Part shown: positions 1-54,450 of the stretch, piece by piece
Layout of the letters: the number at the start of each line of letters is the position of its first letter
Position numbering within the stretch: position 1 is the first letter of the stretch
Assembly: GCA_903939515.1 (NCBI GenBank)
Contig: CAJAHH010000127.1
Coordinates: forward strand, 1-54,450
Length of the DNA: 54,450 bases
Direction of reading: 5' to 3'
Source of the DNA: an uncultured Verrucomicrobiota bacterium
GTDB taxonomy: Bacteria; Verrucomicrobiota; Verrucomicrobiia; Limisphaerales; UBA9464
Notes under the pieces: model-generated
What the model was told of the DNA's origin: nothing
Seen by the model: the letters and a program-made list of their open reading frames with translations, nothing else
Databases searched by the model: none
Made by a program: the position numbers and the translations under genes

Positions 1-99
1 CAAGAAATGCAGCGGGCCACCATGGAGTACATGCTGGAAAACCTACCCCACCCGCCTCGCAGAAAGCGGCTCACCAAGAAACGCCTAGGCCTTAACTAA
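1..99 (+). CDS. C-terminal fragment of an unrecognised protein
   Basis: The window opens inside an open frame that runs 32 codons to a TAA. The tail is very basic (a PPRRKRLTKKRLGLN-like end), which suits a nucleic-acid-binding C-terminus, but no family can be named. The two short direct repeats about 30 bp downstream hint that it may be the end of a mobile-element gene. This is inference from position only, and the fragment could equally be the end of an ordinary host gene. Confidence 0.35.
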   Translation, partial: QEMQRATMEYMLENLPHPPRRKRLTKKRLGLN

Positions 100-127
100 C
101 TGCCATTCGGGACCGACCCCGCGACCA

Positions 128-169
128 CAAGAGCCTGTCCCTAACATGAATCCAAGAGTCTGTCCCTAA
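128..169. repeat. Pair of 17-bp direct repeats
   Basis: CAAGAGCCTGTCCCTAA (128-144) and CAAGAGTCTGTCCCTAA (153-169) differ at one base and start 25 bp apart, just after the gene fragment at the window edge. Similar 'GAG-CTGTCCCTAA' words often sit beside small transposase genes, so this may be the end of a mobile element. That link is from memory and not shown by this sequence. Confidence 0.5.
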
Positions 170-190
170 AGCCCGAACGCTCCCGCACTT

Positions 191-204
191 GCGGGAATGC
201 CCGC
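191..204. repeat. Small inverted repeat before the ROK gene
   Basis: GCGGG-AATG-CCCGC forms a 5-bp stem about 20 bp upstream of the GTG start of the ROK gene. It could be a short operator or mRNA hairpin, but a stem this short in GC-rich DNA can arise by chance. Confidence 0.25.
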
Positions 205-225
205 GCTCTCGGCAGGATTTGCCCC

Positions 226-1608
226 GTGATCGCCGCTTCGCTGTTGCCCGCCCCAAAATTGTCCCCCGTTCTCGATCCGGGATTCCGGCCCGCCGCCCTC
301 GCTCGCCGCGCCTTTGCTGCTGAGGCCAAAATCCCCGTCCTGATCGCCCTCGAACAGGCCGACGGCTCCGTCTTCCACCATGCGACCGCCGTTCTCGAAG
401 CCTCCCACCCGCAGGCCCAAGCCAACGGGTTTTTTATCGAACGACTGTGCAAAACCCTCCTGTGGGCCTACGGCGGCCGGCGGATTTGGATCAGCGGACC
501 GACTTCCTTAGCCACCCACCTTCAGGCGCACTATCGCGATACCGCCGTCGGTCGCTTCGACTCAGAAATTATCGGAGAGCGAATCTATGGCGGCCCTATC
601 GACGTCATCCACACCGATAACCCGCCCCCCGCCCGAGCCACATCAGCACCCCTGGGACGCCATCTCGAAGGCTGCCGTATCGGTTTCGACCTCGGCGGCT
701 CCGATCGTAAAGTAGCCGCCGTGCACGACGGCAAGGTCGTCTTCAGTGAAGAAATCGTCTGGGATCCGTACTTCCAGTCCAACCCCCAGTATCACCTCGA
801 GGGCATCCAAGATTCCCTTCAGCGCGCCGCCGCCCACCTGCCCCGTGTCGACGCCATCGGCGGCAGCGCCGCCGGCGTATATGTAAACAACCAGGTCAAG
901 GTCGCCTCGCTCTTCCGCGGCGTCTCGAAAGAAGACTTCGATACCCATGTCCGAGACCTCTTCCGGACCCTCCGCCAACAGTGGAACGGCATTCCCTTCG
1001 ATGTAGTGAACGATGGCGAAGTCACCGCCCTCGCTGCCTCCATGTCGCTGGGAGTCAACTCCGTGCTCGGAGTCTCAATGGGCACCAGCACCGCCGGCGG
1101 CTTCGTCACCGCTGAGGGCAACATCACCAGCTGGCTCAATGAACTGGCCTTCGCCCCAGTCGACTACCGCCCCAACGGACCTGCCGACGAATGGAGCGGC
1201 GACCGCGGCTGCGGCGTACAATTCTTCAGCCAACAAGCCGTCGGACGCCTCATCCCCGCCTCGGGCTTGGATATCGCCGCCAGCCTGCCCCTCCCCGAGC
1301 GCCTGGTAAAAGTACAAGAATTCATGACGGCCGGTGACGACCGAGCCGCTCGAATTTATCAGACCATCGGCACCTGCTTTGGTTATGCCATCGCCCACTG
1401 GTCCGACTTCTACGACCTGCGCCATGTGCTCATCCTCGGACGCGTCACCAGCGGAGCCGGCGGTGACATTATTTTGCGTGAGGCCCAGTCGGTGTTGGCG
1501 GCCGAATTTCCGACCCTGGCGGCCCAGGTGCGCTTCCACATGCCCGATGAAAAAGACAAGCGCCACGGCCAAGCCATCGCCGCCGCCAGCCTGCCGGCCC
1601 TAGGATGA
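226..1608 (+). CDS. ROK-family-like sugar kinase or regulator
   Basis: This 460-residue protein carries the ROK/actin-type ATPase fold. A phosphate-1 loop GFDLGGSDRK lies at about residues 153-162. An 'NDGE' segment supplies the likely catalytic Asp, and a second glycine-rich phosphate loop follows (VSMGTSTAGG). ROK proteins phosphorylate sugars such as glucose or N-acetyl-sugars, or act as sugar-sensing repressors. No helix-turn-helix is evident, so a kinase is more likely. Two things are odd: about 150 residues precede the ATPase core, and the usual cysteine-rich zinc motif of ROK kinases is not seen. The start is GTG with no better ATG in frame. It sits alone, 262 bp upstream of lutA, in a stretch with no gene. 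The substrate cannot be told from the sequence. Confidence 0.75.
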   Translation: MIAASLLPAPKLSPVLDPGFRPAALARRAFAAEAKIPVLIALEQADGSVFHHATAVLEASHPQAQANGFFIERLCKTLLWAYGGRRIWISGPTSLATHLQAHYRDTAVGRFDSEIIGERIYGGPIDVIHTDNPPPARATSAPLGRHLEGCRIGFDLGGSDRKVAAVHDGKVVFSEEIVWDPYFQSNPQYHLEGIQDSLQRAAAHLPRVDAIGGSAAGVYVNNQVKVASLFRGVSKEDFDTHVRDLFRTLRQQWNGIPFDVVNDGEVTALAASMSLGVNSVLGVSMGTSTAGGFVTAEGNITSWLNELAFAPVDYRPNGPADEWSGDRGCGVQFFSQQAVGRLIPASGLDIAASLPLPERLVKVQEFMTAGDDRAARIYQTIGTCFGYAIAHWSDFYDLRHVLILGRVTSGAGGDIILREAQSVLAAEFPTLAAQVRFHMPDEKDKRHGQAIAAASLPALG

Positions 1609-1870
1609 AGCCTTTTTCGTCCGCGTCCCATTCCGCAGACCCGACGCCCATTCCCATTGACCCCATGCAAGTCTGGTCCACCGTTTGCAGATGAACACCC
1701 GCGGGGGCACACTTTTCGACCCAGCCTTTTTGGCTCAGCCGGAATGGAACTATTCAGTCTCTTCAGACACCATGGTCTCACTTCAGACGCTCACACCCAT
1801 GATCTGCTCGTCTCCCCGTTGAGCAGCCCCATGACTTTTTGAACCTGCGTCTCCTCTCCGGAATCCACGA

Positions 1871-2587
1871 ATGAACGTCACGCTCTTCATCCCCTGCTTC
1901 GTCGATAGCTGCTTCCCGCAGGTCGGCATGCACATGGTTCGCATCCTCGAACGGCTGGGCCACCGGGTCACCTGCCCCGAAGCGGTCGCCTGCTGCGGCC
2001 AACCCGCCTTCAACTCCGGCTACTGGGATGAAGCCCGGATCGTCGCGGACAAAACCCTCCATCACCTTCGAGATGCCGAAGCCGTGGTCATCGCTTCTGG
2101 TTCCTGCGGTGCGATGCTCAAGGTTTTCTATCCCCAACTCTACGCCGGTCGGCCGGAAGAAGCCGCCGCTCAGCGACTCTCAGAACACACTTGGGAGTTC
2201 TCCGATTTTCTAGTCTCCAAGCTGGGAGTCACCGACCTCGGCGCTCGTTTTCCAGGCAAGGTCACCTTCCACGATGGCTGCCACGGCCTGCGCGAATTGG
2301 GCATCAAATCAGGCCCTCGAAAACTCCTCGAAAAAGTCCGCGACCTCGAACTCATCGAAATGGGCGATGCCGAGACGTGCTGCGGCTTCGGAGGCACCTT
2401 CGCCGCCAAGTTCCCGATGATCTCCACGGCCATGGGTGAAGTGAAGTGTGCCAGTGCCGCAGACACCGGAGCCGAGTACATGGTGTCCAACGACTCCAGC
2501 TGCCTCATGCACCTACAAGGGTTGCTCAGCCGTCAGGGCAAGCCACTGAAGACCCTCCACCTGGCCCAAATCCTCGACTCGCAATGA
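1871..2587 (+). CDS. lutA: LutA/YkgE-type Fe-S subunit of L-lactate oxidation complex
   Basis: This 238-residue protein has the two CCG-type cysteine motifs of the LutA/GlpC/HdrB family: AVACCGQP (Cys41-42) and ETCCGFGG (Cys170-171), with further Cys at 9, 14, 35 and 137. In this family the motifs bind a non-standard iron-sulfur centre. With LutB and LutC it forms a complex that oxidises L-lactate to pyruvate in the cytoplasm. The stop overlaps the lutB start (ATGA), so translation is coupled. The 262 bp upstream hold no gene and presumably the operon promoter, but no convincing promoter or GntR-type operator could be picked out. Confidence 0.9.
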   Translation: MNVTLFIPCFVDSCFPQVGMHMVRILERLGHRVTCPEAVACCGQPAFNSGYWDEARIVADKTLHHLRDAEAVVIASGSCGAMLKVFYPQLYAGRPEEAAAQRLSEHTWEFSDFLVSKLGVTDLGARFPGKVTFHDGCHGLRELGIKSGPRKLLEKVRDLELIEMGDAETCCGFGGTFAAKFPMISTAMGEVKCASAADTGAEYMVSNDSSCLMHLQGLLSRQGKPLKTLHLAQILDSQ

Positions 2588-3978
2588 GCAACGCCGCCCA
2601 ACAGTTCCTCGAGGCCGCCGGGACCATCACCCGCAACCTGCGCCACCGCGGCCTCATCCAAACCGCCCTGCGCAAGTACGAGGTGGCCCGGGACCGCAAG
2701 AAGTCGGCCTTCAATGATTGGTCGGCGGCTCGTCAGTCGGCCGCCGAAACCAAGTGGGATGCCATCAACCACCTCGACACCTACCTGACCGAGTTCGCCT
2801 CGAAGATCGAGGCCCGGGGCACGAAGGTGCATTGGTGCACCACCGGTCCAGAAGCCCGCGACACCATCCGCGGCATCATCAAGGACGCGAAGGCCAAGTG
2901 CGTGGTGAAGTCCAAAGCCATGACCGCCGAGGAAATTCACCTCAACGAAGCCCTCGAGAAAGACGGCTTCGAAGTGGTGGAATCCGACTTGGGCGAGTTC
3001 ATCGTCCAACTCCGCAAGGAACCGCCTTACCACATCGTCTTCCCGGCCATGCACCTGACCCGGGATGAAATCAGCGACCTCTTCGAACGCGAACTGGGCA
3101 GTGCCCCCACGCGGGAACCCGAGGAGTTGACCATGATCGCCCGACGGGCCTTGCGTCGAAAATACATCCAGGCCGATGTGGGCATCACTGGGGCCAATTT
3201 TGCCATCGCCGAAACCGGCATGGTATCCATCACCGAAAACGAGGGGAACGCCCGCCTCACATCCGCCCTGCCCCGGGTGATGGTCACCCTTCTGGGCATT
3301 GAGAAGATCCTGCCCAAGCTCGAAGATCTCGCGCTATTCCTGCCGCTCCTGGCCACGGCCGGGGCTGGCCAGACAGTCACTGGCTACAACACGCTTTATG
3401 GCGGTCCTCGGCAACCCGGCGAATCCGACGGCCCCATCGAGTGGCACGTCGTGTTGCTCGACAACCGTCGCACCGAACTCCTGGCCGATCCCGAGCAGCG
3501 CGATGCCCTGCACTGCATTCGTTGCGGGGCTTGCCTGAATGTGTGCCCGATCTTCCGCAATGTCGGAGGTCACACCTACGGCACCACCTACAGCGGGCCC
3601 GTCGGCAGCGTGATCACGCCGCACCTCCGCGGAATGCAAGAATGGAAACACCTCAGCAATGCCTCCTCGCTCTGCGGGGCCTGCACCGAGGCCTGCCCGG
3701 TAAAAATAGACCTGCACCACCACTTGCTGCAGAACCGCCGCAATGCCGTCGGTGACTCCCCTTCCTGGATCGAGCGACTGGCTTGGCGAGCCCATGCCTT
3801 CGCGGTCAACACCCCGGCCCTCTACCAGTTTGGCCAAGAAGTGGCACGCATCGTGGAACCCTTGCGCCTGCGCCTGCAGGGCACCCCGTTGGATCCCGTA
3901 AAATCCTGGACCCGCACTCGAGATCTGCCGCCGGTGGCCCCGGAGAGTTTCAAGGAATGGTGGAGGAATCGCCGATGA
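2584..3978 (+). CDS. lutB: LutB iron-sulfur protein of L-lactate oxidation
   Basis: The protein has 464 residues from the ATG that overlaps the lutA stop. The reading frame extends further upstream into lutA, but that part is an artefact. It has an LUD domain in the N-terminal two-thirds. Two 4Fe-4S clusters follow: CIRCGACLNVCP from about Cys311 and CGACTEACP from about Cys364. A YkgF/LutB C-terminal region ends the protein. It carries electrons in lactate-to-pyruvate oxidation with LutA and LutC. The stop overlaps the lutC start (ATGA). Length and cluster spacing are normal for the family. Confidence 0.93.
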   Translation: MSNAAQQFLEAAGTITRNLRHRGLIQTALRKYEVARDRKKSAFNDWSAARQSAAETKWDAINHLDTYLTEFASKIEARGTKVHWCTTGPEARDTIRGIIKDAKAKCVVKSKAMTAEEIHLNEALEKDGFEVVESDLGEFIVQLRKEPPYHIVFPAMHLTRDEISDLFERELGSAPTREPEELTMIARRALRRKYIQADVGITGANFAIAETGMVSITENEGNARLTSALPRVMVTLLGIEKILPKLEDLALFLPLLATAGAGQTVTGYNTLYGGPRQPGESDGPIEWHVVLLDNRRTELLADPEQRDALHCIRCGACLNVCPIFRNVGGHTYGTTYSGPVGSVITPHLRGMQEWKHLSNASSLCGACTEACPVKIDLHHHLLQNRRNAVGDSPSWIERLAWRAHAFAVNTPALYQFGQEVARIVEPLRLRLQGTPLDPVKSWTRTRDLPPVAPESFKEWWRNRR

Positions 3979-4688
3979 ACGCCCAAGAACGCATCCTGGC
4001 CCGCATTCGCGAGGCCCTTAAAGTTCCTGCACCCAAGCCGGGATCGCACGGACATGGCGGGCATGGCCGCGACGTGGCTCCTGCACCTGTCTTTGCGTTT
4101 CAGGGGCGTCCGGTCCAAGTGGCCCGGTCTTGGTTGCCACCGGGCGGTTCAACCCCCCAAGAGCATCTCACCCGCTTCGCAGCGGCCTCGGCCGAATTGA
4201 AGACCGACTTCCGGTGTGTGGAGTCTGAGGCTGAGGCACACGTGCAATTGCGACAAATCGCCGACTCCGAAGGTTGGGCCCGCGTGGCCTCTCACCACTC
4301 ACCGTTGACCGACGCGGCCACCACCGCGCTGGCGCGTCCCACCTTGTTCACCGATGGCGGCTATGTCCCCGACGAACTGGAGGTCTGCGATGTTGGCATC
4401 ACGACCTGTGATGTGCTGGTGGCTCAAACCGGCTCTCTGGTGGTCAACAGCCGCACTTCGGGAGGTCGGGCTCTGAGCGTATTGCCGCCGCACCACGTGG
4501 TGTTGGCCCGAAAGGATCAATTGCTGGGTGACCTGACGGATGCTTTCCAACGGATAGAACAACTCCACGGGACCCACTGGCCTTCGATGATCTCTCTGGT
4601 GACCGGCCCGAGCCGGACTGGCGATATCGAGCGGATTTTGGTCCTCGGGGCCCATGGCCCGAAGAAGCTCACGGTCTTAATGTGGTAG
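3975..4688 (+). CDS. lutC: LutC LUD-domain protein of L-lactate oxidation
   Basis: The protein has 237 residues from the ATG inside the lutB stop. The family core is visible: a glycine-rich stretch followed by the 'DVGITTCDVLVAQTGSLVV' region and the 'LPPHHVVLARKDQL' block near the C-terminus. LutC has no metal cluster; it is the third required member of the LutABC lactate-oxidation complex. A His/Gly-rich patch (GSHGHGGHGRD) near residue 25 is a variable linker. It ends the operon. No lactate permease or GntR regulator lies beside it. Confidence 0.9.
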   Translation: MNAQERILARIREALKVPAPKPGSHGHGGHGRDVAPAPVFAFQGRPVQVARSWLPPGGSTPQEHLTRFAAASAELKTDFRCVESEAEAHVQLRQIADSEGWARVASHHSPLTDAATTALARPTLFTDGGYVPDELEVCDVGITTCDVLVAQTGSLVVNSRTSGGRALSVLPPHHVVLARKDQLLGDLTDAFQRIEQLHGTHWPSMISLVTGPSRTGDIERILVLGAHGPKKLTVLMW

Positions 4689-4956
4689 CCTAGGGCCGGG
4701 CTCGAAATAGGGCTCGCAACGCGGTCTTGGAGTGGGTCTCAGCCCCTCCAGACCGTCTCTCGGTACCGTCCTCTGAACCGCAGCTTTCAGCGCAACCCTT
4801 AGATTCCCAGGGGAATGGCAGCATATCAGCCCGCAGTACCACCCTCTGCCCCGTTGGGGTGGCTAGGAATGCAAGCCAGAGGACAGTCATAGAATCCCTT
4901 GGAACCTCTAACGCGGGTGGGTGAGCGGATTTCTATCACCGCTGCTACCTGCGGTT
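4689..4956. other. Intergenic stretch with several small hairpins
   Basis: This is 268 bp between lutC and the convergent AsmA-like gene with no credible coding frame. It contains a perfect ATTCCC-AG-GGGAAT hairpin (4803-4816). It also contains CCTCTG (4843-4848) pairing with CAGAGG (4877-4882) around a nested CCCC-GTT-GGGG hairpin (4849-4859). It may serve as termination region for both genes or hold a small structured RNA. No known RNA family was recognised. Confidence 0.3.
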
Positions 4957-5694
4957 CTACCGGTTGACCGGTTTGGCGCCGAGGGTTGTCCGGACCAACA
5001 GCTCCATGGCCAAGGGAGCCAGACCCGGCAGGTCGGTGATATTGGTCATTACCCGCCGGTTGATGTTCAAGGCCGCCATCTTTTCCGACAGGGGATCTTT
5101 GACGTCCACGAAGCGGACGCGCCCCAAGGTCAACTCCAGTCGATCAATACCGCGAAAGGTCGCATTGCCCACCCGCTGGGCGCGGTCGAGGTCTACGCGG
5201 TTAGTGAGTTCACCAATACGATTGGTGTACGCGACGACGAGTTCCGAATAGCCCTGCAGGCGCTGGAACATGTTAGTCTGCCCGCCGGCGAAGCCGTCCA
5301 TTAAGGTCAGCTCATTAATTCGGATGCGCACCAACCGGAACTTCAATTCCTGACGCTTGAAGGCGTCCCGATCGTACTCCACACGCAGTTCCGGCAGATC
5401 GAGCAACTGCACACCCCCGAATTGGGACTGACCAAAGACCTTAAGGTCGCGCACTTCAAGGTGGGGACGGAACAGTCCAATATTGAGGCTACCGATCTCC
5501 ACCTCGGCCACTCCACTGGCGTTGACGCGCGATTGGATGATCTGCTTGACGATCCAATCGAAACTCAGCAGACCCACCAACAGCAAGGTGGCCAAAACCG
5601 CTACCCCTCCCAAGACGATCTTGAGGCCGATCCGAAGCCATCGAGGCATCCGCGATGCGGTCGAAGGAATTGAAATCTCAGAGCCCTCCTTCAC
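4957..5694 (-). CDS. AsmA-like membrane-anchored protein
   Basis: A single N-terminal membrane helix (IVLGGVAVLATLLLVGLLSF) is followed by a periplasmic region in the style of AsmA/DUF748 proteins: 'IGSLNIGLFRPHLEVRDLKVFG' and 'RIRINELTLMDG' are typical beta-strand repeats. Such proteins act in outer-membrane or envelope lipid transport, but this short one (about 245 residues) has no assigned role. The chosen start is a GTG overlapping the upstream gene's stop (GTGA), with GAGG about 10 bases before it. The first ATG in this frame gives 229 residues, starting MPRWLRIGLK. It is coupled to the zinc-finger-like gene upstream. Confidence 0.65.
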   Translation of the reverse strand: MKEGSEISIPSTASRMPRWLRIGLKIVLGGVAVLATLLLVGLLSFDWIVKQIIQSRVNASGVAEVEIGSLNIGLFRPHLEVRDLKVFGQSQFGGVQLLDLPELRVEYDRDAFKRQELKFRLVRIRINELTLMDGFAGGQTNMFQRLQGYSELVVAYTNRIGELTNRVDLDRAQRVGNATFRGIDRLELTLGRVRFVDVKDPLSEKMAALNINRRVMTNITDLPGLAPLAMELLVRTTLGAKPVNR

Positions 5695-6302
5695 AAGACC
5701 ACATCCTCGGGGCGCACCTCCAAGCACTCATCCTGATCTTCCCAAATCACGGCCGCGTACGACTCCAAAAGCGGCGGCATCAATTCGGTGGCCGCCTCGA
5801 TGAGAAGCTTCTCAGCATCTTGCGCCGCATCTTCGAAGGCGGCGTCATAGTCCTTGGATTTGCGCCGCTGTTTGTCATCCCAGTGGGCGACCTGATGGAC
5901 CTCCTCATATTGCTCAGCCCAGCGCTCGAACCGAGGTCGGAGTGCGTCGGAAACTTCCTCGAACGGCACGCACGTCTCGCCGCAATGGTGGCACCGCAAG
6001 CCATTGGCGACCACATCCCGGGTGAAGAGCGGCAGCAGCGGAGCCCGGCAACACGGCGACTCGATGTAGCCGGCGGGAATGCTGACCAGACGCTTGAGCC
6101 AAATTTGACGATCGTGGGCCAACTGAGATCCCAATCGGTAAGCGCCCACCAGCGGATGAGACAGTCGCCACACTTGCCCGTGAAGCTGCCCCAAGGTCTG
6201 GGAGCACCATCGGGCCAAGGTCAGATCGTCGAACTGTCGGAAGGTCCGGGCGTACTCCTTCCAGAGTCGATCCAACGGTGAGTCTTCCTGCAATTCGGAC
6301 AT
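5691..6302 (-). CDS. Unknown protein with cysteine knuckle
   Basis: This is a 203-residue soluble protein of unknown function. It has a likely zinc site: Cys84-Cys85 (SPCC), then Cys104, Cys107 and Cys111 (CHHCGETC). Long amphipathic, acidic helices rich in Glu, Ala and Trp flank this site, and the C-terminus is acidic. No signal peptide is seen. It is the first gene of a two-gene unit with the AsmA-like protein (4-bp overlap), so a role linked to the envelope is possible but unproven. Confidence 0.6.
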   Translation of the reverse strand: MSELQEDSPLDRLWKEYARTFRQFDDLTLARWCSQTLGQLHGQVWRLSHPLVGAYRLGSQLAHDRQIWLKRLVSIPAGYIESPCCRAPLLPLFTRDVVANGLRCHHCGETCVPFEEVSDALRPRFERWAEQYEEVHQVAHWDDKQRRKSKDYDAAFEDAAQDAEKLLIEAATELMPPLLESYAAVIWEDQDECLEVRPEDVVL

Positions 6303-6622
6303 AAGTTGGAAAACCTAGCGGATCGGCAGACGGAATCCAAGAACGCTCGACAGAAGCGATTGGGGCTGAGTTTGGCCCGATGGAAGGCCGTGGCGTGGGT
6401 CTAAACCAGGGTCCTTGTCACCGATAGAACGAAGACTTGGAAACTCACAGAAATGGGCGATTCGAGCGACACCGCATCTCGGGCTTCATTTACCGAACTT
6501 GAGAGACCTCTGGCCTTGGGCCTCACGGGGATTGTATCGTTGGCCCAGCCCCCGACCCGGATCCCTATTCGAACACCCACCGACTCTGCTGCTCCCGACG
6601 GTCCTGCTTACATCGCTGACAC
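6303..6622. other. Intergenic region, nothing recognised
   Basis: About 320 bp lie between two divergently transcribed genes. Only short, unconvincing frames are present, and no clear repeat, RNA or operator was seen. It presumably holds both promoters. Confidence 0.5.
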
Positions 6623-9388
6623 ATGGTTTTTCAACGCCCCACCCCCTGGCTTCGATTTGTTCTGGGAGGCCTGCTGGCTCTCGTTGGGGGCCTTATGCCC
6701 TTCAACCGCTTGTGGGCGGGCGATTATGAAGCAGTGCTGAAACCCCTGCTGCGGGAACGGTGCGTGTCCTGCCACGGGGCACTGCAGCAGAAGGCTGGCC
6801 TGCGGCTCGACACGGTGGCGGGAATGCTCCGGGGCGGGAAGCACGGTCCGGTGCTGGTGGTCGGCAAGGCAGAGCAGTCGGTGATGGTTCTACGGACGTC
6901 GAGCGCCGACGCCGACGAGCGCATGCCGCCCGAACACGAGGGCCAACCCTTCAGCGAGGCTCAGGTTGCGTTGTTGAAGCAGTGGATCACGGACGGAGCG
7001 AGCGCCCCTGCGGGCGAAACCCCCGAAGCGGATCCGAGGGATCATTGGGCATTCCGACCCCGCCAACGCCCGCCCGTACCGACAGTGGCTCGCGGCGATT
7101 GGGTGAGGAACCCCATCGATGCCTTTATCTCCCGGAGCCATGAAGCCGCGACTCTATCCCCACGGCCCGAGGCCCCTCGACGCCTCCAAATCCGTCGCCT
7201 GTACCTCGACCTCATCGGGTTGCCGCCCACCGAAGACGAGATGCGGCAGGCCCTGGGCGACCCGTCTGAAGAGGGCTACGCACGCACGGTGGATCGACTG
7301 CTCGAAGACCCTCGCCACGGGGAACGCTGGGCCCGTCATTGGATGGACGTGTGGCGCTACAGCGACCCGTGGGGCCTCGGCGACCAACACCGCAACAGCG
7401 CGCGGCACCTGTGGCACTGGCGTGATTGGATCGTCGAGTCGCTCAATGCCAACCTGCCCTATGACGAGATGATCCGCCTCATGCTCGCCGCCGACGAATC
7501 GCACCCCGACGACCTCGAGCAATTGCGGGCCACCGGTTTCCTGGCCCGAAACTACTTTCTCTTCAACCGCAACCAATGGCTCGACGAGACCGTGGAGCAT
7601 GTCGGCAAGGCGTTCCTGGGGCTGACGCTCAATTGCGCCAAATGCCACGACCACAAGTATGATCCCCTGCCCCAGACCGACTACTACCGGATGCGGGCTT
7701 TTTTCGAGCCCTATCAAGTGCGGATGGACCTGGTACCCGGCGAGGCCGACCTGGCCCGCGATGCCATTCCGAGGGCCTATGATCGGGATCCTGAGACGCC
7801 GACTTATTTGTTTGTCCGGGGTCAGGAGACTCAACCGGACCGCTCGCGCGTGATTGCGCCCGGCGTGCCCGCGCTGCTGGGCGTCACGCTTCCGGACATT
7901 CGGCCCGTCGACCTGCCACCGACCGCTTGGCAGCCCGAGCGGCGGCCCTGGGTACTCGAGACGCAAGTGAGCGCAGCCCGAAAGGAACTGGAGACGGTGC
8001 GCGCCGAAGCGGCCCGGGCTTTGGCTAAGGCTGCGGCTTCGACCAACGCCGCGGCTTCGGTGAGTTCGTCCGCAAAAATCGCCGTGGCCGAGGCGCGGTT
8101 GGAAAGCGTCTTCCGGCGCGCCGAGGCCCAGCGTGCCTCGTGGAATAACAGCCCGACTTCGGCCTCCGCCGCCGAAACAACCGACGCTGCCCGACGCGCC
8201 GCCGTGACGGCCGAGCGCCGCGAGAAGCTCGCCCGCCATCGACTGACCTTGGCCGAGACCGAGCTGAAGCGGGCCACCGCGGAGGCCAGCAAAAAGGACG
8301 CTCTTACCAAGGAGTTGGCGACGCAAACCGAGCGACTCATCGCACTCGAAAAAGAGGCCGCTCAGGAACCCGCCTCGTCGGACACCTTCTCGCCATTCCC
8401 CGGAATGGCCTGGGTCCCCACTCGATTCCTCGACTCAACCAAGGACGACCCTGCCGTGCCGCCTCAGCATCACAGCACCGGACGCCGCACAGCCCTGGCC
8501 AGCTGGATCACCGATCCAGGCAATCCTCTGACCGCACGGGTGGCGGTAAATCACCTGTGGAATCGGCATTTTGGTGCGTCCTTGGCGCCGGCTCTCTTCG
8601 ACCTTGGTCGCAAGGGTGGCACGCCTGAGCACGCCGAACTGATCGACTGGCTGGCCTGCGAACTGGTGGACCACAATTGGAGCCTCAAGCACCTCCACCG
8701 GCTCATCGTCACCTCGGCCGCCTACCGGATGGACTCCACGCTGGCCGGTGCCAGTGCGGAACTGGCGCGCGATCCGGACAATCGCCATTGGTGGCGACGG
8801 ACACCCATCCGCCTCGAATCGCAGGTCATCCGGGATGCACTGCTGACCCACGCAGGACGTCTCGATACGACGCACGGTGGGCCTACGGTCGGTTCGTCAG
8901 ATCAGGCGCAATCCCGCCGACGGAGCCTGTATTTTCACCATTCCAACAACGACCGAAACCTCTTCCTCACCACCTTCGACGAGGCCTTGGTCAAGGAGTG
9001 CTACCGGCGCGAGACCAGCATCGTGCCCCAACAGGCGCTGGCCCTGCTCAATGGCCGACTCGTTGGCGACTGCGCCCCGGACATCGCGCGGAACTTGGCG
9101 TCCACGTCCCCGGACCCGAGCGACGAGGCCTTCGTGCGCCACGCCTTCGAGCAGCTCCTCGGGTTCGAGCCCGGGCCCGCCGAACTTCAGGCGGCCCTCG
9201 AGGCGCTGCGTGGGCCTTTCGCCAGATCTGCTGGAGAGGCGGGTGGCAAGGTCGGTCCAGCGACGGGCGCATCAGCCGTAAAGGCTCAGAAAACTCAAGC
9301 TCAGGCGCAGCAGGACGTCCCGATGCCAGCCCGAGCCCGACTCGTGTGGTCGCTGGTCAACCATGGTGATTTCGTGACGCTCCGATGA
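6623..9388 (+). CDS. PSCyt1-DUF1549-DUF1553 secreted cytochrome-like protein
   Basis: This 921-residue exported protein has a hydrophobic signal segment within the first 32 residues. A planctomycete-type cytochrome c domain follows, with heme motif CVSCH (Cys47, Cys50, His51). Next is a DUF1549 domain with a second CxxCH (CAKCHDH, about Cys338), and then a C-terminal DUF1553 domain. An Ala/Glu-rich, probably coiled-coil segment lies between about residues 450 and 590. These proteins abound in Planctomycetota and Verrucomicrobiota and are thought to take part in periplasmic redox and polysaccharide breakdown, but none has a firm reaction. It is coupled to the DUF1501 gene by an ATGA overlap. 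Confidence 0.9.
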
Positions 9389-10914
9389 ACTCTATTCCAA
9401 TCATCTCGTCTATCCCGACCATGACTTCCGCTCCGTTGATCGGTGCTTCGCACTCGCTGCCCCCTGCCGATGGGCAGACGCCGCTGCGCCCCCGCCGGGC
9501 CTTCCTCGCCGACCTCGGCATGGGCTTCACTGGTCTGGCCCTGGGCACGCTCCTCCAGCGAGACGCCGGAGCGGCCAGCTCGGCCCTGTGGACGCCCCCC
9601 GACGGTCGCCCGCATTTCACGCCGAAGGCCAAGAACGTGATCTGGCTTTTCATGAACGGCGGGGTCAGCCACATGGAAAGCTTCGACCCGAAGCCCATGC
9701 TCACGAAGTACGCGGGCAAGACCATCGCCGAGACCCCGTTTGCCTCGGTGCAAGATCCGAAGAAGCTGGCCCTCGAACGCCTGGTGGTGCCCGACGCCAA
9801 CGGCAACCAGCGCAATACTCTCTTTCCGCTCCAGGTGGGCTTCCGCAAGCACGGGCAGAGCGGCATGGAAATCAGCGACTGGTTTCCCCACATCGCCGGG
9901 CATGCTGACCGGTTGGCGCTCGTGCGCTCGCTGTGGACCACCGACAGCAACCACGGCGCGCAAACGCAGTTCCACTCCGGCCGTCACCAGAACGACGGCG
10001 ACTTCCCCAACCTCGGAGCCTGGGTGCATTACGGGTTGGGATCGCTCAATGAGAACCTGCCGCAGTTCGTCTCGATGGGCACGCGGGAGTACTGGAACCA
10101 GCGCGACGGCCACTACCTCGGACCCGCCCACGACGCCGTGCCGCTGCGGATCGATCCGGACCGCCCGCTCGACTTCGCCCGGGCCGAGCACACCTTGGTC
10201 GGAGCAGGCCAACGCGGCGGCATAGACCTCATCCGCCGGCTCAACGAACTGCGGGGCATCGAGTACCCCGACGATCCGGCCATGGCCGCGCGGATCGCCT
10301 CCTACGAACTGGCTTACCGCATGCAGTCATCGGTGCCGGAGGTGGTCGACTTCGCCAAAGAAACGGCCGAAACACAGGCGCTCTACGGCCTGGACCTGCC
10401 GCACTGCCGCGAGTTCGGTCGCCAACTGCTCGCTGCGCGCCGAATGGTCGAGCGGGGCGTGCGGTTCATCCAAATTCAGCATGGCGGCGGCGGCGCCGGA
10501 GCCTGGGATGCGCACTCGGGCCTCAAGGCCAACCACGAAGGTCTGGCCCGGGCCGTGGACCAACCCATCGGCGGCCTGCTCACCGACTTGCATCGCCGCG
10601 GATTGCTCGACGAGACACTGGTGGTCTTCGCCACCGAGTTCGGCCGCACCCCCGGCACTCAGGGCTCCGACGGCCGCGACCACCACATCTTCGGCTTCAG
10701 CGTCTGGATGGCCGGCGGCGGGCTGCGACAAGGCATCGTGCATGGGGCCACTGACGAGATCGGCTTCCACGCCACCGAGAATCGCCACTACGTCACCGAT
10801 ATCCACGCCACGATCTTGCACCAACTCGGCCTCGACTCCCGCCGCCTCGAAATCCCCGGCCGCAAGCGCCTCGACATCGACCACGGCCAACCCATCCGCG
10901 AACTCATCGGGTGA
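9385..10914 (+). CDS. DUF1501 twin-arginine exported protein
   Basis: This 509-residue protein has a Tat-like signal ([19 protein letters not shown], about residues 33-51). The DUF1501 core shares the alkaline-phosphatase/sulfatase-like fold; visible blocks are '[16 protein letters not shown]' near the start and '[17 protein letters not shown]' near the end, with Asp and His fit to bind metal. DUF1501 genes nearly always follow DUF1553 genes, as here with a 4-bp overlap, so the two are expected to work together in the periplasm. No substrate is known. Confidence 0.9.
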
Positions 10915-11069
10915 CTGTGATTCGTCCGGCACCCACACGGGCCACAGCGATCCGACTCGGCGGTCTACGCTCCAAGATCCGTCGGAAACCGAAGATCCTG
11001 TTGCCGGGGACCCGGCGCGGGTAGTGACCCATGGTGACAACCAACCTCTGTTCAAGGCTTCGAGTGGCG

Positions 11070-11107
11070 AACAGCAGCCAAGTCCGATTCGGAAAATCAT
11101 TCCCTGA
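11070..11107. repeat. Imperfect direct repeat, copy 1
   Basis: The 38 bp beginning AACAGCAGC and ending AATCATTCCCTGA match a copy at 12182-12218 with substitutions and one gap. Weaker similarity extends upstream (GGGTAGTGACCC here against GGGTGGTGACCC there). The two copies bracket the small ORF and the nucleotidyltransferase. The rest of the interval from 10915 to 11268 (about 350 bp) shows no gene. Confidence 0.55.
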
Positions 11108-11268
11108 CCCCGATTCGCCGATTTCCCGAGTGGTGGAGGCGGGTTGAAATCATCCGCAAGATCGGTCAGATTAACAAAGGCATGCGAATCTCGGGCGACG
11201 ATACAGACCGGCCGTGGCGGAAATCCCGCCTCGCTGCCCGCATCCTGTTCCGGAAGGAGGCTGGGCGC

Positions 11269-11430
11269 ATGACGGCCCGTGATCAGCGCATCGGGCGACT
11301 GCTCGCTCACGATCCGGAAGTCACCAACCGCCTGATCCAACAGGGGATTTATTCCATCCGATACCAGGGACGCCGCATCGGAGACCGCAAACATGAGTTC
11401 GACCAAAACTTGGGACTGGTGGCGCGGTGA
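11269..11430 (+). CDS. Small 53-residue ORF overlapping the nucleotidyltransferase
   Basis: The ATG at 11269 follows a strong Shine-Dalgarno AAGGAGG (11254-11260) with 8-base spacing. It opens a 53-residue basic protein starting MTARDQRIGRLLAHDPEV, whose last 38 bases overlap the next gene in another frame. A longer frame from 11182 exists but has no ribosome site. Its family is unknown. Position and overlap suggest the partner, perhaps the antitoxin, of the nucleotidyltransferase, but no DNA-binding fold is recognised. Confidence 0.45.
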   Translation: MTARDQRIGRLLAHDPEVTNRLIQQGIYSIRYQGRRIGDRKHEFDQNLGLVAR

Positions 11431-12070
11431 GGTGGATTGGAGCACTCCGGCCGGGCGGTTGCTTCGCACCTTTTTCGACGGGCTGCCAACCGACCGCAAA
11501 TTCCACTTCATCCTCTTCGGCTCAGCGCCGCTCCAACTGACGCTAAACCGTTCCTGGACCAGCGCCGACGTGGATTTGTTTTCCAACGACGATGAGGACC
11601 ATCATGAGCGAATCCGCAGCCTGGGTCTCGGCAAGGGACAGGCCGATCTCTACCTGGAACTCGGCTACCGGCTCAGTTTTCGCACCACCCAATTGATGGC
11701 TGAGCGGGCGAAGGTTGTATCCTTGGGGCACATCACGGTGACCATTCCGCATCCCTTGGACATTCTGATCGCCAAATTGGCGCGCCTCGATGCCAAGGAT
11801 CTCTTGGCCTTCCGGCGGGTAATCGACCTCACCGGGCACCCCACCCGGGAAGAATTAACCCAAGAATTGCAGAATGCCGTGGACCTGTTTCGACCGGCGT
11901 TCGAAGAGGAATCCCCCAACCTGTATCCCACCAATTCGGTGCGCCTGTGGCGGGAACTCTGGCAGGCCCCCTTGGATGTCGGACGGGATATCGTTGCTCC
12001 AGCCTTGGCCCGTCGTCGCGCCGGTTATGGCGATCCGCCCCCGGACTACCAACGGTCCTTGGCGGATTGA
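11393..12070 (+). CDS. Minimal nucleotidyltransferase (AbiEii/DUF6036-like)
   Basis: This 225-residue protein has the nucleotidyltransferase signature: 'LFGSAPLQL' followed eleven residues on by 'ADVDLFS', that is GS...DxD, which would bind metal and nucleotide. A helical C-terminal half with 'HPLDILIAKLARLDAKDLLAF' follows, as in AbiEii and related toxins that modify tRNA or proteins. GGAGA lies 8 bases before the ATG. The gene is bracketed by direct repeats, and part of it recurs as a decayed fragment at 15714-15788. It may be the toxin half of a pair with the small ORF upstream. An RNA-processing role cannot be excluded. Confidence 0.65.
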   Translation: MSSTKTWDWWRGEVDWSTPAGRLLRTFFDGLPTDRKFHFILFGSAPLQLTLNRSWTSADVDLFSNDDEDHHERIRSLGLGKGQADLYLELGYRLSFRTTQLMAERAKVVSLGHITVTIPHPLDILIAKLARLDAKDLLAFRRVIDLTGHPTREELTQELQNAVDLFRPAFEEESPNLYPTNSVRLWRELWQAPLDVGRDIVAPALARRRAGYGDPPPDYQRSLAD

Positions 12071-12181
12071 GGTGCAAGATCGAGCGTCACCCACTTCCGG
12101 ACTTCGCAAGGGGCAAACTCAACGTCGCGTCGCCGAGGGTGGTGACCCCGGCAGAACATCCATTGGCCTCTTTGATTTAGT

Positions 12182-12218
12182 AACAGCAGCTGAGTCTGAT
12201 CGAGTAATCGTTCCCTGA
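12182..12218. repeat. Imperfect direct repeat, copy 2
   Basis: This is the second copy of the repeat at 11070-11107 in the same orientation, starting AACAGCAGCTGAGTC and ending AATCGTTCCCTGA. It lies in the 249-bp gap between the nucleotidyltransferase and the convergent RES toxin gene. A small CACGG-AGTTCA-CCGTG hairpin at 12274-12289 is nearby but has no T-run. Confidence 0.55.
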
Positions 12219-12319
12219 TCGGGATTCCGAAGAGTTGCGTCCCCGGTCACTTAGTTTCAGGCCGGATTCGAAACCACGGAGTTCACCGTGCGTTCACCTT
12301 GAAGAGAGACGGTGAGGGT

Positions 12320-12886
12320 TTAGGGAGAGGGCCAACGCTGGATCTCGACGCCCGGGTCATCGCGGATGACGACGGACATGGGCGCGACGATTGCAGAGGG
12401 GAACAGGACAAAGTTGAAGCCTCTAAATCCTCGCGCGCGTGCGGCGTCGGATGGGAAACGGACGGCACCGAATCTTTGCTGTCGGGCTACCGCATCGCCG
12501 AAACGTTGGAGCTTGGTGGGAGCAGGCTCGAACTCCCATGGGGCCTGCAAATCGGCCTCGGTGAGTTGGAGTGCGGCAAGGACGTCGAAATCCCCGAGGT
12601 CAATGACCGGGACACTCAAGTCGATGAAGTAGAGAACTTGGGTGAGCAGGCGTGGAGATTTATTGGCATGCCGCTCCCATTCCGCTCCTGCGGTGGAGGC
12701 ATCCTCCGCGCCGTAAAGGGCGAGCGAGGCGACGGTGTTCACCCGATAGGCATAGCCGGTGGTGTAGAGGAAATTTGGCGGGGTGCGGCTGGAGAACGCA
12801 TCCTTGGAAACGAAGCGCCGTAGCTTGGCCGTGATCGGGGGGCAAACCGGAAGCGCCTGAAGAAGCTTGGAAAAATCAGGCGTCAT
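12320..12886 (-). CDS. RES-domain toxin
   Basis: This 188-residue protein has the features of the RES (ParT/MbcT) toxin family: Arg near residue 23-24, 'FLYTTGYAYR' at 39-48, a conserved Glu in 'AEWER' (Glu69), and the C-terminal 'QQRFGAVRFPSDAA...LFPSAI' block with Ser146/Ser164. Characterised members kill or arrest cells by breaking down NAD+ or ADP-ribosylating a target. The ATG directly abuts the stop of the upstream gene (TGAATG), giving the usual antitoxin-then-toxin order. The activity is inferred from the family. Confidence 0.75.
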   Translation of the reverse strand: MTPDFSKLLQALPVCPPITAKLRRFVSKDAFSSRTPPNFLYTTGYAYRVNTVASLALYGAEDASTAGAEWERHANKSPRLLTQVLYFIDLSVPVIDLGDFDVLAALQLTEADLQAPWEFEPAPTKLQRFGDAVARQQRFGAVRFPSDAARARGFRGFNFVLFPSAIVAPMSVVIRDDPGVEIQRWPSP

Positions 12887-13690
12887 TCAGGTAGGTTGGC
12901 CAGAAAGGATGCCGTAAACGAAGCCAGCGACATCCAGCACGCGGCCTTCGCGAATCCACACGATGGGCGCACGGTTGCGCATGTTCTCATTGGGTGCGTT
13001 GAGCCACTTTCTGAATTGCTCGTCGCCGAAGTCGGGGGCTCGAAGCAACGCGATGTCGGAAAAGGGCTGAAGCAGCTCTTGGAGCGAATCGGCGTCGGGG
13101 GTCTTGCTGAGCGCAGCCTTGTTGTTGCGACCGATGAGGCGACCGATCTCGATGACATCCATACCGAAAATCCCAGCAATAGGCTTGATTGAGAGGCGGC
13201 CGCGCACGGAGCGGAGGTCGGCGTTGGCCACGCTGACGACCGGAGCGACCGGCTTGATGGCGGATTGGATCCGCTTAACACGGAACTTGCGCTGGGCGCG
13301 GAACTTGGCAAACGCGGCTCTCAGGTCGGGCTGGCCGACGAGATCAGCGACGACATTCGACGGGTCGTGGAAAGTAGCATAAATACGCTCTACCAAGGCC
13401 TCGTGCACGGCCACAGGCAGCGCACTGCCGGAGAAGAAGAAGAAAGGATGTTCCCGCTTGGACTCCTGCAAGCCGGCCAAGTGCGTGAGCACGCTTTGGG
13501 CAAAGGCAAGATTCAGCTTGGGAGCCTTACCGAAATCAACCCACATGAAGTCAGGCGGAGTGGTGAGTTGCGCGATGGCATCAAGCTTGCAGGATGTGAC
13601 ATGCCACTCTGGGCTGGGGAGGGCCTTCGTTACCGAAGCGGGCAAAGTGGCGCGACTGGGCGCGGCATAAGCAAATTCAAGATGAGCCAC
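12887..13690 (-). CDS. Probable Xre/MbcA-type antitoxin with extra N-terminal domain
   Basis: This 267-residue protein directly precedes the RES toxin. Its C-terminal part (about residues 200-267, with 'FRKWLNAPNENMRNRAPIVW' then 'GRVLDVAGFVYGIL') matches the DUF2384 toxin-binding domain of MbcA/ParS antitoxins. The length is odd: family members are usually about 120-160 residues, so roughly 120 N-terminal residues are extra. That part alternates strands and helices ('FMWVDFGKAPKLN', 'HPFFFFSGSALP') and loosely recalls a receiver-like fold. The start is GTG. Two AACTATAGG repeats just upstream may be its operator. Confidence 0.6.
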   Translation of the reverse strand: MAHLEFAYAAPSRATLPASVTKALPSPEWHVTSCKLDAIAQLTTPPDFMWVDFGKAPKLNLAFAQSVLTHLAGLQESKREHPFFFFSGSALPVAVHEALVERIYATFHDPSNVVADLVGQPDLRAAFAKFRAQRKFRVKRIQSAIKPVAPVVSVANADLRSVRGRLSIKPIAGIFGMDVIEIGRLIGRNNKAALSKTPDADSLQELLQPFSDIALLRAPDFGDEQFRKWLNAPNENMRNRAPIVWIREGRVLDVAGFVYGILSGQPT

Positions 13691-13704
13691 GATCTGAGAG
13701 TAAT

Positions 13705-13735
13705 CCTATAGTTTACCGTTAGTCTACCTATAGTT
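13705..13735. promoter_or_regulatory. Paired CCTATAGTT repeats, candidate autoregulatory operator
   Basis: CCTATAGTT occurs at 13705-13713 and again at 13727-13735, 22 bp apart (about two helical turns). The nearer copy is about 15 bp before the GTG of the antitoxin. Read on the minus strand each is AACTATAGG, and TATAGG could double as a -10 element. Antitoxins of this type often repress their own promoter through such repeats. The binding role is inferred. Confidence 0.4.
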
Positions 13736-13901
13736 GAAATTATCCACCGCCGAGGTCCGGTGCCGTATTTCGCCAGCAGATCGCTCAGATTATTTCGGCT
13801 CCTGTGCCGCCGCAACACGCCTGCCACCAATCATTCGATGCGAGTGCTGGTAAGAGTGCTCGCCCCAGTCTTCGGTCCAGTGAAGCCCACACCCTCGAGG
13901 C

Positions 13902-15206
13902 TCACGCCTTCGGGAACGTGAGGCGGTGGGTCTTTTGGATCTTGTCCCGCCACTCATCGGGGACTCCCGCCTCGGCGGCGAACTCCGGCCAGCGTTTCAC
14001 CGCAGTCTGAACTTGTTCCAGAATCGTCGCAGCGCGCCCGCGCTTCATGAGCGCCGAGCGGGCGCACTGCACGAAGTCTTCCCGCGTAAAACCATCCCGC
14101 TTCCCGTTCAACGTCATCTGGTGGGTGCCGGTCCACGCGCCCGCCGGATTGAAGCTGTAGGTCACATCAAAAGCCGGTGCGAGCGACCACTCACCGAGTG
14201 GGTTCATCAGGAATGCGATGTTCTTCACATGGTCGTCCTGATTCCGCGCGACGACGTTGAACACCATCCGGCGGAATTGTTCCTCCACGGCCGCCATCGG
14301 CAGCTGGAGCCGACGGATCGCCAGCAGCGCCTGCTCGTAGCCGTAGGCTCCGGCCTGGTTGAAATCGAAATGGGCCAGGGCGCACAGCGACTGCAGATGC
14401 AGTTTCTGCCCGTCCGCCAGCCGGTCGAAACGGCGGGTCATGAAATGCCGCCGCCCATTCTCTTCCAGCAGCCGGCACTCGCTCATGGTGATGCCCGCCG
14501 CTTCCGCCATCCGGTGATAGGCAAACTCCACGGCCCCGTAACCCTTCGGGTCGTCCCGTTCCTTGTCTCGGTTCCCATCCACACCGTCGAATTTCAGCAG
14601 CCAGTACTCGAAGCCATCGCCCGCCGCGATCTGGCCTGATCGCACCTCGTGGGTTTGAGGGTTCCACGCGATCACCGCCTTAGCCCGCGCGCCACCGGCA
14701 GACGTTCCCACGGTCAGGATGTCGCGCAGGGCCTTCGCTTTTCCCGCCGCATGAAGATGCCCCTGCAACTGCCCGCGATGTGTTAGCACCTCGCCCGCCA
14801 GCCGCACCAGCGCATCCACTTCCAGCTTCGAAGCCTTACGCGGCTTCGGCCCCAGCACCGGCGCAAACTCCAGCGCTCCCATGCCGCGCGTGCCGGTGTA
14901 GCAAAGTCGATCCACCGCGCTGAAGCTCTCCGGCGAACGCCCCTGCGTGGCAAGCCATGCGTCGATCAGCGCATTGCCGAACTTGTCTGGCAGCGAATCT
15001 GCGAGCAACCCCGGCAGGCCGTGGAAGGTATTCCGTGGCAGCTCGGGAAACTGATGCACTTGCCCGCTCAGCGGCATCACTAACGGCGACAGTTGGATCC
15101 CGCTGCGGGCGAATTGAGAATCGTACTCGAAGGCCGCGACATTGCGCCCTTCCTCGAGCGAGACCGCGCCAATCGTCCGACCCCAGAGCTGCACCTTCGC
15201 GATCAT
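13902..15206 (-). CDS. hipA: HipA-family toxin kinase
   Basis: This 434-residue HipA-type Ser/Thr kinase has normal family length. The N-terminal HipA domain has 'GLPGLLADSLPDKFGN', and 'GTSAGGARAKAV' gives the ATP-binding loop. The catalytic site NQDDHVKN is at about residues 322-329, and the metal-binding AFDVTY is near Asp347. In known members the kinase phosphorylates a tRNA synthetase such as GltX and induces growth arrest. The start overlaps the hipB-like stop (ATGA). Both catalytic motifs look intact, so it is probably functional. Confidence 0.92.
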   Translation of the reverse strand: MIAKVQLWGRTIGAVSLEEGRNVAAFEYDSQFARSGIQLSPLVMPLSGQVHQFPELPRNTFHGLPGLLADSLPDKFGNALIDAWLATQGRSPESFSAVDRLCYTGTRGMGALEFAPVLGPKPRKASKLEVDALVRLAGEVLTHRGQLQGHLHAAGKAKALRDILTVGTSAGGARAKAVIAWNPQTHEVRSGQIAAGDGFEYWLLKFDGVDGNRDKERDDPKGYGAVEFAYHRMAEAAGITMSECRLLEENGRRHFMTRRFDRLADGQKLHLQSLCALAHFDFNQAGAYGYEQALLAIRRLQLPMAAVEEQFRRMVFNVVARNQDDHVKNIAFLMNPLGEWSLAPAFDVTYSFNPAGAWTGTHQMTLNGKRDGFTREDFVQCARSALMKRGRAATILEQVQTAVKRWPEFAAEAGVPDEWRDKIQKTHRLTFPKA

Positions 15207-15592
15207 GCCCCCTCACCCCATGTCCATGGGCCCGTCAGGGAGGGCGCCGCCGTGTTGCCCGAGGCACGCCGCCGCTTCCGGCCGGCCTGCTTCAACTGCG
15301 CCATTGGGCTGGCCACCGCCTCCGGTATGAGTAAATCGAGGCGCTCCACCAGCCCCAGCACTCGGCAGACCCGCAGAAACCCGGACAACTGCGTCGCGGA
15401 CGCACCCAACTCCAGCCGCTGCACCGTCCGCAAGCCCAGGCCCGCCTGCTCTGCGAGTTGCCCCTGCGTCAAATTCTTCGCCAGCCGCAACTGCGCCAGC
15501 CGCTCACCCAGCAGCTGGAGCAACGCTTGATCATTGATGTTTTTTGATGCATTCAAACACGCCAAATATGACGTACTAAATCCTATTTTCAA
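15203..15592 (-). CDS. hipB: HipB-like XRE antitoxin/repressor
   Basis: A helix-turn-helix of the XRE type lies at about residues 26-80 ('LRLAKNLTQGQLAEQAGLG', 'LRTVQRLELG'). 'SPMAQLKQAGRKRRRASG' follows, a tail common in HipB partners of this HipA group. It would neutralise HipA and repress the operon. The start is uncertain. The frame opens with TTG at 15592 and no ATG precedes the HTH, so a TTG nearer the HTH may be used. Upstream is a markedly AT-rich stretch (about 15530-15640) with a CGCC-ATTAAA-GGCG inverted repeat at 15600-15613, a likely promoter/operator site. Confidence 0.85.
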   Translation of the reverse strand: MKIGFSTSYLACLNASKNINDQALLQLLGERLAQLRLAKNLTQGQLAEQAGLGLRTVQRLELGASATQLSGFLRVCRVLGLVERLDLLIPEAVASPMAQLKQAGRKRRRASGNTAAPSLTGPWTWGEGA

Positions 15593-15713
15593 TTTTAAAC
15601 GCCATTAAAGGCGCTTTGTTTTGTTATTGAGACATTTTTGAGGAGCTAAGGCAGAATCGGCTGATTTCCAGGCCGAAGGTTGCCGCCGCCGCGACCACCC
15701 CCCGATCCACAAC

Positions 15714-15788
15714 CCTATCGGACGAGAATAACCGTCATTGCGCAGACTGCCGACCGACCGCTGATTCCACTTCATCCTCTTCGGCTCG
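15714..15788 (+). pseudogene. Decayed fragment of the nucleotidyltransferase gene
   Basis: Read in the homologous frame this stretch gives P-I-G-R-E-stop, then LPTDR-stop-FHFILFGS, matching PAGR...LPTDRKFHFILFGS of the nucleotidyltransferase at 11393-12070. At DNA level 15745-15788 matches 11481-11524 over 44 bp with four differences. Two in-frame stops and one missing codon show it is a relic. It lies on the far side of the two toxin-antitoxin pairs from the intact gene and in the same orientation. Confidence 0.7.
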
Positions 15789-15868
15789 TCACCCCCGCGA
15801 TCGCCCTCGGCCCCAAGCCCCCGGCCGCATCGTTGCCCGACGACGGGTGGCTTGCGAGGGTAGCGCTG

Positions 15869-16759
15869 ATGCGGACCTCGACTACAGCCCCTCCCGACAC
15901 GGCAGGCCTGCGGCTGCCCGAGGCGCCTCAGTCCATCGTGAAGGGCAGTTCCATGGCGCTGCTCCTCGACCGCGAGGCCATCGAGTGCCTTGCCCACAAC
16001 GTAGCGCTCGTTCATCCGGGCTTCGATGCCGCCGGGTTCCAACGGGATGCCCACGAAGGCCTGGCCCCGTTGTCGATCCTTCGGCGCGGCGAACACCTGG
16101 CATGCGTCCTTCGGCGGCATCTGCCACCGGCCTACGATGACGCCATCGCCGTCCTCTCCCTCTCGCTCACCCCGCCGCTGGCGCGCACCGAAGGGCTCGG
16201 GTTGGGGGTGTTCTTTTACCTGCCCCACGTGTCCTTCGTCGCCTTGTATGGACTCGGCCCGGCAGAGAACGGCGGGCGCGATCCGTTCGAGACCTCGATG
16301 ACTGCCCAGTATGAACTGACCCGCCGCTTCAGCGCGGAGTTCTCCATGCGCCCCTTCCTCATCCAGTGGCCAGAGCGAACCCTGGCCCGACTGTTGGAAT
16401 GGACACGGGACCCCGATCCGCACGTGCGCCGGCTGTGCAGTGAAGGCACCCGCCCTCGACTCCCTTGGGCGATTCGCATCCCTGCCCTAATCCTAGATCC
16501 GCATCCGATGATTCCGATTTTGGAGGCGCTGCGGGACGATCCAGAAGAGTACGTCCGACGCAGCGTGGCTAACCACTTGGGCGACATCGCCAAGGATCAT
16601 CCCGAGCTGGCCTTCGAGATTTGTGAGCGCTGGGTGTCCGGTGCCAGCGAAGAACGCAAGTGGCTGATCCGGCACGCAGTCCGCCATCCCGCCAAACACG
16701 GTGTCGCGGCGGCCTTGCGACTGCGGGAGCTCGCCAAGGCGACCTTGCGGGCGCGGTAG
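15869..16759 (+). CDS. alkC: AlkC-type DNA alkylation repair glycosylase
   Basis: The protein has 296 residues from the ATG at 15869, preceded by GAGGG with 8-base spacing. The frame extends further upstream, but that part covers the relic. The family blocks are clear: 'YELTRRFSAEFSMRPFL', 'RLCSEGTRPRLPWA', and 'LEALRDDPEEYVRRSVANHL' followed by 'GDIAKDHPELAFEI'. AlkC is a HEAT-repeat DNA glycosylase that removes 3-methyladenine and other alkylated bases. It stands alone between the toxin island and the MFS gene. Confidence 0.88.
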   Translation: MRTSTTAPPDTAGLRLPEAPQSIVKGSSMALLLDREAIECLAHNVALVHPGFDAAGFQRDAHEGLAPLSILRRGEHLACVLRRHLPPAYDDAIAVLSLSLTPPLARTEGLGLGVFFYLPHVSFVALYGLGPAENGGRDPFETSMTAQYELTRRFSAEFSMRPFLIQWPERTLARLLEWTRDPDPHVRRLCSEGTRPRLPWAIRIPALILDPHPMIPILEALRDDPEEYVRRSVANHLGDIAKDHPELAFEICERWVSGASEERKWLIRHAVRHPAKHGVAAALRLRELAKATLRAR

Positions 16760-16862
16760 GAGCGGTTGCTTTCGGACGGCTCATTTCAAGGTTTTCGTGG
16801 GCATTCCCTGTTTCTCGTCTTGGCTCTGGGAGTCGTGGGGGCATGATCGGAGGACATTCCTC

Positions 16863-18470
16863 ATGAGCCAAGAAACCAACACGGTCGCCTGGTGGCGGCT
16901 CCTGAACCGCTACCAGTGGTTCGTACTTATCATTGCCGCCGCGGGCTGGTTGCTCGATTGCATGGATCAGCAGCTCTTCAACCTGGCCCGCACACCAGCC
17001 ATGAAGGAACTGCTCAAGGGCACCTTCGCGCCCGATGCAACACCCGGCCAAATCGCTGCCTCAGTCCAGGAACACGCGGGCTATTCGACGGCGATCTTCC
17101 TGCTCGGATGGGCCACCGGCGGCCTCATCTTCGGGGTGCTCGGCGACCGCATCGGCCGCGCCAAGACGATGCTCATTACCATCCTCATGTACTCGGGCTG
17201 CACCGGCTTGAGCGCGCTGTCGCAGGCCTTCTGGGACTTCGCCTTGTACCGCTTCATCACCGGCCTCGGCGTGGGCGGTGAGTTTGCCGTGGGCGTGGCG
17301 CTGGTCGCCGAGGTGATGCCCGACAAGGCCCGCCCCTACGCACTGAGCCTCCTACAGGCCCTGTCTACCGTGGGCAACATCGGGGCGGCCGTCACGAGCA
17401 TGAGCCTCGGCCACTTGGAGACGACCGGCGTCTTGGGGTCCCTCGGCGGCTGGGCGGCCTGGCGCTGGATGTTCATTGTCGGAGCCTTCCCCGCCCTGCT
17501 GGTGGTGGTTATACGCCGCAACTTGAAGGAGCCCGAACGCTGGTTACAAATGAAGGCCTCGGGCATGGACATGAAGAAGCTCGGCGACTACGGCGAACTC
17601 TTCGGCAACCCGAACTGGCGACGGCCCGCGTTAGTGGCCGGACTGCTGTTGCTCACTGGAATTTTGCTCGGATTCCTGGGACCCGCGGCCTGGAGTAAGA
17701 TCATGGTTCTGCCGGGGTTTTCGCTCATTAAGACGGTGGTCTTGGGCTTCTCGCTGGCGGCGCTGGCGGCGGGTTTGTGGGTGGTGTACGGCGGTGGCGG
17801 CGACACCCGCTACCGGAGCCGTGCCGTGGTGGGGCTGCTGCTGGCGCTGGCCGGCGTGATCGGCGTCTGGGGTATCGCCTTTTTCAGCTTCGAACTCGTG
17901 CGGATAGTGCTGAACCAGAAGTTCCAGGCTGAGGGCCTGAGCGGAGCACAACTGGCCGGCAAATTGACCTACTGGACCGGCATCACCTCGATGATCCAAA
18001 ACATCGGTGCCTTCTTCGGCGTCTACAGCTTCGGACTGCTCGCGCAGCGAGTGGGGCGCAAACCGGCCTTCGCCGTGTCGTTCGTCTTGGCCATGACTTC
18101 CGTGGCCTCCACGTTCTGGTTCCTGCGGGATTTCGGCGACCTGTGGTTGGTACCTCTGATGGGTTTCGGAACGCTGTCGGTCTTCGGCGGGTATGCGATC
18201 TACTTCCCGGAACTCTTCCCGACCCGACTGCGCAGCACGGGCACCAGTTTCTGCTACAACGTCGGGCGCTTCGTGGCGGCCAGCGGGCCGGCCCTCTTGG
18301 GGCTGCTGACCGGGGTCGTCTACAAGGACACCGGAGCCACCGACCCCGCCATGCCGCTGCGCTATGCCGGCGTGACCATGTGCTCGGTGTACCTCATCGG
18401 CCTCATTGCTCTGAACTTTGCCCCAGAGACCCGGGGTCAACCGTTGCCCGAAGAAGAACCCACCCATTGA
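16863..18470 (+). CDS. MFS transporter
   Basis: The protein has 535 residues from an ATG with GGAGG nine bases upstream. The major facilitator signature is present in both halves: 'GVLGDRIGRAKTM' after helix 2 and 'LAQRVGRKPAF' in the second half. About twelve to fourteen membrane helices are visible. An insertion in the middle (about residues 255-360) adds two extra hydrophobic segments, making it longer than the usual 400-450 residues. A sugar or organic-acid substrate is plausible but not shown. Confidence 0.85.
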   Translation: MSQETNTVAWWRLLNRYQWFVLIIAAAGWLLDCMDQQLFNLARTPAMKELLKGTFAPDATPGQIAASVQEHAGYSTAIFLLGWATGGLIFGVLGDRIGRAKTMLITILMYSGCTGLSALSQAFWDFALYRFITGLGVGGEFAVGVALVAEVMPDKARPYALSLLQALSTVGNIGAAVTSMSLGHLETTGVLGSLGGWAAWRWMFIVGAFPALLVVVIRRNLKEPERWLQMKASGMDMKKLGDYGELFGNPNWRRPALVAGLLLLTGILLGFLGPAAWSKIMVLPGFSLIKTVVLGFSLAALAAGLWVVYGGGGDTRYRSRAVVGLLLALAGVIGVWGIAFFSFELVRIVLNQKFQAEGLSGAQLAGKLTYWTGITSMIQNIGAFFGVYSFGLLAQRVGRKPAFAVSFVLAMTSVASTFWFLRDFGDLWLVPLMGFGTLSVFGGYAIYFPELFPTRLRSTGTSFCYNVGRFVAASGPALLGLLTGVVYKDTGATDPAMPLRYAGVTMCSVYLIGLIALNFAPETRGQPLPEEEPTH

Positions 18471-18544
18471 ACCAGCGCTGAAAGTCCCCCGATCGACCAC
18501 GGATCACTTTCTTATTCCATTACCTCGTCCACTCCCTCCTCCCC

Positions 18545-19333
18545 ATGTCTGAATGGCTCTTTGCGGTTTTGCTCGGCGTCATCGAAGGCGTCACCGAGTT
18601 CCTGCCCGTCTCCTCCACCGGCCACCTGCTCATCGCTGAACGTCTGGCCGGTCGGCACTATTCGGACCTCTTCAACACCGTGATCCAAATTGGAGCGGTG
18701 CTAGCGGTGGTCGCGGTCTTCTCCGATCGAGTCCGCAGCCTGCTGACCCGCTGGAGGGAACCAGCCAACCAAGATTACCTTCTCAAGCTGGCCGCGGCCT
18801 TTGTGGTCACGGCCATCGGCGGACTCGCCCTGAAAAAGGCAGGATTGAGACTGCCTAAGACACTGACTCCAGTGGCCTGGGCCACGCTGACCGGCGGACT
18901 GCTATTCGTCGGCCTCGAGCGCTGGCTGTACGGGCGACGCACCACCGACCGAGTCACCTGGGCTATCGCCCTGGGCGTCGCAGCTGGCCAACTCATTGCC
19001 GCGGCGTATCCGGGTGCTTCCCGTTCCGGAACCACCATCTTGATTGCGCTGGCACTGGGCCTCTCACGGAGCGCGGCTGCCGAGTTCTCCTTCTTGTTGG
19101 GCATCCCGACGCTCATGGCTGCCGGGGCCAAAGAAACCCTGGATGCTCTCCGCCAGGGCGACGCCCACGAACCGTGGTCCATGATCGCATTGTCCAGTGC
19201 AGTCGCGGCCCTAACGGCCTTCGTGGTGGTAAAGTGGCTGCTGGGCTACGTGCGCTCCCACACCTTCACTGTGTTTGGATGGTACCGAATCCTAGCGGGC
19301 GCGGCGTTGTTGTTCTTGGCCTATCGGGGCTGA
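18545..19333 (+). CDS. uppP: Undecaprenyl-diphosphatase UppP (BacA)
   Basis: This 262-residue integral membrane protein has both catalytic signatures: EGVTEFLPVSSTGH (residues 14-27) and YPGASRSGTT (about 158-167). It dephosphorylates undecaprenyl diphosphate to recycle the lipid carrier for peptidoglycan and other envelope polymers, and gives low-level bacitracin resistance. Length is typical. It converges with the secreted-protein gene 23 bp away. Confidence 0.95.
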   Translation: MSEWLFAVLLGVIEGVTEFLPVSSTGHLLIAERLAGRHYSDLFNTVIQIGAVLAVVAVFSDRVRSLLTRWREPANQDYLLKLAAAFVVTAIGGLALKKAGLRLPKTLTPVAWATLTGGLLFVGLERWLYGRRTTDRVTWAIALGVAAGQLIAAAYPGASRSGTTILIALALGLSRSAAAEFSFLLGIPTLMAAGAKETLDALRQGDAHEPWSMIALSSAVAALTAFVVVKWLLGYVRSHTFTVFGWYRILAGAALLFLAYRG

Positions 19334-19356
19334 ACTCCGAAGCCACTGTCTCCGCG

Positions 19357-20694
19357 TCATTCGGCCCGCACACTCACCCGCAGGAATCGAGCCTCGGAGA
19401 CCGGTTCCACAGATCCCGTCCAGGTGGCCGATCCCACGGACGGATAGCTCAAAACGCCAGAAGCCGGCACCCACGTTGTCAAATCGACACTGCGTTCGAC
19501 CGAATAAATTCGGTTGGGCCGAATTGCAAATTGGAGCGTTGGTTGGGTAAGAGGACCCGTGAGGGTGATTCGAAAGACTTCTGCGGACGACAGCGGATCG
19601 GTTCCGGCCGTCCATTCAGACAAATTCGAAGCACCGTCCGCGTCGGGATCTCCCGAGGCCACCTGAGCGAGGTTCCCGAAACGCCACAGTTCCCAATCAT
19701 CGGGCAACCCATCGGCCTCCGAATCGGTTGGCCCGACAACGAACCCTTCCAATTCCAGAACGGGACCAGGAAACAAATTGTCTTCGCGAGTGGACCATTG
19801 CGGATAAGCGCCGCTGCCGCCCAATCCAGTGCCGCCCGGCGTGACTTGCTTGGCCGGCGAGAGCGAACTCACCATGAGCGACAATCGACCGGAGGCCAGC
19901 GATCGGGCGACGTAGCCAGCGATCTGCGGGTCGGACAAATTGAGATCGAAGGTGAAGGTATTACCCAAGGGCACACTCTCGCCCGGGTTGACCCCGACGG
20001 TCTGGCCCACGGCCCAAGGCCGGGCCTCGAAGGGCGGCTGTGTCCACGCGGCATTGGCCTGCCCCACATGGTTGGCGATATCGATGAGTTCGCCCTTCGG
20101 GTTGAACACGGCCGCGAACGAATTGCGGGTTCCGATGGAAATGGTGTTCGAGGTAAAGGCTCCAACCACGCCGAAGGAGCTATCTTCCGTGTAACCCACC
20201 GCATCGAATCCATTGCGGAAACCCACTCCAAAGATCTCGACCGGTCGGCCCGCATCGTCATCGGTTTGATGAGCCGGGTCCGAGTCCGGAAGGTGGGTCC
20301 GGTAGCTGTCGAACGAGGGGTCGTACAAAAACGTCACTCGCTCTCCGGTGGCATTGTTTACCAAGTCCCGCCCCACCGTGAGGTTCAGGCGAACGCGCTT
20401 CAGGACGTACCGGCTCGGGACAGCATTGGTGGGGATCACCGTCTGAGTTTGCCAGCCCAAGAGAAACTCGGCATCGCGGGTGTCGAAGCGGGGATCGAAC
20501 GAGGCGAACGTCGGGGCCACCGGTCGGGAACCTCCGGTCCCGAACTCGAAGGGGTACATCCATTTGTCCATGGCTGGGCCCAGCTGGGTCTTGAATTCGC
20601 CCGCGAGCGCCCCAAGCGCCAGCGCCGTGACCCCTGTGATGGCCATGCAATAGCCCCGTCTGCTGCTCAATCCACTCGGTGTTCCCAAACGCAT
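19357..20694 (-). CDS. Secreted protein of unknown function with Ca-binding-like motif
   Basis: The protein has 445 residues from an ATG preceded by GAGGGA; an ATG 15 bases upstream is possible. It has an N-terminal signal segment (YCMAITGVTALALGALAG). A long beta-rich region follows, with no recognised domain. Next comes 'ADGLPDDWELWRFG...SGDPDADGASNLSEW', a type-3-thrombospondin-like calcium motif common in verrucomicrobial secreted proteins. A C-terminal beta domain (about 80 residues) may serve in sorting or adhesion. It stands alone. The function is unknown. Confidence 0.7.
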   Translation of the reverse strand: MRLGTPSGLSSRRGYCMAITGVTALALGALAGEFKTQLGPAMDKWMYPFEFGTGGSRPVAPTFASFDPRFDTRDAEFLLGWQTQTVIPTNAVPSRYVLKRVRLNLTVGRDLVNNATGERVTFLYDPSFDSYRTHLPDSDPAHQTDDDAGRPVEIFGVGFRNGFDAVGYTEDSSFGVVGAFTSNTISIGTRNSFAAVFNPKGELIDIANHVGQANAAWTQPPFEARPWAVGQTVGVNPGESVPLGNTFTFDLNLSDPQIAGYVARSLASGRLSLMVSSLSPAKQVTPGGTGLGGSGAYPQWSTREDNLFPGPVLELEGFVVGPTDSEADGLPDDWELWRFGNLAQVASGDPDADGASNLSEWTAGTDPLSSAEVFRITLTGPLTQPTLQFAIRPNRIYSVERSVDLTTWVPASGVLSYPSVGSATWTGSVEPVSEARFLRVSVRAE

Positions 20695-20801
20695 GATTCC
20701 CTCAACCATCGGGGCATGCCTCTGACCCGCAAGTCTGGGATTAGACCCGAATCGAATTCGCTGGAGAGACCGCCGTGAATAATCGACTGCGCCGCAGGCG
20801 G

Positions 20802-20843
20802 CTGGAAGTGGTGGAGGGCCGCCGAAATCGCCTCCACTTCCAG
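20802..20843. repeat. Long imperfect hairpin in an intergenic gap
   Basis: CTGGAAG-TGG-TGGAGG (20802-20817) pairs with CCTCCACTTCCAG (20831-20843), a 13-bp stem with a 3-base bulge and a 13-base loop. It lies in the gap of about 200 bp between two minus-strand genes. No T-run follows on either strand, so it is not a standard terminator. It may be a transcript-end structure or a single REP-like element. Confidence 0.45.
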
Positions 20844-20892
20844 TGCCCTGCCAACGTCTGGGACGGGCTTACTCTCTAGGAGGGGGCTTTAC

Positions 20893-22134
20893 TTATCGAG
20901 GACGGGGCTCGAAGCGCAGGTAGACGGCCTTGAGGTACCGAGCTTCGTCGAAGGTCGCGGGATGATCTGGGGCGTGCCCGGTGTAGACTTCGTCGCCGAA
21001 GGGTCGACCACTGCGTCGGGCCGCCTCGGTGACGGCGGCGTAGAACTCCTCGGGAGTTACGTGGGCCGAGCACGAGGCCGCTAGGAGCAATCCGCCGGGT
21101 CGCACCCGGGCGATAGACTGCATCGCCAACCGATGGTAGGCATCAATGGCACCAGCTCGCTCGGTCTCGCGTTTGGCCATCGACGGTGGGTCACAAATGA
21201 CGACATCGAATTGCTCCGTGCTCCGTTCTAACCAGGCAAAGGCATCGGCCTGCACCGAGTTGTAACGGGCGGCAGCCATGCGAGCATCGGCCGCGTTGAG
21301 TTCGAAATTACGACGGGCCGACTCGAGGGCGTGCGGGGAAATATCCAGATCGGTCACGCTGCGTGCCCCTCCCCGGGCCGCATGCAGAGAGAACCCGCCG
21401 CTGAAACTAAAAGCATTGAGCACGTCCATCCCGGCGGAGCACTGCCCGATGCGCCGACGATTGTCCCGCTGGTCGAGAAAGAAGCCGGTTTTCTGACCCT
21501 TGACCACGTCGGACCAAAACTGAATGCCATCTTCTAGGAAGACCACCGAACCCGAGGTGTCGTCGCCCCAGAGGTTTTGACCATCTTGATAACCGGCCTG
21601 TTCGAAGCTCGTGGTGGCGTTGCGGCTCAACCGCAGCACAATGCGTTCGGGCTTAAGAAATTCTCGCAGCCAACGGGTCAGGTCGGCGATGCGCGGCAAC
21701 CAAACGGCCGAATACAGCTTTAGAACTAAGGTGCGGGCGTACTGATCCACCACCATGGCGGGCCAACCATCCGATTCGCCATTAATCCAACGCACGCCGT
21801 TGGTCTGGTCGGTCACGACGCCTTCACGGCGGGCCAAAGATGCTGCCATGCGGGCACGCCACCAGTCGTCGTCGACCATCACCGGTTTGCCGGAGTAGAG
21901 AGTGCGGAAGCGGATCGGAGAATCCGGATCGTAAAGTCCGAGTGCCAGGAAGCGGTCTTTGCGGTCGTACACGACGGCGATTTCGCCGGAATCCCCTTCC
22001 CGATTTTTTTCGCGGATGCGTTCGGCATACACCCAAGGGTGACCGGTTCGGATCGCGTATTCGGCGGCCGGGGTGAGTCGCAACCGCAGGCGGGGCTTCG
22101 ATGGACTGGCTGGAGACGTGGGGGATGAACTCAT
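20893..22134 (-). CDS. RlmI-like 23S rRNA (cytosine) methyltransferase
   Basis: The 413-residue protein has an N-terminal PUA domain (about residues 15-90; 'RTGHPWVYAERI') and a Rossmann methyltransferase with SAM loop 'LNAFSFSGGFSLHAARGGA'. The catalytic motif is 'VICDPPSMAK', followed by 'LLLAASCSAHVTPEEF'. The layout matches RlmI (methylates C1962 of 23S rRNA) and related class I enzymes. The exact target base is not provable here. Its ATG overlaps the stop of the sugar nucleotidyltransferase (ATGA). Confidence 0.85.
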   Translation of the reverse strand: MSSSPTSPASPSKPRLRLRLTPAAEYAIRTGHPWVYAERIREKNREGDSGEIAVVYDRKDRFLALGLYDPDSPIRFRTLYSGKPVMVDDDWWRARMAASLARREGVVTDQTNGVRWINGESDGWPAMVVDQYARTLVLKLYSAVWLPRIADLTRWLREFLKPERIVLRLSRNATTSFEQAGYQDGQNLWGDDTSGSVVFLEDGIQFWSDVVKGQKTGFFLDQRDNRRRIGQCSAGMDVLNAFSFSGGFSLHAARGGARSVTDLDISPHALESARRNFELNAADARMAAARYNSVQADAFAWLERSTEQFDVVICDPPSMAKRETERAGAIDAYHRLAMQSIARVRPGGLLLAASCSAHVTPEEFYAAVTEAARRSGRPFGDEVYTGHAPDHPATFDEARYLKAVYLRFEPRPR

Positions 22135-22880
22135 GCTTGGAGCGAGGCAAGGACCTCGGGGTCACGGACATCGACCCAACGGCCGGCAATTTGGAGGCCC
22201 GCGAGCAGCCGTCCCTCGGCTACCATCGCCGACAGGGCGTCGGTCAGCTCGTATTCGCCGCGCGGCGACTTCTCCAACCGGGCCGTGTAGGCAAAAAGCG
22301 AGGGCTTGAAGAGGTAAATACCCGCGTTGTACCAGACAGGTTTGCCAGGGCAGATCCAGCCTTCAGCGCGGAGGGTCTCCAACTGGGAGGCGCTGGGCTT
22401 CTCGACCAACCGGGTCAGGCAAAATTGCGCGTCATCAAAGAAGAACAGGCCTCCCTTAGTGACGTCCTCGGCGGCGGTCACCGTGAGCACACCGTCGAAT
22501 CGACCGGCTTGCCAGCGTTCGATCATGTGGCGGTAAGTCTCGGGCTTCACCAGGATGTCTCCGTAAGTCAGCACGAAGTCGTCCTGCCCAACAAACTCCT
22601 TGGCCAGTTCCGGGGCTTTACCGGTGCCATCTTGCACCACCTGCCGGGAATAGCTCATCTCGACCCCGAAGCGGGATCCATCGCCGAAGTGCGACTCGAT
22701 TACCTCGGCGCGCCAACCGGTAATCAAATGGAACTGGCGAATCCCCACTTCCTTCAACCCTTCGACAATGTGCTCCAAGATGGGACGCCCCTGCACCTCC
22801 AACATGGGTTTGGGGATCTCCTGGGTGAGGTCGCCCATTCGGGTTCCCTTTCCGGCGGCGAGGATGACAGCCTTGGTCAT
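22131..22880 (-). CDS. Sugar-phosphate nucleotidyltransferase
   Basis: The protein has 249 residues from MTKAVILAAG; the frame extends 21 codons further but without support. The signature is LAAGKGTRMGDLTQEIPKPM with 'VQGRPILEHIVEGL', and the acidic metal site is 'LTYGDILV'. It is the N-terminal GT-A-like domain of RfbA/RfbF/GlmU-type enzymes, which join a sugar-1-phosphate to a nucleotide. The GlmU acetyltransferase half is absent. The product is likely a nucleotide sugar for the envelope. It is coupled to the methyltransferase. Confidence 0.85.
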   Translation of the reverse strand: MTKAVILAAGKGTRMGDLTQEIPKPMLEVQGRPILEHIVEGLKEVGIRQFHLITGWRAEVIESHFGDGSRFGVEMSYSRQVVQDGTGKAPELAKEFVGQDDFVLTYGDILVKPETYRHMIERWQAGRFDGVLTVTAAEDVTKGGLFFFDDAQFCLTRLVEKPSASQLETLRAEGWICPGKPVWYNAGIYLFKPSLFAYTARLEKSPRGEYELTDALSAMVAEGRLLAGLQIAGRWVDVRDPEVLASLQA

Positions 22881-22941
22881 GATGGCTGACAGTGTGACCG
22901 GACCGACCTCGGGAAGGAAGCTTCGGAGAAACAAGCCTGCC

Positions 22942-22983
22942 AAAAAGCAACAAAGCCAGAGAGAGCCTGCAGCCCTCTCTGGC
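22942..22983 (-). terminator. Rho-independent terminator of the Gfo/Idh gene
   Basis: On the minus strand a perfect 9-bp stem GCCAGAGAG/CTCTCTGGC (22955-22963 with 22975-22983) is followed by TTTGTTGCTTTTT. It lies about 30 bp after the stop of the oxidoreductase and before the next minus-strand gene. Confidence 0.75.
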
Positions 22984-23014
22984 CTTGTCTCAACCGTCGG
23001 AAACCCGCGACCGG

Positions 23015-24091
23015 TCAGGCCAGTTTAACGGCTTTTTTGAGCTGAGCGCTCTTGACGGCCGCATCGACGATTTCTTGGCCGATCCGGCTGATAGCAAGGC
23101 TCACCGGCCCCTCCAGCGGCACATTCTTGTCGAGGCAATGCAGCAAGTACTGCACGGGGTTCTGGTGGGGTGCTTTGGTTGCCGGAGCGGCCACCACGTG
23201 CGGCACAGGTTGCTTGCGGGTTTGCACCGTGACGTAGTCGTCGTAGTCGTAACTACTCACCGAGCCCTCGGTGCCCAGGATCACGAATCCACACTTGGGC
23301 TGCGGCTGGATGATCCACGGATCGGTGAAGGTGCCCCAACGGGTCTCGAACTTGGAGAGGCCATGGGCGTAACGGGCTACCACGATGCTGTGCTCATCGA
23401 CTTCGAGCCCGGCGGGTTCATCGACCACGGCCGTGACTTCGATGGGCCGACGGCCCCCTTGGTACCAGGTGCCCAAAGTGGTTCCGTAACCCAAGTAATC
23501 GAGAAGCGAACCGCCGCCGTGAGCCTTCTTGTAGAACCAGGAGTTCGGCTTCTCTTTGGCGACTTGCGCGGGTGTCTTCTCATCCTTGTCGGCGCCATGG
23601 AACAAGGGCCCCCGATTGCCACCGATGTGCCACACGTTGAGCACCTCGCCGATTTTTCCGCTCGAGACCAGCTCGTAAGATTTGCGATGCGAGGCCACCC
23701 ACTGAAGCGGCCAATTGATCATAAGGCGCTGATCCTTGCCCATGCATTTGACCATGGCATCGGCTTCCTTCAGCGAGGCCGCGAAGGGTTTCTCGACCAT
23801 GAGGTGCGCCCCGTACGGAGCCACCTTCTTGACCCATTCACCGTGCTTCGAGGCCGCCGGGCACAGCAGCACCACGTCGGGCTTAGTCTTTTCGAGACAC
23901 TCGCGGTAGTCGGTGAACGCCTGATCCCGGGTCACCAGTCCCTTGCGCACCGCTTCTTCCATGCGGGCCGGTTGTTCATCGCTAATGCCGACGATCTCGG
24001 CATTGGGATGCTCGTGGGCGTACCGGAGCAAATCGCCCATGTGGAAGTGATCGAAGTTGATGCCAGCAATTTTCCAGGATCGTTTTTTCAT
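23015..24091 (-). CDS. Gfo/Idh/MocA-family oxidoreductase
   Basis: The protein has 358 residues from MKKRSWKIAGINFDH. An N-terminal Rossmann NAD(P)-binding region ('EIVGISDEQPARMEEA') has the family's catalytic 'EKPFAASLKEADAM' motif near residue 105. The C-terminal beta-alpha domain ('GGGSLLDYLGYGTTLGTWYQGG') follows. Members oxidise or reduce sugars and inositols; the substrate is unknown. 'GNRGPLFHGADKDEKTPAQ' is a surface insertion seen in PVC homologues. The gene ends in a clear terminator. Confidence 0.88.
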   Translation of the reverse strand: MKKRSWKIAGINFDHFHMGDLLRYAHEHPNAEIVGISDEQPARMEEAVRKGLVTRDQAFTDYRECLEKTKPDVVLLCPAASKHGEWVKKVAPYGAHLMVEKPFAASLKEADAMVKCMGKDQRLMINWPLQWVASHRKSYELVSSGKIGEVLNVWHIGGNRGPLFHGADKDEKTPAQVAKEKPNSWFYKKAHGGGSLLDYLGYGTTLGTWYQGGRRPIEVTAVVDEPAGLEVDEHSIVVARYAHGLSKFETRWGTFTDPWIIQPQPKCGFVILGTEGSVSSYDYDDYVTVQTRKQPVPHVVAAPATKAPHQNPVQYLLHCLDKNVPLEGPVSLAISRIGQEIVDAAVKSAQLKKAVKLA

Positions 24092-24163
24092 TGGAGACGC
24101 GGGCTGAAATCTGGTGCCAAAGACGCCATGAGCGAAGCGCAAAATCAGCCATTGAGGAACGGC

Positions 24164-24997
24164 TTAGGGTTCCAATCGGTAGAAGCCCAACTCGCTCAGC
24201 ATGGACTGACCTTCCTTACCCCGCATCCAGGCCACCCAGTCTTGGACCGCGCCCCGGTCGACCGGCACATGGACATACACGTAAAGCCGCCGCCACAGCG
24301 GATAGCGGCCGTTGCGCACGGTGGCTTCGGTGGCCTCCTCCGGGGGCTGTCCGGGCCGCTGGGCCAGGCGCAGTCGTCGAGTTCCAGCACCGGGCAGCCC
24401 GCCGGAAAAGCCCAATCCTCCGGGATCGGCCGCCACCGAGGCCGCGACCTGAGCGCTGCCCTGCAGTGGCTGCAACGACGACGAATAGTTGCCCCCACGG
24501 AGCACCGTTTCCCGGAAGAACTCGTAGGTGCCTGAGCTGCTTTCCCGCCCATAGAGGACTACCGGCTGATCCTTGCCGCCCACTTCCTTCCAATTCCGGA
24601 TCCGCCCTGAGAACAGGCCCGACAATTGGTCGAAATCGAGGGCGCTCACCGGGTTGGACGGATGAACATGCACCAGCACCGCATCCAAGGCGACCGGGTA
24701 CTCCCTCGGTCGAACTCCGAAGGCCCGCACATAGGCCTCCACCTCGCGGGCTCGGATCTTTCGGGAGCACGTCGCTAGGTCGGCCGTCCGGTTCACCAGC
24801 GCCGCCACCCCGATCCCGGAACCGCCGCCGCTCACCTCGATCCGCAACCCAGGATGACTGCCCATGTACGCGCTGGCCCAACGCTGAGCGAGCAACACCA
24901 TGGTATCGGAACCCTGAACCGACAGGTCTGCGGCACTCGTCCCACGGGACACGGCCAGCATCCATCCGATCCAGAATAACCAAGCCCAGGGTTTCAT
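24164..24997 (-). CDS. PstS-like phosphate-binding protein
   Basis: The protein has 277 residues from MKPWAWLFWIGWMLAVSRG, a signal peptide cut before about ADLSVQGSDTM. The PBP-like domain includes 'VSGGGSGIGVAALVNRTADLA', 'YGRESSSGTYEFFRETVL' and 'DPGGLGFSG', the phosphate-contact blocks of PstS proteins. It would bind phosphate or a similar oxyanion in the periplasm. No pstCAB genes are present, so it may be a lone or sensory binding protein. GGAGG lies 13 bases before the start. Confidence 0.85.
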   Translation of the reverse strand: MKPWAWLFWIGWMLAVSRGTSAADLSVQGSDTMVLLAQRWASAYMGSHPGLRIEVSGGGSGIGVAALVNRTADLATCSRKIRAREVEAYVRAFGVRPREYPVALDAVLVHVHPSNPVSALDFDQLSGLFSGRIRNWKEVGGKDQPVVLYGRESSSGTYEFFRETVLRGGNYSSSLQPLQGSAQVAASVAADPGGLGFSGGLPGAGTRRLRLAQRPGQPPEEATEATVRNGRYPLWRRLYVYVHVPVDRGAVQDWVAWMRGKEGQSMLSELGFYRLEP

Positions 24998-25109
24998 CGG
25001 GCCGCATTGCCCTCCAGCGGGTGTCCAAAGGCAAGCCCTCCTCAAGAGGACTGCGCTGAATTTGGCCATTGATCCCAGTAGAGAATTCAGGGATTGGACG
25101 CGAGTGCGG

Positions 25110-27515
25110 ATGAAACGTTTTCACTGGATATCCCTGATCGTGACGGGCCTGACCGTGGCCGCGTGTGCGGGGCGGCGGGGCGGGAACGAGGGTTCCGTGG
25201 CACACTCCACCCCTGCGACCCGATCCGGGAACAGTATCTACCGCGAAGACTGTGCCCGTTGCCATGGCCCTCAGGGCGAGGGAGTTGCCGGCCAATACGA
25301 CGAGACGTTGTACGGCGAACAGTCCGTGACATCGCTGGCCCGGTACATCCACCGAACGATGCCCGACGATCGCAAGGAAAAGACCTCGGAGGCCGATGCG
25401 CGAGCGGTCGCTGAATTTATCCACGGAGCCTTTTATTCGCCCCAAGCCCGCGCCCGAAATACCCCCGCACGGATCGAGTTCAGTCGCCTCACCCAGCGAC
25501 GCTACCGCGAATCGGTCGCCGACCTGCTGAGTGGTTTCACCCAGACCCGTCAGACCGAACGATCCGGAGGGCTTCAGGCCGAATATTTTCAGTCGAAGGG
25601 AATGAACAAGAAGGACAAGTCGGCCCTTCAGCGGATCGATCCCATCGTCCGCTTCGACTTCGGGACTAACTCTCCGACCCCGGACATTACGGCCGACCAA
25701 TTCTCCATCGCTTGGAGCGGATCGGTGCTGGCACCGGAGTCGGGCGAATACCAGTTCCGGGTGACGACCCCCAATGGCGCACGGCTTTACGTCAACACGG
25801 ACCTGGCGGCGGGCGACAGCAATCGACGGGATGATTCAGACGCCAAGCGCGAAGTGGCTCTGGTGGATTTGTGGGTCAGTTCGGGTGGCGTGGAACGTCA
25901 GGGGTCGGGGACGTTGTACTTGCTAGGCGGACGCAGCTACCCCCTGCGCTTAGATTACTTCAAGTTCAAGGAGAAGACGGCCGCTGTGAGGCTCGAGTGG
26001 AAGCCACCGCATGGGCCCTGGACGGGAATTCCCTCCTCGGTTCTGTCCCCGGACGCATCCTCCGCAACCCCGATCATCGGCACTGCGTTTCCGGCCGAGG
26101 ACTCCAGCCTAGGCTACGAGCGCGGGCATTCGATTTCCAAAGAGTGGTGGCGGACCATCACCCGAGCCGGAACCGAGACCTCAGAACTAGTGGCTGAACG
26201 AATCCCTCGCCTGGCCAGTCTCCCCGCCGACCTGACCAACCGCACCGAACTCAGCCGACGGATGCAGGACTTCTGCGCCCAGTTGGCTGAGCGCGCGTTT
26301 CGGCGGCCTCTCGATACAGAGCTGCGTCACCGCACGGTGGACCTCTGGTTTCAACCCGGCGTCGCTTTGGAAGACTCGGTGAAGCGATCGGTGCTGGCAG
26401 TCATGACTTCCCCGCGCTTCCTCTACCCGGAGTCGGAGGGACGTCAAGACAGCCATGCGACCGCGGCACGTCTGGCTCTGGTGCTGTGGGATTCGCTCCC
26501 AGATGAAACACTCCGGAAAGCCGCAAACCGCGGTGAAGTCGTCACTCCGGAACAAATTCGCGCCCAGGCCCGACGCATGATCCAAAACCCACGGGCTAAG
26601 GCCAAGCTGCGAGGGTTCTTTGACCATTGGCTCGATGCGGAGGCGGCCGATGACATAGCCAAGGATCCTAAGTCTTACCCGGGCTTCGATGCCGAGATGG
26701 TGCAAGATTTGCGAACCTCCCTGAACCACTTCGTAGATTCGGTGGTGTGGAGCGACGCTTCGGATTACCGACAATTGTTGTTGTCCGACGAGATCTACCT
26801 CAATGCCCCACTGCGCCGGTATTATGGGGTCGAAAGTTTGGGGAGCACCCAGCGTGGGGCGGGCGGAGGTGCTACCAACGCCCTTGACGACGCCTTTATC
26901 CCCGTGCGTTTCAACCCAGAGCAACGAGCCGGGGTGCTCACGCATCCGTTCCTCCTCTCGGCCCATTCCTACTACCGGTCTTCCTCACCAATCCACCGGG
27001 GCGTCTTCCTCACTCGCAAGGTGCTCGGCCGTTTTCTTAAACCACCGCCGATGGCCATTGAGTTCATGGACGACCGATTTGATCCGTCGCTGACCATGCG
27101 CGAGAAGGTGACTCAACTGACCGAAAAACCGCAATGCATGGCCTGCCATGCGACCATCAACCCGCTGGGCTTCAGCCTGGAACAATTCGACGCGGCCGGG
27201 CGGTTCCGCTTGGAGGACACTCGGAAACCCATCAACGCCACCTCCGAGTACCAGACGGCCGACGGCAAGACGCTGACTCTGCGGGGCCCGCGAGACCTCG
27301 CCCGCCATGCCGCCGAAAGCCCGGATGCCCGCCGCGGGTTCGTTCGACAACTTTTCCAGCACACGGTCCAACAGACACCCGACGCCTATGGGACGGGGTC
27401 ACTCCAGAAGCTCGATTTGGCCTTCGAACACTCCGGCTGCAATGTCCGCCAACTGCTAGTAGAGATCGCTGTCCACACCGCCACCTTGGATCCGAAGAAC
27501 CCGTCACGGAAATGA
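25110..27515 (+). CDS. PA14-DUF1592-type cytochrome c lipoprotein
   Basis: The 801-residue protein has a lipoprotein signal ending LTVAAC (Cys19) and a heme c motif CARCH (about 48-52). A PA14 carbohydrate-binding-like domain spans about residues 155-295. The DUF1595, DUF1592, DUF1588 ('[20 protein letters not shown]') and DUF1585 regions of planctomycete cytochromes follow. An in-frame start 16 codons earlier is less likely. This group is proposed to oxidise or degrade complex polymers at the cell surface. The stop overlaps the DUF1552 gene start (ATGA). Confidence 0.88.
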
Positions 27516-28837
27516 AGCCCTCCCTCACCTCCTCACCGCGTCGCCGCTTCCTCCGAGACCTAGGCCTCTCCGCCGCGGTCTTGCCGTTTTTGGGCGGATT
27601 GCCCTCGCTTCAGGCTGCCCCGCGCAAACGGTCTGCCCCGCGCATCGTCTTCGTCTTCACTCCCAACGGCACCGTGCCCAATGAGTTCTGGCCGGAAACC
27701 GCGGGCACCGAGTTCCAGCTCAAATCCATCTTGGAGCCGCTGGCTGCCTACCGGAACCAAATGCTCATTCTCAAAGGATTGTGCAACCGGGTCCGCGGCG
27801 ATGGCGACGGGCACATGCGCGGCATGAGCTGCCTGCTCACGGGCATTGAACTGCTCCCCGGCAATATTCAGGGAGGCTCCGACACGCCGGCGGGCTGGGC
27901 TAGCGGGCCGTCCATCGACCAAGAATTAAAAACTTTCTTGCAGGGGCGACCAGAAACGCGGACCCGCTTTGGATCCTTGGAGTTGGGAGTGGGTGTGCCT
28001 CATCGGGCCGACCCTTGGACACGCTGGACTTACGCGGGATCCAATCAGCCGGTCGCTCCGCTGTCCGATCCCTACGAGGTGTTTGAAAAGATTTTCGGCC
28101 AGGTGAAAGACCGCGAGAACCTCGGCAGTGTCCTTGATCAGGTGCGTTCGGATCTCCAACGGGTTTCGCAAAAACTGGGCCGAGAAGAACGAGCGATCTT
28201 GGAACGGAATGCGACACTCGTCCGCGAGATGGAACGGGAGATTTCTGAAGCCGGTCGCCAGAAACTGCGCGTGGCCGCACCGGTCCTAGAACCGGGCATC
28301 GGCAATGAGAACGACACCATTCCACAGGTTTCGCGCATGCAGGCCGACCTGCTGGTCAATGCCTTCGCCAACGACATGACCCGAGTGGCCTCCCTGCAAT
28401 ACACCAACTCGGTCGGGCAAGCCCGCATGCGCTGGCTGGGGATCGATGACGGCCATCACTCGCTCTCGCACGATCCCGATCTCAACACCGGTTCGCAGGA
28501 AAAACTGGTGAAGATTAACCGCTGGTTCGCCGGCGAAATCGCCGCGCTGGCGCAGAAACTCGCGACAACGCCCGATCCGGATGGCAACGGATCCCTCCTC
28601 GACCACACCACAATTCTTTGGACCAACGAGCTGGGTAAGGGCAACAGCCACTCCCATGACAATATTCCCTTTGTGCTGGTGGGTGGTGGACTGGGGTTTG
28701 GCACCGGCCTTTGCCTGCACCTCGACAAGACGCCCCACAACCGCCTGTGGTTATCGATTGCCCAGGGCTTTGGACATGATCTGACAACTTTCGGTAATCC
28801 GACGCTCTGCAGCGCTGGGCCGCTGCCGCTCGGCTGA
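27512..28837 (+). CDS. DUF1552 twin-arginine exported protein
   Basis: The protein has 441 residues from the ATG overlapping the previous stop. A Tat signal ([22 protein letters not shown]) is followed by the DUF1552 domain ('[17 protein letters not shown]', 'ILKGLCNRV', '[20 protein letters not shown]'). The family is related in fold to DUF1501 and pairs with DUF1592 cytochromes just as DUF1501 pairs with DUF1553. The reaction is unknown. A weak CCCCAA/TTGGGG hairpin at 28838-28859 follows the stop but has no T-run. Confidence 0.87.
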
Positions 28838-29022
28838 CCCCAAAAACAGCCTCTTGGGGCCTCGGATACCAGCCGGGCGTCTGGACAGACGGCTTACAGG
28901 CGCACTTGACCCAGTCCCAGTCCAATCTAGGATGCAATCCGAACCGCAACGTCTGCCGTTGGAGTCTTGCCCTTCTGCTCCGCCCTCAGATTTTCGCGGA
29001 AGAGTCACATCCATTTGAATCA

Positions 29023-30825
29023 ATGAGCACTGCTGCTTCTCCGCAATCTTCGCCCAAGATTTCAAAAATCTCCGAGGCGGTCATCCGTATCGCCGGCAAT
29101 TCACAGGACGGTATCCAGGCCATCGGCGGCTTCCTCGCCCGCCTCGCAGGCCGTTCCGAGCAAGAGGTCATGACCTTCATGACCATCCCGTCCACGATCT
29201 CCGGCGGACCCTCCATTTTCCAGGTGCGCATTGGCTCCGGCGAAGTGCTTTCGGCCGGTGATGAGGCCGACATGCTGTTGGCCTTCTACGATCACAGCTA
29301 CAAGGCCCACCTCAGTTCTCTCAAGCCGGGCGGCATCGTGATTTACGATTCCGATCACATGAAGGCCGAGGACATCTCGGTCGAAAACCTCACCAAGTAC
29401 CGCCATGTTGGCGTGCCCATTTCCTCCCTGACCGTCGAGGCCATCGGTGGCACCGGCCGTGACAAGGGTAAGAATGTTTTCTCCCTGGGTCTGCTCGCCA
29501 AGATGTTCGACCTGAATGTCACCAAGCTCACTCGCTTGCTGACGGAGCGTTTCACTGGCAAAGACCCCAAGGTCGCCGAGACGGCCCTGAATGCGTTCAA
29601 TGCGGGTTACAATTACCAACTGGCCACCGCGCCCGAACTTTTCCAGTTCAACCCCGGTGAGAATGTCGGTCTGAGCCAGGTGGTCATGAGCGGCAACGAA
29701 GCCCTTGCCTACGGCCTAATCGCCGCGGGCGTCCGCTTCGGTGCTGGTTATCCGATCACTCCCTGGACCGACATCATGGAGCTGTTGCGCCGCGAACTGC
29801 CCAAGTACGGCGGCAGTTTCCAGCAATGCGAAGACGAAATCGCCTCCATCTCCATGGCCATTGGTGCCAGCTGGGGCGGACGCGTGGCGGTGACCGGTTC
29901 GTCCGGCCCGGGCATTTCGCTGAAGACCGAAGCTCTGGGATGGGCTGTGATGGCCGAGATGCCCTTGATCGTCGTGGACGTCCAACGCGGTGGCCCCTCC
30001 ACCGGCATGCCGACCAGCATCGAGCAGTCCGACCTGAACATCGCCTGCTTTGGCGGCCACGGTGACAGCCCTCGCGTGGTCATCGGGACTTCCTCGGTCG
30101 AAGATTGCTTCTACACCGCGATCGAAGCGGTGAACATCGCTCGCAAGTACAGCACCCCGGTCGTGATCCTCACCGACCAAGGCATCGCCACCCGGATCGA
30201 GGCCTTCAAGGAGCCCGACCTCCAGAAGATCGTTCAGGACATCTCCCCCGATCTCACCCCGGTCACCGATCACAAGCCCTATGACCTCTCGGCCCCGGAT
30301 GGCATTACCCGCCATCTGGCACCGGGCACTCGCATCGCCAGCGGCAAATACCCCGTCGTGACCGGCCTCGAGCACGATGAACTCGGACACCCAACGGGTT
30401 CTTCCAAGTTGCACGTCCAAATGGTCGCCAAGCGCCGCAACAAGCTGAAGAAGCTCGCCTCGGAACTGCCCGTGCCCGTCGTGTACGGTGCGGCCGAAGG
30501 ACAAATCCTGCTGGTGAGCTGGGGTTCCTCACAAGGTCCGGTTCAAGAAGCTGTCAAGTTGGCCCGCGCCGCAGGACACGCGGTTTCCGCAGTGCACATC
30601 AAGTACGTCCACCCGCTGCCTCCGGGTCTCGAGAATATCTTCGCGGGTTTCCGCCACGTGTTCGTGGTCGAACTCAACGACGAGGGATTCGCCGGCATCG
30701 GTCAGATGGGCGCCCTCATCCGCACCTACATCCCGGACGCCAAGATCCGTGGCATCACCAAGACCGACGGCCTCACCTGGAAGGTGAAGGACATCGTGGA
30801 TCGCGCACTGCAAATGGCCAAGTAA
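29023..30825 (+). CDS. korA: 2-oxoacid:ferredoxin oxidoreductase alpha subunit (gamma-alpha fusion)
   Basis: The 600-residue protein joins an N-terminal gamma domain (about residues 20-190) with the alpha domain; the signature YPITP lies in 'GAGYPITPWTDIMEL' near residue 245. With the beta subunit downstream it converts 2-oxoglutarate or another 2-oxoacid and CoA to acyl-CoA, reducing ferredoxin. This two-gene form serves the TCA cycle in place of 2-oxoglutarate dehydrogenase in many bacteria. The exact substrate (oxoglutarate or pyruvate) cannot be fixed. The start is chosen because upstream codons have no family match; no ribosome site is evident. Confidence 0.9.
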   Translation: MSTAASPQSSPKISKISEAVIRIAGNSQDGIQAIGGFLARLAGRSEQEVMTFMTIPSTISGGPSIFQVRIGSGEVLSAGDEADMLLAFYDHSYKAHLSSLKPGGIVIYDSDHMKAEDISVENLTKYRHVGVPISSLTVEAIGGTGRDKGKNVFSLGLLAKMFDLNVTKLTRLLTERFTGKDPKVAETALNAFNAGYNYQLATAPELFQFNPGENVGLSQVVMSGNEALAYGLIAAGVRFGAGYPITPWTDIMELLRRELPKYGGSFQQCEDEIASISMAIGASWGGRVAVTGSSGPGISLKTEALGWAVMAEMPLIVVDVQRGGPSTGMPTSIEQSDLNIACFGGHGDSPRVVIGTSSVEDCFYTAIEAVNIARKYSTPVVILTDQGIATRIEAFKEPDLQKIVQDISPDLTPVTDHKPYDLSAPDGITRHLAPGTRIASGKYPVVTGLEHDELGHPTGSSKLHVQMVAKRRNKLKKLASELPVPVVYGAAEGQILLVSWGSSQGPVQEAVKLARAAGHAVSAVHIKYVHPLPPGLENIFAGFRHVFVVELNDEGFAGIGQMGALIRTYIPDAKIRGITKTDGLTWKVKDIVDRALQMAK

Positions 30826-30864
30826 GCCGCCCAGGAACCCAAGAACTCTCTTTATCCATTCATC

Positions 30865-31821
30865 ATGAGCGAAGTTGCCATCCTGAACCCCACCACCTCG
30901 CGCGGGGTCAACACCAACACGACGCCGGTCGCGCCTCTGCTCGACGCCGACCGCAAGCCGCTGACGAAGAAAGAAGTCTCCGCCGATCACCCGACATGGT
31001 GCCCCGGTTGCGGTGACTTCGCTGTCCTGGCCCTCTATTTCAAACTGATCGAGCGCCGCAAGCTCCACCACGAGAAGATCACCACGGTGGCCGGCATCGG
31101 CTGCTCGTCGCGCTTCCCGTACTTCGTGCAGGCGCACGGAGCCCATTACATTCATGGCCGCGCCCTGCCCTTCGCTTCGGGCGTTTCCCTGAGCCGGCCT
31201 GACTTGCAGGTGTGTGTGTTCGGTGGCGACGGCGATGCGTTCTCCATCGGCGGCAACCACTTCACCCACACGGCACGCAAGAATGTCCGACTCACCTACG
31301 TGGTGATGGACAACAGTGTGTACGGCCTGACCAAGAATCAGACCTCGCCCACCTCGCCCATCGGCTTCAAGTCGAAGACCGACATCTGGGGTTCCAAGGA
31401 TCGCCCCATCAACCCGATCAAGCAGGCGATTTCGGCGGGCGCGACCTTCGTGGCTCGCACCACGGCGACCAACCCGAACCACGTGCTGGCCATGATGGAA
31501 GCCGCCATGGATCACGATGGGTTCAGCTTCATCCAGTGCCTGAGCGAGTGCGTGGAGTTCTATCCGGGCGCCTTCGATGCCGCGACACCGCGCAAAGGTG
31601 GCGTGTTCAACGAGATCCCCAAAGAACACGACGTCACCGACGAATACGCATCGTACAAGCTGGCCGACACCGAGTGGCCCGGCCTGTTCGGTGTGTTCTA
31701 CAAGACGCAGCGTGCGACCAAGAACGCCAACGAGCAGTCAATCATCGATGATTTGCAGGGCAAGAGCGCGGGCTTGGAGCCGTGGCAGATCCTCAAGAAG
31801 AACTTCGACCGCATGAAGTAA
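30865..31821 (+). CDS. korB: 2-oxoacid:ferredoxin oxidoreductase beta subunit
   Basis: The 318-residue TPP-binding subunit has the Fe-S ligands of the two-subunit enzymes: WCPGCGDF, GIGCSSRF and 'CLSECVEFYPG'. The TPP-Mg motif is 'GDGDAFSIGGNH...DNSVYGLTKNQTSPTS'. It carries the active site and the 4Fe-4S cluster that passes electrons to ferredoxin. It begins 39 bp after korA, is clearly one operon with it, and ends in a strong terminator. Confidence 0.92.
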   Translation: MSEVAILNPTTSRGVNTNTTPVAPLLDADRKPLTKKEVSADHPTWCPGCGDFAVLALYFKLIERRKLHHEKITTVAGIGCSSRFPYFVQAHGAHYIHGRALPFASGVSLSRPDLQVCVFGGDGDAFSIGGNHFTHTARKNVRLTYVVMDNSVYGLTKNQTSPTSPIGFKSKTDIWGSKDRPINPIKQAISAGATFVARTTATNPNHVLAMMEAAMDHDGFSFIQCLSECVEFYPGAFDAATPRKGGVFNEIPKEHDVTDEYASYKLADTEWPGLFGVFYKTQRATKNANEQSIIDDLQGKSAGLEPWQILKKNFDRMK

Positions 31822-31852
31822 GCGGGCCCACCGGCCCGTCGGCTTTTCAATC

Positions 31853-31893
31853 AGGAGCAGGGAGTCCGAAAAGACCCCTGCTCCTTTTGTTTT
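31853..31893 (+). terminator. Rho-independent terminator of korAB
   Basis: AGGAGCAGGG (31853-31862) pairs perfectly with CCCTGCTCCT (31876-31885), a 10-bp stem with a 13-base loop, followed by TTTTGTTTT. A smaller GGGCC-CACC-GGCCC hairpin at 31824-31837 precedes it. Confidence 0.9.
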
Positions 31894-31952
31894 GCCCAGA
31901 TCACTGGTCCGCTCTGCACACCGGCCTCAACCGCCGTACAAAGGCTCATCGA

Positions 31953-33335
31953 TTATTGTGCGGCCGCCACACGAACGAGCGCGGCATCGGTATTGTCCGA
32001 CCACCGACTGCCCCACTCGATCAAGTAAAGGGCCCCATCGGCTCCCAGTTGGAGGCAAATGGGGCGGCGGAACTTCTGTCCAGGCAGGAGCGGTTTCAGT
32101 CGAGCCAACCCCTCCCGATCATCGAGCCATGCGCCGAGAATCCAGCCCCGTTCCCAGTCGAAGAGGAAGGTGGCCCCATCCCACTCCACCGGCAGTTTGC
32201 CGCGGGATTGGAGCTGAGCAGAAAAATGATAGGTCGGCCCCGCCATGGCAGATCGGGGTCCGGAACCCACCTCGGGCCAGCGCGCCGAAGGACCCGGCGG
32301 ATACCAGAGAAAGGCCGGCCGAACCGGTGGCAAGTCGCGCAGCCCCGTGTTGAATGGGGATTCATTGACGGGCCGCTCCGGGTTCCACGGTTCCCCGCTC
32401 GCCTGAGTCGCAAAGTCAAAACGCCGGTAAGGCCGATTATCGGCGATGAAATAAGGCCAACCAAAATTGCCCGCCGTGCGAGTCACATGAAACTCATCAA
32501 AGCCAGCAGGCCCTCGGGCTGGATTGGGTTGGGTGGCGTCGGGGCCCACATCGCCCCAGAATAGCCGACCGGTGGGTCCATCCAGGCTCAGGCGGAACGG
32601 GTTTCGGCACCCCATGGCGTAAATCTCAGGCAATGCCTTGGGATCACCCGGGGGAAACAAGTTGCCCGCCGGAATCGTGTAGCCGCCCTCGGGCTCCGGG
32701 TGGATGCGCAAAATCTTGCCCCGCCAGTCTGCAGTATTGGCAGCGGTGCGCTCAGAATCGTTGAGTTCTTGACCGGGGCGATGGTCCAAGGGAGCGAAGC
32801 CTTCCGAGCGGTCCGCGTAGGTGTAATCGCCAGTGCCCAAGTAAAGGCATCCCGCAGCGTCGAAGGCCAACCCACCTCCCGAATGATTGGGCTTGGGGAT
32901 GCGTGTGGGCACCCGCAGGAGGATGCGCTGCGAAGCCAAATCCAAGACACCGTCTCCACGCAGGGTGAAGCGGGACAAGCGATTCTCCAGAACTCCCGGC
33001 GTGCCGTGGTAACAGAAAATCCACCCATTGGTGGCGAACCCCGGATGCAGGGCCAACCCCAACAATCCATCTTCCGGGCCCGAAAAGACGCTCAATACAC
33101 CGGCCGTTTCCAGGCGATCACCGCGGGGATTCCAGACAGCGATCCGGCCCCGACGTTCCGCCAAAACAACGCGCCCATCGGTCGCCACATCGAGGGCGAT
33201 GGGCTCGCGAAGGCCTTCGGCCAACACGGTGCGCTCCAGTCGGGAGGAAGGCTCTGCGGCTCCCACATTAGCCACAGCGAACGCGCCAGCAGCGAGCAAG
33301 GAACCCAGCCATCCTCTCCTGCAACGCGGCTGCAT
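31953..33335 (-). CDS. PQQ-dependent sugar (sorbosone) dehydrogenase-like protein
   Basis: The 460-residue exported protein has an N-terminal signal (MQPRCRRGWLGSLLAAGAF). The GSDH six-bladed beta-propeller is recognised by 'LREPIALDVATDGRVVLAERRG', 'EDGLLGLALHPGFATNGWIF', 'NHSGGGLAFDAAGCLYLGTGD' and 'LPEIYAMGCRNPFRLS'. Such enzymes oxidise aldoses or sorbosone in the periplasm with soluble PQQ. AAGG lies just before the chosen ATG; the frame runs 40 codons further into the next gene. It starts 10 bp after the stop of the NYN-domain gene. Confidence 0.85.
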   Translation of the reverse strand: MQPRCRRGWLGSLLAAGAFAVANVGAAEPSSRLERTVLAEGLREPIALDVATDGRVVLAERRGRIAVWNPRGDRLETAGVLSVFSGPEDGLLGLALHPGFATNGWIFCYHGTPGVLENRLSRFTLRGDGVLDLASQRILLRVPTRIPKPNHSGGGLAFDAAGCLYLGTGDYTYADRSEGFAPLDHRPGQELNDSERTAANTADWRGKILRIHPEPEGGYTIPAGNLFPPGDPKALPEIYAMGCRNPFRLSLDGPTGRLFWGDVGPDATQPNPARGPAGFDEFHVTRTAGNFGWPYFIADNRPYRRFDFATQASGEPWNPERPVNESPFNTGLRDLPPVRPAFLWYPPGPSARWPEVGSGPRSAMAGPTYHFSAQLQSRGKLPVEWDGATFLFDWERGWILGAWLDDREGLARLKPLLPGQKFRRPICLQLGADGALYLIEWGSRWSDNTDAALVRVAAAQ

Positions 33336-33345
33336 GAACACCTTC

Positions 33346-34188
33346 TCAGGGAATCGGACGCACCACATAACCGCCGCTCTTGGCATCGGCTTCCATGTCG
33401 ATGAGGCCACGCTTCTTGGCCTCAATGAGCAGGTCGTTAAAGGAGCGGAACCCACAGGCCCGCTCGTTGAATCCCGGATTACGGCGCTTGATGGCCTGCT
33501 TGATCATCGAACCCCAGATGACGTCGTCTTCGTCCCGCTCTTCGGCGAGGTCTTCTACGGTCTCGACCACCTGGTCGAACGTCTTTTCTAGCAGGGACGC
33601 TTTGGCCTCCACCGCAGACACAGGCGCCGCCTTGGCGGAGGACGCGGACGAAAGACCGGTGGTTGCCACCGGCGCCGGCGCCTTGGGGCGGACTCGGGAT
33701 CGGGAGGGCGTCACGCGAACCAAATCATCATAGTAAATGAACGTGTCGCAGTTGTTGATGAAGAGATCCGAGGTGGAGTTCTTCACCCCAACACCAATCA
33801 CGGTCTTGTCATTTTCCCGGAGCTTGGAAACCAGCGGGGAAAAATCCGAATCGCCGCTGAGAATCACGAACGTATCGACATGCCCCTTCGTGTAGCAAAG
33901 GTCGAGGGCGTCCACGACCATGCGGATGTCGGCCGAATTCTTGCCGGACATGCGCAAGTGCGGGATCTCGATCAACTCGAAGGCGGCCTCGTGGAGGTCT
34001 CGCTTAAACTCCTTATAGCGGTCGAAATCACAGTAGGCCTTCTTGACCACGATGTGGCCCTTCAGCAGGAGACGCTCCAACACCTTCTGGATGTCGAACC
34101 GTGGAAACCGCGCATCACGGGCTCCAAGGGCGATGTTCTCTAGATCGAGAAACACAGCCATGGTTGAATTGGGAGCGGAATGGCTCAT
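33346..34188 (-). CDS. NYN nuclease with OST-HTH/LOTUS domain
   Basis: The 280-residue protein has an N-terminal NYN (PIN-like) nuclease with acidic metal ligands: FLDLENI (Asp15), 'NSADIRMVVDA' (Asp87, Asp93) and 'LSGDSDFSPL' (Asp113, Asp115). A Pro/Ala/Ser-rich linker (about 165-200) leads to a C-terminal OST-HTH domain ('VIWGSMIKQAIKRRNPGFNERACGFRSF'), which binds RNA. LabA/YfkA-like proteins of this build are thought to cut or process RNA. It may share a transcript with the sugar dehydrogenase gene downstream. Confidence 0.88.
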   Translation of the reverse strand: MSHSAPNSTMAVFLDLENIALGARDARFPRFDIQKVLERLLLKGHIVVKKAYCDFDRYKEFKRDLHEAAFELIEIPHLRMSGKNSADIRMVVDALDLCYTKGHVDTFVILSGDSDFSPLVSKLRENDKTVIGVGVKNSTSDLFINNCDTFIYYDDLVRVTPSRSRVRPKAPAPVATTGLSSASSAKAAPVSAVEAKASLLEKTFDQVVETVEDLAEERDEDDVIWGSMIKQAIKRRNPGFNERACGFRSFNDLLIEAKKRGLIDMEADAKSGGYVVRPIP

Positions 34189-34310
34189 AACGCCCCTAGC
34201 CTACCGAGATCAATGGCCGGGGATAGAGTTTCTTTCCCAAGAGAGACCCGGCAATCTCGGCTTCCCCGCCGAGACCTCGGTCATCATTTTCCCACCCGGC
34301 GCCGAGACCC

Positions 34311-34790
34311 ATGAACAAAGCGATCCTCATTCAGCACATCGTTGAAAAACTGACCGTGGACATTTCGCTCTACCTCAAGGCAGCGAGTGCGGCACGGGCC
34401 GAAGCCACCCACGAACAAAGCAAGGCGGAGAACAAGTACGACACGCGCGGTCTTGAAGCCTCATACTTGGCCCGCGGACAAGCACGCCAGGTGGGCGAAT
34501 TGGAGGCCTCAATCCAACAAATTCGGACGATGACCCAGCGTCCCTTCAGCACGGAGAGCCCCATCGACCTTGGGGCCTACGTGGAGACCGAACGTCGCGG
34601 TATCCTGTCCGCCTACTTGCTGGCGCCCCGGGCCGGCGGCACGGAAGTCACGGTCGAAGGTCAAGAGGTCATGGTGATCACGCCGCAGTCCCCCTTAGGC
34701 CGTCAATTAATCGGCCACCGGCAGGGTGATTCGGTGAAGATCGACTTGGCGGGTCGCTCCGAGACCCATCGGATCCATCGGGTGAGTTGA
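34311..34790 (+). CDS. GreA/GreB-like transcription factor
   Basis: The 159-residue protein has an N-terminal coiled-coil (about residues 20-80) and a C-terminal FKBP-like Gre domain ending 'SPLGRQLIGHRQGDSVKI'. GreA/B rescue paused RNA polymerase by stimulating transcript cleavage through acidic tip residues. Here the coiled-coil tip is not clearly acidic, so it may be a Gre-domain relative that binds the RNA polymerase secondary channel without cleavage. Its last codons lie within 60 bp of the M16 gene start, so co-transcription is likely. Confidence 0.72.
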   Translation: MNKAILIQHIVEKLTVDISLYLKAASAARAEATHEQSKAENKYDTRGLEASYLARGQARQVGELEASIQQIRTMTQRPFSTESPIDLGAYVETERRGILSAYLLAPRAGGTEVTVEGQEVMVITPQSPLGRQLIGHRQGDSVKIDLAGRSETHRIHRVS

Positions 34791-34843
34791 TCATCTCTCG
34801 GGAGGGGCTTGCCGAAGCCTCACCCACTGAGGATGGTCTCCCT

Positions 34844-36352
34844 ATGTTGATTCGGCACCTGGCGCTCCTCGCCCTGACTGTGGCGTTGTCGGCGGACACT
34901 CTTCCGGCCATCCCACCTCGGCCGGAGGCCCTCAAGTTTCCGGCCCTGAACTACGAGCCTCCGGACCCCCGACAGTACCGGGTGGCCCTGAAGGCCGGAC
35001 CCGTGGCGTATGTGGTTCCGGATCGGGAACTGCCGCTAGTGACGGTTTCCATTTTGGTGCGCTCCGGCGCCTACCTCGACCCGGTAGGGCAAGAGGGCCT
35101 GGCCGCGTTCACCGGCGGATTGCTGGTTCGGGGCGGAACCGCCACCAAGACGGCGGAGGCCTTGGACGAACGCCTGGCTTTCCTGGCGGCGCAAATGGCT
35201 GCGTCCATCGGTGACGACCTCGGCATGGTCAGCCTGAATCTCCTCTCCAAGGATTTGCCGGAAGGCTTGTCACTCTTGCGCGAAGTGCTGACCCAACCCC
35301 GATTCCAGGCCGACAAGCTCGAACTCCAACGCCAGCAAACCCTCCAAGCTCTCCAGCAGCGCAACGACGATTCCTCCTCCATCGAGGCCCGCGAACTGGA
35401 ATCTCTCAGCTACGGGAGTCAATTTTGGGCCGCGCGCCAGCCCACCTCGGTCAGCGTCAACTCCCTGAAACGCGAAGACCTCCAAGCCTTCCATCGACGC
35501 TGGTTCCATCCGACCAATTTCGTCGTGGCCGTCAGCGGCGACTTCGATCGTGACTCAATGGTCCAAGCACTGGAAAAACTCTTCGCTGATTGGCCGTTCC
35601 CAGGAGAAGTTCCGCCACCGATCCCCACGAATCTCAAGCCGGCCGCCCCCGGGGTCTATGTGGTCAACAAGGATGTTCCCCAGGGCCGTGTGTCGATACT
35701 GCTGCCCGGTGTGCTGCGCGATGACCCCGATTATCCGGCAATCTTGCTGATGAACGACATCCTCGGCGGAGGCGGTTTTACCTCCCGGATCATGAACCGT
35801 GTGCGCAGCGATGAGGGTTTGGCCTATTCGGCCGGCAGTTCGTTTCCCGCGGGCGTCTGGTACCCCTCGACCTTCCGGGCGGGCTTCCAGAGCAAGAGTC
35901 GCACGGTCGCCTACGCAACGAGCATCGTGCTCGAGGAAATGAAGCGCATGGCCTCAAGTCCCGTGACCGAGGAAGAACTCCAGACGGCCAAGCGATCGTT
36001 CATCGAGAGCTTCCCGGAGAACTTCAACACCAAGTCCAAGGTGGCCGGGATCTTGGCACGTGAAGAATTCACCGGCCGCTTTGCCAAGGCCCCCGACTTT
36101 TGGAAGGGATTCCGAGCGCGCCTCGAGCGCGTCCAACGCGACGACATTCAGCGAGTTGCCAAACAACACCTGCATCCGGAACGAGTCTCGATCCTGGTGG
36201 TGGGCAACCAAGAGGAAATCCTCAAAGGCCACCCCGACCACCCTATCTCGCTGGACAAACTGGTCTCGGCCCCGTTGACCGAATTGCCTCTGCGCGATCC
36301 CTTGACATTGGAACCCATTAAGGCTGAACCGGAGGCCGGGACGGCGAAATAG
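34844..36352 (+). CDS. M16-fold peptidase-like protein lacking the zinc motif
   Basis: The protein has 502 residues from an ATG with a signal segment (HLALLALTVALSADTLPA). The two M16 halves are present: 'VTVSILVRSGAYLDPVGQEGLAAF' at the start and 'GGGGFTSRIMNRVRSDEGLAYS' in the second half. The place of the catalytic HxxEH motif reads 'GLAAFTGGLLVRGG', so the zinc ligands are missing. Inactive M16 subunits normally pair with an active partner, but none is next to it here. The 3' end overlaps the convergent HTTM gene by 35 bp. Confidence 0.87.
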   Translation: MLIRHLALLALTVALSADTLPAIPPRPEALKFPALNYEPPDPRQYRVALKAGPVAYVVPDRELPLVTVSILVRSGAYLDPVGQEGLAAFTGGLLVRGGTATKTAEALDERLAFLAAQMAASIGDDLGMVSLNLLSKDLPEGLSLLREVLTQPRFQADKLELQRQQTLQALQQRNDDSSSIEARELESLSYGSQFWAARQPTSVSVNSLKREDLQAFHRRWFHPTNFVVAVSGDFDRDSMVQALEKLFADWPFPGEVPPPIPTNLKPAAPGVYVVNKDVPQGRVSILLPGVLRDDPDYPAILLMNDILGGGGFTSRIMNRVRSDEGLAYSAGSSFPAGVWYPSTFRAGFQSKSRTVAYATSIVLEEMKRMASSPVTEEELQTAKRSFIESFPENFNTKSKVAGILAREEFTGRFAKAPDFWKGFRARLERVQRDDIQRVAKQHLHPERVSILVVGNQEEILKGHPDHPISLDKLVSAPLTELPLRDPLTLEPIKAEPEAGTAK

Positions 36353-38657
36353 GCGCTGAGACGCCGGGAGCCGGAATCCAGACCGTGCCGTCGGGCTGAA
36401 GGCTGCCTGGGCTGCCCCGTTGCAAGTCCAAGATCCACGGATTATGCCCAAACCAGCGGACCGACTCCGAAGCCAGGTCTGCCGTCGGATCAACCACTGG
36501 ATTGAAGGGCCGACGATTGAGCGACAACTGAGTACGGGCGCGAACCTCCGGGCGGCGTCCCTGATCCGAGGCCCATGCATCGGCCACACGCTGAGCATAG
36601 CGGCGCAGCAAGAATGGCTGAGTGCTAATGTGCATGCCTTTGGACGGGCCAACATCCCGGAAAAGATTCCAACGAAACTCAACCCTTGTTCCGTCGGCTT
36701 CCGTCGATTCGGTCACATACCAACGCGGTAGCAAATCCCCCTCTCCCATTCCCAAGGGTTCGTGGAATACCCGCATGAGCCCCGCGGTCGCGGAAGCGCT
36801 TTCTTCGCGCCAGACAACCGGGTCAATTCTTGGCGGGAGAGAGGATCCTGGCCTCATGAGTTGGCGGTCTTCGATCACCAGGAAAACCCCAGAAGACGGG
36901 CGCGTGGCCGTCATAGCAAATGGATCCATGCGGCGCAGCACCGGCATGAGTTTGCCGTCACCGAAGCGCCCATTGAGGGTATTGAGTGCGTCCAAGGTTT
37001 CTTGAGGATTGCGGAAGGTATACCCCCGAGCTCGCATGGAGCGCTCGTAGCCTTCGAGGATGCGAGCCAGTGGGACGCTGCGGTTGACCGAATCCGGGAG
37101 GCGTCCGTACCGCTGTTTCCAGAGTTGCGAGATGCGAACCTTGGCGGCGGATTCAGACCGATCGGTGACGGAGGCTGAAAGAGTGTTGTAGAGAATTCGG
37201 TCCCCGGTCCAAGGGTCCAACACCACGACCACTTCCGGCAGCATCGCCCAATCACACTTTCCTGATTCCAACGGATGGTAGATCACCGGATCTCCACCCC
37301 AGGCTTTCCAGTCGATGCTTCCGGCTCCGGTGCCCGACGTGGAGGGCTGGATCACCGGATCGCGCAATGAAATCTCCACCGGAGTGCTCTGATACACCTC
37401 GGCCTTCAGGCGCCAACTCCATTCCAGACCTTCGAAGGTAACGCGGACATCCCCCGGGATCAGGACGTGCCGGATCGGGAATAGCCCCTGAAAGACAGTC
37501 CAGACCACCATTCCACTCACCGTCCACGCGTTCAGGGTGAAGGGCTTGGCCCACTTCCCTACCGGGACCGAAGACTGGCCCTTCCAACCCAAGGCGGCCC
37601 CAACTCCGGGCACCGCCACTAGGCCGCCCCAAAGCCAAGGCCAGTCGGGTGTCGGAATGCGCGGATTGCACAGCCAGCGAAACACTCGGGAAGGCCAATC
37701 CGGCTCGAGGAAGATCAGGGCCGTGGTGACCCCGAGCAGCGGAAACCAGACGATGTCATTGAAGAGGATAAAGTGATTAATCCCATGAAAGATCCCCATC
37801 AGGACGATTCCCAAAAAGCGGGTCCGACGGACCAGCAGCAACAGGCCAATAGACAAATCAAAGACGGCTCCAATCCAACTGAGACCCAGCGCCAGCGCCG
37901 AGGAATGAACCCACCGCTCGATCATTCCCGCCCAATCATAGGGCAAGAGAAACTTCAAACGCGCCGTGACCCACGGTTTTTCCAGGAAGATTCGAATCGG
38001 ATAGGCATCGACCATCCAATCGGTATTCAGCTTGGCCACTCCGGCATAGAAATAGGTGATCACCAATTGCGCCCGGAGAAGCCAAATAGGCCAAAATGGG
38101 ATGAGCACCGTGCCGGTACGCACCGTCTTCGAGGCATCCAAACTAAACCGGGCTGCAGCCGGCAGAAACGGCATCAGGAAGAGCACCAACAGCTCGAGGT
38201 AGTAGTAGCTCATCCAGTAAGTCCGCGTGGACTCCACCGCGTACAAGTAGCCCCAGGCCAAAAAGGTCAGCACGGTCGAGGCCCGGTACCGGAAACCCAA
38301 TCCCATGCCAATCGCGCCGAGGCCCAGCAACACTCCGACCCCCTGAATCCAGGGCGTCGGGAGGAGCGGCAACCATCCGAACCCGGCATAAGGAAGATGG
38401 AAGGTCACCTCGCGACCGGCGTAATAAACCTCGAGATGAGACCGCCCGCCGGAAGACTCGGAAGGCAGGAAGAGCGAAATGGCCTCCAACAGCATCACCA
38501 AGCCGACGGCGATGCGGAAGACTGCCAGGGACTCCGCGCTCACCGCGCGATCCCACCCGAGGGCACGAGCCCACGACTCCCACCGGGCCCGCCAACCGGT
38601 ACTGGCATCCAAAGGCAATGAGGGACCCACGCCTGATCCTGAAGCAGGCAGACTCAT
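36318..38657 (-). CDS. HTTM (vitamin K-dependent gamma-carboxylase-like) membrane protein
   Basis: The 779-residue protein begins with multiple membrane helices (about residues 45-370) carrying the HTTM pattern 'VFRIAVGLVMLLEAISLF', 'YYAGREVTFHLPY' and 'LRAQLVITYFYAGVAKLNTDW'. This pattern is shared with the catalytic part of gamma-glutamyl carboxylase. The C-terminal half (about 380-779) is soluble and beta-rich with no recognised domain. Bacterial HTTM proteins have unknown reactions; a carboxylase or quinone-linked role is only a family guess. It overlaps the M16 gene convergently. Confidence 0.78.
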   Translation of the reverse strand: MSLPASGSGVGPSLPLDASTGWRARWESWARALGWDRAVSAESLAVFRIAVGLVMLLEAISLFLPSESSGGRSHLEVYYAGREVTFHLPYAGFGWLPLLPTPWIQGVGVLLGLGAIGMGLGFRYRASTVLTFLAWGYLYAVESTRTYWMSYYYLELLVLFLMPFLPAAARFSLDASKTVRTGTVLIPFWPIWLLRAQLVITYFYAGVAKLNTDWMVDAYPIRIFLEKPWVTARLKFLLPYDWAGMIERWVHSSALALGLSWIGAVFDLSIGLLLLVRRTRFLGIVLMGIFHGINHFILFNDIVWFPLLGVTTALIFLEPDWPSRVFRWLCNPRIPTPDWPWLWGGLVAVPGVGAALGWKGQSSVPVGKWAKPFTLNAWTVSGMVVWTVFQGLFPIRHVLIPGDVRVTFEGLEWSWRLKAEVYQSTPVEISLRDPVIQPSTSGTGAGSIDWKAWGGDPVIYHPLESGKCDWAMLPEVVVVLDPWTGDRILYNTLSASVTDRSESAAKVRISQLWKQRYGRLPDSVNRSVPLARILEGYERSMRARGYTFRNPQETLDALNTLNGRFGDGKLMPVLRRMDPFAMTATRPSSGVFLVIEDRQLMRPGSSLPPRIDPVVWREESASATAGLMRVFHEPLGMGEGDLLPRWYVTESTEADGTRVEFRWNLFRDVGPSKGMHISTQPFLLRRYAQRVADAWASDQGRRPEVRARTQLSLNRRPFNPVVDPTADLASESVRWFGHNPWILDLQRGSPGSLQPDGTVWIPAPGVSAPISPSRPPVQP

Positions 38658-38818
38658 TGGATGACGGTAGGGCCGTTGCTCAGCGGCCCTGAAGCCTCAC
38701 TCCTGCAGCTGCTCACAGGGAATTGAGCGAGAGGAAACAATCCAACCATTTTCCGTTTGGTTGAACCCCAGCAAAATCCATAGCGTTCACACACGACCCC
38801 TCGAAGGGCCCTCTGACG

Positions 38819-40771
38819 ATGTACACCCGAGCCTACGACTGCCCCAACTGCGGTGCCGCCGTGCCCTTTCCCTCGGCCATCGTGGTGTTCGCGGTCTGCG
38901 GATTCTGTCGCTCGAATGTGATCCGCAGGGATGCGGATGCAGTGCTCGAGCACTTGGGCCGACAAGCCCAACTTCCGCCGGACTTGAGTCCGATACGGAT
39001 TGGTACCTGCGGCGTTTACACATGTCATCGCTTCACAGTGACCGGTCGTATCCGAGTCGGTTACGAACAAGGTTCTTGGAATGAGTGGCTCATCGATTTT
39101 GGGGAGAATCGATGGGGTTGGATCGCCGAAGCGCAGGGGTTCTATGCGGCCAGCTTCGAAATCGCAGCGCCACCGGACCTCCCCGAAGCCAGCGCACTGA
39201 CCTTGGGAGCAATCCTTCGAATCGGGGAGGTGGACTACAGCGTCCGGGATATTAAATCGACCCAGATACTGGGCAGCGAGGGGGCCCTCCCCATGGTCGC
39301 GGTACCGGGCCGCACCGCAGTGAGCATTGATCTCGGTGCACCCAACCGGCAATTCGCCAACGTGGAGTTCTCCGCGGACGGGGTTCGAGTCTTCATCGGA
39401 CACAGCCTGACCTTCGCGGAACTCGAGTTCACCGACCTGCGCCCACTGCCGGGTTGGACGACCGACCGGTTGGAAAAAGAAGCGGCCGGCAGCGACGCTC
39501 TCAACTGTCCCACCTGCGGTGCAGCACTAGAATTGCAGGCGGCCGGCCAAACCATGCGAGCCTTGTGCGGTCATTGCGGATCGCTGTTGGACACCTCCCA
39601 CCCCCAACTCCAGTGCATTGAACAGACCATTGCGGCCCAACCGACCCTCATTATCCCCATCGGCCAACGCGGGCGTTTCGATGGCGTGGACTACGCCTGT
39701 ATCGGTTTCGTCCGCCGAAAGGATACCGAAGGCTATTCGTGGCAGGAATACCTGCTGTTCAACCCCTTCGCGGGATTTCGGTGGCTAGTCGCCTACGACG
39801 GGCACTGGAGCTGGATCACCCTGCTTCAGGAGGAACCACGCATTGTCGACTCAATACCCGTGCACGATGGCCAAGGATACCGCCTTTTCACATCCGGTTC
39901 AGCAACAGTGACCGAGGTCTGGGGAGAGTTCTACTGGGCGGTGCGTCTGGGCGAACGCACCCTTCTTTCCGACTACATTGCTCCGCCGAACATACTTTCC
40001 TCGGAGCAGTATCCAGAACTAACTGAGGAGACTTGGTCACAGGGCCACTATCTGGAACCAGAGGTGGTCTTCAGCGCCTTCGGCCTGACCGGACCTCCGC
40101 GAGAACGCTCAGGAACCTACCTCAACCAACCCAACCCGCATGCCGAAAAGGGCCGCACCCTGCGCTGGCTGCTGCCGGTGTTCGGGATCCTCTGGCTGCT
40201 CATTTCGCTCATCAGTGCGGGCACCAAGGCCAATGAGTCGGCCTTCCGGGAGGAGTTTACCTTCGATTTGTCCGGCACCAATAAGACGCGGGTCTCGGCC
40301 CCGTTCCGTATCGCTGGCAGCCACCCTCAGTCGCTGCAATTTGATTTCATTACTCCAGTGAACCAATCCTGGGTCGAACTGGACGTGGATCTGGTGAATA
40401 CCCAGACCAAGGCCGTCCGCGAGCTGAGCCTCGGGGCAGAGTACTGGAGCGGCGTCGACGAAGGCGAATCCTGGTCGGAAGGCAATCAGCAGGCCACCGA
40501 ACTCATCCCGGCCGTCGAACCGGGCGAGTACCAACTAGTCATGGACATCGACGGTTCCCCCGAACTGGGCCAAGCCGAATTCCGCCTCGAGATCACCCGC
40601 GATGTAATGGTTTGGAGCAATGTCCTCCTCGGTCTGATTCTGCTGTTTGCCTACCCGCTCTTCCGCTGGATCCGCGAACATGCCTTCGAGCGGGAGCGCT
40701 GGTCCCTCAGCGACCTCTCACCTTACACCCCCATCACGACGAGTTGGGACAGCGATTCGGACGACGACTAA
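38819..40771 (+). CDS. Double zinc-ribbon DUF4178 membrane protein
   Basis: The 650-residue protein contains two copies of a zinc-ribbon plus DUF4178 unit. The first is CPNCG...CGFC (about residues 8-32), then 'GYEQGSWNEWLIDFGENRWGWI'. The second is CPTCG...CGHC (about 222-250), then 'GYSWQEYLLFNPFAGFRWLV'. A membrane helix (LLPVFGILWLLISLISAG, near 450), a beta-sandwich-like region and a second helix (VMVWSNVLLGLILLFAYPLF, near 605) follow, then an acidic C-terminus ending DSDSDDD. DUF4178 genes occur next to polyamine genes and DUF350 in many bacteria, and this copy heads such an operon. The biochemical role is unknown. GAAGG precedes the ATG. Confidence 0.85.
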   Translation: MYTRAYDCPNCGAAVPFPSAIVVFAVCGFCRSNVIRRDADAVLEHLGRQAQLPPDLSPIRIGTCGVYTCHRFTVTGRIRVGYEQGSWNEWLIDFGENRWGWIAEAQGFYAASFEIAAPPDLPEASALTLGAILRIGEVDYSVRDIKSTQILGSEGALPMVAVPGRTAVSIDLGAPNRQFANVEFSADGVRVFIGHSLTFAELEFTDLRPLPGWTTDRLEKEAAGSDALNCPTCGAALELQAAGQTMRALCGHCGSLLDTSHPQLQCIEQTIAAQPTLIIPIGQRGRFDGVDYACIGFVRRKDTEGYSWQEYLLFNPFAGFRWLVAYDGHWSWITLLQEEPRIVDSIPVHDGQGYRLFTSGSATVTEVWGEFYWAVRLGERTLLSDYIAPPNILSSEQYPELTEETWSQGHYLEPEVVFSAFGLTGPPRERSGTYLNQPNPHAEKGRTLRWLLPVFGILWLLISLISAGTKANESAFREEFTFDLSGTNKTRVSAPFRIAGSHPQSLQFDFITPVNQSWVELDVDLVNTQTKAVRELSLGAEYWSGVDEGESWSEGNQQATELIPAVEPGEYQLVMDIDGSPELGQAEFRLEITRDVMVWSNVLLGLILLFAYPLFRWIREHAFERERWSLSDLSPYTPITTSWDSDSDDD

Positions 40772-40792
40772 CCGGCCCCCAACCTTCCCACC

Positions 40793-40939
40793 ATGCGCAT
40801 CAAAACCCCCGTTTACCTGGCCTTTGGAACGGCCCTTTGCCTTTATCTGGCGGCTGCCGGACGCAATGGCTACAGCCTCATGAAGACCTTTTCCCCCTCA
40901 CGCCTCCTGCCTCACTCTCCTGCCACCCAACACAAATAA
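40793..40939 (+). CDS. 48-residue membrane microprotein
   Basis: The ATG at 40793 opens a 48-codon frame starting MRIKTPVYLAFGTALCLYLA, with one short hydrophobic helix (about residues 7-23) and a basic, Pro/His-rich tail ending PATQHK. It fills most of the gap between DUF4178 and DUF350: 21 bp after the former and 3 bp before the latter. The tight fit suggests a real gene. No homology is recognised. It may be a small accessory subunit of the membrane system. Confidence 0.6.
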   Translation: MRIKTPVYLAFGTALCLYLAAAGRNGYSLMKTFSPSRLLPHSPATQHK

Positions 40940-40942
40940 CCC

Positions 40943-41182
40943 ATGAGTCTCTTCGACTTCGTCCCCCCCTTCGCCACATTCGTACCCGCCCTGGTCAACA
41001 GCGTCGTGTTCTCGGTCATCGGCCTGGTGACCTTCTTGGTATGTTTTTTCATCGTCGACAAGCTGACTCCCGGAGAACTCTGGAAGGAATTGGTGGAACG
41101 GAAAAACACGGCCGTGGCCATCTTCTTTGGGTGTCTGGCCCTCGGGATGAGCCTTATCATCGCTGCCTGCCTCCACGGATAG
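40943..41182 (+). CDS. DUF350 membrane protein
   Basis: The 79-residue protein has two membrane helices: 'ALVNSVVFSVIGLVTFLVCFFIVDKLTPG' and 'NTAVAIFFGCLALGMSLIIAACLHG'. The 'FxxxDKLTPG' and 'KNTAVAI' blocks are DUF350 (YjfL) hallmarks. This is the short one-unit form; longer relatives carry two copies. DUF350 proteins are found beside polyamine or glutathionylspermidine genes and are thought to form a channel or scaffold. It lies 3 bp after the microprotein and 22 bp before the SpeE-like gene. Confidence 0.88.
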   Translation: MSLFDFVPPFATFVPALVNSVVFSVIGLVTFLVCFFIVDKLTPGELWKELVERKNTAVAIFFGCLALGMSLIIAACLHG

Positions 41183-41204
41183 TCGGTCCGCCTTTTGGCA
41201 CCGC

Positions 41205-42719
41205 ATGAACGATCGCGCCTCTCGCCTCCTGCTCCTGGGGAGCGTGTTTGTCATCGCCACCTGCGGGTTGGTCTATGAGTTAATTGCCGGCACCATCGCC
41301 AGCTACCTCCTCGGCGATTCCATCACGCAGTTCTCCACGGTGATCGGCGTCTACCTGTCCGCCATGGGAGCGGGCTCATGGCTCTCCAAATTCATCGACC
41401 GGCACGAAGGGTGGATCTTTGTCCAAGTCCAACTGCTCATTGGACTCATCGGGGGCTGCTCGGCGGCCCTGCTGTTTCTTCTATTCCCGATCGTCACGTC
41501 CTTTCGGGTGCCGCTGTACGGGCTCATCTTTCTGGTGGGCATGCTCGTCGGACTGGAGATCCCCCTGCTCTTGCGCCTGCTCAAAGACCGCATCGAATTC
41601 AAGGACCTCGTCGCCCGGGTTTTCACCTTCGACTACATCGGAGCGCTGCTGGCATCATTGCTCTTCCCGTTGGTTCTGGTGCCGCATCTGGGACTAGTCC
41701 GCTCCAGCTTCCTCTTCGGTATGCTCAATGTGGTCGTGGGGCTCATGAGCGCCTGGCTGCTCATACCGCGCGGACCAAAACGCCGCCTCCTTTCAGTGAG
41801 CGGATTCCTGCTGCTGGGGGGCCTGTTGGTGGGATTCATCGCCTCCGAACGCCTCATGGCGTGGTCCGAACGCTCGGCCTACACCGATACGGTCATTTAC
41901 GCCAAGTCGTCCCCCTACCAGCGCATCGTGCTCACCCGCAACGGGGCGGACCTTCGACTGCACCTCAACGGCAACTTGCAATTCAGCTCGCGCGACGAAT
42001 ACCGGTATCATGAAGCATTGGTGCACCCGGGATTGGCCCGACTGCACACGGCCCGTTCAGTGCTCGTGCTCGGGGGCGGTGATGGATTGGCAGTCCGTGA
42101 AATCCTCCGGTATTCCAACGTGCAAAAAATCACATTGGTAGACCTCGACGGGGACATGACCCGCCTCTTCCAGACACAACCCCTGCTGACACGACTTAAT
42201 GGGAATGCGCTGAACGCGCCGACGGTTTCCGTGGTCAACGCCGATGCCTTCACCTGGTTCGCCACCAACCGTCAGCGCTTCGATTTCGTGGTCGCTGATT
42301 TCCCAGACCCCTCGAATTTCAGTCTCGGAAAACTGTACACCACCACCTTTTTCCAACGCGTCCGTTCCACGTTGGAACCCGGCGGAGCCTTGGTTGTGCA
42401 ATGCACCTCACCCTATGTCGCCCGAAAGACCTTCTGGTGCGTGAACGAAACCCTGCGAGCCTCCGGTTTTTCGCACACGGCCCCGTATCACCTCTACGTG
42501 CCCAGCTTCGGCGAATGGGGCTTTATCCTCGCTTCTGATCAACCCCTAGTCGCCCCGCTGCAACTGCCGACCGGACTGCGCTACCTGACCGAGAACTCCG
42601 CTCGGAACTTGTTTGATTTTCCGCCCGACATGACGGCGGTCCCCGTCGAGGTGCATCGCCTGAACAACCAAATGCTGGTGCGCTACTTCGAGGAGGAGTG
42701 GGCCCACTATGTCCACTGA
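41205..42719 (+). CDS. Membrane-embedded spermidine-synthase-like aminopropyltransferase
   Basis: The 504-residue protein has an N-terminal block of about seven membrane helices (residues 5-215) fused to a SpeE-like domain. That domain has the SAM/dcSAM site 'VLVLGGGDGLAVREIL' near residue 286 and the catalytic-type 'VVADFPDPSNFSLGKLYTTTFF' block. It would transfer an aminopropyl group from decarboxylated SAM, made by SpeD in the same operon, to an amine acceptor. The membrane half sets it apart from cytosolic SpeE, so the acceptor may be membrane-bound or exported. It overlaps the FAD gene by 11 bp. Confidence 0.88.
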   Translation: MNDRASRLLLLGSVFVIATCGLVYELIAGTIASYLLGDSITQFSTVIGVYLSAMGAGSWLSKFIDRHEGWIFVQVQLLIGLIGGCSAALLFLLFPIVTSFRVPLYGLIFLVGMLVGLEIPLLLRLLKDRIEFKDLVARVFTFDYIGALLASLLFPLVLVPHLGLVRSSFLFGMLNVVVGLMSAWLLIPRGPKRRLLSVSGFLLLGGLLVGFIASERLMAWSERSAYTDTVIYAKSSPYQRIVLTRNGADLRLHLNGNLQFSSRDEYRYHEALVHPGLARLHTARSVLVLGGGDGLAVREILRYSNVQKITLVDLDGDMTRLFQTQPLLTRLNGNALNAPTVSVVNADAFTWFATNRQRFDFVVADFPDPSNFSLGKLYTTTFFQRVRSTLEPGGALVVQCTSPYVARKTFWCVNETLRASGFSHTAPYHLYVPSFGEWGFILASDQPLVAPLQLPTGLRYLTENSARNLFDFPPDMTAVPVEVHRLNNQMLVRYFEEEWAHYVH

Positions 42720-44406
42720 CTGGAGCATGATCCCGGCATCGCCCAACAACGACCGCCCCTCCGCACACTCCCATCGCTCGACACGACGGCAATTCCTCGC
42801 CACAGCGGCGGTGGGTGCGAAAGTGGCCGCAACAATTGCTGCAACGGCCACGGGGTCAGCCTTTACTTGGGCCGGATGCACCGGAGCTCCGTCGTTTGGG
42901 GGCGAAATTGTGGGTCCGGATCGAGTGTTGGGGCACCGATTGCGCGATCGAGACCTGCCGGCGCCCGATACTTCCGAACGGCACAACGTAGTCATTCTGG
43001 GTGGCGGAATCGCCGGATTGTCCGCCGCACGGTCGTTGGCTCAACGCTCCATCCGCGACGTGGTGGTGTTGGAACTTGAAAGCGAAACCGGTGGCAATTC
43101 TCGCAGCGGCATTACTGCCGTTTCAGCTCATCCGTGGGGAGCCCACTACCTGCCCTTGCCCGGTCCGCAGGCGCCGGAAGTCCTGCAACTCTTGCAGGAA
43201 CTGGGGGTAATCACCGGTCACGATGCTCTCGGACGCCCGATCTACCGTGAGGAATTTCTCTGCCACGATCCGGCCGAACGACTGTTCGTTCACGGACGCT
43301 GGCAAGAGGGTCTCATCCCCCAACTGGGTCTCGACGCCGGCGAGCGAGATCAAGTGAGTGCTTTTCTGGCCCGCATGGAGAGCTTGAGGCGAAGCCTCGG
43401 TTCAGACGGCCTTCCGGCCTTTGCCATTCCGGTCGACCGAAGTTCTCAGGATCCCAGCCTGCTGGCGTTGGACCGCATCACCATGGCCCAGTGGATGGAC
43501 CGCGAAGGATTTCGCGCCGCGCCCCTCCGCCGTTATGTGAACTATTGCTGCCGCGACGATTTCGGAACCGGCCTCACCCAAGTCAGCGCCTGGGCCGGAA
43601 TTCATTACTTTGCCGCGCGATCCGGGGTCGCGGCCAACGCACCTGCTCACTCGGTGCTCACCTGGCCTGAAGGCAACGGGTGGCTGGCGGCGCGCCTGCG
43701 GGAACAGGTGACACCCGCCCAGATTCGCACCAGGCACGCCGTCTTCGGCATTCGGCCCCATGATCACGGAGCCGAAATCGACGTCTTCGATGCGACCCTC
43801 GGACGCTCCCTGCGCATCGAATGCCGGGCGCTCATCGTGGCCACACCGCGGTTCGTGTACCGCAGGCTCCGCGGCCTTCCGCCGGATTCCGTGGCTCAGT
43901 ACCCACCGTGGATGGTGGCCAATCTGACCCTGCATTCCCGGCCCGAGTCACACGGCATGCCCCTGTGCTGGGACAACGTGATCGATGGATCGCCCGGACT
44001 GGGCTACGTGCATGCCGGCCACCAAAGCTTGAGCTCTCATTCGAAAGGAACGGTCCTGACGTATTATCGACCACTGGACCATGCGGAGCCCTCGATGGCC
44101 CGAGGTGAGGCCCTCAAGGCCGACTGGTCGCACTGGAGTGATCTCACGCTCGCCGACCTTTCGGTGGCCCATCCAGATCTCCGTGGCCGACTCGAACGCC
44201 TGGATGTCCACGTCTGGGGACACGGCATGATCGCACCATCACCGGGTTTTCTGTGGGGACACCGCCTCACCGCCATGACCCATCGCGACGGAGTGGTGCA
44301 CTTTGCCCACTCGGACATGTCCGGTATCTCCCTTTTCGAGGAGGCCTATATTCGGGGCCTCCGCGCCGCCGATGCGGTCTTCCAACAGCTTCAGACCACG
44401 GCCTGA
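42709..44406 (+). CDS. Twin-arginine FAD-dependent amine-oxidase-like protein
   Basis: The 565-residue protein has a Tat signal with STRRQFLATAAVG (Arg26-Arg27) and a following Cys57 that could mark a lipoprotein. The Rossmann FAD motif is 'VVILGGGIAGLSAARSLAQRS' (about 95-115), then 'ETGGNSRSG'. The amine-oxidase-like C-terminus has 'AHSDMSGISLFEEAYIRGLRAA'. It is therefore an exported flavoprotein, best guessed to oxidise a polyamine or its conjugate. It is fully embedded in the polyamine operon, overlapping the SpeE-like gene by 11 bp and one base before speD. Confidence 0.82.
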   Translation: MSTDWSMIPASPNNDRPSAHSHRSTRRQFLATAAVGAKVAATIAATATGSAFTWAGCTGAPSFGGEIVGPDRVLGHRLRDRDLPAPDTSERHNVVILGGGIAGLSAARSLAQRSIRDVVVLELESETGGNSRSGITAVSAHPWGAHYLPLPGPQAPEVLQLLQELGVITGHDALGRPIYREEFLCHDPAERLFVHGRWQEGLIPQLGLDAGERDQVSAFLARMESLRRSLGSDGLPAFAIPVDRSSQDPSLLALDRITMAQWMDREGFRAAPLRRYVNYCCRDDFGTGLTQVSAWAGIHYFAARSGVAANAPAHSVLTWPEGNGWLAARLREQVTPAQIRTRHAVFGIRPHDHGAEIDVFDATLGRSLRIECRALIVATPRFVYRRLRGLPPDSVAQYPPWMVANLTLHSRPESHGMPLCWDNVIDGSPGLGYVHAGHQSLSSHSKGTVLTYYRPLDHAEPSMARGEALKADWSHWSDLTLADLSVAHPDLRGRLERLDVHVWGHGMIAPSPGFLWGHRLTAMTHRDGVVHFAHSDMSGISLFEEAYIRGLRAADAVFQQLQTTA

Positions 44407-44407
44407 A

Positions 44408-44845
44408 ATGAACCCCATCGCCCCGATCTCCCCGAAACGCCGTTCCTCCCCGAAGGCCCTGTGCCAGCACACCTTGCTCGAATTCCACGGTTGCGATGCC
44501 GAGGTCTTGAGCCGGGTGCGGACCATCCGTGAGCGAATGCTGGCCGCCGTCACCGCCGCCAATGGAACCATCGTGAAACCCGTCTTCCACGAGTTCAGCC
44601 CCTGGGGGGTGAGCGGCGTGGTGGTCATCGCCGAAAGTCATGTGACCATCCACACGTGGCCAGAACACGGCTATGCGGCCGTGGACATTTTCTCGTGCAG
44701 CCGAAAGCTGCGCCACGCCATGGTGCGCGAGACCTTGCGCCGATCATTGAAGGCGCAGTCGGTCACCGCCCAGCGATTGAGTCGCGGTCTCGTTCCACCG
44801 GGATCGATTGCTCAACGACTCACAGGCAAGGCGAAGGCCACATAG
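44408..44845 (+). CDS. speD: S-adenosylmethionine decarboxylase proenzyme
   Basis: The 145-residue protein starts one base after the FAD gene. The self-cleavage and pyruvoyl site is plain in 'VIAESHVTIHTWPEHGYAAV'; the chain is cut before the Ser to create the pyruvoyl cofactor. It makes decarboxylated SAM, the aminopropyl donor for the SpeE-like enzyme of this operon. No arginine or ornithine decarboxylase lies nearby. The 3' end overlaps the convergent PQQ dehydrogenase by 34 bp, and the short tail after 'RLSRGL' is longer than usual. Confidence 0.93.
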   Translation: MNPIAPISPKRRSSPKALCQHTLLEFHGCDAEVLSRVRTIRERMLAAVTAANGTIVKPVFHEFSPWGVSGVVVIAESHVTIHTWPEHGYAAVDIFSCSRKLRHAMVRETLRRSLKAQSVTAQRLSRGLVPPGSIAQRLTGKAKAT

Positions 44846-46977
44846 GCATCGCCGCTGGGCGTGCCCATCTTGCCACCGCCACAGGCGATCACCACGTACT
44901 GACGTCCGCCCACCGAGTACGTCGCCGGGGTGGCATAGCCCCCGGCGGGCAGAGGTGCTTTCCAGAGTTCTTGCCCTGTCTTGCGGTCGAAGGCCCGCAA
45001 GTGCGCATCTCGACTGGCCGCGATGAAGACCAATCCTCCGGCCGTCACCAACGGACCGCCGTAGTTTTCGGTGCCAGTGGGCGGCACTCCTTGCGCAGTC
45101 AATTCCTTGAACTCCCCCAGCGGCACCTTCCACCGAATAGAACCCGTGTTGAGATCGATGGCATTGAGGGTTCCCCACGGCGGCTTGACCGCAGGATAGC
45201 CATTGGTGTCGAGCCAGCGGTTGTAGCCGGTCATAGAATACGGGATGAGCCCCAAGGCATCGGCCCCGCCGGCCCCGGACCGCCCGCCACCCGCCGAAGC
45301 CCCCTCGGCCCCAGCCGGCTCCGCTTCGCCCCGCACGAAGGCCACTAGACGCGCACGCTGCCCTTCGGTCAGAAAATCAAAGGCCGGCATCACTCCCTTG
45401 CCCGTCTGAAGCAACTTCAGCAGGTCAGCGGTTTGGAGACGTTTCTCGACCCCGACCAATGACGGGACGTTCTGGCCTGGATTGCCCTGCCGTTCCGAAC
45501 CGTGACACACCGCACAAATCTGCTGGAACAACGCCGCGCCGGAGGCCGCCGATTCCCCGTCCTTCCGGCGAGTTTCCACCATGGTCAGGATCCACGGCAT
45601 CTCGTTGCCGTTGACGTAGAGAACCCCGTCCGGATCGGTCGCCGCACCGCCCCATTCCGCACCCCCATCGAAGCCAGGGAATACAATGGACCCCTCACGG
45701 CTGGGCGGTTGGAAGGGCGCATGCGGCCGGATCCGCGAAAACCGTTCTAAGACTTGCCGGTGAGAACTCGGCGAAATATCGGTGATTTCGTTGTGGGTAA
45801 ACAACTGCCGCGAGAACGGCGGCGGACGCAACGGCACCGGCTGCGTGGGCCACGCCGATTCGCCGGAAAGGTCGGAGCTAGGCACCGGGATTTCCTGAAT
45901 CGGGAACAACGGTTGGCCCGTCTGGCGATCGAAAACAAACACATGGCCTGATTTGGTCACCTGCGCGACGGCATCGATGCGTTTCCCCTGATGGGTCACC
46001 GTCACCAAATTGGGAGGCGCGGGCAGATCTCGGTCCCAGAGGTCGTGGTGAACGAACTGAAAATGCCAAAGCCGCTGGCCCGTCTGAGCATTGAGGGCAA
46101 TGAGGCAATTGGCGTAGAGGTTCTGTCCCATCCGGTTGCCTCCCCAGAAATCGAACGCTGCCGAACCCGTCGGGCAGAACACGATCCCCCGAGCCTCATC
46201 GAGGGCGAAGCCCGTCCACACATTGGCGCCGCCGACGGAGCGGTAGGCCTCGGACGGCCAAGTCTCATGGCCCGCCTCGCCGGGCTGGGGGATGGTGTTG
46301 AAGCGCCACGCCAGTTTTCCGGTGCGGATGTTGAAGGCTCGTACCGGACCCGGAGCCGCGGGAGCGGGACCTTCGCCCAGACGCATGCCCATGATGAGGA
46401 GGTCTTTGAAGACCACCCCGGGAGTCGTCGCCTGAAGGGACAGCCCCGAAGCATCGCGTCCGAGTTCCTGCTTCAAGTCGATAGAACCCTCCTGACCAAA
46501 ACTGGGAATGCGCTGTCCGGTCACCGCATCAATGGCATGAAGAAAGTGATCATTGGCGTAAAGGATGCGTCGGTCGGAGCCCTCGGCCCAATAGACCAGC
46601 CCCCGATTGACCCCGCTCTTGGTGATGCCCTTGCACGCAGCCGGATCAAACCGCCATTTCTGAACACCGGTGGTGGCATCGAGCGCGAAGAGTTTGAGGT
46701 CGGGCGTCGTGCCATAAACCACCCCATCAATCACCAACGGATTGCATTGGATTTGCGAACGGTTCTGCGCGTCTGAACCACCGCTACGGTAGGTCCAGGC
46801 TACTTGCAACCGCGCGACATTCTTGGCTTGGATTTGCTCGCTCCGCGAATAATGGCTGCTGGCCGCATCCCCCAAATACACGGGCCAATCCACGGTGCCC
46901 GGCGAGGCGCCCGCCACGCGGAAGGCCATCACCATCGCACACATCCCGGTCATCCATCCTCGTCGTTGTTGCTTCAT
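44812..46977 (-). CDS. PQQ-dependent dehydrogenase with internal cytochrome c domain
   Basis: The 721-residue exported protein has a signal at the N-terminus and an eight-bladed quinoprotein propeller ('VDWPVYLGDAASSHYSRSEQI', 'RLQVAWTYRSGG', 'GPLVTAGGLVFIAASRDAHL'). A heme c motif CAVCH sits in an insert (about residues 485-560) before the last blades, with Met in 'GVMPAFDFL' as a likely axial ligand. It resembles membrane or periplasmic glucose/alcohol dehydrogenases and would pass electrons from PQQ to its own heme. Substrate unknown. No PQQ synthesis genes are in the window. Confidence 0.9.
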   Translation of the reverse strand: MKQQRRGWMTGMCAMVMAFRVAGASPGTVDWPVYLGDAASSHYSRSEQIQAKNVARLQVAWTYRSGGSDAQNRSQIQCNPLVIDGVVYGTTPDLKLFALDATTGVQKWRFDPAACKGITKSGVNRGLVYWAEGSDRRILYANDHFLHAIDAVTGQRIPSFGQEGSIDLKQELGRDASGLSLQATTPGVVFKDLLIMGMRLGEGPAPAAPGPVRAFNIRTGKLAWRFNTIPQPGEAGHETWPSEAYRSVGGANVWTGFALDEARGIVFCPTGSAAFDFWGGNRMGQNLYANCLIALNAQTGQRLWHFQFVHHDLWDRDLPAPPNLVTVTHQGKRIDAVAQVTKSGHVFVFDRQTGQPLFPIQEIPVPSSDLSGESAWPTQPVPLRPPPFSRQLFTHNEITDISPSSHRQVLERFSRIRPHAPFQPPSREGSIVFPGFDGGAEWGGAATDPDGVLYVNGNEMPWILTMVETRRKDGESAASGAALFQQICAVCHGSERQGNPGQNVPSLVGVEKRLQTADLLKLLQTGKGVMPAFDFLTEGQRARLVAFVRGEAEPAGAEGASAGGGRSGAGGADALGLIPYSMTGYNRWLDTNGYPAVKPPWGTLNAIDLNTGSIRWKVPLGEFKELTAQGVPPTGTENYGGPLVTAGGLVFIAASRDAHLRAFDRKTGQELWKAPLPAGGYATPATYSVGGRQYVVIACGGGKMGTPSGDAYVAFALPVSR

Positions 46978-46983
46978 ACGAAA

Positions 46984-47682
46984 TTAATTCAGTCGATTAT
47001 CCCGGAACCACGCCGCACTGCCATCGAGCATCAGCCGGTTACGGCCGCCCCGGTGCGCGGACTGCCCCGCCAAGGCCGCAGACACCGCGGGAATCGTCCG
47101 AGGAAAATACGGATCCACGGCCAACTCCACTGCGGAGAGTCCATCGGGCGGTGGCGTGGTGGAGTTGAGCAGCGAGGCCCTGAAACCCTCCAGCGCCGAA
47201 TCCGGGGTTTTGTTCCAGAAATTATCCAGCGACACCACCGCGTCGGCCCGATCAAAACGCCAAAGCCAGAACCCGGTGCGTTGGCGGATGCCATTGCTCG
47301 AAACCGTCTGAAGCACCTGAGTCGCCTGACCGAGCGGACGATTGCCCAAGGCGGGGCACATCCCTGCCCCGCCTCCCGATTGGGCGAGGGCCTCGAAGGT
47401 CCAACCCGCGCGCGGATCCGATGGGGGCCAGTCGGTCCAAGGCCGGTAACCCAACGACAACTTCAAGTCACGGCGATCGGGCAAATGGTCCTGCTGGTCT
47501 CCCAAGTACAAAGCAAAACCGAGGCCCAATTGGTGCAACTGAGACAAACAAGCCACGCGCACCGACTTGGCCCGCGCCGCCGCCAGAGCCGGTAAAACGA
47601 GGGAGGCCAGCACTGCAATGATGGCTACCACGACCAGCAGTTCGATCAGGGTGAAGCCATCCTTGCCGTTCCTGCCAGCCAT
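46984..47682 (-). CDS. Pseudopilin-like (prepilin signal) secreted protein
   Basis: The protein has 232 residues from MAGRNGKDGFTLIELLVV. The type IV prepilin signal 'G|FTLIELLVVVAIIAVLASL' is followed by a variable globular region with several Trp residues and a C-terminal 'NRLMLDGSAAWFRDNRLN' block ('LxxDGSAxW') typical of verrucomicrobial/planctomycete DUF1559-like pseudopilins. Such genes are found in many copies per genome and may form or decorate a type II secretion pseudopilus. It lies 6 bp upstream of the PQQ dehydrogenase, so the two are probably co-transcribed. Confidence 0.85.
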   Translation of the reverse strand: MAGRNGKDGFTLIELLVVVAIIAVLASLVLPALAAARAKSVRVACLSQLHQLGLGFALYLGDQQDHLPDRRDLKLSLGYRPWTDWPPSDPRAGWTFEALAQSGGGAGMCPALGNRPLGQATQVLQTVSSNGIRQRTGFWLWRFDRADAVVSLDNFWNKTPDSALEGFRASLLNSTTPPPDGLSAVELAVDPYFPRTIPAVSAALAGQSAHRGGRNRLMLDGSAAWFRDNRLN

Positions 47683-47786
47683 CGGTTTAACGGATTGGGG
47701 ATCAGTCAAAGATTTGTGACAGCCTTTGAGCGGACGGCACCAAAAGCAATTCCCTACCCGGGAGTCCGCCCACGGGCCCGGCGGGG

Positions 47787-48572
47787 TCAATACCCGCCGC
47801 CACCCAGGCTAGATGCGGTGGGCGGCACCAGAGTCCCGGCCGCCACACGGCGCTGGTATTCGTCGAGCATCGCGGCCGTGGCCGTGGCTCCGCAACGCGA
47901 GGCCCCCAAGGCGCGGACCCGCAGCAATCCATCGAGATCACGAACGCCGCCGGCGGCCTTGACCTGGACATTCTCGGAAACGGCCGCACGCATGAGAGCC
48001 AGGTCGTGCTCGGTGGCTCCCTCATAGTTGTAGCCACCTCCCGGTTGTTTCACGAAGCCGAACCCCGTGGAGGTCTTGACCCAATCAGCACCCGCATTTT
48101 CACACCGTTGGCAAAGGGTGCGCTTGAGGGCGTCGCCACTGAGTCCGGCACCGCCTCCACCGAGATAATCGTTCTCTAGGATGACCTTCACACGGGCTCC
48201 GTGACGGTGGGCGACGTCGCAGACGCCGCGGATTTCCGCCTCCACATACTCCCAATCGCCGCTGAGGGCCTTGCCGACGTTAATCACCATGTCGATTTCT
48301 GAGGCCCCATCGATGCAGGCCAGGTCGGTCTCGCGCCATTTGGATTCCGGGGAAACGCTGCCATGAGGGAACCCGACCACAGTCCCTACTGCGACACCGG
48401 TGCCCTCGAGCCATTCCACGGCCTGGGCCACCGCATAGGGCTTGATGCAAACCGAGGCCACGCGGTAGCGGGCCGCCAGGGCGCATCCGGCCTGCAAATC
48501 TGCATCAGTGAGCGTGGGATGCAGCAACGAGTGGTCGATCATCGACGCCAAGTCTTCGTAGGAAGGGGTCAT
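47787..48572 (-). CDS. deoC: Deoxyribose-phosphate aldolase
   Basis: The 261-residue TIM-barrel enzyme has the DeoC pattern: 'SMIDHSLLHPTLTDAD' at the start, 'VVGFPHGSVSPESKWRE', 'EIDMVINVGKALSGDW', the Schiff-base lysine in 'DWVKTSTGFG', and 'VKAAGGVRDLDGLL'. It splits deoxyribose-5-phosphate into glyceraldehyde-3-phosphate and acetaldehyde in deoxynucleoside breakdown. The chosen ATG leaves a 134-bp divergent promoter gap to the EVE gene. A frame 48 codons longer lacks support. Confidence 0.93.
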   Translation of the reverse strand: MTPSYEDLASMIDHSLLHPTLTDADLQAGCALAARYRVASVCIKPYAVAQAVEWLEGTGVAVGTVVGFPHGSVSPESKWRETDLACIDGASEIDMVINVGKALSGDWEYVEAEIRGVCDVAHRHGARVKVILENDYLGGGGAGLSGDALKRTLCQRCENAGADWVKTSTGFGFVKQPGGGYNYEGATEHDLALMRAAVSENVQVKAAGGVRDLDGLLRVRALGASRCGATATAAMLDEYQRRVAAGTLVPPTASSLGGGGY

Positions 48573-48706
48573 GGGGGTCACGTTTTGCCCCGGTATGAAC
48601 CGCCCATCTCGAAAGGCAAGCCCGGACAAGAAACATCTGTAAACTGCAACAACCCACCCCTCACCGGAGGTCTTGCCGATCCGACGAGGCGGGGCAGTCT
48701 CTGGGC

Positions 48707-49123
48707 ATGGCGACACGCTACTGGTTGGTAAAACAGGAACCCGAAGCCTACCCGTGGTCTCAATTGGTGGCCGACCACAAGACCGCCTGGACCGGTGTGC
48801 GCAACTTCCAGGCCCGCAATCACCTGCGGGCCATGAAGACAGGGGACAAGGTGCTGTATTACCACAGCGTCACCGGCAAGCAAATCGTCGGTATCGCCGA
48901 GGTGGTCCGTGAGTCGTATCCGGATCCGACGGCGACCGAGGGCGACTGGTCGGTCGTAGACCTCGCACCGTTCCAGCAATTGAAGACTCCGGTAGACCTA
49001 GCCACGCTGAAAACCGACTCCGTGACGAAGGAGATGCCTCTCATCCGCCAGTCCCGTCTCAGCGTCATGCCCCTCGAAGAAGCGGTGTTCCGGCACATCC
49101 TCGAATTGTCCCAAACCCGCTGA
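48707..49123 (+). CDS. EVE-domain protein
   Basis: The 138-residue protein is a single EVE (PUA-like) domain: 'YWLVKQEPEAYPWSQLV', 'WTGVRNFQARNHLRAMKTGDKVLYYHS', 'VGIAEVVRESYPDPTA' and 'VTKEMPLIRQSRLSVMPL'. EVE domains bind modified bases such as methylated or hypermodified cytosine in DNA or RNA, and are often found stand-alone. It is divergent from deoC with no coupled gene. Length and all conserved blocks are normal for the small family form. Confidence 0.92.
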   Translation: MATRYWLVKQEPEAYPWSQLVADHKTAWTGVRNFQARNHLRAMKTGDKVLYYHSVTGKQIVGIAEVVRESYPDPTATEGDWSVVDLAPFQQLKTPVDLATLKTDSVTKEMPLIRQSRLSVMPLEEAVFRHILELSQTR

Positions 49124-49181
49124 AAAACCGCTGAGCCCCCCTCGGAAGCCCCGCTGAATCCACAGGCCCCAGGCACACCGA

Positions 49182-49898
49182 TTAACCCTGAGAATAGCCC
49201 GGTCCAGACCGGCCCAGCGACTCGTCGACAATCAACCCATCGACCAAATTCACCACCCGGTCTGCCCGGTCGGCCAACCGGGAGTCATGCGTCGCTACCA
49301 CCAGGGTCACTCCCCGCTCCCGCCGGATTTCTAGGAGCAACTGGACAATTTCCTCGCCGGTCTTCGAATCGAGATTGCCCGTGGGTTCATCGGCCAAGAT
49401 GAGAGTCGGATTGTTGATGAGGGCCCGTGCGATAGCCACCCGCTGCTGCTCACCCCCGGACAACTCGCCGGGCCGATGATCCAGTCGATCAGCCAACCCC
49501 ACCCGCTTGAGCAAGGCGTCGGCCTCGGCCTGCACCTCGGCTAGCGGACGCCGGGCCATTCGCCCCGGGAGCACCACATTCTCGCGAGCATCAAACTCCG
49601 GCATGAGGTGGAAGGCTTGGAAAATTAACCCCACATCCCGATTGCGGTACCGGGCCAATTCGGCAGGGCCTAACGATTGGAGTGCCACCCCTCGAATCTG
49701 AATCGTTCCCTGATCCGGGTGATCCAGCCCACCCATGAGGTGCAACAACGTGCTCTTGCCCGCCCCAGAAGCCCCCCTCAACGCCAAGAATTCACCGGCT
49801 CCGACGCACAAATCCACACCGCGGAGCACTTCGAGTCGGCGGCGGCCCAGGGAATACCCCTTGTGGATGGATTGGGCTTGGACGAGCAACTCACTCAT
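49182..49898 (-). CDS. lolD: LolD lipoprotein-release ABC ATPase
   Basis: The 238-residue ATPase has Walker A 'GASGAGKST' (42-50), the signature LSGGEQQR, Walker B 'LILADEPTGNLDS' and the His switch in 'VATHDSRL'. It belongs to the MacB/LolD group and powers release of outer-membrane lipoproteins from the inner membrane. It overlaps the permease gene upstream by 8 bp, so LolD is made with its partner. A LolA/LolB gene is not in the window. Confidence 0.93.
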   Translation of the reverse strand: MSELLVQAQSIHKGYSLGRRRLEVLRGVDLCVGAGEFLALRGASGAGKSTLLHLMGGLDHPDQGTIQIRGVALQSLGPAELARYRNRDVGLIFQAFHLMPEFDARENVVLPGRMARRPLAEVQAEADALLKRVGLADRLDHRPGELSGGEQQRVAIARALINNPTLILADEPTGNLDSKTGEEIVQLLLEIRRERGVTLVVATHDSRLADRADRVVNLVDGLIVDESLGRSGPGYSQG

Positions 49899-51168
49899 GG
49901 CGAAGGGCTTGAACAGGTTGAAGCCAGGCGGCGCGCAACGCGGGAACGACCCCGGCCAACAGGCAGATCACCAGCGATCCCCCGCAAATGATCACTACAT
50001 CGGACGTCACGATCCGGGCGGGCAACTCCCGGAACTGATAGAGTTCTGGGGGAAAGAGGTCGAGGTTGAAGGTCTCGTTCATGAAGTGGAGGAAATCGTT
50101 CCGGAATCGGATCCCGGTCCAGCCCAACGCAAAGCCGCTAATCACACCCACCACACCCACCACGAGGCTCTGCGACAAAAACACCAAGGCCACTTGGACG
50201 GGCGTGGCCCCGAGGGCTTTGAGCATCCCAATTTCCCGGGTCTTCTGAACCACGAAGGTGATGAGCGCGCTCATAATTCCGAAGGCCGCTACGATCACGA
50301 TGAAGAACAGCAGATAGAACATCATGTTTTTTTCCACCACCAAGGCACCCAGGAGTTGGCGATTGTCCTGCATCCAGGAGATCACCTGAAACTCGCTCCC
50401 CAGCGCCGCTGTGAGTTGCTGATGCACCCGGGTCGTCGTGGGCATGTCTGGCTGATGCAGCATGATAGTGATGCCCGTGACGTTGTCTTCGATGCCGTGT
50501 AAATCCTGGGCGTCTCCGAGGCCGGTTAGCATCGAGGACATCTCCAACTGGTACAGACCGGCATCAAAGACTCCAGCGACGTGGAATTTCTGCGGCGGAT
50601 CCACCTCTTTGCGCCCGGCCTCCCAGGCCTCATGCATTCGCTTCAAGGCCGGGAGCGAATAGACTGCCAGCGAGTCCCCTACCTTGAGTGCCAAGGCTTC
50701 GGCTAACGAAACGCCAATGAGAACCTTGTTCGGTCCGACATCGAATTTTCCAGAAATCATGCCCGCCGGAACCTCCGAGACCCGGGGCTCGAGGAGCGGG
50801 TCCACACCCCGCAGCACCGGGGCAAACGGGCGGGGATTCCCCTGCTCCGGCTGGGTCTCCATCAGTACCTGAGTATGGACATAGGGGGCCACCGCCCGGA
50901 CCGAAGCATTGGAGGAAATCGTCGCCGCGACCGTGCGCCAGTCGGACAGGGGTTTGCCGGTTGCCTCCACTCGAATATGGGCGTTGAAGCCAAGGATGCG
51001 CTCCCGCAACTGCTCGCCGAAGCCTGTCATCACGGCGATCACGATCATCAGCACCGCCACTCCCAACGTCACCCCCAGCACGCAAATGAGAGTAATGATC
51101 GAGACAAAGGTCCGCTTAGGCCGCAGGTAGCGGAGGGCCAGAGCAATTTCATAGGGCAACGGCGACAT
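49891..51168 (-). CDS. lolC: LolC/LolE-type lipoprotein-release permease
   Basis: The 425-residue permease has an N-terminal helix ('ITLICVLGVTLGVAVLMIVIAVMTGF') and a large periplasmic MacB-like domain (about 50-260). The C-terminal FtsX-type three-helix block has 'TFVVQKTREIGMLKALGATP'. It extracts lipoproteins from the inner membrane with LolD. Only one such permease gene is next to lolD, so the exporter may use a LolC/E-like homodimer (LolF-like). The gene symbol is a choice between lolC and lolE. Confidence 0.9.
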   Translation of the reverse strand: MSPLPYEIALALRYLRPKRTFVSIITLICVLGVTLGVAVLMIVIAVMTGFGEQLRERILGFNAHIRVEATGKPLSDWRTVAATISSNASVRAVAPYVHTQVLMETQPEQGNPRPFAPVLRGVDPLLEPRVSEVPAGMISGKFDVGPNKVLIGVSLAEALALKVGDSLAVYSLPALKRMHEAWEAGRKEVDPPQKFHVAGVFDAGLYQLEMSSMLTGLGDAQDLHGIEDNVTGITIMLHQPDMPTTTRVHQQLTAALGSEFQVISWMQDNRQLLGALVVEKNMMFYLLFFIVIVAAFGIMSALITFVVQKTREIGMLKALGATPVQVALVFLSQSLVVGVVGVISGFALGWTGIRFRNDFLHFMNETFNLDLFPPELYQFRELPARIVTSDVVIICGGSLVICLLAGVVPALRAAWLQPVQALRHE

Positions 51169-51291
51169 GATCGAGACTCAACGGTGGCAAGCCCAACCCA
51201 ACCTGACAAGGCGTGAGCCAATAGTTGGAGCACCGCGGCCCCAGCGACACCCTTGCTCGGTCCAGCCAATCGGCTCACGGTTGGGGGGTCG

Positions 51292-54063
51292 ATGAATTCC
51301 CTCATTGCGAAGATCGAAGAGAGCGCCCGCAAGCTGCTCGTGCTGCCGCCCCTGAGCAAACCGGCCGACGAACTCCCTCGCTACAAGCGCTTTCTGAAGG
51401 TCGAGAGCCATCGACTTCACCTTCTGCATCGAGGCGGCGCCAGCGGACTGAACGTTTGCCGCGCCCGATCCGCGATGATGGATGTGCTCATCCGAAAATT
51501 GTGGACGTCCATCCAGAGCGTCTTCCCAGCTCTCACGGGAAAAGCTCCCAAGGTGACGTTGGTGGCCTTTGGCGGTTACGGACGCGGTGAACTCAATCCC
51601 TTCAGTGACATCGACCTCATGTTCCTGCACGCCGAGGGGCTTAGCCCCGAGGGTGCGGAACTGAAGACCCTCGCCGAGTGGACCGGAGGGTTGCTCTACA
51701 CCCTGTGGGACATCGGACTCAAGGTGGGTCACGCCGTGCGTACGGTGGAAGACTGCGTCCGCCTGGCCAATGAAGACATGCAGGCCAAGACCGCGCTCAT
51801 TGAGGCCCGCCGGGTGACCGGCGATGAACCCCTCTTCGAACAACTCCAACGCGAAGTGCAGAAGCACTGCGTCCGCCGCCACGAAGACGAATATATCGCC
51901 CAACGACTGGCCGACCAGGCCACCCGCCGCACCAAATACGGCAACTCACCGGCCTTGCAGGAACCCAACGTCAAAAACGGCGTCGGCGGCCTCCGTGACT
52001 TTCAGAACCTCCTCTGGATGGCTTACTTCAAGCACGGGACCCGTTCGCTCATGGACCTCCAGAAAGCCGAGTTCCTCAGCGCCTCCGACCGCAAGCAAAT
52101 GGAAGCGGCCTACGACTTCTTGCTGCGCACCCGCAATGAGCTGCATTACGTCGCCGGCCGGGCCGCCGAAACCCTGACGCCCATCGTCAAGCCGGCCGTC
52201 GCGCTAGGCCTGGGATTTTCTGACCGATCGCCCAGGGCCCGCACCGAAGCCTTCATGCGGGAGTACTACACCCACGCCCGCAACCTGTACCTCACCACCC
52301 GCACCCTAGAACAGCGACTAGCGCTGGTCCCCAGCCCGGGAAACTCAAAGACAGGCAAAACCAAAGGTGGAAAACCCAAACGCGGCGCAGCGCCCGCAGA
52401 GGAGTTCGATGGATTCCGAATCTTGGACGGGCAGCTCCACATGGTGGACCGGGGCATTCTCCGTCAGGATCGAGGCCGTATTCTCCGGGCCTTCCTAGAG
52501 GCCCAGAAACGGGGGCTGCAAATCCACCCGGACCTAGCCCAATTACTCCGTCAGCAAGTGTCGCTGGTCGATCGATCCTTCAAGGCCAATTCGCACTACC
52601 AGGCCACCTTCCTCGAGATCCTCAACCAGCGTGGCAATGTGGCTCCCTATGTCCGGGCCATGCACGAGGTGGGTCTGCTCGGCCGATTCCTGCCCGAGTT
52701 CGGCAAGATGACCAACCTGGTGCAGCACGAGTTCTACCACCAATACGCCGTGGACGAGCACACGCTCACTTGCGTGGCCAAACTCGATCAAGTCTGGGGC
52801 GCCGAGACTCGCCCCTTCGCTGGCTACACCGAACTCTTCCACCACGTGGAGCGCCCGTTTGTCCTGTACCTAGCGCTGCTGCTTCACGATTGCGGCAAGG
52901 CCTTCCCAGGACGACGCCATGAATTGGTCGGGGCTGAACTGGCCCTGAAAGTCTCCAAGCGGTTCCGACTCGACGGCACCACCGCCCACACACTTTCGCT
53001 CATTATCGAGCACCACCTCACCATGGTGCAGACCTCGCAGCGGCGGGACCTCGACGACCCGGAAGTCATCCAAACCTTCGCCGCCCAAGTCCAAGGAACG
53101 GAGAATCTTGACCTACTTACCCTGCACACCTTCGCCGATTCGATGGGCACGAGCGACACCCTCTGGAACGGCTTCAAAGATTCCTTGCTCCTCACCCTCC
53201 ATCTGAAGACGACACGGGCACTCCAAGGCACCACCGAATTCATTGAGGCCGAAATCCGACAACGGCAACTGCTGCGCGAACAAGTTCAGAGCCTGTTGCC
53301 CAAGACCTTCTCGGAGGAGGAGTTCGCGGCCCATTTCGAGGGGTTACCCGCCCGATACTTTCAAATCCACTCGCCGCGGCAAATCGCCCGGGATCTGACC
53401 CTCGTCCACCAATTCATCCACCTCCAACTCACTCAAGAAGACCGAGCCCTAGAGCCGGCCGTGCTCTGGAACGAGGAGAAAGACCGTGGCTGGACTCGCG
53501 TCCACTTCTGCACCTGGGACCGGCCTGGGTTATTCACAAAATTCACAGGGGCTCTCACCGCCGCTGGGCTGAACATCTTTTCCGCGCAAATCTTTACCCG
53601 TTCCGACGGCGTTGTGATCGACAGCTTCTATGTCACCGACGCCCGGACCGGGGCCGCACCCGACCCCTCCGTGCGGGAACGCTTCGAGAAGCTCATCCGG
53701 GATGTCCTCGCCAAGGGCACAGACGTCCGACCCGCCGTCCGAAAAATCGCTGCCCAGACACGCCCCCTGTACCAGGCCCTGGCGGGCGAACATTTGGAGC
53801 CCAATATCCGATTTGAAAGCTCGGCTCCCAATGGAACTACCATCATTGACATAGAAACCGAAGACCGAGTGGGCCTGCTCTTCGCCCTGTCTCAGGCACT
53901 CAGCGAACTCGGACTCAACATTGTCCTTGCCAAGATCGTTACGGAGAAAGGGGCGGCCATTGACACATTCTATCTCACCGAGAAGAACGGCTCACCCGTC
54001 ATGTCCCCCGAGCGCCAGAACCAGATCGCGACGGAGCTGCGTCGTGTGATTCAGGATCTGTAA
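51292..54063 (+). CDS. glnD: GlnD bifunctional uridylyltransferase/uridylyl-removing enzyme
   Basis: The protein has 923 residues from the ATG at 51292. The nucleotidyltransferase domain 'GGYGRGELNPFSDIDLMFLH' is at about 94-113. An HD phosphohydrolase domain has 'LLHDCGKAFPGRRHELVGAE' near 530. Two C-terminal ACT domains (near 735 and 850) sense glutamine. It uridylylates PII under nitrogen limitation and removes the UMP when glutamine is plentiful. A Lys/Gly-rich linker (about 345-365, 'KTGKTKGGKPKRG') is unusual in the family. Neither glnB nor amtB is adjacent. Confidence 0.95.
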   Translation: MNSLIAKIEESARKLLVLPPLSKPADELPRYKRFLKVESHRLHLLHRGGASGLNVCRARSAMMDVLIRKLWTSIQSVFPALTGKAPKVTLVAFGGYGRGELNPFSDIDLMFLHAEGLSPEGAELKTLAEWTGGLLYTLWDIGLKVGHAVRTVEDCVRLANEDMQAKTALIEARRVTGDEPLFEQLQREVQKHCVRRHEDEYIAQRLADQATRRTKYGNSPALQEPNVKNGVGGLRDFQNLLWMAYFKHGTRSLMDLQKAEFLSASDRKQMEAAYDFLLRTRNELHYVAGRAAETLTPIVKPAVALGLGFSDRSPRARTEAFMREYYTHARNLYLTTRTLEQRLALVPSPGNSKTGKTKGGKPKRGAAPAEEFDGFRILDGQLHMVDRGILRQDRGRILRAFLEAQKRGLQIHPDLAQLLRQQVSLVDRSFKANSHYQATFLEILNQRGNVAPYVRAMHEVGLLGRFLPEFGKMTNLVQHEFYHQYAVDEHTLTCVAKLDQVWGAETRPFAGYTELFHHVERPFVLYLALLLHDCGKAFPGRRHELVGAELALKVSKRFRLDGTTAHTLSLIIEHHLTMVQTSQRRDLDDPEVIQTFAAQVQGTENLDLLTLHTFADSMGTSDTLWNGFKDSLLLTLHLKTTRALQGTTEFIEAEIRQRQLLREQVQSLLPKTFSEEEFAAHFEGLPARYFQIHSPRQIARDLTLVHQFIHLQLTQEDRALEPAVLWNEEKDRGWTRVHFCTWDRPGLFTKFTGALTAAGLNIFSAQIFTRSDGVVIDSFYVTDARTGAAPDPSVRERFEKLIRDVLAKGTDVRPAVRKIAAQTRPLYQALAGEHLEPNIRFESSAPNGTTIIDIETEDRVGLLFALSQALSELGLNIVLAKIVTEKGAAIDTFYLTEKNGSPVMSPERQNQIATELRRVIQDL

Positions 54064-54064
54064 C

Positions 54065-54133
54065 TACCAATACTCATATAATAGGGAGCCATTGTTGTAA
54101 TAGGGCCACCTCGTCCAAAATGAGTCATTGGTA
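54065..54133. repeat. Imperfect inverted repeat in the AT-rich gap after glnD
   Basis: TACCAATACTCAT (54065-54077) pairs with ATGAGTCATTGGTA (54120-54133) except for one extra base. The loop of about 42 bases contains two TAATAGGG words. A run of six T (54143-54148) follows, so it may act as the glnD terminator. It could also be the end of a mobile element. Confidence 0.45.
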
Positions 54134-54155
54134 TCATGAGGGTTTTTTGGTGTAC

Positions 54156-54173
54156 TAAATAATTAATTATTTA
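54156..54173. promoter_or_regulatory. Perfect 18-bp AT-rich palindrome
   Basis: TAAATAATTAATTATTTA reads the same on both strands and sits 19 bp before the ATG of the DUF4338 gene. The position suits an operator or a transposase-binding site. It contrasts sharply with the GC-rich surroundings. Confidence 0.45.
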
Positions 54174-54333
54174 CACCCATGATCCCGAAGTCATGGCCGT
54201 CGCAAAAGCACCCTCCGAAGCCAGCCTTCTTGACCGTGTCGTTGTCCGTCTGATTGAGCCGCAAGAGCGCGAGGAGTTTGACCGCCGCCTCAAGGAGAAC
54301 CATTACCTTCATCAACCCAGCGTTGCAGGCGAA

Positions 54334-54416
54334 TTGCGCCAAAATGTTTGTTACCGGCGAGGGGTTGGGACTGAGGGTCTGAAAGGGTCGTTGCGCCAAA
54401 AGTCCTGTTACCGTCG
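54334..54416. repeat. 26-bp direct repeats at the putative element end
   Basis: TTGCGCCAAAATGTTTGTTA (54334-54353, continuing CCGGCG) and TTGCGCCAAAAGTCCTGTTA (54391-54410, continuing CCGTCG) match at 21 of 26 bases and start 57 bp apart. Repeated terminal binding sites of this type are known from IS21-like elements. The family assignment is tentative. Confidence 0.5.
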
Positions 54417-54421
54417 CCAAC

Positions 54422-54450
54422 ATGGACAAATTGATGAGTTCTGGGACGCG
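54422..54450 (+). CDS. First codons of a possible transposase
   Basis: An ATG just after the second repeat opens a frame of nine codons (MDKLMSSGT) that continues past the window. Its place right after the repeats suggests the first gene of the inserted element. Far too little is present to name a family. Confidence 0.25.

Follow-up and report, generated by a model that had tools for sequence, protein, structure and literature searches.

Known systems related to the locus

Operons in which a SpeE (spermidine synthase) domain stands behind seven transmembrane helices, with adjoining genes for DUF350 and DUF4178 proteins, are described in Ravi et al. 2024 (PMC11237479). The sections of that paper on which we draw include variants with an AdoMet decarboxylase (AdoMetDC) and a polyamine oxidase, mention actinobacterial DUF4247 variants, and raise the general idea of "aminopropylation of other substrates". 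The operon studied here, from a window of 54,450 nucleotides (the whole stretch of DNA analysed), shares that core and matches the decarboxylase and oxidase genes by family. Many of the loci that we compared, for example one on a Novosphingobium plasmid, resemble the variant that has band-7/SHOCT in addition to the decarboxylase and oxidase. The operons in those sections carry a PspA-CesT/Tir dyad or band-7/SHOCT, whereas no PspA, CesT/Tir or band-7/SHOCT gene was found among the direct neighbours of the window operon; a band-7 gene occurs in 14 of 115 compared loci. The gene set itself is therefore already known, as an uncharacterised operon, and the original prediction of an undescribed pathway has to be narrowed, because PMC11237479 contains, besides these genes, both the oxidase variant and the idea of aminopropylation. 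What our literature search did not find is the microprotein with its lysine tail; neither "lysine" nor "small protein" appears anywhere in that paper's main text.

Soluble SpeE enzymes, such as those of Escherichia coli and Thermus thermophilus, have the same catalytic fold and key motifs as the membrane-bound enzyme (TM-SpeE), which differs by its seven added helices and by an operon without a putrescine gene. A second point of comparison is E. coli YgiC and YjfC, which Pederick et al. reportedly established in 2023 as peptide-spermidine ligases. RefSeq product names give them this activity, and the DUF1190 lipoproteins YgiB and YjfM, which may be their substrates, are encoded alongside. These systems resemble the window operon in placing an enzyme of polyamine chemistry beside a protein that looks exported, whose tail is of low complexity and whose C-terminus is fixed, and differ in having an ATP-grasp ligase and a GG end rather than SpeE and a K end. 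PspA and DUF350 can be common to ATP-grasp and TM-SpeE loci, and both are shared by the E. coli yjf operon. The window DUF350 protein has 79 aa against 132 aa for YjfL. Finally, the lysines of diatom silaffins bear (methylated) aminopropyl units, according to the part of PMC4557024 used here; those proteins are eukaryotic and have many lysines each, and the likeness drawn here is one of chemistry.

Gene content of the operon

Six ORFs, all on the plus strand, occupy positions 38819-44845, as originally predicted. The intergenic gaps are, in gene order, 21, 3, 22, -11 (an overlap) and 1 nt, which agrees with the tight packing that had been noted, although the range given then (1-47 bp or overlaps) was looser. 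The first gene (38819..40771, +) encodes a DUF4178 protein of 650 aa (Pfam/NCBIfam DUF4178, 109 bits) in which, by eye, two DUF4178 stretches are followed by two hydrophobic segments around another region and by an acidic tail; many homologous loci have DUF4178 as two separate ORFs. The second (40793..40939, +) encodes a microprotein of 48 aa with one hydrophobic segment and the C-terminus ...TQHK, which had no match in Pfam or NCBIfam and is our candidate aminopropyl acceptor. The third (40943..41182, +) encodes the DUF350 protein (Pfam/NCBIfam DUF350, 52.6 bits). DUF350 and DUF4178 would be membrane accessory parts, and we assign them no role in the scheme below.

The flanking genes, which lie on the opposite strand, encode an HTTM/VKGC protein and a PQQ dehydrogenase. 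No PF03738 ATP-grasp match was found among the operon proteins scanned, which upholds the earlier statement on this point. Nothing notable was seen among repeats around the operon, and a promoter scan returned 0 candidates against 1.1 expected. Terminator-like elements numbered 10, compared with 5.4 (sd 2.5) in shuffles, and most of them lie within genes.

The enzymes

TM-SpeE (41205..42719, +, 504 aa) is modelled by AlphaFold2 (mean pLDDT 89.7) with seven long helices ahead of the SpeE domain, close to the "about seven" that had been predicted. The protein scores above the NF002956 (polyamine aminopropyltransferase) cut-off (653 vs 472 bits), and its SpeE domain is closest by fold to the T. 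thermophilus aminopropyltransferase. The motifs GGGDG and D365-x-x-D368-P, which we take to be the decarboxylated-SAM-binding and catalytic motifs, are kept; they are invariant in our alignment A2 and align to the solved enzymes. The membrane part is also strongly conserved, with many invariant residues. Counts of K+R in even and odd loops were 6.1 vs 2.1, 7.1 vs 2.5 and 9.0 vs 2.7 (sets of 48, 38 and 3), from which the positive-inside rule predicts that the SpeE domain lies outside the cytoplasm. This prediction counts against the scheme proposed below, since we know of no decarboxylated SAM outside the cytoplasm; unless the rule fails for this protein, the donor would have to be carried across the membrane.

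The last gene (44408..44845, +; 145 aa from the ATG at 44408) encodes a SpeD of the S-adenosylmethionine decarboxylase family. Scanned as a longer ORF starting at 44303, it exceeded the TIGR03330 cut-off (121.4 vs 75.65 bits) and that of AdoMet_dc. Homologues of SpeD act on SAM or else on arginine/ornithine, as set out in the part of PMC10407285 used here; for the window protein SAM would be the favoured substrate, because this is the sole SpeD found in the genome and it occurs with TM-SpeE.

Between them, the FAD amine oxidoreductase (42709..44406, +, 565 aa) matches PF01593 and PF13450, families of amine oxidoreductases and FAD proteins. It has a monoamine/putrescine oxidase-like fold, the top Foldseek matches including MAO, putrescine oxidase, spermidine dehydrogenase and protoporphyrinogen oxidase. 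Its N-terminus is of Tat type, and a loose Tat pattern (RR-x-hydrophobic within the first 60 residues) was present in 47 of 47 aligned homologues. The classical MAO/PAO family has a conserved active-site lysine; no such position was found in this alignment, where a single column is more than half Lys (25 of 47 rows). The Tat-type N-termini agree with the predicted oxidation outside the cytoplasm, the substrate of which is putative.

A lysine at the C-terminus of the microprotein

The original prediction listed the microprotein without recognising it as the informative part. To sample it by position only, we took from each DUF4178-DUF350 gap the small ORF of highest hydrophobicity, blind to its C-terminus, in 81 loci with DUF4178, DUF350, TM-SpeE and the FAD oxidase; two pairs were duplicates, leaving 79 distinct loci. 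The ORF ended in K in 76 of the 79, and in 65 of 68 after SpeE genes were grouped at 85% DNA identity. In two of the exceptions (L145 and L165) there is no separate ORF and the DUF4178 protein itself ends in ...GGSHK or ...SGSHK, with the lysine tail fused to it; in the third (L164) a competing ORF had been selected instead of the true microprotein, whose C-terminus is ...FYHK. Lysine ends were rare in the other ORFs of FAD-anchored loci (DUF4178 2/81, DUF350 0/54, SpeE 0/69, FAD 1/82, SpeD 0/52).

Microproteins of this family vary greatly in sequence, yet lysine is almost always their last residue. Mean column identity was 22% in alignment A1 (39 members), whose members were chosen for HK ends, so that the invariance of H and K there is by construction. 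Besides the tail residues, a Gly (94%), a Tyr (70%) and an Ala (65%) are well conserved across 66 representatives taken by position alone. HK, the end seen in the window, is not universal, since the position-only set holds 18 GK tails against 60 HK. The terminal codon was AAA in 83 and AAG in 30 of 113 K-tailed genes; the use of both codons and the variable spacing to the following gene make an origin as a ribosome-binding site unlikely.

Lysine tails are also found where the oxidase is not. Among 31 TM-SpeE loci without it, another exported protein has a GK end in 22 and a VK end in 1; by eye, most of these proteins resemble lipoproteins or TM proteins. Because most of them came from a search for K, the 23/31 count is biased upward, BLAST-defined groups aside; lipoprotein-like proteins grouped by BLAST alone ended in GK in 11 of 11 cases. 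In the remaining 8 loci, where no K tail was found, the contig was truncated in 3, DUF350/DUF4178 were not found in 3, and a GG tail and an ATP-grasp gene lay next door in 2. Of 16 loci of the ATP-grasp (YgiC/YjfC) family, recognised by PF03738 or as YjfC-like, 11 have a neighbour with a GG end, E. coli YgiB and YjfM among them; the other 5 showed no GG neighbour, one neighbour ending in VSS instead. The tail thus tends to follow the type of modifying enzyme, with K ends beside TM-SpeE and GG ends beside ATP-grasp.

Proposed mechanism and alternatives

The near-constant lysine in otherwise diverse microproteins makes that residue a strong candidate target of membrane-bound aminopropyl transfer. 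We propose that the operon encodes a small membrane-anchored protein together with the enzymes that modify it. SpeD, judged by its family, would supply decarboxylated SAM, and TM-SpeE, held in the membrane by its helices, would place a 3-aminopropyl group on the side-chain amine of the C-terminal lysine. The side chain of lysine is, like the putrescine used by ordinary SpeE, a butylamine, so that Ne-(3-aminopropyl)lysine, the expected product, would give the flexible tail an end resembling spermidine. In the class with HK or GK microproteins, the Tat-type flavoenzyme might then, outside the cytoplasm, either complete the modification of this amine (aldehyde, cross-link) or take the amine off. 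The acceptor lysine, its product, the membrane side and the role of the oxidase are all inferred, and we hold belief and doubt about equal for transfer to the lysine followed by flavoenzyme action. The predicted aminopropylation of a membrane or envelope target fits this scheme, with the lysine of the microprotein, or of an equivalent lipoprotein, as the putative acceptor.

The same logic may apply to ATP-grasp operons with another writer, a spermidine-ligase family beside a lipoprotein ending in GG. More broadly, membrane-bound SpeE proteins might be protein aminopropyltransferases that convert the C-terminal lysine of dedicated exported proteins to Ne-(3-aminopropyl)lysine or extend it by a longer chain. 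They would form half of an envelope "polyamine end-capping", the other half being ATP-grasp enzymes that join whole spermidine to GG tails, with the Tat flavoenzyme as editor in one class; this generalisation is plausible, and we rate it a little short of even.

An ordinary, membrane-tied polyamine synthase is the unlikely but serious alternative: SpeD and TM-SpeE would make spermidine (or aminopropylagmatine) from SpeA products, and the exported oxidase would degrade periplasmic polyamines. The NF002956 score agrees with this, as do the single SpeD and the biosynthetic arginine decarboxylase SpeA encoded in the window genome, where the other two Spermine_synth matches are large proteins of fused type. 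An ordinary acceptor may thus be available, and the earlier statement that there is no putrescine-producing enzyme is correct for the operon but not for the genome. However, such a synthase leaves the lysine tail, the conservation of the membrane part and the enzyme-dependent change of tail unexplained, and some TM-SpeE genomes (G247, G267, G758) have a second, shorter SpeE-like gene. NspC also speaks against it to the extent that 2 of the 50 operon-related genomes examined carry it above the cut-off; the window genome has none, and the matches at E <= 0.001 in 31 of the 50 were mostly weak. With so few, we dropped the carboxyspermidine route as the usual spermidine source in these genomes and draw no redundancy argument from it.

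The lysine tail could instead be a recognition or anchoring signal, docking to TM-SpeE, DUF4178 or the flavoenzyme or guarding against C-terminal proteolysis, with a lipid, a wall component or free polyamine as the true amine substrate. Short fixed C-terminal motifs commonly serve for docking, and HK was seen only in loci with the oxidase, GK in both classes. Yet a side-chain amine at the extreme end is the one feature common to unrelated proteins, and the neighbour of a family with peptide-spermidine ligase activity usually ends in GG; we regard a pure signal as improbable. The restriction of HK microproteins to flavoenzyme-bearing loci, seen also among 42 TM-SpeE-anchored loci, together with the amine-oxidase-like fold, could point to the flavoenzyme as the writer, converting the terminal lysine to an aldehyde for envelope cross-linking in the manner of lysyl oxidase, with SpeE and SpeD separate. 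The GK-tailed proteins of 22 of 31 TM-SpeE loci in which no flavoenzyme was found make this very improbable.

That AdoMet decarboxylase and SpeE homologues perhaps do not serve polyamine pools is an open puzzle, and a lysine tail on otherwise unrelated proteins beside TM-SpeE narrows the idea of other substrates, as worded in the sections of Ravi et al. used here, to one candidate residue. If aminopropylation of this lysine is correct, it would be a new protein modification, would link polyamine chemistry to envelope-stress genes (PspA, band-7), and would provide a candidate bacterial enzyme for the lysine aminopropylation seen in silaffins.

Distribution and gene order

Conservation of the neighbours in related genomes, on which the original prediction had been staked beforehand, was found in many loci, and gene order is kept beyond the genus. 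The arrangement of TM-SpeE with DUF350/DUF4178 and no ATP-grasp gene noted nearby is widespread. Some loci count against the lysine scheme: SpeE and FAD genes occur with no microprotein nearby in Formivibrio (L080, identical to L146), in L237 and in Burkholderia stagnalis (L266), and TM-SpeE stands alone in L249-L254, from the Competibacter-type genomes and the one Verrucomicrobia bin examined. On the Novosphingobium plasmid the order is SPFH-DUF4178-DUF4178-hypothetical(48 aa)-DUF350-SpeE-FAD-SpeD.

Operon and genome context

The operon at 38819-44845 (+) consists of six genes in one direction, encoding a DUF4178 protein, a 48-aa microprotein (40793-40939) ending in TQHK, a DUF350 protein, a SpeE with seven helices ahead of its aminopropyltransferase domain (TM-SpeE), a Tat-type FAD amine oxidoreductase and SpeD. 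Successive spacings are 21, 3, 22, -11 and 1 nt, and checks against Pfam and NCBIfam confirmed the gene families. Both flanks lie on the opposite strand: a divergent gene for a 779-aa vitamin K-dependent gamma-carboxylase-like protein that carries both an HTTM and a VKGC lumenal domain (36318-38657, -), and one for a PQQ dehydrogenase that includes a cytochrome c domain (44812-46977, -), whose 3' end convergently overlaps the SpeD gene by 34 nt. We found one SpeD, one TM-SpeE and two large fused-type SpeE-like proteins in this genome, which also encodes SpeA and LysA. Read at 988 and 856 aa, the two large proteins (L003 and L004) carry spermidine-synthase-like domains that belong to the fused MFS/SpdSyn type. 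The FAD gene is present in 9 of 39 related genomes, this one counted, every one of the same genus.

Used as a query against genome contigs, the FAD protein yielded 482 relatives, and we retained the best 80 loci. Among these 80, the order DUF4178 - gap - DUF350 - SpeE - FAD is common to many, the loci that keep it span several phyla by record title, and SpeD, where found, lies at either end of the gene row. At a threshold of E <= 1e-60 to NF002956, TM-SpeE was present in 9/194, 16/230, 18/247 and 39/198 genomes of four groups.

A C-terminal lysine in the microprotein

The DUF4178-DUF350 gap, mostly about 150-240 nt and at most 380, encodes a protein mostly of 45-65 aa with a single hydrophobic segment and a flexible tail. 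We took 54 FAD-anchored loci, this operon counted, that also have SpeE and DUF4178. A script found an ORF ending in His-Lys (HK) in 48 of them; direct reading of the six missed loci gave HK in L033, L044, L058 and L064, and Gly-Lys (GK) in L069 and L078. As background, HK ends 56 of 8622 short ORFs, the microprotein ORFs included. Our 39-member alignment (mean column identity 22%) was selected for HK ends, and its invariant H and K carry no evidential weight. This bias is covered by a position-only test, in which the most hydrophobic gap ORF was taken at each locus and its C-terminus ignored. The chosen ORF ended in lysine at 78 of 81 loci (HK 60, GK 18; many loci are relatives, so that locus counts are not independent), or 76 of 79 distinct loci (L048/L179 are one locus, as are L056/L160) and 65 of 68 groups at 85% SpeE DNA identity. 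One of the three other results, L164, was a wrong ORF choice, the real microprotein ending in HK; L145 and L165 lack a separate microprotein and carry the tail fused to the DUF4178 C-terminus (GGSHK, ORF end at oriented position 6593, and SGSHK, at 6807).

The terminal codon is AAA in 83 and AAG in 30 of 113 K-tailed genes; the use of both suggests selection on the residue. Lysine almost never ends the other operon proteins. In the oxidase class the 15-residue tails fall into 81 distinct sequences, in the other class into 23. Glycine (94%), tyrosine (70%) and alanine (65%) columns are also well kept among 66 position-chosen representatives. A scan of 39 members found no Pfam or NCBIfam family for the microprotein, the best stray match being at E = 0.0022 in a single member.

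Tail type and neighboring enzyme

Tail type tends to track the enzyme encoded nearby. The oxidase is encoded in 16 of 42 TM-SpeE-anchored loci, accompanied by a separate HK microprotein in 13, a fused HK tail in 2 and neither in 1 (Formivibrio, L146). Among the 26 loci without oxidase we found no HK microprotein, and 18 encode a different, GK-ending protein. The HK ORFs listed at L159 and L175, which lack the oxidase, are unrelated by eye. In a further group of 20 loci, 18 have the oxidase (17 with a K-tailed microprotein) and both of the others encode GK-ending lipoprotein-like proteins. The K-tail recurs in 5 of 6 plasmid records fetched for TM-SpeE, and all 11 lipoprotein-like proteins grouped by BLAST alone end in GK.

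As a comparison we assembled 16 ATP-grasp loci, identified as PF03738 by search, as YjfC-like by tblastn, or by clustering with a PF03738 protein. A neighbor ending in Gly-Gly (GG) is present in 11 of the 16 (L197:245-916, L198:4888-5526, L257-L259, L267-L270 and L172/L173), E. coli YgiB and YjfM among them; the Paraburkholderia protein at L270 is not obviously exported. At L255 the neighbor ends in VSS, and in four loci we identified no comparable neighbor. RefSeq names YgiC and YjfC "peptide--spermidine ligase". The GG ends beside the ATP-grasp enzymes suggest that the C-terminus accepts the spermidine.

Exceptions that weigh against this link are Formivibrio, L237 and Burkholderia stagnalis L266, together with Competibacter-type genomes, in which TM-SpeE stands alone. 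On contig 53 of genome G831 (L237), about 6 kb separates one TM-SpeE gene from a second; the first is with the FAD gene, and we found no DUF4178 or microprotein for it. SpeE is missing from the neighborhood of the FAD gene in 12 genomes, 9 of which encode elsewhere a TM-SpeE that exceeds the family cut-off. It adjoins an HK microprotein in four; none was found near the distant TM-SpeE of the remaining five within the stretch examined. In Chthoniobacter flavus (L034:1-870), the contig ends immediately upstream of TM-SpeE with a reverse-transcriptase-like ORF, by eye of group II intron type, in the place expected for DUF350 and the microprotein.

Proposed modification

Putrescine is the acceptor that SpeE usually uses, and its four-carbon primary amine recurs in the lysine side chain. 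In the likeliest reading, TM-SpeE aminopropylates the C-terminal lysine of the microprotein or equivalent lipoprotein, which would create a spermidine-like end; spermidine ligated to a C-terminal glycine would give a similar one. At the core of the argument are two enzyme families, unrelated to one another, each of which tends to occur with the C-terminus that matches it. What we observe is a tail that has lysine at its end and tracks TM-SpeE; from there on we infer the whole mechanism, lysine modification included. Silaffins, whose lysines are described as bearing methylated aminopropyl units (PMC4557024), provide a precedent for lysine aminopropylation.

A bold reading is that the lysine tail would bear a categorically new modification. 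The operon type has already been described (Ravi et al. 2024, PMC11237479), and in the literature searched we found no report of the lysine tail, the K/GG parallel or the microprotein family; we therefore regard the system as a variant of a known operon type that is new in these features.

TM-SpeE, the flavoenzyme and companion genes

The AlphaFold2 model of TM-SpeE (48 sequences; pLDDT 89.7) has seven long helices, and its best PDB matches by Foldseek are a T. thermophilus aminopropyltransferase and thermospermine synthase. GGGDG and D-x-x-D-P are invariant in the 48 rows and align with solved enzymes; the membrane part also holds many invariant residues. Positive charges, distributed in sets of 48, 38 and 3 sequences as for an inside N-terminus, weakly suggest that the catalytic domain lies outside, in which case the donor would have to be exported, a point against the proposed modification. 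The FAD enzyme is modeled with an amine-oxidase fold (pLDDT 87.4); 47 of 47 sequences match a loose twin-arginine pattern, and no conserved lysine of the classical type was found in these 47 rows.

An approximately 365-aa, multi-pass-looking protein is encoded in 40 of 115 compared loci, all 40 with the FAD gene, mostly directly 3' of it and often with a 4-nt overlap (for example, L026:10532-11629, and 39 other loci likewise). Two members scanned had no Pfam match, and the gene is absent from the operon described here. A PspA cluster is present in 12 of the 115 loci, every one without oxidase (of its 12 members 3 were scanned, and Pfam confirmed all 3), and a band-7/SHOCT cluster, its identity confirmed in the one member scanned, in 14, with the oxidase in 12 of these.
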